In this document: positions 1-36,029 of the stretch, one piece after another | Layout: each line of letters starts with the position of its first letter | How positions within the stretch are numbered: the stretch's first letter is position 1 | Origin: a virus | Reading direction: 5' to 3' (one strand) | DNA: 36,029 nt | IMG/VR virus record: IMGVR_UViG_3300049893_003579 | Location: 1-36,029 of that record | Position numbers and translations under genes: made by a program | Notes under the pieces: model-generated | What the model was told of the DNA's origin: nothing | The model's database searches: none | What the model saw: only the letters and a program-made list of their open reading frames with translations

Positions 1-14
1 CAGCATGCCGATAA

Positions 15-551
15 CTATCGGCGCGCCGGGAAAAACACGTGCCAGTCGGGGTGGAACACAAGTCTCCCCAGCCTGTGGATGTCCCAGAAGTGGTAGACCT
101 TGGGCTCATCAGGCTTAGAGAGCAGCTTCATGCCCGCCTCGGCGGGTGTGCGGTTGCCCTTGTAGTTGTTGCACTTCTTGCAAGATGCAACACAGTTCCG
201 CCATGAGGTGTCTCCACCCTTCGCGGTGGGCTTGACGTGGTCGACAGTAGCCGAGTTGGGAGTCAGGCTGCAACCGCAATACTGACACTTCCAGTCGTCC
301 CTGTTGAAGAGCGCATGCTTGCGAAAGCGAGGCACAAACCACTTCTTGGGAGCTTTGTCCAGCAATCGGATGGTCGCGGGCTCATCGAAGGACACCGAAG
401 CGCTCGTGAGAGTCTCTCCCCAGGTGGACGGCCCGTCGATGGAGACGAGCTCGGCGCGGCCCGAGTACAGAAGATTGAACGCACGAACGGTGGAAACGAA
501 GTGCAGCGGAGTCATGTCCGAGTTGAGGATGAGTGCTCTACGAGTTGCCAT
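15..551 (-). CDS. HNH endonuclease
   Basis: A 178-aa protein with a classical zinc-stabilised HNH core in its middle. C89-x2-C92 and C124-x2-C127 form the metal-binding knuckles, V103-D104-H105 carries the catalytic histidine, and N119 plus N128/N132 complete the motif. The N-terminal 60 residues (M-A-T-R-R-A-L-I-L-N-S-D) match the leader domain seen in a widespread family of free-standing phage and bacterial HNH proteins. Such proteins nick or cut DNA; some are homing endonucleases and others assist terminase. No intron or NUMOD repeat is visible. It is the last gene of the window on the minus strand and ends with TAG. The ATG start at 551 lies 16 nt after the upstream methyltransferase stop. 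The HNH fold is clear; the biological role is inferred. Confidence 0.88.
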   Translation of the reverse strand: MATRRALILNSDMTPLHFVSTVRAFNLLYSGRAELVSIDGPSTWGETLTSASVSFDEPATIRLLDKAPKKWFVPRFRKHALFNRDDWKCQYCGCSLTPNSATVDHVKPTAKGGDTSWRNCVASCKKCNNYKGNRTPAEAGMKLLSKPDEPKVYHFWDIHRLGRLVFHPDWHVFFPARR

Positions 552-567
552 AACGACTATACCATAC

Positions 568-1371
568 CTATTCTTCGAATTTGACGTCTTCAGCGATGAA
601 AATCTTCTTCATGATGCTGATGGCGTCTGGATTGACATCTCCCAAGACGAATCGTCTGTCAAGCTTGACAGCGGCGGCTCCTGTCGTGCCGCTGCCTGCA
701 AACGGATCTACTACTAGATCTCCAGCGTTGGTAGATGCCGAGATCATTCGAGCAACGAGAGCGACAGGCTTTTGACTGGGATAGCCTGTTCTCTCTCTGG
801 AGGACGTTCCGAGAATCGGAATGTCGGTCCAGACGTCGGTGGGAACCTGTCCAAGAGCAATTCTAGCGTCTGCCTCTTCTTTTGTTCTACCGACCCGCTG
901 CATTTCAGGCGCTTTATAGGGGATCCGATCGATGGCATTCCAGTTGAAGACCATCTTGTCACGATCCTTGGCGTACATCAGGATCGTGTCATGTTTTGCG
1001 GGCCACTTGTTCTTTCCTCTCCCACCGTAGTTGTAGCTCCACACGAGCTCATTTATGAAGTTGTTGCGTCCAAACAGCTCGTCGCACCACACTTTGGCGT
1101 AGTGCACCCAACGCCAGTCCAAATGAAGATAGAGAGTGCCCGTGGGCTTGAGAACTGTCCAGACCGCCTGCAGGATTGGGCGCAAGAACTCTTCGTAATT
1201 CTCGAACTTGTCTCTGTAGGAGATTTTCGAGACATTCTCTCCGTTCTTCTGGCGGTTCATGGTCTGAATGTCTCCTGTCCCGAAGGGAGGATCCATGTAG
1301 ACCATGTCGACGGTCGACGGCCCGAGAGACTTGAGCAGGTCGAGAGCTGAGTTCTGTCGAACGATGTTCAT
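568..1371 (-). CDS. DNA methyltransferase (DPPF type, N6-adenine or N4-cytosine)
   Basis: A 267-aa SAM-dependent amino-methyltransferase of the D12/N4-N6 superfamily. Catalytic motif IV, DPPF, is at residues 27-30. A P-S-Q-K-P motif lies near 198-202, and the SAM-binding motif I (DPFAGSGTT) is near the C terminus at 222-230, so motif IV precedes motif I as in beta-class enzymes. The central 100 residues probably contain the target recognition domain. No restriction endonuclease is adjacent, so it is an orphan enzyme likely used to mask phage sites or mark DNA. The gene overlaps its upstream neighbour by ATGA (1368-1371), so translation is probably coupled. It ends with TAG. The target base and sequence cannot be read from the sequence. 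Confidence 0.93.
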   Translation of the reverse strand: MNIVRQNSALDLLKSLGPSTVDMVYMDPPFGTGDIQTMNRQKNGENVSKISYRDKFENYEEFLRPILQAVWTVLKPTGTLYLHLDWRWVHYAKVWCDELFGRNNFINELVWSYNYGGRGKNKWPAKHDTILMYAKDRDKMVFNWNAIDRIPYKAPEMQRVGRTKEEADARIALGQVPTDVWTDIPILGTSSRERTGYPSQKPVALVARMISASTNAGDLVVDPFAGSGTTGAAAVKLDRRFVLGDVNPDAISIMKKIFIAEDVKFEE

Positions 1372-1553
1372 CGATATGGTTGACCTGTCGCCTCGTACAG
1401 GTCAAGTCCCTCGACCCTGGGAGCGCCGGCGAGGTCGCGGCCGAGAGCGAAGGTCGGCTTCTTCTCGGAATCATCCACGTCGAGATTGTGGTTGTTCTTC
1501 ACCCACTCGATGCATGCTTCGATGATCTCGTCGCTTGTGAGACGCACGTTCAC
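1368..1553 (-). CDS. small hypothetical protein
   Basis: A 61-aa protein that I do not recognise. It starts with GTG at 1553, whose first bases overlap the upstream stop as GTGA, and it ends in an ATGA overlap with the methyltransferase. These overlaps on both sides are the main evidence that it is real. The sequence is acidic and soluble-looking (M-N-V-R-L-T-S-D-E-I-I-E-A-C-I-E-W-V), with a predicted N-terminal helix and no membrane segment or metal motif. Confidence 0.6.
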   Translation of the reverse strand: MNVRLTSDEIIEACIEWVKNNHNLDVDDSEKKPTFALGRDLAGAPRVEGLDLYEATGQPYR

Positions 1554-2032
1554 TTTTCCTCCTGGCGCTTGCGCTCTTCAGCTTCAGCTGCGAGACGTTT
1601 TCGAGTCTCTTCGTAACGAGCCTCTTGGGCCTTGCGCGCCTCGATCCATGCATTATGGTGTTCGTCGCACAGAGTTCGAATCCAGCCTCCGCTCCGCCGA
1701 GTTCCAGGATGACCGCAGTCCTCACAGACTGAGGTGGACAGAGTCTCCACGAGAGCGATCATGCCATCGGTGACTCGATCACCACCGTCGACGTAAAATC
1801 GAAGTCCTCCGAACTTCTCCTTGACCTGAGCGGCGACGGGCTGAATGTTCTCTGGAACAGAGGCACCCTCTTCGAGTCGGAAGTGAATGTTGTCTACGTA
1901 GTTCTGAATGGTGCAGCACAGGGCGTCGATCAGTGTGATCCACCCGGGCCCGATGTCACAGTGGAAATCGGGCGGAAAGATCTTCGGATACTCCGCTTTG
2001 ATCTGCTCGTAAGTGGTACAGCGCTGTCTCAT
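1550..2032 (-). CDS. hypothetical protein with C-terminal zinc-knuckle
   Basis: A 160-aa protein of unknown function. The start at 2032 (M-R-Q-R-C) is preferred over the upstream in-frame GTG at 2050 because a GGTGGA purine stretch sits directly before it. Residues near 100-125 hold a C-x2-C ... C-x2-H arrangement (C-E-D-C-G-H ... L-C-D-E-H-H) like a small zinc-binding knuckle. The preceding segment (E-K-F-G-G-L-R-F-Y) recurs in uncharacterised phage proteins. The last 35 residues are a highly charged helix rich in Ala, Glu, Arg and Lys, probably a coiled coil. It is coupled by a GTGA overlap to the next gene and sits in the small-gene run leading to the methyltransferase. Confidence 0.7.
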   Translation of the reverse strand: MRQRCTTYEQIKAEYPKIFPPDFHCDIGPGWITLIDALCCTIQNYVDNIHFRLEEGASVPENIQPVAAQVKEKFGGLRFYVDGGDRVTDGMIALVETLSTSVCEDCGHPGTRRSGGWIRTLCDEHHNAWIEARKAQEARYEETRKRLAAEAEERKRQEEK

Positions 2033-2067
2033 GGGTCCACCATAACCCACGATCCAGCTTCTTTACA

Positions 2068-3822
2068 CTAGAAGAGAATAGAGCGAATCTGCTGGGTCGC
2101 CCAATTTCGACGTGCCTCGGCGACGAGGTAGTCGGGAAGAGCGTCAAGGACCGAAGCGATCGTCTTTGAGTCGATTCCTTTTAGTTCTGACTCAAGATCG
2201 GCGATCAGCTTGTCGTGTTTTCCCCCACGATCATTTGTCTTCCCAGCAAGATCAATCTTGGCCTTGGCTACTGCAGCAGCAAGTTCCTCGCCGTGCTTCG
2301 CATTGAGAGCCTCGAGGGCACCCTCGATGCCCTTTTCCTGCATCGCATCCTGAAACTGCTTTTGGGCATCGGGTGTGTCTCCAAACTGTTTTGCGATCGC
2401 AGCAACAAATTGCTGCATCTTCTTTGTGTCGTCTTCGAGCTGCTTCGACAGGTTAGAAACCTTCTCATCCGAGAGCGCCTTTCCTGCCTCGGCCTCGTCT
2501 TTCTCAGCAGAGACCTTGTCGAGGAGACGGGCCAGCTCCTGCTGACCTCTCTTGAGATTAGCAACTACATCCTTGTTTTTCTGACGCTCGGCTTCAAGCT
2601 CCTTGTTTTCGATAGCGTCGTTGATCGCATTCCAGTCAATAGAGCTGATGTCTTGATCGGCAGACTTTGCAGCTTCCTCGGGACTCTTTCCTGCTGCAAT
2701 TGCATCGACAATTGTCTGCTCGGAGTTCGCTTGACGCTCGAGAAGGCGACGAAGCCAGCGTTTGCTAGAACCGTTGCTCTCAAGCAGCGTGTATTGGGCC
2801 TCCACAATGTCATCCATTGTGATTTTCACCGACTCCGTCTGCATGTTGAACTTGAGGCGATTGCGTGCAACAAGAACCTTGAGAATTTGTCCGACAATCT
2901 TTGGATCAACGCCCGACCTCTTGCCCACATCGCTCATCAGATCCTGCATGGACTGCTTCGGATTTGATGCTGCTTGGGCCGATGCCTTCTTTGGATCTTC
3001 TCCTGCTGCTTGAGCGCGGGCAGCGGCGGCGTCTCGTGCGAGATCCTGGGGAGATGAAATCACTTCGCCCTTCTTCTGGGGTGTGTTCCCTTCTCCCGTT
3101 TCCTTGTTGTTCTTTGCCGCAGTCACCATGTCCTTGGCGACCTGCTGGACCTGATCGGTTCCGATGCCCGACTTGACCGCATTTGTGACAGCAGTCAGCT
3201 TGTTTGCAGGACAGCTCATGATGTCCTGGACGATCATGTCTGTCTTGTCGACGTAAGGAATTCCGCTTCCGAAGAGCGACTGAATCTTAGCAAACATGCC
3301 CTCGGGCTCGAAGGCCTTTGAGAGCAATCCCTTGACCTTGCTTTTCGTTGCCTGATCTTCAAGATCGTCCAGCTTTCCGTCGCCAGAAGAGTCATAGTTG
3401 TCCAGCTGATTCTGTAGAACATCACCGAGAACGTCGAAGCCCGCCTCAAGAGAATTTGCGAGGACAACACTCTTCAGAACAGGATTTGATCCTGCCTTGG
3501 CACCAAGCTTCTGCTGAAGCGCAGAGAGACCCTTAGTTGCAAGAGCTTTGAGGCCACCGCCCGTGAAGTCTCTGACATCCTTTGCTGCCTTCTCGATGAC
3601 CGAGGGAATGTATGACATACCTGCAGACTTTGCAGCCGCAGAGATCTTCCCAAGCTTTGTCAAGATCGCGTTAGCCTGCTGCATCTCGTTCTTGTCGAGC
3701 GCCTCGACGAGAATCTGAGCGTATCCTTCGGCGAGAGGCTCACTTCCCGCTAGATGTCTAGCTCTCGTCTCGAGGAGGATGTCGGCCTGCTTATCCGCGT
3801 ACTTGCGTGCTAGTGTGGTCAT
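2068..3822 (-). CDS. 584-aa helical protein with one EF-hand-like Ca loop, possible virion protein
   Basis: A large, mostly helical, Ala/Lys/Glu-rich protein with no recognised family. Residues 144-155 (D-S-S-G-D-G-K-L-D-D-L-E) fit a canonical 12-residue EF-hand loop: acidic or Ser at 1, 3 and 5, Gly at 6, Leu at 8, Asp at 9 and Glu at 12. Residues about 240-290 are low-complexity Ala/Gln/Lys. Residues about 395-530 look like a long coiled coil. The start at 3822 has AGGATGAC immediately upstream, a good Shine-Dalgarno. Size, coiled coil and stand-alone position after a terminator suggest a structural or injected protein, but that is inference. It ends with TAG. Confidence 0.75.
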   Translation of the reverse strand: MTTLARKYADKQADILLETRARHLAGSEPLAEGYAQILVEALDKNEMQQANAILTKLGKISAAAKSAGMSYIPSVIEKAAKDVRDFTGGGLKALATKGLSALQQKLGAKAGSNPVLKSVVLANSLEAGFDVLGDVLQNQLDNYDSSGDGKLDDLEDQATKSKVKGLLSKAFEPEGMFAKIQSLFGSGIPYVDKTDMIVQDIMSCPANKLTAVTNAVKSGIGTDQVQQVAKDMVTAAKNNKETGEGNTPQKKGEVISSPQDLARDAAAARAQAAGEDPKKASAQAASNPKQSMQDLMSDVGKRSGVDPKIVGQILKVLVARNRLKFNMQTESVKITMDDIVEAQYTLLESNGSSKRWLRRLLERQANSEQTIVDAIAAGKSPEEAAKSADQDISSIDWNAINDAIENKELEAERQKNKDVVANLKRGQQELARLLDKVSAEKDEAEAGKALSDEKVSNLSKQLEDDTKKMQQFVAAIAKQFGDTPDAQKQFQDAMQEKGIEGALEALNAKHGEELAAAVAKAKIDLAGKTNDRGGKHDKLIADLESELKGIDSKTIASVLDALPDYLVAEARRNWATQQIRSILF

Positions 3823-3853
3823 GTCATCCTAAATAGACGATAATCAGCAGAAA

Positions 3854-3891
3854 TGGCCAACGGCGCCCGAATTTGCGAGCCCCGTTGGCCA
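3854..3891 (-). terminator. strong hairpin, probable terminator after the hsp20-like gene
   Basis: A perfect 10-bp inverted repeat (TGGCCAACGG at 3854-3863 and its complement at 3882-3891), extended inside by a CGC/GCG pair. It lies 17 nt after the stop of the small heat-shock gene. On the minus strand the stem is followed by TTTCTG, a short U run; the plus side is followed by CTCTCCCC. It therefore works best as a minus-strand intrinsic terminator separating hsp20 from the 584-aa gene. Confidence 0.65.
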
Positions 3892-3907
3892 CTCTCCCCT
3901 CTCCCAG

Positions 3908-4279
3908 CTAAGCTGTTCGAACAGACACGGATCGAGCCCGCGCGGATGCAGCATGCTTAAAGGAGACGGTCAACACACCGTCTACAAGCAGCGCATCACA
4001 TGTTTCAGGATCCACAGCAGAAGTGATGCGCCACGTGTACGACACTTCGGTGCCGTCCCTAACGCCTCTCACACGCAGTTCCCTGTCGACGATCCTCACA
4101 GACAAATCGGATGCCTTCACTCCGGGCACATCGATCGACAGGGCCAGCCCGTCATCAGTCTTCTTGACCGTCCACGCGGATGTTGAGATGCGCCTCGGTA
4201 GAATTGAGGGACCGAAGACATCGTCAAGAAATTGCGTTGAGTTCCATCCGCTTGCAGTGCTCAGCCAATCGTTCCTCAT
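3908..4279 (-). CDS. Hsp20 / alpha-crystallin small heat-shock protein
   Basis: A 123-aa small heat-shock protein. The alpha-crystallin domain is recognisable: a W-T-V-K-K-T-D-D-G start, then D-V-P-G-V-K-A-S-D-L-S-V-R-I (the strand pair typical of Hsp20) and a terminal D-G-V-L-T-V-S-F motif matching the family A-x-x-x-N-G-V-L signature. The C-terminal tail is short. Small heat-shock proteins hold unfolding proteins in an ATP-independent way; phage copies are known in T4-like marine phages, where they may help virion assembly. ATG 4279 is chosen because AGGAGG lies 8 nt upstream; an in-frame GTG at 4288 overlaps that Shine-Dalgarno. It is flanked by a terminator and a leader hairpin, so it may be a separate transcript. 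Confidence 0.88.
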   Translation of the reverse strand: MRNDWLSTASGWNSTQFLDDVFGPSILPRRISTSAWTVKKTDDGLALSIDVPGVKASDLSVRIVDRELRVRGVRDGTEVSYTWRITSAVDPETCDALLVDGVLTVSFKHAASARARSVSVRTA

Positions 4280-4300
4280 TCCATGCACCTCCTGTTCTTC

Positions 4301-4316
4301 GCGTCCTTACGGACGC
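4301..4316 (-). promoter_or_regulatory. leader hairpin with GUAA tetraloop upstream of hsp20
   Basis: On the minus strand GCGTCC-GTAA-GGACGC forms a 6-bp stem capped by a GNRA-type tetraloop. It ends about 10 nt before the AGGAGG of the heat-shock gene. It could stabilise the 5' end of the message or influence ribosome access. No convincing sigma70 promoter was found in the 70-nt gap. Confidence 0.4.
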
Positions 4317-4361
4317 CGAGTAGGTGTGAGGATAATCACTCAGCGGGCGGCGTGAACCCCC

Positions 4362-4655
4362 TCAGGACAAAATTTTTCCCGAAGGCGTCTTGTTGGGATC
4401 TGCCCAAACCACCGACTTGGAGCTGTCGTCCTCGCCAGAGACCCTGTTGTTGATCTCTGTCAGAAGATCCTCGTGGAATTTCTCCACCATCTCGATGTAT
4501 GGAGCGTCGAGGACGAGAGTTCCCGGCTCCGACTCGTCCTCCACGACGACAACTTGGCGAAGCAGGTCGGCACCGTCGAGGCCGAGGAGGATTGCCTCCT
4601 GGAAGATCTGGATGACCCGCATGGACACTTCGTCTGAGAACTTATACTTCTTCAT
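4362..4655 (-). CDS. hypothetical acidic protein
   Basis: A 97-aa protein of unknown function starting M-K-K-Y-K-F-S-D-E-V. The ATG at 4655 overlaps the upstream stop as ATGA, which decides the start; a longer in-frame reading into the upstream gene would have an implausibly Arg-rich N terminus. The first 45 residues look helical and amphipathic, followed by V-V-V-V-E-D-E-S-E-P and a charged tail. It is coupled to the MT-A70 methyltransferase and may be co-expressed with it, but no function can be assigned. Confidence 0.7.
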   Translation of the reverse strand: MKKYKFSDEVSMRVIQIFQEAILLGLDGADLLRQVVVVEDESEPGTLVLDAPYIEMVEKFHEDLLTEINNRVSGEDDSSKSVVWADPNKTPSGKILS

Positions 4656-5269
4656 GGAACCTGAATCTCCTTGATCACGTCGTCGATTGAGTCGCGAATG
4701 TCTCTGCCGGTCACGCCGTCGCCGAGACATGTCCAATCTACCCGGTTTCTGCGCGCGAAGAGCTCCAATTTCTTGCAGTCGGGAAACATCACGTCAAGCT
4801 TGTCCTGCAGCGTCTCGGGCTTCACCGAGTGTCGAACGTTGACGTCGTGGGAGACTGACCTCTGCGAGTGGCTCTTCAGTTTCGGATAGATCGACTTGCC
4901 CGATGTCCCAATGAGAGCGATCTCGTGAGTCTGGCGGAACAATCGACCCATTCCAAAGGCAAGCGCATCGTCGGGATCCTCGCACCTCGACGAGTTCTTC
5001 TTGACCTTGACCCAGACGTACGTCTGTTTCAGCTTGAAGCCCCATGACTTCATGACTGCGAGGCCGTCTTCAAGCATGACCGACGGCACCCACAGCGCCA
5101 AGAGGCAACCTGCAGGATCAGCCAGCTCCCGCACCTTGAGGTCCTTGATTTCTGATAGAGAAAGAGTGGCGTACTGGCTTTGAGCGGACCTCTTGACAGG
5201 TGTCTTCATGGCCTTGAGACCGTCATTGAAATGCCAGGGAGGATCAGCACAAATTACTTGAAACTTCAT
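4652..5269 (-). CDS. MT-A70 family adenine N6-methyltransferase
   Basis: A 205-aa protein of the MT-A70 family, which methylates adenine N6 in DNA or RNA. The hallmark catalytic motif DPPW is at residues 9-12. Other family features follow: L-L-A-L-W-V-P, a G-F-K-L-K-Q-T-Y-V-W-V-K segment, H-S-V-K-P-E (the usual HSxKP) and a C-terminal L-E-L-F-A-R-R box. The whole enzyme is present and short, as is common in phages. It is coupled by ATGA overlaps to thymidylate kinase upstream and to the 97-aa gene downstream. It is likely a DNA-protecting orphan methyltransferase; an RNA substrate cannot be excluded. Confidence 0.92.
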   Translation of the reverse strand: MKFQVICADPPWHFNDGLKAMKTPVKRSAQSQYATLSLSEIKDLKVRELADPAGCLLALWVPSVMLEDGLAVMKSWGFKLKQTYVWVKVKKNSSRCEDPDDALAFGMGRLFRQTHEIALIGTSGKSIYPKLKSHSQRSVSHDVNVRHSVKPETLQDKLDVMFPDCKKLELFARRNRVDWTCLGDGVTGRDIRDSIDDVIKEIQVP

Positions 5270-5865
5270 CCGTAGTAGTCTCCAAGAGCGTGGAAGCAGA
5301 CTGTCTTGTGAACTTCCTCGGGGGTTCCTCCCGAGCGAATGACTGCGATGTGTCCAGGATGTTCGTGTGCGTCAAACTCGAACATGTTCTGGTAGAGAGC
5401 TCTCACCTTTGACTGCAGCTCAGTGTCTTTCTCATAGACGTCTCTGCCCTCCTTGACGTGGGGAGCATTGACCAAGACGACAGTGCAGTCGGGCTTGACA
5501 AGCTGATTGAAGAGCATGTCAGAATACCAGCGAGGAACTCCCTCCGCTTCCCCGTACACCAGACCTGAGAGCGCCCAACGGTCCAGGATGATGTAGTCCA
5601 TCGTGTCCTGCAGGTGGCTCAGCTGAGTCGCCTGAAAAACCCGCTTATTGAGGTACTGGACTGTCTGGAAGACTTTTGGGAATTTCTTGGCGAGGCCATT
5701 CCGCAGCATCGCGTAGATGGCCTTATAAGTGAGGCCATCATTGTAGGGAATCTCGAAGTGTGAGACTTTGTGTCCCTGGGAGAGGAGGTAGTTCTTGAGC
5801 AAGTTGGCCTGTGTAAATTTTCCAACTCTGTCTGGGCCCTCAATTGCAATGATTTTTGCTGTCAA
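5266..5865 (-). CDS. tmk: thymidylate kinase (dTMP kinase)
   Basis: A 199-aa P-loop nucleotide kinase converting dTMP to dTDP. The family signature I-I-A-I-E-G-P-D-R-V-G-K-F-T sits at residues 5-18, with a D-R-W motif (L-D-R-W-A-L-S-G) near the middle. The best start is TTG at 5865, which places the signature at the usual distance from Met; longer in-frame readings only extend into the overlapping endonuclease gene. The gene overlaps the upstream homing endonuclease by 26 nt, so the endonuclease may have inserted right at the original tmk start. With ThyX, dUTPase and RNR it completes a phage dTTP pathway. The P-loop has Phe-Thr where Ser/Thr-Thr is common. Confidence 0.88.
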   Translation of the reverse strand: MTAKIIAIEGPDRVGKFTQANLLKNYLLSQGHKVSHFEIPYNDGLTYKAIYAMLRNGLAKKFPKVFQTVQYLNKRVFQATQLSHLQDTMDYIILDRWALSGLVYGEAEGVPRWYSDMLFNQLVKPDCTVVLVNAPHVKEGRDVYEKDTELQSKVRALYQNMFEFDAHEHPGHIAVIRSGGTPEEVHKTVCFHALGDYYG

Positions 5866-6649
5866 TGTAGTCCAAAGCTCCCTTGTTCCATTCGACTCCG
5901 TCAAGCGCCCTGATCTGCTCAAGGGTGAGCAGGACCAGTTCACGTTCTGTGACAACTTTGAATGTGAAACCCGCTTCTTGGCATGCAAGACGTGCTGCCT
6001 CGAATTTTGCCTGATTCTCTCTCAAGCGAATCATGGCTTCTGGCTTGATCTCGATGATCTCATTTCCTATCTGGAAATCAGGTGTGTAAGTTCTCTCCAC
6101 GCCGTCGAGCAAGTACTTGATGGAGGCGGGCGCTGACACTTCAACTCCCTTCGTGAACATCTCGACGAGAAAGGAGATCTCATAAGAGCTTCGAAATCGA
6201 AGACCCTTGTAGACACCCTGGATCTTCGAGCGTCCTCCCCGCGCGTAGACCTTTCCGTATGCAGGATTTTTATCCCCCACGCATCCCAATTTTGACCTGA
6301 TCAGACAGGCCTTTTCATTGCCGTAGATCTCGTCAATCGTCTTTCCCTTGGTGCGAATTCCAATTCGCGCGCATGATTCAGACGTATGACTCTTGCCGAA
6401 CATCGGATTCTTCTCGCCTGAAGTCACATCAGACACCCGAGCCCGCCATTCTTCGCGTCTCTTCTCTGCCTCTTCTGCGCCCAATTTGGCAACCCACCAC
6501 TCCCATGTCGTCTTATCGTTGAGCGGATTTCGCCGTATGCCATTGGCGTGCTGCCAAGAATTTGAACAGGAGCGATCGCAAAATCGCTTCTTTGACGAAG
6601 CGTAGCGAACCTCAAAATGCTTGCCGCAAAACTCACACGTCTTTTCCAT
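5840..6649 (-). CDS. PD-(D/E)XK homing endonuclease with NUMOD3 motifs
   Basis: A 269-aa free-standing endonuclease. The N terminus has a zinc finger (C5-x2-C8, C24-x3-C28). Two NUMOD3-like DNA-binding repeats follow: G-E-K-N-P-M-F-G-K-S near 78-87 and G-D-K-N-P-A-Y-G-K near 125-133. The C-terminal half has a PD-(D/E)XK nuclease core: Y-E at 156-157, P190-D191, and E200-I-K202. These are the parts of phage homing endonucleases that cut an intron-less or gene-less allele. It lies between thyX and tmk and overlaps the tmk start by 26 nt, which fits insertion into a nucleotide-metabolism operon. The ATG at 6649 lacks a strong Shine-Dalgarno. Confidence 0.85.
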   Translation of the reverse strand: MEKTCEFCGKHFEVRYASSKKRFCDRSCSNSWQHANGIRRNPLNDKTTWEWWVAKLGAEEAEKRREEWRARVSDVTSGEKNPMFGKSHTSESCARIGIRTKGKTIDEIYGNEKACLIRSKLGCVGDKNPAYGKVYARGGRSKIQGVYKGLRFRSSYEISFLVEMFTKGVEVSAPASIKYLLDGVERTYTPDFQIGNEIIEIKPEAMIRLRENQAKFEAARLACQEAGFTFKVVTERELVLLTLEQIRALDGVEWNKGALDYIDSKNHCN

Positions 6650-6696
6650 GAGCTTACGTATTCACATTCGAAGGTTCTGACCGTGTCATCTTCAGA

Positions 6697-7725
6697 TCAC
6701 TTCTTGACTCCCATCAGGTCCCACTCGTATGGAATTTCAGCACGATGTTGGATCCATCCGTTGAAATTGTTGCAGAAGTAAGTTCGCTCCACACGAGCTA
6801 CAGGATCAGCTACGATGAGATCGTTCCAAGTCCGCGGTGCAACGGCGCTCGGGCCTCCCTTGAGCTCACAGTAGAGCTGGCTCGGAAGCCTGACGTTGTT
6901 CCACGCCCGACCGCTCTTGAGGAAGACACGATCGCGTCGATAGCACTCAAGCTCAAGCTCAGTCATGGGACGAGCCACATGCTCAAAGGGACTCATGTGC
7001 CCAGCTTCGAGGAGACGATCGGCGAGTTGCACATCGGCATCGAGGTCCCTCTTGCCATCGTGGGTCAAGTAGCTCACCCGGGCGCAGCGGCCGACTGACA
7101 CTTTCTTGAGGAAATCGTAGATGCTCGTCTGCGCGACCTCACATTTTAGCTCAGCATCGTAGTAGTCTTCTTCGCGGATGAGGGGAAGATGCCATTGACT
7201 GTGGGTAAGATGCTGAGGCGTGGACTTTGACATCGCCTCGACCATCAGGTGAGCGATCTTTTGGATCTCTGGATGGGCCATCTCGTTGTCACGTAGATGG
7301 GTCCAGTTATCCCACTCTGTGGAAGTCACGATGACCGTATGCCACATGAAAGGCTCAAGGAGCCTGTTTGTGATCTGCTTGTGGATGCCAATCGCAAGGA
7401 GTTGATCGGCCTTTTCGACAGCAGCATTCCGAGCCTCCAGCCACTCAGTTTCTGCCCAAGCCTGTCGTCTCGGATCGACTTCCTCTTCTGCCTGCATTCC
7501 CTTCTGATTCTGACCCCAATGGGTCGGAATGTAGGGAAACTCCTTCACCATCTTCAACATCTTCTCCACCGGAATTGCTCGTGAAGATGCTGAGTTGCGT
7601 GAAAACACGCGGTGCGTGTTGAACTCTGCAAGGATGATTCGTGGAAATGTTACCTCGAGAGTCGTGAGCCGAGCTCCCTCGGGACTCATGCTGTCAGCGA
7701 GGATCTTCGCATTATGGCCTGTCAT
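6697..7725 (-). CDS. thyX: flavin-dependent thymidylate synthase ThyX
   Basis: A 342-aa ThyX enzyme, which makes dTMP from dUMP using FAD, NADPH and methylene-folate. The ThyX signature is seen at residues 37-50 as T-H-R-V-F-S-R-N-S-A-S-S-R-A, keeping H38, R39, S42, N44, S47 and R49 of the usual RHRxxSxNxxSxR pattern. The protein is longer than the 220-250 aa of typical bacterial ThyX, as in several phage forms. ATG 7725 is taken as start; a GTG at 7734 is an alternative, and neither has a good Shine-Dalgarno. It is followed 47 nt later by the homing endonuclease and then tmk, so dTMP synthesis and phosphorylation are neighbours. Confidence 0.93.
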   Translation of the reverse strand: MTGHNAKILADSMSPEGARLTTLEVTFPRIILAEFNTHRVFSRNSASSRAIPVEKMLKMVKEFPYIPTHWGQNQKGMQAEEEVDPRRQAWAETEWLEARNAAVEKADQLLAIGIHKQITNRLLEPFMWHTVIVTSTEWDNWTHLRDNEMAHPEIQKIAHLMVEAMSKSTPQHLTHSQWHLPLIREEDYYDAELKCEVAQTSIYDFLKKVSVGRCARVSYLTHDGKRDLDADVQLADRLLEAGHMSPFEHVARPMTELELECYRRDRVFLKSGRAWNNVRLPSQLYCELKGGPSAVAPRTWNDLIVADPVARVERTYFCNNFNGWIQHRAEIPYEWDLMGVKK

Positions 7726-7758
7726 TGACCACACAGTAACACAACTCAGCGCAACTGT

Positions 7759-8388
7759 TCACTTTGCGTCAGACAAAAGTTCTTCGGCGGCGCAGCGGTA
7801 GATTTCGCAAAATTGTTCGAGATCGTCTCGCGTGATGTGGTTTCCCACACTTGCATGGTCCCGATACATCACTGTGAACTTGATGTTGTTGTGGCCTAGG
7901 CCCAGGGCGTGGCCCAACTCGTGAGTCACCACCGTCCTGTACTCCTCCCAAGTCATAAATCGATCAGTCACAAGAATGATCCTCGAAAAAAGAGGAGTCG
8001 TCTGATAGAGGCCGTACATCATCGAGTTAGACGCGTAGTCTTGAAAGACGATGTCGATCGATGTCGATTCTTCCTTGACGAGAAAGATGTCGTCGGGCGT
8101 GCTGCTAAATTTGATCGACTCAGGGCTCGTAGCAGGACTTGAGAAGAGCCTGACGACGACGATACGAGCAATTCCCTGCGTCTGCGAGTTCCACTCTTGA
8201 GCCGACTCTTCGATTATCTTCAGCTCGTCGTCTCTAAAGTTGGTGTCGACATAGACCGTCCTGTGAGTTCTCTCGGCGAAGCGTCCAGAAGAACCGCTTG
8301 TGAGACGCGGAGATGTATGAGAACACTGAAGAGACAGAACGGCCGCAGCGGCGATCAGGAGACGCTTGAGCGAAGTCCAGAGCTTCAC
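7759..8388 (-). CDS. lipoprotein metzincin-type zinc metalloprotease
   Basis: A 209-aa secreted protease-like protein. M1-K-L-W-T-S-L-K-R followed by an Ala/Leu-rich core and C22 resembles a lipoprotein signal peptide, although Gln at -1 is atypical. Residues 156-166 (H-E-L-G-H-A-L-G-L-G-H) are a complete HExxHxxGxxH zinc site, and M174 in V-M-Y supplies a Met-turn, placing it among matrixin-like metzincins. The GTG start at 8388 overlaps the upstream stop as GTGA and has AAGGGA five bases upstream, which decides the start. A late Cys pair (F-C-E-I-Y-R-C) is shared with the upstream paralogue. It may act at the host envelope during lysis or exclusion; this is inference. Confidence 0.85.
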   Translation of the reverse strand: MKLWTSLKRLLIAAAAVLSLQCSHTSPRLTSGSSGRFAERTHRTVYVDTNFRDDELKIIEESAQEWNSQTQGIARIVVVRLFSSPATSPESIKFSSTPDDIFLVKEESTSIDIVFQDYASNSMMYGLYQTTPLFSRIILVTDRFMTWEEYRTVVTHELGHALGLGHNNIKFTVMYRDHASVGNHITRDDLEQFCEIYRCAAEELLSDAK

Positions 8389-9056
8389 GTCGATCCCTTT
8401 GGAAGTTTTGATCCGATCGGCTTCGACGGCGTGTACTTCTTGGATGGTGAGTCGCAGTAGTTCGTGTCTCTCCACTCGCAGAGAAACTTGGCGCAGAACA
8501 ACTTCATGTCGTTCTGTGTGAGACACTCTGACGTATTCTGCTCATTCATGACAGCAGGATGATCGCTGCTCTCAAAGGACGGAAGACCGAGCTCGTGTCC
8601 CAGCTCTCTCATGACGAGCAGCTTGAACTCAGCAGTGTCCTTCACGCGATCTGCAACGACAACTATGACCTCTGTCCCTGGGCCCTTCGCTGTTGCTGCT
8701 ACGAGAGGCTCTCCTCGAATCTCGTCAATCTCCTGCGTGGCTGAGTCGGTCGAGAGCAGCTTTATGATCACAATCTTGTTGGGCGGGGGTCCCTCTGGAT
8801 CGTGCTTGTAGTCTAAGACAAGATCGAACTTGACGATCTCTTTTGATGCCTGATTCCAGGCATTCTTCGCAGACACGATGGCAAGCTTCTGCCCAGCATC
8901 GAATCGATCGTCGACATAGATCGTCTTTGTCGTCACAATGTTGCGCGGAACGGACGGCTCAGACTTCTGAGGAAGCGGGCAGCCGGCGGGAATTTTTTGA
9001 GAGGCGCAACCTGCCAACAGCACAAGCAACGCAACAAGTCGAAATAGAGTCTTCAT
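8385..9056 (-). CDS. lipoprotein, degenerate paralogue of the adjacent metalloprotease
   Basis: A 223-aa protein with a textbook lipobox: M-K-T-L-F-R then L-V-L-L-A-G-C17. It aligns with the next gene: T-I-Y-V-D-D-R-F matches T-V-Y-V-D-T-N-F, and N-D-M-K-L-F-C-A-K-F-L-C matches D-D-L-E-Q-F-C-E-I-Y-R-C. The zinc site is broken: R150-E-L-G-H154-E-L-G-L-P-S replaces HExxHxxGxxH, losing the first and third histidines, although the Met-turn-like A-V-M at 168-170 remains. It is probably a pseudo-protease that binds rather than cuts, or a partner of the intact copy. ATG 9056 is chosen over an upstream in-frame start at 9083 because it begins the signal peptide cleanly. Confidence 0.82.
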   Translation of the reverse strand: MKTLFRLVALLVLLAGCASQKIPAGCPLPQKSEPSVPRNIVTTKTIYVDDRFDAGQKLAIVSAKNAWNQASKEIVKFDLVLDYKHDPEGPPPNKIVIIKLLSTDSATQEIDEIRGEPLVAATAKGPGTEVIVVVADRVKDTAEFKLLVMRELGHELGLPSFESSDHPAVMNEQNTSECLTQNDMKLFCAKFLCEWRDTNYCDSPSKKYTPSKPIGSKLPKGST

Positions 9057-9126
9057 GCACAGCCCCCAGCAAATACATAGCACGGGGCAAATGCAAGAAT
9101 TGGTTGAAAATTGTGGCGCCTGCGTG

Positions 9127-9160
9127 TCTACATCAGACTATTAGGTGTTCCTGATGTAGA
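9127..9160. terminator. 10-bp perfect inverted repeat at the end of the 99-aa gene
   Basis: TCTACATCAG (9127-9136) and CTGATGTAGA (9151-9160) form a 10-bp stem with a 14-nt loop. The stem overlaps the last codons and stop of the 99-aa gene. No U run follows on either strand, so it is a weak Rho-independent terminator at best. RNA stabilisation, processing or a protein-binding dyad is equally possible. Confidence 0.4.
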
Positions 9161-9440
9161 GTCCCAACTTTGTCCTGAGGAGTTCGGCGATCTCCTCTTC
9201 AAGCTCTCTCAAAGTGAGAGCCGCCTCTGCGGTGAGCTCTCGGCGGCGTTTGGGGTCTTGCGCCGTCTGGTTGATGTGCACGATGATCCGTCTCTTAGTT
9301 GCCTCGACCGTCTCTCTGGCAATTTCAGTCACTGCAAAATCGGGAATTCCGCGACCCAAGTCCTCTCTGAGCTTTTTCTTGCTCTCGAGCTCGTGGCGAA
9401 TGATGTCACGCAGAAGCGGACTGACATCTCTCTTGGGCAT
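9141..9440 (-). CDS. hypothetical charged helical protein
   Basis: A 99-aa protein that I do not recognise. It is rich in Arg, Lys and Glu and looks entirely helical (R-E-L-T-A-E-A-A-L-T-L-R-E-L-E-E-E-I-A-E-L-L), probably a short coiled coil. Its ATG at 9440 shares a base with the upstream TAA stop (TAATG), so it is translationally coupled to the 182-aa gene and the two may form a complex. A 10-bp hairpin spans its stop codon. Confidence 0.65.
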   Translation of the reverse strand: MPKRDVSPLLRDIIRHELESKKKLREDLGRGIPDFAVTEIARETVEATKRRIIVHINQTAQDPKRRRELTAEAALTLRELEEEIAELLRTKLGLYIRNT

Positions 9441-9988
9441 TAGAATCCTTCGCGAGCAGCCTTGGCCCGATAGAGATCCTGATCCTTCTCGTCGTCCTCA
9501 AAAGACTCGTCTTCACCATATTCAGCAGCGGTCTCGGCGACGGCTGCTGCTGCTGTGGCAGTTGCCAAGGATTTGGCATACTTCGAGAGAGCATCCATCA
9601 CGTCAGTGGTGAACTCTTTCTCGGCATCTACGAGATCGTCGCTAAAATCCACGAGAAGATCGTGAAGCTCAGGGTACGTCATCTTCACGGGTGTCATCCC
9701 ATGCTGATTCACTGCTTTCACGATGAGCTTAAGAGCATTTACCCTGAACGAAGAGAGGAAGTCTGCTGTCACGTTGTAGCAGACATTCTCAAACTCATCG
9801 CCCTCCACGATCTCCTCGAGGATCGAGGAATCGACGTTAGTGGCGTCGGGTCCCACCTCGAACAAGAGCTCATTTCTCCTCGACTCGCCCAAGATTCTGT
9901 ATCTTTCATCACGGCTCTTGAGCACAGAGCGGGCCTCACTGAGGACCATCTCGTCGATCATCGCGGACTGTCTTTTCGATAGCTTCAT
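9440..9988 (-). CDS. hypothetical protein with acidic tail
   Basis: A 182-aa protein of unknown function. The N terminus (M-K-L-S-K-R-Q-S-A-M-I-D-E-M-V-L-S-E-A) is basic then helical. Residues about 140-155 are an Ala/Thr run, and 157-175 are strongly acidic (E-Y-G-E-D-E-S-F-E-D-D-E-K-D). Such a tail can mimic DNA or bind basic partners, but no family is recognised. The start has AGAGGAT about ten bases upstream. It is coupled by TAATG to the following 99-aa gene. Confidence 0.68.
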   Translation of the reverse strand: MKLSKRQSAMIDEMVLSEARSVLKSRDERYRILGESRRNELLFEVGPDATNVDSSILEEIVEGDEFENVCYNVTADFLSSFRVNALKLIVKAVNQHGMTPVKMTYPELHDLLVDFSDDLVDAEKEFTTDVMDALSKYAKSLATATAAAAVAETAAEYGEDESFEDDEKDQDLYRAKAAREGF

Positions 9989-10047
9989 CTGCCTATCCTC
10001 TGCCGACTTAAGTATCAGGGACAGCCCGAGTTTTCATGAGATTGTGA

Positions 10048-10374
10048 TCAGCGCTTCTCCAATCGACTTGTTACCTCGGTGCAGGCATATGACATCTGTT
10101 CCATGTCCTCAGCAGCAGCCTTGAGACGACGCTGCATCTTCTGCTGCTTGTCGTAGGACCACTTCAATGCCTTCTTTCGGCTCATGAGGTCGACGACCCG
10201 ATCCAGGCGACTGCGCGCAGCCTCCTTGCGGAAGGTGAATACTCGCAAGAGAGCATTGAGGTACTCGGGGGTCTCCTCAGGGAGGGGAGCTCCCTTCTCC
10301 TCTTCTTCGGAGACCTGAGCCGTTGCAGTCGTCAATCCCTTCGAGCGACCCTTCAAGACGATCTTCTTTGTCAT
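10048..10374 (-). CDS. hypothetical basic protein
   Basis: A 108-aa lysine- and arginine-rich protein, unrecognised. It begins M-T-K-K-I-V-L-K-G-R-S-K-G-L, continues with an acidic E-E-E-E-K-G patch and ends in a long basic helix (R-K-K-A-L-K-W-S-Y-D-K-Q-Q-K-M-Q-R-R). Nucleic-acid binding is possible but only suggested by charge. It lies between the third methyltransferase and the acidic-tail gene, with gaps of 30 and 59 nt that hold no clear promoter. Confidence 0.62.
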   Translation of the reverse strand: MTKKIVLKGRSKGLTTATAQVSEEEEKGAPLPEETPEYLNALLRVFTFRKEAARSRLDRVVDLMSRKKALKWSYDKQQKMQRRLKAAAEDMEQMSYACTEVTSRLEKR

Positions 10375-10404
10375 GTTTCTAATTCTATCCTCTCGGTTGC
10401 TGCT

Positions 10405-11175
10405 TTACAAGGTCCTGAGTCGATTCACCATGTCAGAGAAGATCTTGGGATCACTCTCGACGACAAGAAACTTTCGGCCCAGCTTTCGGGCCGCGAGCGC
10501 AGTAGTCCCGCATCCTGCAAAGGGATCCGCCACCCACTCTCCCGGGTTCGTGTGGACCTCAATCATCACCTCGTGAAGACGCTGCTGCTTCTGGGTAGGG
10601 TGCACCTTGCCTCTGAAAATCTCTGTAATATCGGACCATATGTTGGACCGGCGGTAATTTTCCGATTTTGCTGGGTACTTTTCGTTGAATCCTGCGTACC
10701 CTCTCTTGGCCTCGAGGTAGGGCACATGGAAGGTCCGCGGCTTCTTAGCAGAGCCTTTGACGAAGTAAGCGCACTCCTCACGAGTGAACAAGTAGTTGTT
10801 CTGGACGCCGTATGCGCGCTTCTTTGACCACGTGATCAGGTTTGCGAGCTCGAGATGGCTGGCCTCTTCGACCATGGGAACGTACTTCATGAAGGGCCGA
10901 AATCCGGGCTTGCCGATTCCACCCCACACGTAGAATGCTCCGCCGGACGCAAGAATATGCTCGGTCCAGCGTTTGGTCCAATCCAACATCCATCGAGCAA
11001 AGTCGGTATCAGCTCCGCCGTAGCGGTCCCACTTCTCTTCAACGACATTGCCGTAGGGAGGATCAGCAATGATAAGCGGAACCTCTGGGAGCATCTGCCG
11101 GACGCAGATGATCGTTCCCGGTTCTGTGCTGTCGGCCTGAATAGCGTAGCCGTCGGAGAACTTCTCAATGTTCAT
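10405..11175 (-). CDS. DNA methyltransferase (DPPY type)
   Basis: A 256-aa SAM-dependent DNA amino-methyltransferase. Catalytic motif IV, A-D-P-P-Y-G-N, is at about residues 37-43, and the SAM-binding D-P-F-A-G-C-G-T-T box lies near 214-222, again with IV before I. H-P-T-Q-K-Q between them matches the conserved HPTxKP region. The central segment probably contains the recognition domain. It shares the fold but little sequence with the methyltransferase at 568-1371. It overlaps the 84-aa gene upstream by ATGA. No cognate nuclease is present. The target is unknown; adenine N6 or cytosine N4 are both possible. Confidence 0.93.
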   Translation of the reverse strand: MNIEKFSDGYAIQADSTEPGTIICVRQMLPEVPLIIADPPYGNVVEEKWDRYGGADTDFARWMLDWTKRWTEHILASGGAFYVWGGIGKPGFRPFMKYVPMVEEASHLELANLITWSKKRAYGVQNNYLFTREECAYFVKGSAKKPRTFHVPYLEAKRGYAGFNEKYPAKSENYRRSNIWSDITEIFRGKVHPTQKQQRLHEVMIEVHTNPGEWVADPFAGCGTTALAARKLGRKFLVVESDPKIFSDMVNRLRTL

Positions 11176-11426
11176 AGAACCCCCAAGATCTCTCTGATTT
11201 CTTTCTTGGCCGCCTGCCGACCCGCTTCATAGGCTTCAGCAAGGAGGTATGCGATCGATTCAGCTTCCTTTAGATGGATTCTTTCCGGATCTTTTCGAAT
11301 GCATTCCACGCCCCAAGAGGTCGGGAACTGCATAAAGTGAATGGTATTCGCGTACCTTCGTAAGCCGGGGCCGATGAAGCGATATGCTGCGCCAAGGGCA
11401 GTATCTTCCCGCTCAAACGAGTACAT
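11172..11426 (-). CDS. hypothetical protein downstream of the tRNA-like locus
   Basis: An 84-aa protein of unknown function (M-Y-S-F-E-R-E-D-T-A-L-G). It has a mixed hydrophobic N-terminal half and a C-terminal helix rich in Ala and Glu (A-Y-E-A-G-R-Q-A-A-K-K-E-I-R-E-I). The ATG at 11426 has AGAGAGG about five bases upstream, and its stop overlaps the methyltransferase start as ATGA. It is the first protein gene after the 569-nt non-coding locus, and the ACCA-ending minihelix at 11448-11478 lies just before its ribosome binding site. Confidence 0.65.
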   Translation of the reverse strand: MYSFEREDTALGAAYRFIGPGLRRYANTIHFMQFPTSWGVECIRKDPERIHLKEAESIAYLLAEAYEAGRQAAKKEIREILGVL

Positions 11427-11447
11427 GAATGCCTCTCTTAAATTGGT

Positions 11448-11478
11448 GGACCCCCGGGTGTATCCTACCCAGGGGCCC
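11448..11478 (-). ncRNA. 12-bp minihelix with 7-nt loop and ACCA tail
   Basis: On the minus strand GGGCCCCTGGGT pairs with ACCCGGGGGTCC over 12 bp (two G-U pairs) around the loop AGGATAC, and the stem is followed directly by ACCA (11447-11444). Twelve pairs plus a seven-base loop and a discriminator-CCA is the geometry of a tRNA acceptor-T arm, although the loop lacks the T-loop consensus TTCRA. No U run follows, so a simple terminator is unlikely. It is 13 nt upstream of the next gene's Shine-Dalgarno, where it could be a processing signal or tRNA mimic. Confidence 0.5.
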
Positions 11479-11552
11479 GGTTGTAATCAGCTTGGGAGCT
11501 GCTGACTGCGTCTTCTTTCGAGGGAGCTACACGTTTAATCTGAAGCGTCAGT

Positions 11553-11699
11553 CCTTAGACTCACCCGTTCTGCCGCTAAACTACCGGACCGTAAGACCCG
11601 TTCGAGACTCGCATGCTTTGTCTCTGGTGGGTAAGCCCATGCGCCACCGTTTAAATCCGGCGCAGAGGTCCAGGCTGGACTTGAACCAGCGTTGATGAG
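11553..11699 (-). tRNA. permuted tRNA-like gene 2 (3' half precedes 5' half)
   Basis: Transcribed first is the 3' half (11699-11666): CTCATC, three bases, T stem GCTGG/CCAGC with the canonical loop TTCAAGT, then CTGGACC and a discriminator U, with no encoded CCA. After 75 nt of structured spacer (11665-11591) comes the 5' half (11590-11553): GGTCCGG, T8-A9, D stem GTTT/GAAC, D loop AGCGGCA with A14 and G18-G19, then GGTGA. The acceptor strands pair 7/7 (one G-U). GGTGA pairs with TCATC as an anticodon stem, so both halves fit one tRNA of about 71 nt. If the join falls at positions 35-37 the loop reads GTCTAAC, anticodon CUA; other joins give other anticodons, so identity is unassigned. The order is directly visible; function is inferred. 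Confidence 0.68.
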
Positions 11700-11784
11700 T
11701 TGTTTCAGCACTTCAGAGGTTGATTAGCTCTTGCCTCCCGCGGTCATTGGATAAACCTGTTGCGATAGCTTCAGGTTGATGTGT

Positions 11785-11930
11785 CACTTAGCGTCTGCCA
11801 TTCCGCCACTCTCCCAAGCTTACCGAGATATTAGACCCTCGTCGGCTGGGTTCTCGAACAATGCCTTGATCGATAGTGGGAGAGCCAGGACTCGAACCTG
11901 GATGAGTTACCTCTCGCGACGATTGTAAGC
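11785..11930 (-). tRNA. permuted tRNA-like gene 1, tRNA-Leu-like (3' half precedes 5' half)
   Basis: The 3' half (about 11930-11877) has T stem CCAGG/CCTGG with loop TTCGAGT (11901-11885), acceptor strand CTCTCCC (11884-11878) and discriminator A, followed by CTA rather than CCA. After a 61-nt spacer (11876-11816) comes the 5' half (11815-11785): GGGAGAG, T8-G9, D arm GCG/CGC with loop GAATGGCAGA, then TAAGT. Acceptor pairing is a perfect 7/7. The D arm and discriminator A resemble bacterial tRNA-Leu, and a long 24-nt segment before the T arm would be a type II variable arm. TAAGT can pair with GCTTA (11930-11926), but no candidate join gives a normal T33 or a Leu anticodon, so the anticodon loop is unresolved and this copy may be degenerate. 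Confidence 0.6.
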
Positions 11931-11956
11931 TTAAGGCTGAGCCTCAGCTTGCGCTA

Positions 11957-11977
11957 TCCCGGGACGATAGCCCGGGA
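11957..11977 (-). repeat. 7-bp hairpin at the head of the tRNA-like locus
   Basis: TCCCGGG-CTATCGT-CCCGGGA on the minus strand forms a very stable GC stem with a seven-base loop, 18 nt after the stop of the 245-aa gene. No U run follows. Its downstream flank (GATAGC, 11958-11953) can instead pair with GCTATC at 11769-11764 after the 5' half of permuted tRNA 1, so it may be one of two alternative structures. Confidence 0.5.
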
Positions 11978-11995
11978 ATCTGTTCTGTTGGCTTC

Positions 11996-12733
11996 TCAGC
12001 CGAACAAGAAATTGAACACCTTTCCGCCGACCTTCTGCTGTTCGACCTCGCGGGAGTTGGCTTCCTCACGCGCGAACTTGACAGCCTTCTGAAGGCGCTC
12101 GACTCGGTCCAGGATCTCAGCGACGCGAGACGCCGGGAGAGCACCCGAGAACTTGACGGTCTTCCAGAAGCCAGCGATCTGGTCCTCGAATCCCTCCTTG
12201 ACCTGGGCAGGGTGCTTGTCCGTCGCCGGAGCAAGAACGAGGGGCACGAACACCTTCTTCGACCGCGTGGTCTCCGCGGGCTTCGAAGCGTAGCAGCCCA
12301 CGTTCGGGTCGAGGGTCCACTCCTCAGAGGGGTCCAGGGTGGGGATCTTGCTGACGAAGGTATGGATGTCCACCAACTTCTTCTCGAGGAAGAGGAGGTA
12401 GGTCACCGGGACCTTCGTGGCAATGGTGACATCGCCCACAACCACGTCCGCCGTAGCGACGCAGTTGGCGTAGTCCTTCGTCGCAGTGACGTCGAAGAGG
12501 TCCGTCATGACCCGCGCGACGTCCTTCAGGAAGTCGCCTGCGTTGAGCTGCACCTTCGTGGCTTCCGGGGGAAGCTGCTCGCCGCCGTCCTCCTTGGGAC
12601 GATAGGTGCGAGAGATGCCCGTGATCAGAGCGGGCTTCTGCATCTTCTGATAGATCTCCGTGATGCCCGCGTGGGCCTTGTTCTTCACGGACTTCTCGAC
12701 AGCGATCACTTGACACAATTTTGTGCTGCTCAT
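11996..12733 (-). CDS. conserved protein of unknown function (DUF7873-like)
   Basis: A 245-aa protein. The N-terminal run (M-S-S-T-K-L-C-Q-V-I-A-V-E-K), the middle Y-R-P-K-E-D-G-G-E-Q-L-P-P-E and the terminal V-G-G-K-V-F-N-F-L-F resemble an uncharacterised family I recall from bacteria and phages (annotated DUF7873); I could not check this. Codon use is unusually regular and GC-rich (many AAG, GTC, ATC), suggesting high expression. No catalytic motif or signal peptide is seen. The ATG at 12733 is separated from the GIY-YIG stop by one base. The permuted tRNA-like locus follows immediately after its stop. Confidence 0.75.
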   Translation of the reverse strand: MSSTKLCQVIAVEKSVKNKAHAGITEIYQKMQKPALITGISRTYRPKEDGGEQLPPEATKVQLNAGDFLKDVARVMTDLFDVTATKDYANCVATADVVVGDVTIATKVPVTYLLFLEKKLVDIHTFVSKIPTLDPSEEWTLDPNVGCYASKPAETTRSKKVFVPLVLAPATDKHPAQVKEGFEDQIAGFWKTVKFSGALPASRVAEILDRVERLQKAVKFAREEANSREVEQQKVGGKVFNFLFG

Positions 12734-12734
12734 A

Positions 12735-13430
12735 TCATTTTCCCAAAGTCTGAGTTTCTTCTTGTTGAAATGACTCTAACTCATCTGAGACCAACTTTAC
12801 AAGTTCACGTTTCTGCTTCCAGTACTTGAGGAGTCTTTGACGATGAACTTCTCTGCCTTCTTCAGACATGGGTTTTCGTTTTACGCCAATCGCTGATTTG
12901 CGCTTCAATCCTAGTTCTCTGCGCTCGATCGCTCTCTTGGAGATGTTTTGACCCACTGACGGATCTCTCTTGACTCCCAAATTTGCTTCTCTAATGCGCC
13001 GAATTCCATCCTCAGACTTGGGAGGCGATGGAATCTTTCGCGCTTTACGAGTTTCGCTAATCTTTCGTCTCGTCTCTTCAGACTGAACGCGTCCCATAGC
13101 TGATCGTCTCTTCTTTTCACGCGTCTCATCACTTGGTGAAAAAGATCCTTCGCCGCCTTCGTTCATATTGTAACCTACGAGATGTGTACGCCATTCAAGA
13201 ACAAGTGAATGTTCTGCACTGAATGCGTCAGCTTCAGACTCATGCTCGGAGATGATAGTCATCTCAAACTTGTCAGGGCCATATTTCCTGATAGCTCTGT
13301 AGAGACGAGTCTCGTCTCCTCGTTCAGCGGCATAAAGATGAGCTCCAAACCGTTGTTTGGGATCGTTAGATTTTCCAACGTATCGTTTTCCATTGATAGT
13401 GTTGGTGATGCAATAGACAAATGATTTCAT
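12735..13430 (-). CDS. GIY-YIG homing endonuclease
   Basis: A 231-aa free-standing homing endonuclease of the GIY-YIG type, like the Seg proteins of T4. The nuclease domain occupies residues 1-95: V5-Y-C-I then R16-Y-V-G-K (the GIY and YIG equivalents), R27 in the following helix, a candidate catalytic Glu in A-E-H-S-L-V near 73, and G-Y-N-M-N-E-G-G-E-G at 86-95. The rest is basic with NUMOD3-like repeats (S-E-E-T-R-R-K-I-S-E-T). It sits between the RNR gene and the 245-aa gene and has its own sigma70-like promoter. Codon use is more A/T-rich than its neighbours, fitting recent acquisition. Confidence 0.9.
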   Translation of the reverse strand: MKSFVYCITNTINGKRYVGKSNDPKQRFGAHLYAAERGDETRLYRAIRKYGPDKFEMTIISEHESEADAFSAEHSLVLEWRTHLVGYNMNEGGEGSFSPSDETREKKRRSAMGRVQSEETRRKISETRKARKIPSPPKSEDGIRRIREANLGVKRDPSVGQNISKRAIERRELGLKRKSAIGVKRKPMSEEGREVHRQRLLKYWKQKRELVKLVSDELESFQQEETQTLGK

Positions 13431-13438
13431 GCTGAAGA

Positions 13439-13466
13439 ATTATACCAAATCAAACGATCTGGTAAA
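13439..13466 (-). promoter_or_regulatory. sigma70-like extended -10 promoter for the GIY-YIG gene
   Basis: On the minus strand TTTACC (13466-13461), a 16-nt spacer and TGG-TATAAT (-10 at 13444-13439) make a good extended -10 promoter. The -10 ends only 8 nt before the ATG at 13430, so the transcript would be leaderless or nearly so. An imperfect dyad (ACCAAATC-AAAC-GATCTGGT on the plus strand) spans the spacer, and AGCAT/ATGCT repeats lie just upstream; either could bind a regulator. Confidence 0.6.
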
Positions 13467-13523
13467 GCTTCGTCAGCATGATCAACTATGCTAAAGTGTG
13501 GTTAGACTATTTGAATCGAAAAA

Positions 13524-16040
13524 CTATGAGCACTTCGTCCAACCACAAGCGGGATTCGTGCACTGGGGGCATCCAGCCGAGTAGGTGAGAGACTCTCCTC
13601 CACACTCTGGGCACTTCTTGTCGGAAGTGGACTTCGTGCCGTCGGGAATGTAGGTCTTCAGAACGCGAGCGATGACCCGCGAGAAGCTCTGCATGTCGCT
13701 GTGCTTGTCCTTCTGGAGCTGCTCCACGATGTACTGCACGGGAATGCCGTGGCGCAGGTTGAGGGACAGCGACCGGGTGAACGCTCCATAGAGCGGATTG
13801 GCAAATAGCTCCACCACATCCTTGAAGAGGAGACAGTCGTCCTCGCCGTAGGGAATCATCAAGTTGTAGGTGGCGACGCCCTCCTTCTTGCCGTTCTTGA
13901 TGAGCGTGCCTACCTTGCTCTTCTTGGGAACCTCGACATGCGAGGATAGACCACAGAAGATCTCGTAGGGAGCGCCCGCGAGCTTTCCCACCAGGACGAG
14001 GTAGGACTCAGGGCCGTCAGGTCCCTTCACGTTGATGCGATGGATGTCGCAGGGAAGCTCCTTGGGACGCTTGGGCGCGTGGTTCGGCTCAATCTTGGTG
14101 GGCTGTCCATCGGTCTTTTCCTCTTTCTTTGCACCAGCTGCGACCAAAACGCCGCTGCGAGATCCATCTCGGTAGACCGTGAAGCCTTTGCAGCCCGACT
14201 CCCAAGCTGTCATATAGACATCTGCAACAGTCTCTTTCGAGACGTCCGAGGGAAGGTTACAGGTCTTGCTGATGGCGTGGCACACCCACTTCTGCGCGGC
14301 AGCCTGGAGCTTGACAGAAGCTGTCCAGTCGATCTTGTCGGAAGTTGCGCCGTAATAGGGAGACGACTCGATCTGTTCTTCTGTGCAGCCGGTTGAGTCC
14401 ATCCACTGCTTAAAGCCGTGGTGGTAGACCTTGTACTCCTGCCACTTGTCGCCCAACTCGTCGATGAAGTCCACCCTCGACTGCACGTCAGTGGCCGTGA
14501 TCTTCTTGCGACGTGTATAGACGAGAAGGAACGCAGGCTCAATGCCGCTCGTCGTCTGGGTGACGACAGAGACCGAGCCAGCTGGGGCTGTCGTGGTGAG
14601 CGCGATGTTGCGCCGGCCGTACTTCTTCCAGCGTCGAGTGAGGTCAGGATCTTCCTCCATGATTCGACGGAGGAACGGGCTCTCTACCTCCATGTTCCAG
14701 TCGTAGACAGGGAATGTGCTGCGGTCTCTCGCCATGTCCACCGACGCAGAGTAGCCCGCAAGAGCAAGTTCTCTGTAGATCTTCTCAGTCTCCGCGATCG
14801 ACTCGGGCGAGCCGTACTTCACGCCGATCATTGCAAGAGCATCTCCCAGGCCTGTGACGCCGAGGCCCGTTCTTCTCCCGCCCGCAGTCGCTTCTCTGAT
14901 CTTCAACCAGAGATCGTGCTCGAGCCTCTTTACTGCTGTCGTCTCGGGATCTGCAGCAATCTTAGCGAGAATCTTGTCGATGGCCTCAAGCTCCAAGTCC
15001 ACAAGATCGTCCATCAGCTTCTGGGCCTTGTAAGACACCTCTCTGAAACGATCGAAGTCAAAATAGGCCAGCGAACCAAAGGGCTTGACCACGAACTTAG
15101 TCAGATTGAGAAGCAGAAGACGACACGAGTCGTATGCACTCAGGATCAGCTCGCTGCATGGATTGGTGGAGACGTTTGCATATCCCTTGCTGGCATACGC
15201 CTCAGTGGGAGTCCACTTGGTGACAGTGTCCCAGAAGAGAAGACCGGGCTCAGCAGAGGACCAGGCCGAGTCGACGATCTGCTCCCAGACTGCCTTGGCC
15301 TTGACCACCTTGGTGATCTTTGCCTGCTGCACAGGAACGTCGACGGGCCACTGGAGAGTATAATCGGCATCTGCCTTGACGGCCTTCATAAAGTCGTCGG
15401 TGATCCTGATGGAGATGTTGGCACCCGTCACCTTCTTCAGGTCACGCTTGATGTTGATGAAAGTCTCGATTTCCGGGTGCTTCACAGAGATGGTGAGCAT
15501 CAGAGCACCCCGGCGGCCGCCCTGGGCCACCTCACGGCAGGTGTTGCTGAACCGCTCCATGAAGATGCCGATGCCATCGGTGGTTCCGGCAGCATTGGCA
15601 GTCTTCTCTCCCTTTGGGCGAATAGTGGAGATGTCAAAGCCGACTCCTCCACGTCGCTTCATGATCTGAGCTTGCTCCTGATCAGCATACAGGATTCCGC
15701 CGTAGGAATCCTGGGGTGCATCAATGACGAAGCAGTTTGACAGGGACTGCATCTTGTAGGGATTGCCCATGGCAGACATGGGTGAACCCTGCGGGACGAT
15801 CTCCCACGAAGAGAGGTGTGACAGGATCTCCGAGAACGTCATGCTGTTCGGATACTTCTTCTCGATGCGTGCAAACTCGCTGGCAAGCCGCTTGTGCATG
15901 TCAGCGGGGGTGGCCTCGAGGAGATGCCCTTCCCCGTCACGCAGCGCGTACTTCGACACGAAGACGCTTGCTGCCAGCTCATCGCCCTTGAAGTAATCCA
16001 GAGATGCCGTGTATGCCTCGTCGCGAGTGTATGTCGTCAT
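13524..16040 (-). CDS. nrdJ: adenosylcobalamin-dependent (class II) ribonucleotide reductase
   Basis: An 838-aa class II ribonucleotide reductase, reducing ribonucleotides to deoxyribonucleotides with B12 as radical source and no oxygen requirement. Seen are the N-terminal redox cysteine in L-S-N-C103-F-V-I, G-G-V-G-F-D-I-S at 131-138, N-P-C-S-E near 293 (active-site Cys and Glu), C-R-L-L-L-L-N-L after it, and a C-terminal cysteine cluster C-P-E-C-G-G ... C-P-Q-C ... C that matches the zinc/redox tail of NrdJ. Full length for the family. No partner R2 gene is needed or seen. The start at 16040 has a GA-rich stretch upstream. It ends with TAG and is followed by the GIY-YIG insertion. Confidence 0.95.
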   Translation of the reverse strand: MTTYTRDEAYTASLDYFKGDELAASVFVSKYALRDGEGHLLEATPADMHKRLASEFARIEKKYPNSMTFSEILSHLSSWEIVPQGSPMSAMGNPYKMQSLSNCFVIDAPQDSYGGILYADQEQAQIMKRRGGVGFDISTIRPKGEKTANAAGTTDGIGIFMERFSNTCREVAQGGRRGALMLTISVKHPEIETFINIKRDLKKVTGANISIRITDDFMKAVKADADYTLQWPVDVPVQQAKITKVVKAKAVWEQIVDSAWSSAEPGLLFWDTVTKWTPTEAYASKGYANVSTNPCSELILSAYDSCRLLLLNLTKFVVKPFGSLAYFDFDRFREVSYKAQKLMDDLVDLELEAIDKILAKIAADPETTAVKRLEHDLWLKIREATAGGRRTGLGVTGLGDALAMIGVKYGSPESIAETEKIYRELALAGYSASVDMARDRSTFPVYDWNMEVESPFLRRIMEEDPDLTRRWKKYGRRNIALTTTAPAGSVSVVTQTTSGIEPAFLLVYTRRKKITATDVQSRVDFIDELGDKWQEYKVYHHGFKQWMDSTGCTEEQIESSPYYGATSDKIDWTASVKLQAAAQKWVCHAISKTCNLPSDVSKETVADVYMTAWESGCKGFTVYRDGSRSGVLVAAGAKKEEKTDGQPTKIEPNHAPKRPKELPCDIHRINVKGPDGPESYLVLVGKLAGAPYEIFCGLSSHVEVPKKSKVGTLIKNGKKEGVATYNLMIPYGEDDCLLFKDVVELFANPLYGAFTRSLSLNLRHGIPVQYIVEQLQKDKHSDMQSFSRVIARVLKTYIPDGTKSTSDKKCPECGGESLTYSAGCPQCTNPACGWTKCS

Positions 16041-16091
16041 TCTTCTCTCTCTCTGCGGATAGCTCAGTAACTATAGCTCGAGCTCGATCTG

Positions 16092-17516
16092 TCAGTTGTC
16101 ATCGTCGCCCTTCTTCTTGTCAGGGAAGGCGTTCTTCATTTCCTTCCAGCGCTCGAGGAGGAGCTTCTTTCGTGCGTCTACTTCAGGCTGGACGTCGGGT
16201 TCTGGGGCGTCTGCATTTCCAACGATCTCAAATGTACTTCGTGCTGTATTCATCTTGACTGGAAAAACGAGACCGTCTCTTCCGGCACGATTCTTGGCGA
16301 CGTAGAGCCTGCCCCATCCGGTCGCCTTTTCATGTGGTTTGCGCGAGACTGACACAATCAAATCACAGATCATCGCTTTGCCGTACGCCTCTGACATGTT
16401 GGTCATGTCGATGACGTCAGCATTTGCTCCCTCTTTGTTGGACTGAGAGGCAGTCCAGATCGGAATTCCCAAGTCCATCGCAAGAGCGCGCAATTCCTCA
16501 TACACCAGCTTAAGCTCATGACGAAGAGATTCGAACTGTCTCGAGGACCGCATGATGTCAGCGTAGTCGATGATCACCATGTCGGGAATGAAGCCACGCA
16601 GAGACAACTTTTCGATGTGCGCGCGGAGAGTGTGGACAGTCGCTGTATTGGTCGGATACTCCTTGATGAATAGTCGACCCAGAGCATTGGTGTCGTAGAA
16701 CTCCTTGACTCTGTCCTTGTTGTCCATCACTTCGTTTGAGTCAATGGCACACAGATTGGAATCATACCGAATGCCGACTGACGTCTCAGACAGCTCAAAT
16801 GTGTAGTGCAGGACGTTCTTTCCAGCTCGAAGGGCATTAGCACCGATCATCACCAAGAAGTGAGATTTGCCGCTGCCGCTGGCTCCGACAACACAGTGCA
16901 GCTCGCCCTTGCCGCTGCCTCCCTGAAGGATCTCCTTCTTGTCAAGTTCGGGCAGTCCCGTCGGAATGGTGTCTCGTCGGAGATGAGTGAAACGAGCGTC
17001 CAGCTCGTTGAAGAAGTCGTGTCCCACAGAGGGCGTGGTGCCGACCTGGACTGCCTTCTTGATGATCTCGACGATCTCTTCGTACTTTCCCACCTGCATC
17101 TTGTCGATTGATGCTTCCAGCGCCTTCTTCAGCGACTGCTTTCGACAAAACTCTAGGGCTCGATCCTTGACGTACGGGAGATCGCCGGGATCGGGATTGT
17201 GACGAATGCGTTGGAGATACTCGACGATCTGGTCACGAAGAATGACATCGGTTCCAACCTTCAGGTCGTCCCGAATGATGGTGACGAGAAGCTGTAGAGT
17301 CGGAAATGTCTTGTACTTCTTTGAGTGAGCAAAGAACCTCTCTGCCAGAAACTTGAGGTAGTTGAGCTCAAAGTATGAGTTGTCGACCACCTCGAGCATC
17401 TGTTCAGCCCACTTGTGATCAGTCAAGAGAGCCTGGATCAACTTTTCTTGAAAGGACTTCCCGAACTGGCCGAAGGTCACTCCCGACGGCTTGGTCGTCA
17501 CTTCACTGTCTGACAT
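16092..17516 (-). CDS. replicative DNA helicase (DnaB / T4 gp41 type)
   Basis: A 474-aa ring helicase that unwinds DNA at the phage fork. The N-terminal 160 residues are helical, as in the DnaB scaffold domain. The RecA-like core has Walker A G-A-S-G-S-G-K-S at 211-218, F-E-L-S-E near 240 and Walker B M-V-I-I-D-Y at 313-318, followed by the Q-S-N-K sensor segment (W-T-A-S-Q-S-N-K-E). The C terminus is charged and ends in D-D-D. The ATG at 17516 is five bases after the FEN nuclease stop, with AGGAGA upstream. No primase domain is fused; a primase is not seen in the window. Confidence 0.93.
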   Translation of the reverse strand: MSDSEVTTKPSGVTFGQFGKSFQEKLIQALLTDHKWAEQMLEVVDNSYFELNYLKFLAERFFAHSKKYKTFPTLQLLVTIIRDDLKVGTDVILRDQIVEYLQRIRHNPDPGDLPYVKDRALEFCRKQSLKKALEASIDKMQVGKYEEIVEIIKKAVQVGTTPSVGHDFFNELDARFTHLRRDTIPTGLPELDKKEILQGGSGKGELHCVVGASGSGKSHFLVMIGANALRAGKNVLHYTFELSETSVGIRYDSNLCAIDSNEVMDNKDRVKEFYDTNALGRLFIKEYPTNTATVHTLRAHIEKLSLRGFIPDMVIIDYADIMRSSRQFESLRHELKLVYEELRALAMDLGIPIWTASQSNKEGANADVIDMTNMSEAYGKAMICDLIVSVSRKPHEKATGWGRLYVAKNRAGRDGLVFPVKMNTARSTFEIVGNADAPEPDVQPEVDARKKLLLERWKEMKNAFPDKKKGDDDN

Positions 17517-17521
17517 CTAGT

Positions 17522-18493
17522 TCAGTCTCCTGATCGGAATTTCAGCCCGTCAACGCAGCGAAGATCCATCATGATTCCATCGACGCTGAAGTCATTGATT
17601 CCCTCCTTGATGAGGGCTCGTAGTAGACCCATCTTATCGAAAGAGGGGGCAAATGTATTCATGATGTTGTCTACCTTGGATGCTTGGGTCGCGGACAACA
17701 TTGAACCGTCAAGGTGAACGAGCTTCCAGTTCCGCTTGACATCCTCGCTAGACTCGACGATCCTTCTGTAGATGGCTGATTCTCTAGAATGCGCTGCGGC
17801 ATAGCTGAGAACATCCTGCACTAGAACAGTCTCGTCAGAGCCGAGAACAGGAAACTTTTTAGCTGCTGTCTTGAAACCCACACCATCGACACCTGGGACA
17901 TTGTCTCCCGAGTCTCCGCACACCGCTTTGGCAACTGCAAAGTTGTGAGCTTTGATCCGGTACTCTTCGAAGATGTCGTCGGCGGTGACGAAGTTCTTGC
18001 GATGAAACGAATAGAGACGTGTCTTGTCATCCAGCAGCTGGTACATATCTTTGTCTGACGACGCGACAATCTTCTGCTGGTCTCTGAGGGGTCCCCGACA
18101 CAGATAAGCTACGACGTCATCTCCCTCGCAGTCGGACACATAGATCTGACAGACGGGAAGACACTTGAGCATTGACAGCAGGGAGATGAGCTGATGCTTC
18201 TTGTTGTCGTCTGAGTCTGGAATGTCATCACCATAGAAGCGATTGAGCTTCTCTGGCTTTCTGTTCAGCTTGTACTCCGAGTACAGGGCGCGCCTGCGCT
18301 GGGACCCGCCTCCCTCCCAGGCAACGTAGATCGCTCTTGGGCTCTGTTCTCTAGCAAGCTTCTGAAGCGTCTTGAGGAAGCCTATGCAGCCTCCCATCTG
18401 ATAGCCGTGCGCGCTCATCTGCGGATAAGCAGAGTAAGCGCGCACAAAGGCGTTCATCGCGTCGATGATCAGGACGGGTCTCTCGTCTGACAT
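17522..18493 (-). CDS. 5'-3' exonuclease / FEN family nuclease (T4 RNase H-like)
   Basis: A 323-aa flap nuclease, probably removing RNA primers and flaps. The metal-binding acids of the FEN family are present in order: D11 (L-I-I-D-A-M-N), E123-G-D125-D126, S-D147-K-D149 and G-D194-S-G-D197-N-V-P-G, followed by the helix-hairpin-helix G-V-D-G-V-G-F-K-T-A at 201-210 that binds DNA. It is a separate gene rather than the N-terminal domain of Pol I, which fits the separate exonuclease-less polymerase at 22665-23885. A strong hairpin separates it from the upstream dUTPase. Confidence 0.93.
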   Translation of the reverse strand: MSDERPVLIIDAMNAFVRAYSAYPQMSAHGYQMGGCIGFLKTLQKLAREQSPRAIYVAWEGGGSQRRRALYSEYKLNRKPEKLNRFYGDDIPDSDDNKKHQLISLLSMLKCLPVCQIYVSDCEGDDVVAYLCRGPLRDQQKIVASSDKDMYQLLDDKTRLYSFHRKNFVTADDIFEEYRIKAHNFAVAKAVCGDSGDNVPGVDGVGFKTAAKKFPVLGSDETVLVQDVLSYAAAHSRESAIYRRIVESSEDVKRNWKLVHLDGSMLSATQASKVDNIMNTFAPSFDKMGLLRALIKEGINDFSVDGIMMDLRCVDGLKFRSGD

Positions 18494-18532
18494 GTCGCCA
18501 ATGTACTTCGCTCAGACGACGATCTTTAAGCA

Positions 18533-18565
18533 ATCGTGCCTCATCCTACAAGGGTGAAGCACGAT
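18533..18565. terminator. 14-bp near-perfect hairpin between dut and the FEN gene
   Basis: ATCGTGCCTCATCC (18533-18546) pairs with 18552-18565 over 13 of 14 positions around the loop TACAA. It lies 13 nt after the dUTPase stop and 39 nt before the FEN start. No clear U run follows on the minus strand (TTGCTTAAAG), so it may be a partial terminator, an RNA processing site or a stabiliser. Confidence 0.5.
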
Positions 18566-18578
18566 CTTGAGAAGTGCA

Positions 18579-19058
18579 TCAGGTGCCCGTGCTGCCGAAG
18601 CCGCCAGCTGCTCGCGTTGTGTCGGACAGCGAATCGGACTTTCTGAATTCAGCACGAAAAATCGGAGAAAAGACCAACTGAGCAATCCTATCGCCTTTCT
18701 TGACGATAAACTCATCATGGCCCGTGTTCTTCAAAATGACCTTGATCTCACCCCGATAGTCGTTGTCGATAGTTCCGGGCTCGTTCAAGACCATGACGCC
18801 GTGTTTGGCAGCGAGGCCTGAGCGGGAGCGAATCTGTGCCTCAAAGCCCTTGGGCATCTCCAGAAAGAGTCCCGTCGGGATGATCTCCCAGCCCTGGGGT
18901 GCGATAGAGACGCGTTCCTCGTTATTCGCGACAAGGTCGCATCCCGCTGAGCCAGCTGTCTGGTAGATCGGAGGAGACTCTGTGCCCGAGAACTTGACGT
19001 CTAGAACGACTGTGTAGTCGAATCCCTGATAGGCGTTGGGTTTCTTCTCAGACTGCAT
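18579..19058 (-). CDS. dut: dUTPase (dUTP diphosphatase)
   Basis: A 159-aa trimeric-type dUTPase that hydrolyses dUTP to dUMP, the ThyX substrate. All five motifs are present: A-G-S-A-G-C-D-L at 35-42, R-S-R-S-G-L-A at 77-83, G-T-I-D-N-D-Y-R-G at 95-103, G-D-R-I-A-Q-L-V at 122-129, and R-A-A-G-G-F-G-S-T-G at 149-158. ATG 19058 is preferred because GGAGG lies five bases upstream; ATG 19061 is only two bases from it. The start lies inside the last codons of uvsX, whose stop at 19048-19050 it overlaps by 11 nt, so the two are coupled. Motif 1 has Cys where Tyr or Phe is usual. Confidence 0.94.
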   Translation of the reverse strand: MQSEKKPNAYQGFDYTVVLDVKFSGTESPPIYQTAGSAGCDLVANNEERVSIAPQGWEIIPTGLFLEMPKGFEAQIRSRSGLAAKHGVMVLNEPGTIDNDYRGEIKVILKNTGHDEFIVKKGDRIAQLVFSPIFRAEFRKSDSLSDTTRAAGGFGSTGT

Positions 19059-20331
19059 CATCGCCTCCATCATCCTCGGGCTCCTCACCGACTTCTGCGG
19101 CTGTCGAGTCACCGTAGTCGACCGTCAGAGCGCCGTCGACCACCTTCATGACGTAGGGACCGTACGTCTCATCTTTCATGAGCTTGCCGAAGTCATTCTT
19201 GTAGAACTTCTTCTCCGCTACGACTACACCGTCGCCGTCGACGACCATGAGCTCTTTCCAGGCACTTGAACCCGTGATCTTAGCAGAGAGCTTTCGGACC
19301 TTTCCTCCCGGCTGCTTCTCCTCCCAGACAGCGCCCAGGAAGTCCTTTGACTGCTCGCACCATGCCCTGCACTCGTCGAAGAGGTACTCATCCTCCACGA
19401 TCCCCTTGCCGAAGATGATGTCAAATTCACACTTGCGGAAGGGAGCTGCAACCTTGTTCTTTTTCACAGTCGCGATGACGTGAATTCCGATCACGTTGCC
19501 CTTGCTGTCCTTTACCTGCGTGCCGCTAGTAAGCCGAATGCGAATCGAGGAGTGATACGGAATAGCTTTGCCACCAGGCGTCGTGGTCGGATCTCCATGA
19601 GTGACGCCAATTGCGTCTCTCAGCTGGTTGATGCACAGGAGAGTGACATTGTTCTGACCGATCACGCCGGTCAGCTTCCGCATGCCCTTGGAGATGGTGC
19701 GCGCTTGAAGTCCAATCGTGTTCTGATCATACTCTCCGTCAAGCTCAGCCCGAGGTGACGTAGCTGCCACAGAGTCCCAGATCACAAGGATTGAAATGTC
19801 CTTGTCGACGACCGACTTTGCCTTGAGAATGGTCGACTCGATGATGGTGAAGACCTCCTCCGTGCAGTGAGAATCGCAGTAGACAAAGCGCTTGCGCACG
19901 TCGATGCCCATTGCACCCAGTTTCTGAACTGGGGTAGCATTCTCAGTATCGATGTAGACGACCAAACCGCCCAACTTCTGGACGTTGGCTGCTGCATGAT
20001 AGGCAAGGTGTGACTTGCCGCCTGACGGGATGCCCGCAATCTCGATGATGCGCCCCTCGGGCCATCCTCCGCCGAAAGCATTCTTGATCGCATAGTTGAG
20101 CTGAATGGAGCCCGTGTCAAGCCAGCGCTTGACGATAGTGGGCGCTGTCATCTCACTCAGATTGTAGGCCACGCGCGACCCGAACTCCTTGTTGATGTCC
20201 TTGATGAGAGAGGACACCATAGAGTCAATGTCGACCTTCTTGCCAGTCGATTCGCCTTCGTCTCGTGTCGGCGTGAGAGCCTTCTCGGAGTCAATGTTGA
20301 CAGCTCCGGCTTTGTCCTTCTTTGCAGCCAT
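19048..20331 (-). CDS. uvsX: UvsX/RecA-like recombinase
   Basis: A 427-aa RecA-family strand-exchange protein. Walker A G-I-P-S-G-G-K-S is at 100-107 just after F-G-G-G-W-P-E-G-R-I-I-E-I-A, Walker B I-L-V-I-W-D-S at 181-187, and the DNA-binding loop region contains N-N-V-T-L-L-C-I-N-Q-L-R and T-P-G-G-K-A-I-P. The C terminus is very acidic (E-E-P-E-D-D-G-G-D-D), as in UvsX and RecA. It stands directly downstream of the gp32-like SSB gene, with which UvsX normally cooperates. No UvsY-like mediator is recognised; one of the small unknown genes could fill that role. Confidence 0.93.
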   Translation of the reverse strand: MAAKKDKAGAVNIDSEKALTPTRDEGESTGKKVDIDSMVSSLIKDINKEFGSRVAYNLSEMTAPTIVKRWLDTGSIQLNYAIKNAFGGGWPEGRIIEIAGIPSGGKSHLAYHAAANVQKLGGLVVYIDTENATPVQKLGAMGIDVRKRFVYCDSHCTEEVFTIIESTILKAKSVVDKDISILVIWDSVAATSPRAELDGEYDQNTIGLQARTISKGMRKLTGVIGQNNVTLLCINQLRDAIGVTHGDPTTTPGGKAIPYHSSIRIRLTSGTQVKDSKGNVIGIHVIATVKKNKVAAPFRKCEFDIIFGKGIVEDEYLFDECRAWCEQSKDFLGAVWEEKQPGGKVRKLSAKITGSSAWKELMVVDGDGVVVAEKKFYKNDFGKLMKDETYGPYVMKVVDGALTVDYGDSTAAEVGEEPEDDGGDDAV

Positions 20332-20374
20332 GGTCGCCCTTTCGTCTGAAAGTGAAGATAAGAGATGCAGAGAA

Positions 20375-20396
20375 GGCGGGAGCTCTCGCTCCCGCC
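20375..20396 (-). terminator. GC-rich terminator-like hairpin after the SSB gene
   Basis: On the minus strand GGCGGGAGC-GAGA-GCTCCCGCC forms a perfect 9-bp stem with a GNRA tetraloop, followed by TTCTCT. It begins 19 nt after the SSB stop and lies before uvsX. It may end part of the SSB transcripts so that SSB is made in excess, or protect the 3' end. Confidence 0.6.
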
Positions 20397-20414
20397 CGTC
20401 TCAAACGCATACTG

Positions 20415-21308
20415 TCAGCCGAGCTCGTTCAGCTCGTCGAAAGCTGCATCGATTGCCGACTTGGACGCGTCTGTCTTGGACTTCTCAGTCTTGGACTTCG
20501 TCTTGGTCTCAGCCTTGGGAGAAGCTGCAGCGGGAGCTTCTGCCTTGAGCTCGGTCTGAAGAGCGTCAAGATTCTCCTGGACTTGAGGTCCGCGAGTCTC
20601 TCCGCCCTCATGGGAAGGCTCTGCATCACCCGAGAGGTACTTCGTGAGAATCGCCTCGATCTCCTTGGTCGAACGGGGCTTCCACATGTCATCAATGTTG
20701 GGAGTCGATGCCAGCCACTTGCTGACCTGCTCTTCAGTGACGCCCGGCCAAGAAGACAGCTTCGAAGCTGCTGGTGCAGCGTCGACCTTGGTGTCAAGAG
20801 TCGGCTTACCCTTGAAGGACTTTCCCGGAACCTGAGAGATCGTCACCTTGAGGTCGCGTCCCTTCTCGGGGTGAAGGATGTCGCCGACCCACTCGTCCAC
20901 AAAGAATCCGAGCATGCGGCTGTTGATGGTCTTGGACATCGCCCAGACCTGAACGCCCTTGGCCTCCTCACCGCGGACGATGATGGGCACGTATGCCTTC
21001 ATCTTCGCAGACATCTCCTTGGCCTGCTCCCGATCCTCGGGATTCTTGCTGCTCCACAGCTTCTTGAGAAACTCGTCGATGGGATCTGGCTTCCCGAATT
21101 GCTTTGGCGACAGGAAACACTCCTTGCCAAGGTAGTACTGCCAGCGCTCGATGAACGGCATACCGTCCTCCAAGAGCGCGCTGGGCCAGGGGATCGCCCT
21201 TACGATGTAAGTCCCAATTCCGGGCTTCCAGAGCTGAACTGCCGAAGTCGTCTTCTCACCATTGAGCTGAGCCACGCGACGCTTGATTGCTTCAAGATCC
21301 AATGCCAT
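20415..21308 (-). CDS. single-stranded DNA-binding protein (T4 gp32-like)
   Basis: A 297-aa ssDNA-binding protein. The N terminus (M-A-L-D-L-E-A-I-K-R-R-V-A-Q-L-N) and the following L-W-K-P-G-I-G-T-Y-I-V-R-A-I-P-W match gp32-type proteins of T4-like phages. The middle has an F-L-S-P-K / G-V-Q-V-W-A-M-S-K-T core consistent with the OB fold. I do not see the full gp32 zinc cysteine set. The last 60 residues are Ala/Lys/Thr-rich and end in A-F-D-E-L-N-E-L-G, an acidic tip that usually binds partner proteins. ATG 21308 has GAGGA four bases upstream; an upstream in-frame extension is not protein-like. A structured 140-nt leader precedes it. Confidence 0.85.
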   Translation of the reverse strand: MALDLEAIKRRVAQLNGEKTTSAVQLWKPGIGTYIVRAIPWPSALLEDGMPFIERWQYYLGKECFLSPKQFGKPDPIDEFLKKLWSSKNPEDREQAKEMSAKMKAYVPIIVRGEEAKGVQVWAMSKTINSRMLGFFVDEWVGDILHPEKGRDLKVTISQVPGKSFKGKPTLDTKVDAAPAASKLSSWPGVTEEQVSKWLASTPNIDDMWKPRSTKEIEAILTKYLSGDAEPSHEGGETRGPQVQENLDALQTELKAEAPAAASPKAETKTKSKTEKSKTDASKSAIDAAFDELNELG

Positions 21309-21350
21309 GTTGTCCTCTTTTCCTTTGTCCTGTTTCCTGAGTCCACTTCG

Positions 21351-21393
21351 CCAAGTCACCTCGACAACCTTGTGAGTCACCGTTGCGACTTGG
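21351..21393 (-). promoter_or_regulatory. structured leader of the SSB gene
   Basis: The 140-nt gap before the SSB start contains an inverted repeat CCAAGTC (21351-21357) / GACTTGG (21387-21393) with a nested CAAC/GTTG pair, and the direct repeat GGTGACT on the minus strand. T4 gp32 represses its own translation by binding a structured leader, so this may be an analogous operator; that link is inference. No clear promoter is visible. Confidence 0.4.
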
Positions 21394-21448
21394 CTACCCT
21401 ACTTTGCCGTTGACCGATTGTTTCAGTGAAGATGCAGCCCCGAACTCA

Positions 21449-21706
21449 CTATTTCCAGCGAGATGACTTCTTCTTCCGCTTGCTGTCAGCTGACGCGCCC
21501 AACGGAAGCATTGGCCCTGGGATGTTTCCAGCGACGTTTGCCTCGTCCACTTCGCCCTCGACCTTGCCTTTTCCCTTGCCTGTGCCCGCATCGTTCGTCG
21601 GGTCGTCAGGGTCCTTATCAGCAAGGAGTTGATTGGGAACTCGATCGTTCGCCTCAACTTCAGCCAAGACCCCTCTGATGAACCGACTAAGAAGCGATTT
21701 GCTCAC
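21449..21706 (-). CDS. small hypothetical protein
   Basis: An 85-aa protein starting with GTG at 21706. The first 20 residues (M-S-K-S-L-L-S-R-F-I-R-G-V-L-A-E-V-E) form a likely amphipathic helix resembling N termini of several small phage proteins. A Gly/Lys/Asp-rich disordered middle (D-A-G-T-G-K-G-K-G-K) and a basic K-R-K-K-K-S-S-R-W-K end follow. There is no good Shine-Dalgarno. The plausible N terminus and its place between HD and SSB genes support it, but it could be shorter. Confidence 0.5.
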   Translation of the reverse strand: MSKSLLSRFIRGVLAEVEANDRVPNQLLADKDPDDPTNDAGTGKGKGKVEGEVDEANVAGNIPGPMLPLGASADSKRKKKSSRWK

Positions 21707-21751
21707 GAAATAAGTATGGAGGAGAGCCCAATTTGTCAGCAGAAGTTGGAC

Positions 21752-22339
21752 TCACCCTGCTTTTTCTTGCTTGCACGAAACAAGATCAGCAGCATGCACG
21801 ATGTCAGCGAGAAGGGGCTCCTGCATCTTGTAGGGAGCATTCGTCTCATCATACTGACCGTCATTAAGCTTGATCGCCAAGAACTCAGCTTGTGTGAGCT
21901 TGAGACCGAAGTGCTGACACAGCCAGACGCCCCGATCGGGGATCGTCATGTACTGCATTTCCTTGTTCTTCTTGTACATCTCTCCCAGCTTTTCACGATG
22001 CCAATCGGAGTCCTGCGGGAGGTAGTAATCATTCTCGTGATCGCCCACCTTGCCGAGGTCGTGAAACAAACAGCCGATGATGAGTGAGTCACGCGGCACA
22101 TTGTATTCAAACGCCTTGCACAGCTTGAGGGCATTCGTGAGAACTCTCAGTGAATGGTCAACCAGGCCGCCAGGGAAAGCAGCATGATACTCCTTTCGAG
22201 AAGAAGCAGGACAGAGTGCAAGACGCTCTCCCAGCGTGTCCACGAGGTCAAGGGCGGCCTCTGAACGGTCTCCAAGCTTCTCGCACAGCGAGCGAAACTT
22301 GTCAAAATTGGCAGCGATCTCTTCGGGGGTCAATGACAT
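21752..22339 (-). CDS. HD-domain metal-dependent phosphohydrolase
   Basis: A 195-aa HD-domain protein. The metal ligands are visible: H62 in G-G-L-V-D-H, the H93-D94 doublet in L-F-H-D-L-G-K, and D185 in V-H-A-A-D-L. HD enzymes cleave phosphate esters of nucleotides or cyclic nucleotides. In phage replication blocks they often remove 5' phosphates from dNMPs or degrade signalling nucleotides, but the substrate cannot be told here. A hairpin covers the start codon. It lies between the zinc-ribbon protein and the SSB genes in the replication cluster. Confidence 0.85.
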   Translation of the reverse strand: MSLTPEEIAANFDKFRSLCEKLGDRSEAALDLVDTLGERLALCPASSRKEYHAAFPGGLVDHSLRVLTNALKLCKAFEYNVPRDSLIIGCLFHDLGKVGDHENDYYLPQDSDWHREKLGEMYKKNKEMQYMTIPDRGVWLCQHFGLKLTQAEFLAIKLNDGQYDETNAPYKMQEPLLADIVHAADLVSCKQEKAG

Positions 22340-22370
22340 GGACCCATCTTGGTGGGTCGGGATGTCAATG
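22331..22370 (-). promoter_or_regulatory. hairpin sequestering the HD-gene start codon
   Basis: TGACAT (22334-22339) pairs with ATGTCA (22362-22367) and, inside, GACCCA (22341-22346) with TGGGTC (22353-22358) around TCTTGG. CA/TG pairs extend the base. The ATG of the HD gene (22339-22337) is inside the outer stem and no AGGAGG is seen, so translation is likely controlled by melting or by a protein. Confidence 0.5.
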
Positions 22371-22378
22371 TTTAAAGA

Positions 22379-22660
22379 TCAGTATCCGCCTCGTTCGGCG
22401 CGGTCTGCGCAACGATCGCACTGATATCCCAGACGAACGTCTTTGGCAGTCAGAACATTCTCCTCGCCGCAAGTGGGGCAAGGAAACTCCAACTTGCCAG
22501 CTCGAAGAGCAGAACGACCGCCCGGGTCGCGGAAGTCCATGTCGCCATAGCCATCATCATCGTAATCGTCCCACTCAGCGAGGCGCCGAGCATTTTCCTT
22601 GCGGACCTTCTGAACTTCCTCTTTAATGATCTGACGGAGTTGCGTTGCTGTGATTCGCAT
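22379..22660 (-). CDS. small zinc-ribbon protein
   Basis: A 93-aa protein. C61-P-T-C64 and C81-D-R-C84 form a zinc ribbon. The first 20 residues (M-R-I-T-A-T-Q-L-R-Q-I-I-K-E-E-V) match a basic N-terminal helix common in small proteins of large phages. Residues 30-44 are Asp/Tyr-rich. ATG 22660 is chosen because the longer in-frame reading enters the polymerase gene; the gap to the polymerase stop is four bases. It may be a transcription or replication accessory factor, but the function is unknown. Confidence 0.75.
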   Translation of the reverse strand: MRITATQLRQIIKEEVQKVRKENARRLAEWDDYDDDGYGDMDFRDPGGRSALRAGKLEFPCPTCGEENVLTAKDVRLGYQCDRCADRAERGGY

Positions 22661-22664
22661 GTGT

Positions 22665-23885
22665 CTACGTATTATCCACAATCGACTTTGTGATGACCTC
22701 GAACTTGAGAGGGAATCTCGCAGAGTAGGTGGGCACGTCGATCGAGGTGACGCTTTGGACATCTCGAAGGCGATCTGGAGAAACGTCCAGAATGATGGCA
22801 TCTACGAGACTGAAGAGCGGGCGAATGCCGTCCGTGCCCAAGTGAGTGAGGATTCTATCGAAGCCAAGAAGAACAACATCGACACCTGACGATTGTGCGT
22901 AGGTGTTGATGAGAATGGCATCCCGAGCATCGGCATCCACCTTCAGACGGCGTCCGTACCTGTTGACCACAATGTTGTCGTCTCCCATTCCTTTGCGGAT
23001 TTTGTCAGCAAGCGCGGTCAGGCCGAAGTACTCGCGAATCCTCGCCATGAATGCATCGATCTTCGAGTCGTCGGCATGCAGCTGGATCATGAGCGACGCC
23101 CTGCCGATGCCGTACAGCATGCTGATCACGGCAGACTTGACAGTGTCTCTGCTCACTGCACCTCCGAACATCTCCTGAGCGACCTCGGCATAGAGATCCT
23201 CTGCAGCAGTGGCCTTCCCCGCCTCGGCAAGGACGATTCGTGGCTCCAGAGCCTTGAAGTCCAAGCAGCATATCGACCCACCCTCAAATGCAGATTTGAT
23301 GACCGCACGACTCTCTCTCCTCAGGTTGAGGATGTTGGGTCCAGACGCGATCGTCAGACGACCCGTTCTCGTGCCGAATCGATCGTAGACGGGCAGCGCT
23401 GCGAATCCTGACTTGTTGGGCTTGAATCCGTCCATGCCGACAGACGACTGTCCCGTGGACTCAGAGAGCTCTCGCCACATCTCCACATTGATTTTTGCGG
23501 GTCGCAGCTGAGACAGGACGCGAGAGCCCGCTGCCCAAGCTCTCTCGTAATAGTCGAACGACAATTTCGGAAAAATGCTCGATGTAACACCCACCAGATT
23601 TTTGAAGTATTCTCTGAACGCTGCTTCTGGTAAGGCATGCTGCCAGCGGACAGGCTCCTTGGTAAGTCCCGCGAAGGCAGTCAGGTACTTCTGAGGAGGA
23701 GTCGGTAAAACTGCACCCTCGAGCTTGAGAAGAGTGTCGAGGCACTTGCCGCTCGACTTGAGCGCACCCGTGAGATGCCAAGCGTGACGGGGCACTCCGT
23801 CCGACCACGAATAGCCGTCGGCCCCGCTCACGAGGTTTCTGTCAGTTCCCAACAATTTTGAGTCAATGCAGAAACGTCTGTCCAC
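22665..23885 (-). CDS. divergent family A DNA polymerase, polymerase domain only
   Basis: A 406-aa protein covering thumb, palm and fingers of family A polymerases without the 3'-5' or 5'-3' exonuclease domains. T-G-R-L-T (174-178) and G-P-N-I-L-N-L precede motif A, L-D209-F-K-A-L-E-P-R, which retains the catalytic Asp. Motif B has R246, K250 and Y258-G259, but Ile at 254 where the O-helix aromatic (Phe/Tyr) is usual. Motif C reads L-V-D362-A instead of V-H-D-E: the catalytic Asp stays, while His and Glu are lost. It starts with GTG at 23885 without a clear Shine-Dalgarno. It is likely the phage replicase or a gap-filling polymerase; a proofreading subunit is not in the window. Confidence 0.85.
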   Translation of the reverse strand: MDRRFCIDSKLLGTDRNLVSGADGYSWSDGVPRHAWHLTGALKSSGKCLDTLLKLEGAVLPTPPQKYLTAFAGLTKEPVRWQHALPEAAFREYFKNLVGVTSSIFPKLSFDYYERAWAAGSRVLSQLRPAKINVEMWRELSESTGQSSVGMDGFKPNKSGFAALPVYDRFGTRTGRLTIASGPNILNLRRESRAVIKSAFEGGSICCLDFKALEPRIVLAEAGKATAAEDLYAEVAQEMFGGAVSRDTVKSAVISMLYGIGRASLMIQLHADDSKIDAFMARIREYFGLTALADKIRKGMGDDNIVVNRYGRRLKVDADARDAILINTYAQSSGVDVVLLGFDRILTHLGTDGIRPLFSLVDAIILDVSPDRLRDVQSVTSIDVPTYSARFPLKFEVITKSIVDNT

Positions 23886-23930
23886 GATGGAAAACGTAAC
23901 ACGAGAACTGACAACTTTTCACTCGAGAGT

Positions 23931-26822
23931 TCAGGGCTTGGGAAGCTGCTTCAGAATCTTCTTGACCGACTCAAGAACAGAGGGCGGGTTGGAGAACTTG
24001 CCATATGCATCTGTGTAGACGAACGTCCAGCTGGTCACAAACTTTCCCGGTGAGATAGAATGATTGATCTGCGTGCAGTTGTAGAGATTGTCCAGCGTCG
24101 TTCCCGTCTTGAAGTCGACGAAGAACTGCTGATAGAGCTGTGCGATGGGACAGCCCAGAGACGTGATTGTCAACTGTCCTGGGAACGTCCTCAAGGGCAA
24201 GTTGTTTGGCTCCTCAAGACCATTTGCCGATGGAAGTGTGGTTCCCCCGCCCACTCCCTTGTAGGCATTGTTGGCATTGATGATGTTTGCCGCCGACTGC
24301 AAGCTGTCTGTCTTGGATGCGAGCTGTGCGGTCATGACCAGCGTTCCATTCGCCCCCACAATGATGTTGGGCGCTGTTTGACGAACGTGGTCCACGACGC
24401 TCTGACGATTTTTTTCGATAGAGACCTTGACAAACCCAGGCCGATCGATGACCTTTAGATTGCCTTCCGCAATATCTTGCATGATCAGAGTGCCGAGCAT
24501 GCCTTTAGTAGTGTCTGATCCGCCAGAGCCCTTTTGCTGGAGCACTTTCATTTCTTTTGCAATGAGAGCATTCAGATCTTCGTTGCTCTTAATGTTGCCG
24601 ACAGTGAATCCCTCGCCTGTAGCAATGATCTTTGACAGGAGCTTGTAGGGTGTGTTCGTCTTGTCGTAGATGTGAATTCTCTTGATGATATTGCTGTCAG
24701 AAGTCGGAGCATTAATGTCCTTCTCTGATCTCTGCAAATACTCAATTGTAGAAGATGATGTCGGCTTCAAAGAATTGTTAGCTTGACCCGTCTCCACCAA
24801 CATCTCGATGGCAGGCCGCTGCAGGGTGCCCCAGCGAGCTGTCCAGTTGGTCATTTTTCCCTCGTACTCTTTCTCATTTTTGGAGATCTCAGTTTTAGAG
24901 GGATCGAATGGCAGATATGCATCTTGCATTCCGTATCCGAGCGCACGATTGTCGTTGAACTGTGTGTTGATGACGAGGGACAAGAATCCTTCAATCGTCA
25001 TCTTTGGATTCTGCTTGAGCGCAGCGCTGTATGAATAGGAAAGAGCTCGTATGTCGATTGGGAACTCTGCCACGCTGTGGCCACTTACTGGTCCACAGGA
25101 GTCGTTGAGAGCATAGAAGCAGATCTGCAGCTCCTTGCAGTCGTTGAGACTGAGGAGTGCAGGGGCGACAAAAGTCGTGAACAGCTTACCAAATGACACT
25201 ACACCATTGGGCATCTTGTCAGCATTTGGCAGCTTTCCATTCGGCTTTTTGACGGCAGCAATCACATCTACGAGCTCTGGTCGGAAGAATTCTTTTCTCT
25301 TATCGTCGGCCAAGAAGGGATCGACTGAACCGGGTGCCACGAGAGCTTCGAATTTCTTGCTCGCAGTTTTTTTCGCTGTATCCTCAATTTGCTTCTTGAA
25401 CGATGGTCGATTTGGGCCGTTGACGTACAGCTTGTCGAGACTATCCTCTAGATCTTTGGCTTCTTGAGCGGACAAAGTCTTCTTCTTGCCGTCTCTGAGA
25501 GACTTGACGAGCTGCTTGATGTCTGATTTGACTTTGTCGTCGCTGATGTCCGGGAAAGATCCCACAGCTCCTGCGTTTAGAATCTGATACGTTCTGACGT
25601 CGGCATCAGTCTGATCTCCACCCGGGATGTTCTTCTTCAAGTTCGCAATTGTCTCGACGACCTTGCTCATGTCCTCAAGAAGCTTTGACATGGACTGATC
25701 ATCGTCTGTGACATATGCCTGATTTGCCGTTGTCGAACCTTTTGTGACCATCTCGATCGAGACAGACACTTGACCCGTCGCGTCAAATGAGAAAGACGTA
25801 TTTGCGACCATCCATCTCTCACGAACTGACATGCGCTCATTGATGAATTTTGCATACACGTCATCAATTCCTCGTCCATCGGCGCTTCGTCCTCTGGGCG
25901 CGAGCCATCCATATGTCGTGACTATCGTCGCCGTCGCAGAAGCAATCTGACCACGCAGGAACGTGGAGAACTCAGACAGACGACTCTTGTCATGGATCTT
26001 GAGCTTCAGAGAACCCTTCTTGTGTGCCATGGCACCAGCGCCTGCATTGACGATCGACACGTCAAGTCCCGTGATAGACGCAAAAGGAACGAAAGGTTTG
26101 ACGTCAACGAGGCGTGTCTTTCCGTCGCCCGCAAGCGTAGACATGTTCGTGAGCGTCTGGGGAGCTAAAAACATCTCCATGCCAGAGTAAGCCGTCACAA
26201 TGTTGTCTTTTGTGGTGGTCTGATCAAGAGCACGATCTGCTTCAGTCAGATTCGCGCTCGCCAGCTCAGTAGAGCCCACTAGAAATCTCAACATGCTGGG
26301 CGTGGTCAAATTTGTGGCAGAAGCAGGAGGACTGTTGGGACCCGTATAGACAGGTGCTCTGTCAATCTTGAACTCCACATCAAGGTAGGGCACCATCTGA
26401 GACGCAAAGATGCTGGGAATGTAGTTGAGAAAGAACTCTACGTCTGATGTATTGCGGGCCGCAGGAGTCACAGCGGGATTAGACGTCACAAATACTGTCA
26501 GATTCTTGTCCTTGTCAGTCTTCAATCCGGGCACAATGTCGTTAAGCGTCTTTTTGAGCCAATACTCGTCAGGCGACTTCCCCAATTTCAGCGGTTCAGA
26601 AGTCGCCGTGGAGATGACATGAGTGTCTGTGGCTTCGTATTGCCCGTCAAGTAGAGATTTGATGCCTTGCTCGCCATCTTTCCCCATGAACGACACGAAG
26701 TTCTCCAGAAAAAGCTCTCTCAAGTAATGCTGAATTGACTTCTTCTTGACTGCTTCGGCGCCCATCAGAACGTCAATGGGAGACAGAAATCCGTAAATCT
26801 TCTGGATGTCAAATTCAGCCAT
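23931..26822 (-). CDS. large tail/baseplate protein (hub-like)
   Basis: A 963-aa protein with no recognised catalytic motif. Its place after the tape measure, the 1025-aa protein and the LysM-like protein is that of a tail hub or baseplate protein. Residues near 255-375 (S-L-K-L-K-I-H-D-K-S-R-L-S-E-F then T-T-Y-G-W and S-F-S-F-D-A-T-G-Q-V-S-V-S-I-E-M) read as beta-rich hub-like domains, and the C-terminal L-T-I-T-S-L-G-C-P-I-A-Q-L-Y ... T-S-W-T-F-V-Y resembles tail hub strands. ATG 26822 shares a base with the upstream TGA (TGATG). No lysozyme domain is seen. The virion role is strong by context; the exact part is inference. Confidence 0.75.
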   Translation of the reverse strand: MAEFDIQKIYGFLSPIDVLMGAEAVKKKSIQHYLRELFLENFVSFMGKDGEQGIKSLLDGQYEATDTHVISTATSEPLKLGKSPDEYWLKKTLNDIVPGLKTDKDKNLTVFVTSNPAVTPAARNTSDVEFFLNYIPSIFASQMVPYLDVEFKIDRAPVYTGPNSPPASATNLTTPSMLRFLVGSTELASANLTEADRALDQTTTKDNIVTAYSGMEMFLAPQTLTNMSTLAGDGKTRLVDVKPFVPFASITGLDVSIVNAGAGAMAHKKGSLKLKIHDKSRLSEFSTFLRGQIASATATIVTTYGWLAPRGRSADGRGIDDVYAKFINERMSVRERWMVANTSFSFDATGQVSVSIEMVTKGSTTANQAYVTDDDQSMSKLLEDMSKVVETIANLKKNIPGGDQTDADVRTYQILNAGAVGSFPDISDDKVKSDIKQLVKSLRDGKKKTLSAQEAKDLEDSLDKLYVNGPNRPSFKKQIEDTAKKTASKKFEALVAPGSVDPFLADDKRKEFFRPELVDVIAAVKKPNGKLPNADKMPNGVVSFGKLFTTFVAPALLSLNDCKELQICFYALNDSCGPVSGHSVAEFPIDIRALSYSYSAALKQNPKMTIEGFLSLVINTQFNDNRALGYGMQDAYLPFDPSKTEISKNEKEYEGKMTNWTARWGTLQRPAIEMLVETGQANNSLKPTSSSTIEYLQRSEKDINAPTSDSNIIKRIHIYDKTNTPYKLLSKIIATGEGFTVGNIKSNEDLNALIAKEMKVLQQKGSGGSDTTKGMLGTLIMQDIAEGNLKVIDRPGFVKVSIEKNRQSVVDHVRQTAPNIIVGANGTLVMTAQLASKTDSLQSAANIINANNAYKGVGGGTTLPSANGLEEPNNLPLRTFPGQLTITSLGCPIAQLYQQFFVDFKTGTTLDNLYNCTQINHSISPGKFVTSWTFVYTDAYGKFSNPPSVLESVKKILKQLPKP

Positions 26823-27118
26823 CAAGAAATCAGTCTCTCGACTGCCCTCAAGTCTGGGACGATAATGACAGTGCCCGGCGGAATCTGCATGCCCCAGCCG
26901 ATGTCAGACGCTGCTGCCAGGACCCACCAGTAGCGGCCTTCTCCATAAACGGTTCCTGCCAGAGCATCCAAGCGATCGCCCCATGTTGTGGTGAACTTCT
27001 TAGTGATGGGAAGTGAACCATTTTTGATCGAAGCACGAATGAGATTCGTAGCTCTTGCTGTTCCAAGCATAGAGCCTGCTTCCAATCTGACGTCAGTCTG
27101 GTATCTGCTGAAGGACAT
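26822..27118 (-). CDS. LysM-like baseplate/tail protein (T4 gp53 or tail protein X type)
   Basis: A 98-aa protein whose C-terminal 50 residues form a LysM-like fold: T-T-W-G-D-R-L-D-A-L-A, then Y-G-E-G-R-Y-W-W-V-L-A-A-A, and P-P-G-T-V-I-I-V-P-D-L. This pattern is typical of the small LysM proteins that link tail tube and baseplate in contractile-tailed phages. G-G-A-A-G-G precedes the start, eight bases before ATG 27118. It is coupled by TGATG to the hub-like gene, and the order large protein, LysM, hub supports a contractile or long tail. Confidence 0.85.
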   Translation of the reverse strand: MSFSRYQTDVRLEAGSMLGTARATNLIRASIKNGSLPITKKFTTTWGDRLDALAGTVYGEGRYWWVLAAASDIGWGMQIPPGTVIIVPDLRAVERLIS

Positions 27119-27121
27119 GTC

Positions 27122-30100
27122 TCACCTTCCCTTGTTGGCAAGTGGACCGATCGGATAGATTGGAGCTCTGTTTGAGCCCTCGTGGTCGAGACCGGGCGCA
27201 ATGTCGTGAATGGGTGAGAACGTGATCGTGATCTTGCAGCCCTTTGGAGCTTTCTTTCCCGGGTCTATCTCCCATGTCATGCGGTCGTACCAGTCAAAGT
27301 CCATGCCCTCAATGAAGCCAGCGATTCCCTTTCCGCCCGCAGAGCGGAACGACTTGGCAATGACGTTGCCTTTGCCCTTCTCGTTATCGTTCATGAATTC
27401 AGCCGCATTCTGAGCATAGTCTCCCTCCGGGATTCCCGCTTTGGTGCGCGCTTTGGTGTCCGCCTTCTTAAGGGTCTCATTTGTGGGCGTAAGTTCAGAC
27501 TTCAAAAATGAGAAACTATTTCCGACAACCATCGACTTTGGATTCTTGGAGTTGTCATAAACGAATCGAGCCTGGGCAATGTCATCATCGGTCAGAGAGT
27601 CGATCTCGTTTTTCTTGGCGATCCTTACAGTGCCCAGAACGTGCATGTCATCAAGCTCTTTGTCAATGTCGACAATCAAACCCTTTGGATGATAGACTTT
27701 TGCGTCGATTGGTGGGGGTGGATTTCCAATGATAGCAATTGAAGAAGGAGCAACTGATGGTCCTTTGATAGACTTTGGTATGAAAGAGTTTCCGCTCTCA
27801 GTGATGGAATTTTTAAGCTCTTCTTTCTGATATTTCTGGTACGACTCAAGCTGACCTGCATTGGGCGGAGTAATCTCTGCGCCATTGAACTTTGTGCCAC
27901 CGTAAGAGTATCCAAACAGGCGCGCGAGATTGAACTTGGAGTAATTGCTCTGGATCAGGTCTCCGATTCTCACGCGACACATGGGAGGGGCGCCGATGAG
28001 CTGACTGAACGGAGCTCGCATTGTGTAGTTGTCAGTCTTGATCATCTTCCCCTCAGTGAACTGAGGGTACATGAGAGTCGTCAGCTTGTTGATCTTGAGC
28101 CACATGGAGTCAAAGTCTTCCTGACTCGTTGCAGCAACATAGAAAGAGAATCCAAGCTTTCTTGCCGTGCTCTTGTATGTTTTGACAGCCTCGACTCGAC
28201 CCTGGCCATCTGACGCTTCGTATGTCGCAGCGAGCCCATCTGAAAGGCTCGTGAGAAAAGCATGGAAGCTGACGATCTCGTTTGTTCGAAGGTCGTGAAA
28301 GTAGAAGGGCATATACTCAGCATCTAGTGCTGATTCCATTGCCTCTCGAATCTCTGTAGGAATTCTGCCGCTGCTCTCTTGAACATACAAGTCTCTCTTG
28401 AGGCCCGAATTTGTGTAATTGGCATCAGACGAGTACAATATTGAAGGCATCATCGATGGGACAGAAAGAGCGCTGTCTCTTCCTCCCGCAGCGTCTGCTT
28501 GAGCTTTCCTGACGCTTGCAGGAAGAATAAGCATGTCGGGAGATCGATAGGATGACCAAGCGAGTCTCGTGGAGTTTCTGAGGCGATTTTTGACTTGAGC
28601 GTTGACATTCCACGTAGCATCAATTGCCGAAGTCTTTGGACCAGCACCGTTGTTGGCAAAACGATCGACGTAGTCCGGGTTGTCTAGCAAGATCTGGTCG
28701 CCCAGCTGAGCAAACACATTGACTGCTCTGATGAACTTTGACTCTCTGAAGACATCGATGAGCGCAAAGAAGTTTTTCACTCCGCTCATGATGTTTGTCT
28801 TGAAGCCGTCGACCAAGCGCGACATGGCATCGCCGATCTGCAGGAAAGATCTGTTGACTGATCTTGCCACGACAGAGTCGTATCCTGGATTTTGGGCGGC
28901 GTGCAGGGCGCCCGAAGCAAGTGCGGACAAGAAGCTGTCACCCTCAAATCCAAAGAAGGCGAGGGCTCCCGTGATGACGCACTGCTCTGTGGGGTGAATC
29001 GTCTTCTTGATGCCGATCATTTCCCAGAAGTTGAAGCTGCCCTGCAAGATGGACTTGATGAGTCCACCGACATTGCTGGGATCTGCTGTGGGTCCTCTTC
29101 CCGTGCTTGAACCGATGGGATACCGACCCAATGCGTCAAATGCCGTGTTGTTGCCAGTCTTAGATGAACCCACACCAAACGGTGGCTTGAATAGCGCCAA
29201 AAGTCCTGTGATGGCCCCGATTGACACTCCCAGCGTCGCCACGAGAGAGATGGACAGCAGCTGCATTCCAAAGTTCGAGGCGCCCGAGTAGTGGTCCAAC
29301 GCATTGTTGAGAGTTCCCCACGACAGAGAGGCAGGCTTGATAAGCTGGTGTTCGGAGATTGAGCTTTCAGTGAGAGTCTTCAAGACATCTGAAGCCTCGA
29401 GCAATTCTTTCTCAATTCGAGAGAGTCCCAACTGGGCCACGCCGGGCAAAAGGGCGCCTGCTTCCACTCCTCCCGTGGAAGGATTGACTCCATCAGATGT
29501 AGACTTCAGCTCAAGGCCTGCTCGAATAGACAGAGTTGTTCCCACTTGAGCAAGCTGACCGAACGACACATTTTTGGAGTCGTCTGCGGGTGCAGAGACG
29601 CCCGACTTGTACTTGGTCGAAAACTGCTTTAGACCCAGCTGATCCTGAGCGGCAGTCTCGTAGTTTCCGCCGAACCGATTGACCAACAGCGCATTTGTGT
29701 ACTTCGACACCTCACTGTCAGGATCGGGAGCTTGACGCAGCAAGTCGTTTCCGTCCACAGTAGTGTTGAACTTGAACTCTCTGCCCTTCTTGACGTTCAG
29801 ATTGGCTGCAGCAGACGACTTTGTGTCGGGCAGCTTCTTGTCAAATGCAGACGCATTAGATGTCGGAGTTGGAGAAACGGGCGAGCCAAAGTTGTCAGTG
29901 AGTGTGACGGGCGTAGGTTCCTCGCCTTCAGTGTGGCTCACAGGATAGAAGTTGGCAGCGCGGGGAGCACCTCCAGTGCCCTCAATTCCCATCGAGGTTT
30001 TGCTGAGATACGATGCCAACGTCCTTTTCGTAGATTTGGACAGATCTGGATTCGAGCCGTCAACAGAGATGTCTCCCGAACTCCACTTAGTCTTCGCAGG

Positions 30101-30199
30101 AGGATCCGCATCCTGCTTAACGCCCACATCATAGGTGTGCATGTCTCCATCAATGGAGAAGCCGCCCGTTCCTGTGTCAAGCTTGCCGTCAGTCGCCAT
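27122..30199 (-). CDS. 1025-aa virion protein with a hydrophobic segment, tail/baseplate assembly
   Basis: A large protein of unknown family. Residues 1-220 are polar and low in complexity, probably disordered. A hydrophobic stretch near 311-337 (L-L-S-I-S-L-V-A-T-L-G-V-S-I-G-A-I-T-G-L-L-A-L) could span a membrane. The C-terminal third has L-G-F-S-F-Y-V-A-A-T-S then W-L-K-I-N-K-L-T-T-L-M-Y-P-Q-F and C-R-V-R-I-G-D-L-I, a layout seen in tail-completion and tube-initiation proteins that sit next to LysM proteins. It ends G-P-L-A-N-K-G-R. It probably joins the tape measure to the baseplate and may enter the envelope during DNA entry; both points are inference. Confidence 0.7.
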   Translation of the reverse strand: MATDGKLDTGTGGFSIDGDMHTYDVGVKQDADPPAKTKWSSGDISVDGSNPDLSKSTKRTLASYLSKTSMGIEGTGGAPRAANFYPVSHTEGEEPTPVTLTDNFGSPVSPTPTSNASAFDKKLPDTKSSAAANLNVKKGREFKFNTTVDGNDLLRQAPDPDSEVSKYTNALLVNRFGGNYETAAQDQLGLKQFSTKYKSGVSAPADDSKNVSFGQLAQVGTTLSIRAGLELKSTSDGVNPSTGGVEAGALLPGVAQLGLSRIEKELLEASDVLKTLTESSISEHQLIKPASLSWGTLNNALDHYSGASNFGMQLLSISLVATLGVSIGAITGLLALFKPPFGVGSSKTGNNTAFDALGRYPIGSSTGRGPTADPSNVGGLIKSILQGSFNFWEMIGIKKTIHPTEQCVITGALAFFGFEGDSFLSALASGALHAAQNPGYDSVVARSVNRSFLQIGDAMSRLVDGFKTNIMSGVKNFFALIDVFRESKFIRAVNVFAQLGDQILLDNPDYVDRFANNGAGPKTSAIDATWNVNAQVKNRLRNSTRLAWSSYRSPDMLILPASVRKAQADAAGGRDSALSVPSMMPSILYSSDANYTNSGLKRDLYVQESSGRIPTEIREAMESALDAEYMPFYFHDLRTNEIVSFHAFLTSLSDGLAATYEASDGQGRVEAVKTYKSTARKLGFSFYVAATSQEDFDSMWLKINKLTTLMYPQFTEGKMIKTDNYTMRAPFSQLIGAPPMCRVRIGDLIQSNYSKFNLARLFGYSYGGTKFNGAEITPPNAGQLESYQKYQKEELKNSITESGNSFIPKSIKGPSVAPSSIAIIGNPPPPIDAKVYHPKGLIVDIDKELDDMHVLGTVRIAKKNEIDSLTDDDIAQARFVYDNSKNPKSMVVGNSFSFLKSELTPTNETLKKADTKARTKAGIPEGDYAQNAAEFMNDNEKGKGNVIAKSFRSAGGKGIAGFIEGMDFDWYDRMTWEIDPGKKAPKGCKITITFSPIHDIAPGLDHEGSNRAPIYPIGPLANKGR

Positions 30200-30204
30200 T
30201 CAGC

Positions 30205-30456
30205 CTACTTCGCCTGGGAGTCTGATTTCCCCTCACTAAGTAGCTCCTCGTCCGCTTCCAGCAACCGCTTTCGAAATCCGTCGGGATCTCGCTCAGCCTC
30301 CGCACGAATTCCCTCGACGACGCCGGCGACGCTAAGCAGAAACTCTTCAGCAAAAGCCTGAACGAACCTGCGTTCCTTGTCTGACTTGGCGACTTCAAGC
30401 ACCGCCTTGAAAGTCGGATCATTGTGCAAAAGCTTGATGTACTCTTCGCGCGTCAT
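30205..30456 (-). CDS. small helical protein after the tape measure
   Basis: An 83-aa, acidic, helical protein (M-T-R-E-E-Y-I-K-L-L-H-N-D-P-T-F) of unknown family. It lies between the tape measure stop (9 nt away) and the 1025-aa gene (5 nt away), so it is surely co-transcribed with the tail genes. Small genes here can be chaperones or minor tail proteins. No frameshift site is seen, and tail assembly chaperones normally precede the tape measure, so that role is not favoured. Confidence 0.68.
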   Translation of the reverse strand: MTREEYIKLLHNDPTFKAVLEVAKSDKERRFVQAFAEEFLLSVAGVVEGIRAEAERDPDGFRKRLLEADEELLSEGKSDSQAK

Positions 30457-30465
30457 GGGACAATC

Positions 30466-33400
30466 TTATGCCTTCTGCTGAGCAACAGCGCTTGAGTACG
30501 GCTGAGCGTTGTTGGCAGGTGTGTAGCCGATAGTTGCTTGCTGCACTTTGTCCTTGGGCACACCCTCAATAGCGGCATTGATTCGGTCGCGGATGACCGA
30601 CTTCTTGCGGTTGATGAGGATCTGCTCGACGTCATCGACCTTCATGGTGACAGTCATCTCTACATTGATGACCACGTCCTTGTTGTTGATCGTGTACTTG
30701 CCGGCACCTCCGAGAGCGAGGCCATCAGAAAGAGCGGTGAGGCTAGTCTTGATCTTTGCTGCGTCTCCCTTTGACAGAGCATCCGACAACTCATTCGCTT
30801 TTTCAAACATTTTCTGAGCAGCATCCAGGGAGTTCTTGAGACCCTCGAACGTCTTGGCAGACGCAGTTATAGACGAGAACATGCTGTTTACACGCTTCAA
30901 GGTCTCTCCGGCTTCGCCATTCTTTCCCGACATCATTGAGTCGATGGTAGAAACAGACTCAATGATCTGCTTGATGGGTGACTCCTTTCCTCCCCATCCG
31001 TGTGCCAAATCGTAGAACAAGAATCCAAGCTTTTGGAATGTGTCTCTCAACGTCTCATTCAAGTTGCGATCTCCAAGCATTCCAAACGTGATGTTCACGC
31101 CCATGCCCGATAGAGTCTTGAAGACCTCTGAGACCGACTTGATGATGTCAAAAATCTTCGTGACGCTTGTGATCTTAGCGGCAAAGTCTGCATTTCCCGC
31201 CTTCATCAAGGCAGGATCATCAATAACAGCCGCAAGAGCTTTGATCAGATCGGGCAACGCAGTCTGGACTGACTTGAACACTTCAACGATCGTGGGGGTG
31301 CCTTCGGAAATGGTCTTGACAGTCTCAGTTGCTGAAGTTCCTGCGTTTCTGTCGAAGTTCTTCTTGGTCGATGTAGTGGATGTCTTGGGCTTCATCGCGC
31401 TGAAGATATTGCCGACGAACGAAGACACGGTTCCGATCATTCCCATGATCTTCTCCATGGTCTCCATCTTCGCCTTGGACGGAATGTCAAGGTTCTCAAT
31501 CTTCGCCATGATGCTGTTGATGATGGAGATGAGTCCTTCGTTTGGATTTGCGATCTTTGCGATGATGGAGTTGATTGCGTTGGCAACAGCCATGACACCA
31601 TAGGTGTCGAGAGAAGTCACATCACCCGCTTCAGTCTTGGTTGTCCTTGTCATTCCCGACAGAGACGACATAATCGACGTGATCATTTGCGACATGCTCT
31701 GAATGATGCTTCCGATGATGGGTCCCGTCGCCTTGATGACTTCAATCTTGTCAGCAGGGATTCCAGCGACGCTGTTAGAGACGCTGGTCACCATGTTGGT
31801 GATGGAAGACATAATGGTGGTGAGAAAATTCGTCAGACCGTCCATTGCAGTCTTGATCTTCGCTTGGTCTGTCTCAGCGGTCTGGTACCAGTGCGTCATC
31901 TTGTCCTGGATCTCTCCGATGGGACCTGTCAACCCTCCAATGAGAGACGCGATTCCACTGAAGATCTGTCCGATTGTCCCAGCTGCTTGGAGCTTCTGCT
32001 CTGGAATTTCTTTGATTCCATCGATGATCTTGTCGACCATTCCCTTGAATCCCGACTTGCCGTCGCTGCCCTCGATCATCGTCTTGATGACCTGATTAGC
32101 CTTGTCGAGTCGTGCATTGATCGAGTCGCCCGACTCAAAGAATCCAAAGTCCATCGACTTGAAGATTGCGCCCACAGAATTCGTCAGATTGCCGATCGCT
32201 CCCATGATCTCGGCAAAAGCCTTGGACTTGGTGAGGACTGCATTTGGGTCCTCTTTGATGAGAGACAGGCTGTTCATCAGTCCAATGACAGTGCCCACCA
32301 TGTAATCGATGGACATCTGAATTGCTTTCATGCCGGCAAGGATAGCGAGGCCTCCAATTCCAAAAGTGCCCACAACATAAGTGCCGATCAGAGCAGCAGC
32401 TGTGATTCCCATCCCAGCCTTCTTGAAGAGCTCCATCATGACGTCCATGAGCATTCCGAACTTTTGGACGCCCGAGCCGTCGATCTCTCCTGAACGCTTG
32501 ATCACGTCCTTGCCCATGTCGATTATGCCGTTCATCACCTTGGCAAGTGCGAACATTCCCACAGTAATAGCGGGGGCGAGAGGAACAATGAGGATTCCGA
32601 TGAGAGCCGCAGACTTGATGAATCCGACAGCTTGGTCGAACAGCCTCGACATTGTGTCCATGATTGCTTGGACGACAGCGATGTCGCCGAGCTGGATGTT
32701 TGCAGCTTGGACTTTTTTGACTGCAGCAAGGAATGCAAACATTCCTCCCGCCATGATGCCTGCCATTCCGAGCAGACCAATGAGAACGAGGGCAGCCTGA
32801 GGCCCAGCAAGTGCGAGACCCAAGGCCATCGCAGCACCAGCAACGAGAGCAGATGCTCCCATGACGAGGGGCAGCGCCTGGAAGATCGCGATCGTTTTAT
32901 CGATCGTGGTGGGATCTGCTCCGATCTTCTTCACAGCGTAAAGACCGAGGAGGAAGGGAGCCAGTCCAGTGACCATCACTGCTGCCATAGCAAGGAGACC
33001 CGGCAGAATGACTTCTGCACCTCCTGCTTCCATGACAGCGCCCAGAGCCATTGCAGCAAGTGCCATGCCGCCAGCGGCGAGCATGACGACATCCATAGCA
33101 AGGAAGATGCTGCTTACGATGCCGATGTCCTTGAGGCCGACATTGAACTTTCGAACAATCGCCATTGCCCCAAAGAACGACACAAGACCGATCGCCATGA
33201 TAGCAGAAACAGCAGCCAGGCCTTTGAGTATGCTAGATTGCTCGGAGCCCCATGTTCTGCTTGCCATCATTAGAGATGCTGCACCACTTGCAGCTATCTC
33301 CATGGACTTGCCGACGACGGCGAGGACGAGACCTGCCTTCAAGATGTCTTCGACCTTGACATTCTTGACAACGGCAAGCGCTGCCATGAAGGAAACGAGT

Positions 33401-35796
33401 CCAACTGCCATCAGGCCCGCGACTCCGAGAATCATCTTCATGACTGCTGGGAAGTTGATCTTAGAGTTAGATGCTGCCTCCATCTTCTCAGTGGCTTCCT
33501 TGCTCGGCAGAGCGGCAGTTGTGGCTTCGATCGCAGTGCTCATGGCAGCCTTGCCCTTGGCGGCCTGCGCTGCTGCGCCGATTCCCTTTCCGAGGCCACC
33601 GACGATCAATCCGCCAGCTTGCTTCGCGAGACCACCCGACATAGCCCCGACCACGCCCTGAAGAATTGCGGGACCAAGGAGCAACGCGACGGCGCCGCCG
33701 ATCATCTTTTGGCCCGTCTTCGTCTCCAAGAGAGCATGCTTGATCTTATCGAAGATCGCGGATGCCATGTCCTTCAAGACGGGCCACAGGGTGTCAGCAA
33801 ACGTCTTGAACACATCCAGAAGAGGCTTCACCCATGGGGACACAGCCGCCCCTGCGCCGCTCACATCGGGCATCTTGGGATCTTTGATGAAAGCGACGAC
33901 GACCTTGAGCATATCTGCAAGCTCACGGATCGCCCACTTTGACATCTCAGCAAAGATGTTGACCACGGCGAGTCCCATCTTCTTCATCGCGCCCAACACT
34001 TGCTTGCCGCTCTGAGACTCGCTGTCGAAGAAATCGAAGAAGGTCTTCTTCAGGTTCTTCATGAGCTTCTCAAACGCAGAAGAGAAGTCTCCCTTGTCTC
34101 CCGCGAAGTCATTCAGAACCTTCATGACTCCATCAGCGAGGCTCTGAAACTTCGCAGGATTGAACATGTCTCGCAGTCCCTTGATGAAGTCCTTGAGACC
34201 CGGGAAGTTCTCGACGAACATCTTGCCCAGCTTGATTCCCGTCTGATACACGATCATGAGAGACCGATTGACGTTCATCATCAGCTCTCTGAACTCTGGA
34301 ATCTGCTGGACGCCAAGAGTGAATCCCTTGAGGAGGTGCTCCAAGAAGCCGCCCATCTTCTCTCCCGAAGGCGTGAGACGCTCGATTGCGTCGCTCAGCT
34401 TCTTCATGGCGTCGGCCTGCGTCAGAGTGGCCTCAGCGGCCTTCTCCGACTCAGTCTTGATCTTTGCAAGAGACACGCCCTGGTTCTTTTGGGCGAGGGC
34501 AGTGTCAAGGACTCCAATCTCCAATCCGCTCTGTTGGGCGATGAGCATCCTCTCCTGATAGGACATCTTTGCCAAGTCCTTGCCCGTGGCTTGGAAAGAC
34601 TTTCTCAAGATCTCCATCTTCTCAGCGGTTGACTGAGCTGACATCAGCTCCATCGCATCGATGTTTGTTCCAAACTGCTCATTGAGTGTGGACACAGACT
34701 CTGCTGCAGAGTCAAATGTCGCAAACTTGTCCATCAGAGCAGTCATCTTGTCAAAGGAGATTCCCAGCTTGTTTGCATAGGTGACCGATGCTGCCAGCTC
34801 CTTGTTGGACAAGTGGCCGAAGTGACCCATGTCCTGCATGGCCTTGGACATGTCACGAGAGATGACCTTGGCGTCTAGGCCAAATGCTTTGGCAAGGCCG
34901 TAGGACTGCTTCGTCATGTCGTTCAGCACAGTCCCCATGTCCTTGCCCATTGATGCACCGCGGACTGCGATTCCAGCCATGGCATCGTCTGCAATTCCTA
35001 GACCCTTCTGGTATGCGAGGAGAGCGCCGCCGTTCTTTTTGAACTCTTCGGCGTTGGCAGCAAATTGGGGACCCATGGCCTTGGCGACTGCGGTCACCTT
35101 CTCCATCACTTGCGCCAAGTTGCCAAACACTCTCCAGGCGGAGAGGCCCGTGTCCGAGAATCCCTTCATCTCCTTCGATGTGGAAATGATCGCGCTTGAA
35201 GAGACAGATGAGAAGGCGCCGAACTCCTCTCTCACCTTCTCCATGGCAGCAGCAAGTTCATTGCCGCCCATGCCGTTCTGCGCCATGTCTGTGAGGCTCT
35301 TCAGCATTCCAAAGGGAATTGCAATGATGGCTTTGCCCACCTGCCACAGAGAATCCACGACAGAAGAAAAGATGGAGGCGCCGCCCTTCATCAGAGCAGA
35401 CACATTCTTGAACCCCTGACGTAGTCCTGTGAGAGCCCCAGCAGCAGCTGTCACTGCGGGAGTGTACTTGCTGTTTAGGGTCTTTGCTGCTTTCTCCACG
35501 ACGCCATTGAGACCCTTAGCTTCTTTCTGAGTCTTGTCGAGGTCCTTCTCAACCTTCTTCCAGTTCTCTGGAGAGAAGAAAGAGGTGGAGCTGGTGTCTA
35601 GCTTCTCGAAGTCCTCCGACATCTTGTTGAGGACATCACGCAGACCGTCGATGATCTTCTGCTGATCAGTGAAGGAGTCTGTGGTCTCCCTGACGTTCTT
35701 CTTGATGCCCTCTGTCAGATTCTTGACAGTCTCCAACGTCTTCGGGTCCATGGGAGTCCCGCTTCCGCTTCCACTTCCGCCTGTGGGATCAGCCAT
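30466..35796 (-). CDS. tail tape measure protein
   Basis: A 1776-aa protein, by far the longest in the window. It has a Gly/Ser-rich start, long helices with coiled-coil character (residues 20-110), a phage tape-measure-like M-G-K-D-M-G-T-V-L-N-D-M-T-K region near 285, and a block of hydrophobic segments between about 690 and 1120 typical of tape measures that enter the host membrane. At about 0.15 nm per residue it predicts a tail near 260 nm. Four related hydrophobic units spaced about 70-75 residues apart are visible (see findings). The ATG at 35796 shares a base with the upstream stop (TAATG). No peptidase or lysozyme domain is recognised. Confidence 0.92.
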   Translation of the reverse strand: MADPTGGSGSGSGTPMDPKTLETVKNLTEGIKKNVRETTDSFTDQQKIIDGLRDVLNKMSEDFEKLDTSSTSFFSPENWKKVEKDLDKTQKEAKGLNGVVEKAAKTLNSKYTPAVTAAAGALTGLRQGFKNVSALMKGGASIFSSVVDSLWQVGKAIIAIPFGMLKSLTDMAQNGMGGNELAAAMEKVREEFGAFSSVSSSAIISTSKEMKGFSDTGLSAWRVFGNLAQVMEKVTAVAKAMGPQFAANAEEFKKNGGALLAYQKGLGIADDAMAGIAVRGASMGKDMGTVLNDMTKQSYGLAKAFGLDAKVISRDMSKAMQDMGHFGHLSNKELAASVTYANKLGISFDKMTALMDKFATFDSAAESVSTLNEQFGTNIDAMELMSAQSTAEKMEILRKSFQATGKDLAKMSYQERMLIAQQSGLEIGVLDTALAQKNQGVSLAKIKTESEKAAEATLTQADAMKKLSDAIERLTPSGEKMGGFLEHLLKGFTLGVQQIPEFRELMMNVNRSLMIVYQTGIKLGKMFVENFPGLKDFIKGLRDMFNPAKFQSLADGVMKVLNDFAGDKGDFSSAFEKLMKNLKKTFFDFFDSESQSGKQVLGAMKKMGLAVVNIFAEMSKWAIRELADMLKVVVAFIKDPKMPDVSGAGAAVSPWVKPLLDVFKTFADTLWPVLKDMASAIFDKIKHALLETKTGQKMIGGAVALLLGPAILQGVVGAMSGGLAKQAGGLIVGGLGKGIGAAAQAAKGKAAMSTAIEATTAALPSKEATEKMEAASNSKINFPAVMKMILGVAGLMAVGLVSFMAALAVVKNVKVEDILKAGLVLAVVGKSMEIAASGAASLMMASRTWGSEQSSILKGLAAVSAIMAIGLVSFFGAMAIVRKFNVGLKDIGIVSSIFLAMDVVMLAAGGMALAAMALGAVMEAGGAEVILPGLLAMAAVMVTGLAPFLLGLYAVKKIGADPTTIDKTIAIFQALPLVMGASALVAGAAMALGLALAGPQAALVLIGLLGMAGIMAGGMFAFLAAVKKVQAANIQLGDIAVVQAIMDTMSRLFDQAVGFIKSAALIGILIVPLAPAITVGMFALAKVMNGIIDMGKDVIKRSGEIDGSGVQKFGMLMDVMMELFKKAGMGITAAALIGTYVVGTFGIGGLAILAGMKAIQMSIDYMVGTVIGLMNSLSLIKEDPNAVLTKSKAFAEIMGAIGNLTNSVGAIFKSMDFGFFESGDSINARLDKANQVIKTMIEGSDGKSGFKGMVDKIIDGIKEIPEQKLQAAGTIGQIFSGIASLIGGLTGPIGEIQDKMTHWYQTAETDQAKIKTAMDGLTNFLTTIMSSITNMVTSVSNSVAGIPADKIEVIKATGPIIGSIIQSMSQMITSIMSSLSGMTRTTKTEAGDVTSLDTYGVMAVANAINSIIAKIANPNEGLISIINSIMAKIENLDIPSKAKMETMEKIMGMIGTVSSFVGNIFSAMKPKTSTTSTKKNFDRNAGTSATETVKTISEGTPTIVEVFKSVQTALPDLIKALAAVIDDPALMKAGNADFAAKITSVTKIFDIIKSVSEVFKTLSGMGVNITFGMLGDRNLNETLRDTFQKLGFLFYDLAHGWGGKESPIKQIIESVSTIDSMMSGKNGEAGETLKRVNSMFSSITASAKTFEGLKNSLDAAQKMFEKANELSDALSKGDAAKIKTSLTALSDGLALGGAGKYTINNKDVVINVEMTVTMKVDDVEQILINRKKSVIRDRINAAIEGVPKDKVQQATIGYTPANNAQPYSSAVAQQKA

Positions 35797-36029
35797 TATC
35801 GTGTAAGTAGATCGATGAGTTCACTGTCAGACATCTCTTCCTCTGTTCCTTCGACGATCCTAACGAACTTCTCTCCCAGCCTTTCTATCCACTCGTATTT
35901 GCGAATGTCGTCGTAGAATCTTCTCAGAATTGATTGATCGCGTGGAACGTGAGAAGCTGCGATAACTTCGACTGGCCGATCAAGGCCATGCCAATATGCT
36001 CCGTCATATTCAACAAGCACTCCATTGAC
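35796..36029 (-). CDS. C-terminal end of a Vsr-like endonuclease (partial, runs off the window)
   Basis: Only the last 77 or so codons are present; the start lies beyond 36029. The visible part begins V-L-V-E-Y-D-G-A-Y-W-H-G-L-D-R-P, the pattern of Vsr-type PD-(D/E)XK nucleases and related homing endonucleases (E-x-D-G-x-Y-W-H), and later has the L-G-E-K-F-V-R-I-V-E-G strand that normally closes this fold. The tail ends L-I-D-L-L-T-R with TAA overlapping the tape measure ATG. It is a likely free-standing homing endonuclease directly upstream of the tape measure; a fused domain upstream cannot be judged. Confidence 0.65.
   Translation of the reverse strand, partial: VNGVLVEYDGAYWHGLDRPVEVIAASHVPRDQSILRRFYDDIRKYEWIERLGEKFVRIVEGTEEEMSDSELIDLLTR

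Follow-up and report, generated by a model that had tools for sequence, protein, structure and literature searches.

Where the 3′ half of a tRNA-like sequence precedes its 5′ half, and a further helix extends outward from the anticodon stem, the question is whether the two halves are joined into a tRNA or belong to some other kind of RNA. Such a locus lies in the IMG/VR virus record IMGVR_UViG_3300049893_003579, of which the whole stretch analysed here (positions 1 to 36,029; 36,029 nucleotides) is called the window. A preliminary description had noted a 9-bp helix with one G-U pair beside a permuted tRNA body, and the sequence confirms it: on the minus strand, TCTGAAGTG (11717-11709) forms nine pairs, one of them G-U, with CGCTTCAGA (11547-11539). 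This helix, here P1, sits outside the stem GGTGA (11565-11561)/TCATC (11698-11694), itself confirmed, and it does extend the anticodon stem of the tRNA-like module as had been proposed. The asymmetric internal loop described between the two helices is present, with sides of 10 nt (11708-11699) and 13 nt (11560-11548) instead of about 9 and 12 nt. We also agree that this is not a standard 3-4-3 bulge-helix-bulge, the joint being occupied by the 10/13-nt asymmetric loop with a conserved UNRAAYUGA. The minimum-energy fold of the window region contains both P1 and a second helix, P2 (11730-11725/11529-11524). The folding energy of the region is unremarkable (z −1.06), so that the case for an RNA structure rests on covariation.

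Covariation in homologues had been named as one check for this helix, and P1 passed it. Sixty-four non-redundant homologous units were parsed around the T-arm and D-arm, with ATCRA upstream and TTAAACG downstream as anchors. In fixed register, P1 contained on average 6.22 of 7 standard pairs across the 64 units, compared with 3.10 ± 0.17 pairs in a swapped-partner control (maximum 3.64 among 2000 shuffles), and with a slightly flexible register 61/64 units had at least 6 of the 7 pairs (control mean 10, maximum 18 of 500). Sixty distinct P1 sequences were found among the 64 units, and compensatory changes occurred at all nine P1 pairs in a 40-sequence alignment. P1 pairing is maintained while the P1 sequence is free; the helix exists and has been kept in evolution.

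The same 40-sequence alignment, submitted to RNAalifold, yielded P2, P1, the T-arm, the acceptor and the D-arm unaided, with a compensatory change in 27 of the 29 pairs. With 42 pairs taken from a single Streptomyces sequence as the structure, the covariation score was 0.710 vs 0.225 when shuffled (0/500), and 86.4% of cells were paired vs 39-49% when the structure was slid. P2 covaries (96.2% of cells paired), and the T-arm and acceptor of the tRNA-like module carried by P1, here module 2, are paired in 98.5-99.3% of cells in homologues; pairing is weaker in a third helix, P3 (64.7%), and in the anticodon stem (68.5%), partly from alignment gaps. A covariance model, R1, built from the 40-sequence alignment with the window and its closest relative left out, scores 74.9 bits (E 2e-19) in the window, matching it over module 2 and its arm, arm 2.

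Judging from the conserved sequence blocks, the region appears to be one arm of a large, unannotated and undescribed structured RNA of about 400-450 nt with two tRNA look-alike caps. Its predicted parts in the window, with the gene upstream, are as follows, in 5′ to 3′ order.

11996-12733, minus strand: gene of 245 aa for DUF7873 (Pfam PF25283), directly upstream of the RNA; putative protein partner
11431-11976, minus strand: whole predicted structured RNA, comprising arm 1 with module 1, arm 2 with module 2 and a terminal hairpin; ends approximate, from conserved blocks in a 29-locus full-length alignment
11902-11929, minus strand: module 1, 3′ side, with anticodon-stem strand CTTA (stem read by hand from the sequence) and extra arm GAG-GTAA-CTC
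11878-11901, minus strand: module 1 T-arm CCAGG TTCGAGT CCTGG and acceptor 3′ strand CTCTCCC, from sequence
11791-11815, minus strand: 5′ acceptor strand of module 1 (GGGAGAG) with its D-arm; permuted, the 3′ part coming first; from sequence
11725-11730, minus strand: P2 5′ strand GAGCTA, partner 11529-11524, from covariation and the minimum-energy fold
11718-11724, minus strand: 5′ side of internal loop 2, ATCAACC, which hardly varies in alignment A4 (consensus ATCRANN)
11709-11717, minus strand: P1 5′ strand TCTGAAGTG, earlier called the leader, from sequence and covariation
11699-11708, minus strand: internal loop 1, 3′-half side CTGAAACAAC, from sequence
11694-11698, minus strand: module 2 anticodon-stem strand TCATC, partner GGTGA 11565-11561, from sequence
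11667-11690, minus strand: module 2 T-arm GCTGG TTCAAGT CCAGC and acceptor 3′ strand CTGGACC, from a permuted-tRNA scan and homologue pairing
11591-11666, minus strand: 76-nt linker between the acceptor 3′ and 5′ strands of module 2, from sequence parsing
11567-11590, minus strand: module 2 acceptor 5′ strand GGTCCGG, TA and D-arm, from the permuted-tRNA scan and R1 match
11561-11565, minus strand: module 2 anticodon-stem strand GGTGA, from sequence
11548-11560, minus strand: internal loop 1, 5′-half side GTCTAAGGACTGA, with consensus UNRAAYUGA before P1 in the alignment
11539-11547, minus strand: P1 3′ strand CGCTTCAGA, earlier called the trailer, from sequence and covariation
11532-11538, minus strand: 3′ side of internal loop 2, TTAAACG, which hardly varies in the alignment
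11524-11529, minus strand: P2 3′ strand TAGCTC, from covariation, R1 and the minimum-energy fold
11448-11478, minus strand: terminal hairpin GGGCCCCTGGGT-AGGATAC-ACCCGGGGGTCC, from sequence and homologue hairpins with a GGNTA-type apex

Arm 2 runs from P3 through a loop, P2, internal loop 2 (ATCRA/TTAAACG), P1, internal loop 1 and the anticodon stem (GATGG/CCATC in its equivalent at locus L002) to the tRNA-like cap. The caps keep the T-loop, the D-loop GG and a 7-bp acceptor stem, and some phage modules are very tRNA-like, with a Leu-type D-arm and an extra arm. The acceptor linker, 76 nt in the window, is 7-11 nt long in all but one of 18 bacterial units. The strands of arm 1 also appear to covary in bacterial copies (GGAGCG/CGCTCC, GGAACA/TGTTCC, GGAGTG/CACTCC), a reading made by hand, as were those of the module 1 lower arm and of a kissing pairing. 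A plain hairpin with the flanking arm sequence kept takes the place of module 1 in 15 of 77 bacterial contigs, all of them Streptomyces (a script gave 19, four of which keep the module by eye); module 2 is kept at these loci (L189, L202, L210, L241, L246 and ten more). Module 1 copies of phage loci L115 and L163 bear a small hairpin between the D-arm and the anticodon stem, on the side opposite to the class II tRNA extra arm. A third, Gly-like tRNA after module 2 was considered and rejected, since comparison of homologues shows a terminal hairpin and linker there.

The RNA and DUF7873 travel together, by synteny and by co-occurrence. Relatives were drawn from viral contigs, GenBank phages and bacterial genomes, and a permuted-tRNA scan gave 72 matches in 131 kb downstream of DUF7873 vs 5 in 457 kb elsewhere, with no match on the opposite strand. 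Model R1, for whose training part of each contig set had been used, placed the RNA directly downstream of DUF7873 on the same strand in 77/80 bacterial contigs (E below 1e-15) and in about 73/80 viral contigs (E below 1e-8), the viral count including one contig via an identical contig and a few partial matches. DUF7873 was present in 6/198 actinobacterial genomes, and R1, run on 34 such genomes, found the RNA in all 5 that have DUF7873 and in none of the 29 that lack it; the positives are large and probably related genomes and the negatives were chosen by handle number, so that this comparison is support and not a phylogenetically corrected test. In Herpetosiphon the RNA is not next to DUF7873 but 1.8 Mb away in the same genome; the two H. 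aurantiacus loci (L261, L262) lie beside unrelated genes, for a chloride channel and a glycosyltransferase, and for an ADP-ribosylglycohydrolase.

The carriers include actinobacterial, cyanobacterial, Rhizobium, Vibrio and jumbo Klebsiella phages, as well as bacteria of Streptomyces, Nocardia, Chloroflexota, Armatimonadota, Acidobacteriota, Myxococcota/delta-proteobacteria and Deinococcales. In the cultured phages examined (Rhodococcus NiceHouse, Gordonia Phendrix and Ziko, Arthrobacter Mimi, Rhizobium RHph_TM16 and Vibrio D505), the RNA stretch is at most partly annotated; several annotations are blank there for a few hundred bases, and in Ziko and D505 short open reading frames have been called in the stretch. 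Divergent copies in two cyanophages (L083, L084) and in a jumbo Klebsiella phage (L086) match R1 partially, those of L084 about 2 kb downstream of DUF7873.

The protein encoded upstream of the RNA passes the Pfam PF25283 cut-off (27 bits) at 347 bits (E 7.9e-104), and its AlphaFold model has a mean pLDDT of 89.9. No family other than DUF7873 matched, and neither the PDB nor the viral models gave a confident fold match that would mark it as a nuclease or ligase: the best PDB chain, 3kdq, has no known function (Foldseek E 0.15; VIA-align Z 8.8, rmsd 7.8), and one viral model of an unnamed protein gave E 3.5e-4 at TM 0.2. A nuclease or ligase role was accordingly set aside, a missing fold match being weak evidence and not proof. 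One homologue (L090:3001-3735) has an in-frame TAG at codon 15 of an otherwise intact DUF7873, for which a sequencing error or stop-codon recoding is possible. In the window, the gene immediately upstream of DUF7873 resembles GIY-YIG homing endonucleases (12735-13430, minus strand). No literature on DUF7873 or on a permuted tRNA-like phage RNA was found in an open library that omits most subscription papers and all preprints.

Large phage and bacterial non-coding RNAs such as GOLLD, ROOL and OLE often occur in tRNA-rich phage regions. The present RNA resembles them in being large, conserved and unannotated, and none of the three matches it in Rfam at any reported threshold. With tmRNA, including its permuted two-piece form, it shares a tRNA-like domain on a larger RNA, a partner protein and possibly an acceptor CCA; unlike tmRNA it has two modules, each with a D-arm, and the Rfam tmRNA models give no gathering-level match. 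No Rfam family in fact reaches threshold, and YrlA (RF02553) alone matches weakly, on both modules and at many loci, its scores of 21-37 bits lying below the gathering score of 69. YrlA RNAs are 90-150 nt long and have a single module; Rsr is bound by their stem and PNPase by their tRNA-like domain, which DusA and TruB also modify (PMC8394870). The likeness to the YrlA/Rsr system is architectural: a permuted tRNA-like domain with D, T and acceptor arms, the acceptor closed by a loop, stands on an extended stem that is made by the flanks and replaces the anticodon arm. Unlike YrlA, the present RNA measures about 450 nt, has two modules and conserved ATCRA/TTAAACG and UNRAAYUGA loops, and is accompanied by DUF7873 instead of rsr. 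Given the shared architecture on the one hand and the larger RNA, second module and other partner on the other, it is described here as Y-RNA-like and not classed as a Y RNA. In one acidobacterial genome that has this RNA (G003), RtcB lies at a different locus, together with a weak match to TROVE and two YrlA matches that are stronger.

It is therefore reasonable to suggest, from sequence comparison, that the locus probably encodes a Y-RNA-like, tRNA-mimicking ribonucleoprotein with DUF7873, in which P1 would be a structural or protein-docking helix of arm 2. The gene order DUF7873-RNA, seen in synteny and co-occurrence, would keep protein and RNA together; the conserved loops and helices of the arms could then be bound by DUF7873, as their co-occurrence suggests, with P1 fixing how the two conserved internal loops are placed relative to each other and the anticodon stem serving as the point at which the cap joins the arm. 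The caps might be bound by a cellular factor that recognises tRNA, such as a nuclease, a modification enzyme or a translation factor. By analogy with YrlA, whose cap binds PNPase and whose stem binds Rsr, the RNA would be expected to tether its protein to such a partner, or to act as a decoy for it. As part of this best explanation, the cap is a tRNA mimic rather than a tRNA gene awaiting splicing. Against a pure mimic stands the NCCA that follows the acceptor strand in 26/64 units, which is more than a mimic needs; it may be a remnant of a tRNA ancestor, or a sign that the ends are processed so that they can be charged.

Processing of this kind enters two further readings. Our results leave some small room for an undescribed class of large ribonucleoprotein, made of the two-cap RNA of roughly 450 nt and DUF7873, whose caps would be cut by RNase P, giving several RNA pieces with free CCA ends, and which could act on tRNA metabolism or translation. 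It is doubtful that the linkers are cut, by RNase P on the 5′ side and by 3′ processing to the encoded CCA, into a nicked three-piece complex analogous to two-piece tmRNA, with two chargeable acceptor ends and held together by P1 and P2. The retained tRNA elbow elements would suit such a multi-piece RNA, as would the position of the NCCA, which falls exactly after the acceptor and inside a short loop, also in bacteria (7/18 units); however, NCCA is missing in 38/64 units, and many bacterial linkers measure just 7-9 nt.

A joined tRNA requires a 5-bp anticodon stem and a 7-nt loop with U33. On the reading that these are true permuted tRNA genes, protein- or RNA-catalysed splicing at internal loop 1 would join the halves, and RNase P and a 3′ nuclease would remove the linker. 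Permuted tRNA genes of Cyanidioschyzon and Thermofilum share with the present locus the order of 3′ and 5′ parts and an extended helix at the joint, and here the 3′ half lies upstream of the 5′ half with a full T-arm, a D-arm and complementary 7-bp acceptor strands, an internal loop enclosed by a helix at the joint, and NCCA encoded in the units mentioned. The RNA ligase RtcB was found in 11/11 bacterial genomes checked, though it is common in controls too. The anticodon-loop signature is nevertheless missing: ‘position 33’ is T in 24/58 and A, C or G otherwise (background T about 0.30), the anticodon stem has 6-8 contiguous bp in 33/58, and the conserved loop bases keep a fixed distance from P1, not from the anticodon stem. 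Unlike those genes, moreover, the locus has no bulge-helix-bulge and sits in a bacterial or phage setting, within a large conserved RNA whose P2, P3 and ATCRA/TTAAACG loop lie far outside the tRNA and are unneeded by any tRNA product. Module 1 is dispensable, as its replacement by a hairpin indicates, several phage copies of it carry the extra hairpin on the D-arm side, and DUF7873 matches no catalytic fold or family. A tRNA gene of this type is thus unlikely, and the reading of P1 as the mark of a splicing substrate or tRNA-joining ribozyme, which the preliminary description had suggested, is not supported.

It is highly unlikely that this is an atypical YrlA-type RNA with Rsr (Ro60) bound to its arm and DUF7873 as an accessory protein, for although YrlA matches weakly on both modules and Rsr (TROVE) is above cut-off in 7/11 bacterial genomes checked, those matches stay below the gathering score, the RNA is too long, TROVE is without a match in 3/11 genomes and in the window record (a fragment) and below cut-off in a fourth genome, and at least one genome has a separate YrlA/Rsr/RtcB locus.

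Three other candidates were rejected. ARAGORN and Rfam at curated thresholds find no tRNA or tmRNA in the window, which speaks against an ordinary gene of either kind, a silence to be expected for the tRNA-like parts, which lie in permuted order. A permuted self-splicing group I or II intron has no Rfam match in the region even at E 10. An amber suppressor was suggested by CTA in the window loop, which in homologues belongs to the conserved loop motif and not to an anticodon.

A tRNA-mimicking ribonucleoprotein with DUF7873 would be a second system, after YrlA, in which permuted modules mimic tRNA, here with two mimics on one RNA, and would give DUF7873 a testable role. The conserved RNA-protein pair, common to unrelated phages and several bacterial phyla, has seemingly been overlooked because its tRNA parts are permuted, which leaves tRNA finders blind, and because it has no Rfam family. 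If phages use the RNA to handle tRNA-directed host factors, this could be tested directly in cultured phages, for example Gordonia phage Phendrix or Arthrobacter phage Mimi. Elsewhere in the window, the minus strand encodes three large proteins (23931-35796; 964, 1025 and 1776 aa), none with a PHROG match. Phendrix also carries an unannotated tmRNA gene (L080:2069-2597; RF00023, E 3e-33).

Follow-up and report, generated by a model that had tools for sequence, protein, structure and literature searches.

Why would a phage genome encode, one behind the other, two sets of tRNA halves in permuted order, and to what kind of RNA do these halves belong? The locus that raises this question lies in the window, that is, the whole 36,029-nucleotide stretch of viral DNA analysed here, in which a sequence-only reading had assigned positions 11553-11930 to two tandem circularly permuted tRNA genes. 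Direct reading of the minus strand, on which all features described here lie, confirms every named element of both units, namely, the permuted acceptor pairing, the T loops and the D arms, arranged twice in the order T arm and 3′ acceptor strand, spacer, 5′ acceptor strand and D arm; we refer to each such unit as a tRNA-like domain (TLD). In TLD1, the T arm CCAGG-TTCGAGT-CCTGG (11901..11885) is followed by the 3′ acceptor strand CTCTCCC (jointly 11878..11901 in a scan for the permuted layout), a 62-nt spacer that starts with ACTA (11816..11877; position 73 onwards, CCA not encoded) and the 5′ acceptor strand GGGAGAG (11815..11809) with its D arm (jointly 11791..11815); judging by this D arm, GCGGAATGGCAGACGC, we take the 5′ half to be Leu-like. 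In TLD2, the same scan places the T arm GCTGG-TTCAAGT-CCAGC (11690..11674) with the 3′ acceptor strand CTGGACC at 11667..11690 and, beyond a 76-nt spacer that starts with TCTG (11591..11666), the 5′ acceptor strand GGTCCGG (11590..11584) with its D arm at 11566..11590. Both acceptor helices are complete (7/7) in permuted order, with a single G-U pair in TLD2; read in normal order, they leave the three mismatches originally pointed out. The window spacers are unusually long, and no CCA is encoded here. Neither ARAGORN nor the Rfam tRNA model RF00005 detects a tRNA anywhere in the window, and the sole DNA similarity to a cultured phage is a 26-nt match of the TLD1 5′ half to a stretch of Bacillus phage Eldridge that carries no annotation.

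The two units occupy the centre of a longer element, so that the coordinates first given hold for its middle and not for its ends: the conserved RNA extends over about 11977-11452. Its constant upstream neighbour, as synteny shows, is a gene for a 245-aa DUF7873 protein (11996..12733; Pfam PF25283, E 7.9e-104). Between the stop codon of this gene and the RNA repeats lies a hairpin (11957..11977), seen in the sequence, the paired form of which is apparent by eye in a second locus (L001) too. It is followed by hexamer repeats of the form ARNYTN, denoted X1 (11926..11950), and by the 3′ side of TLD1, which combines the connecting stem strand GTCGC (11920..11916) with a variable-arm hairpin (jointly 11902..11920). 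Downstream of the TLD1 D arm come the 5′ strand of connecting stem 1, GTGAC (11783..11787), the Y1 region of YUNARN repeats with a conserved UAUCGC (11756..11781), the 5′ side of a core, consisting of the P5 strand GAGCT, the AATCAACC loop and the P6 strand TCTGAAG (11711..11730), and the 3′ strand of connecting stem 2, ACTCATC (11694..11700). TLD2 is followed, in turn, by the 5′ strand of connecting stem 2, GGTGAGT, with the Y2 YUNARN repeats (11547..11565), the 3′ side of the core, with the P6 strand CTTCAGA, the TTAAACG loop and the P5 strand AGCTC (11524..11545), and a 3′ hairpin with a conserved GGATA loop (11452..11475). Thermodynamic folding of the window alone barely beats shuffles (z -2.0) and does not itself show the structure. 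Judged by comparison across loci, the element is a structured non-coding RNA, roughly 0.5 kb long in the window, that is encoded together with the DUF7873 protein.

Relatives of the locus were gathered through the DUF7873 protein. The permuted-layout scan returned 140 matches spread over 78 loci, compared with 1 in shuffled DNA, most of them immediately behind DUF7873 (median of 91 nt from the stop codon to the first T stem) and mainly in tandem pairs (median of 161 nt between T stems). Among the 114 DUF7873 loci with room, the strict scan found two permuted units in 84 and one in 16. A covariance model of the RNA picks up most of the loci that the strict scan missed, the exceptions among the 14 strict-scan negatives being judged by eye; a full model match is absent at two DUF7873 loci (L109 and L110), and three others (L158, L163 and L171) have weak or partial matches only. 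Because the scan itself selects paired acceptors, we also ran an unselected test on 207 T arms located within 450 nt downstream of DUF7873, 171 of which have a permuted 7/7 partner, compared with 7.0 expected once the acceptor letters are shuffled. Of 65 arrays, 1 pairs 7/7 in normal order. Each unit is represented by about 50 different acceptor helices, and acceptor pairing, far from being lost in the homologues, is maintained by compensatory changes. Thus, by sequence comparison, a chance origin of the permuted layout is excluded, and the permuted pairing, being conserved with compensatory changes in relatives, reflects neither an assembly error nor a single rearrangement, in agreement with the original view that the tandem circular permutation is real.

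The RNA can also be retrieved with no protein input. A pattern of RNA letters only (D arm 2, then ATTAAACG) returned 15 viral stretches, 14 of which encode DUF7873, the 15th (L186) starting inside the array. The loci come from independent metagenomes and from cultured phages, and the carriers are phages of Gordonia, Rhodococcus, Arthrobacter, Klebsiella, Vibrio, Rhizobium and cyanobacteria; in the cultured phages, the RNA stretch is unannotated and adjoins a hypothetical protein. Cultured carriers include Rhodococcus phage NiceHouse, Gordonia phage Phendrix and Arthrobacter phage Mimi. Divergent versions are present in Klebsiella jumbo phage KpLz-2_45, Vibrio phage D505 and Rhizobium phage RHph_TM2_3B (L197, L198 and L199, respectively). 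The initial description of the feature as belonging to a phage stands for many phages, but the RNA also occurs in bacterial genomes and is therefore not exclusively a phage feature. Indeed, among bacterial and archaeal genomes, the RNA-letter pattern found five Acidobacteria contigs with both the RNA and DUF7873, whereas the four remaining matches lack DUF7873 as well as any significant match to the model. Two of the Acidobacteria contigs have neighbours of bacterial rather than phage appearance (radical SAM, amidohydrolase and pilin-type), with one weak tail-protein match. In eight bacterial genomes with DUF7873, the sole strong full-length model match genome-wide adjoins DUF7873 (109-132 bits), the remaining matches scoring at most 47 bits and, with few exceptions, covering just the tRNA-like part. 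The occurrence of the locus in bacteria is sporadic, with 2 of 297 genomes in a phylum sample and 7 of 119 in a family sample. Bacterial genomes with DUF7873 and the RNA include L190, L192, L200, L202, L203 and L207, Acidobacteria (Pyrinomonadaceae) contigs among them, and DUF7873 is present in the control genome of Deinobacterium chartae.

Of the 44 consensus pairs in an alignment of 42 full arrays, 42 show compensatory double changes. For TLD2 plus the core (32 sequences), double changes are found in 37 of 38 pairs, 88.7% of cells are paired, compared with 55.4% in shuffled and 34-48% in slid alignments, and the covariation score is 0.886 versus 0.251. The covarying helices are the acceptor, T and D stems, the connecting stem and the core helices P5 and P6; P5, P6 and the connecting stems played no part in locus selection. 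The connecting stem occupies the place of the anticodon stem and leads to the core, where P5 and P6 enclose the conserved loop AUCRA / UUAAACG (AUUAAACG). The elbow residues T8, A14, G18G19 and TUCRA are invariant or nearly so. In 45 of 63 arrays (1% in shuffles), the X1 hexamer repeat matches 14 or more of the 16 constrained positions, and the 3′ hairpin, with a GG(A/C)UA loop, is found in 47 of 63 arrays, against 1.2 in shuffles and 1 of 62 control regions. A covariance model scan of related loci, the check initially proposed, bears this out: the model of TLD2 plus core (R1), built without the window, matched it in full at 11745-11509 (69.7 bits, E 5.3e-14) and found nothing, at E up to 1, in 644 kb of phage DNA that had been collected by way of ribonucleotide reductase. 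The two units, which had been taken for separate tRNA genes, are, by this covariation, parts of one structured RNA with further conserved helices, tied to DUF7873. A duplex between X1 and Y1 was also considered: same-locus pairing beats cross-locus pairing (z -5.2), but this score includes the connecting stem, and with no strong column covariation in X1 and Y1 the duplex was rejected.

The ends of the two domains resemble those of tRNAs. Position 73 is followed by an encoded CCA in 46 of 108 units and by C74 in 92 of 108, and U occupies position -1 in 69 of 108, close to the share in ordinary tRNAs from these loci (123 of 214); the encoding of CCA by the arrays is uncorrelated with that by ordinary tRNAs in the same locus (rho 0.16, p 0.52). 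In one phage (L163), a complete ordinary tRNA-Thr (4862-4934) lies within spacer 1 of a permuted unit, in parallel to the tRNA-Ala found inside a permuted tmRNA spacer (PMC11915505). With encoded CCA, U at -1 and a tRNA within a spacer, the acceptor ends look processed. Across arrays, spacers range from 5 to 89 nt, and the spacers of 5-8 nt that occur in many arrays may be poor substrates for RNase P and tRNase Z.

The middle of the presumptive tRNAs tells a different story from their ends. BHB motifs at the outer junction are at background level (6 and 4 of 78, compared with 3.2 and 3.1 in shuffled sequences). Many Leu-type TLD1s have, in place of the anticodon arm, a mini-hairpin with a four-base loop (GAAA, GTAA, GAAG, CTTG or TGCG) or an 8-nt loop, and no consistent U33-anticodon or complete anticodon loop would result from joining across the arrays. 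TLD2 often shows, after a 6-7 bp stem, the sequence (C)U-NAR-N, anticodon-loop-like to the eye, which, if it were an anticodon loop, would read Leu/Phe codons. Leu and Phe synthetases need A73. The discriminator is mostly A in TLD1 but U or G in TLD2, and this mismatch counts against decoding. The idea of BHB-type joining into decoding tRNAs, which accompanied the sequence-only reading, is thus at odds with the junctions, the TLD1 loops and the TLD2 discriminator, and a pair of decoding permuted tRNAs is probably not what the array encodes.

Sequence comparison thus brings together a conserved architecture, covariation, a near-constant partnership with DUF7873, no BHB enrichment and no consistent anticodon. 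We propose, with a probability of about 60%, that the locus encodes one RNA with two tRNA-like heads that would be cut, like permuted tmRNA, into base-paired pieces and would act with DUF7873 as a tRNA-mimic ribonucleoprotein. Each head comprises a T arm, an acceptor helix closed by the spacer loop and a D arm, with the connecting stem into the P5/P6 core and the YUNARN hexamer repeats in the place of the anticodon arm. By analogy with the logic of permuted tmRNA genes, here applied to two heads, the tRNA end-processing enzymes (RNase P, tRNase Z and the CCA enzyme) would excise both spacers, leaving three RNA pieces with two CCA ends, which the acceptor, connecting and core helices would hold together. 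DUF7873 would bind this RNA, possibly along the hexamer repeats; a repeat of 6 nt could reflect repeated protein contacts. The particle could then engage the tRNA-binding machinery, be it maturation enzymes, synthetases, EF-Tu, the ribosome or tRNA-attacking defences, as a mimic and not as decoding tRNAs. Given that the tRNA elbows and ends are intact and there is no usable anticodon, a tRNA-mimic function is probable. More tentatively, and with less than even confidence, the locus might represent a new class of RNA-protein machine of phages and some bacteria, in which a three-piece RNA with two aminoacylatable heads on a common core carries DUF7873 along its hexamer repeats and serves as a double tRNA mimic in translation or tRNA surveillance.

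The protein itself has a confidently predicted structure (AlphaFold pLDDT 91) with no significant relative in PDB or BFVD searches, so that its candidate RNA binding is suggested by synteny and not by its fold. The best PDB matches in Foldseek are Cas7 chains of Cascade, but with E about 5e-3 and a TM-score of 0.12 they are treated as noise; Cas7 binds RNA in 6-nt steps, which is suggestive beside a 6-nt RNA repeat, though the TM-score is too low to count.

Several other scenarios have to be weighed against this one. The two units could be genuine permuted pre-tRNAs, whose outer ends some ligase or ribozyme would join while RNase P and tRNase Z cut out the spacer, yielding two decoding tRNAs. 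The completeness of the acceptor, T and D arms in permuted order, the CCA-like ends, the anticodon-loop-like sequence of TLD2 and the RNA ligases encoded by 12 of 27 large relatives fit this scenario, but, with RtcB in only 2 of the 27, no phage ligase is a universal, fixed partner. In addition to the background level of BHB, the tetraloop mini-hairpins of many TLD1s and the TLD2 discriminator ill-suited to Leu/Phe, YUNAR recurs as repeats in X1 and Y1, and the conservation of the P5/P6 core and the strict tandem pairing would be left unexplained; we therefore regard decoding as unlikely. A similarly low probability attaches to a scaffold resembling Y RNA, with the acceptor loops staying closed, the RNA unprocessed and its tRNA-like modules recruiting or blocking tRNA-binding proteins around DUF7873. 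The closed acceptor topology and the many spacers of 5-8 nt are compatible with such a scaffold, as is the precedent of a bacterial Y RNA that carries a tRNA-like domain and has been proposed to inhibit a tRNA nuclease competitively (PMC7790460). Cutting is nevertheless suggested by the encoded CCA, the frequency of which far exceeds chance, by U at -1 and by the whole tRNA in one spacer, and the neighbour is DUF7873 rather than a Ro/TROVE protein.

A derivative of tmRNA, tagging proteins on stalled ribosomes and using the X1/Y1 triplets as a short (KLKL-like) reading frame, appears far less probable still. Permuted tmRNA has the same gene logic, and X1 reads by eye as alternating Lys/Arg and Leu/Phe triplets, but the Rfam tmRNA and tmRNA_permuted models have no match in the window, D stems are present and no conserved start or stop was seen for the X1/Y1 triplets; furthermore, a (permuted) tmRNA is encoded separately in phages L117 and Phendrix. 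Since the X1 codons retain their A-R and Y-T letters even in GC-rich genomes, we read X1 as more probably an RNA motif than a coding peptide KLKLKL. Phage tRNA arrays are unstable in general, which could favour rearranged or decaying tRNA genes, chance pairing or assembly error, but we assign practically no weight to any of these: they are refuted by the covariation, with about 50 different sequences per unit in which the acceptors are compensated, and by the unselected acceptor test, and the layout is shared by independent metagenomes and cultured phages. Ordinary or decayed tRNAs were likewise rejected, with none found by ARAGORN or Rfam and decay excluded by the conservation, as was a split group I intron (a natural permuted intron-exon arrangement), for which the flanks are too short and Rfam has no match.

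Among known systems, permuted tmRNA (Rfam RF04321, tmRNA_permuted; RF01849-RF01851) shares a circularly permuted tRNA-like domain, and its spacer is removed by tRNA-processing enzymes, leaving pieces held by base pairing; a single case with an ordinary tRNA gene in that spacer has been reported (PMC11915505). By contrast, the DUF7873 RNA has two such domains, D stems, a different core and no Rfam match, and its neighbour is DUF7873 instead of SmpB. The two occur side by side in L117, where tmRNA_permuted matches at 6537-6834 and the array at 4774-5050 of the same stretch is unmatched; a tmRNA match is also present in Gordonia phage Phendrix (L167, 2069-2597). The permuted tRNA genes of red and green algae and archaea have the same order of 3′ half, spacer and 5′ half, with pairing acceptors and spacers of 1 to 74 nt (PMC3978253), but the DUF7873 RNA lacks BHB enrichment and a consistent anticodon loop and consists of a fixed pair of units within a larger conserved RNA with a protein neighbour. 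The bacterial Y RNA YrlA, which partners with Ro/Rsr, is likewise a non-coding RNA with a tRNA-like domain that is encoded with a protein (PMC7790460). The DUF7873 RNA differs from it in having no Ro protein, two full 7-bp acceptors, CCA-like ends, the P5/P6 core and no Rfam match. The topology of T arm, closed acceptor and D arm in the array may be similar to that of the YrlA module. GOLLD, ROOL and similar RNAs are large structured phage RNAs, some of which lie near or with tRNAs; apart from being a large structured RNA in phages, the DUF7873 RNA differs in its architecture, its link to DUF7873 and its lack of an Rfam match. In the open-access literature, we found no description of a double tRNA-like RNA, nor is there one in Rfam, and this RNA beside DUF7873 is apparently an undescribed structured RNA.

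These findings add to phages, including cultured ones, a conserved structured RNA of unusual double tRNA-like architecture, and provide DUF7873, so far of no known role, with a candidate RNA partner. They also show that permuted tmRNA is not the only circularly permuted tRNA-like gene of bacteria and their phages, and open a way into how phages may imitate tRNA, whether to reach host translation or to evade tRNA-attacking defences. In the window, a homing endonuclease gene, of the GIY-YIG type according to one PHROG, lies directly upstream of DUF7873 (12735-13430, minus strand), and a gene for a Type II-like DNA methyltransferase lies downstream (10405-11175, minus strand). In two other loci (L140 and L141, about 4950-5350), an unusual insertion follows the T arm of TLD1 and is possibly an intron or another element.
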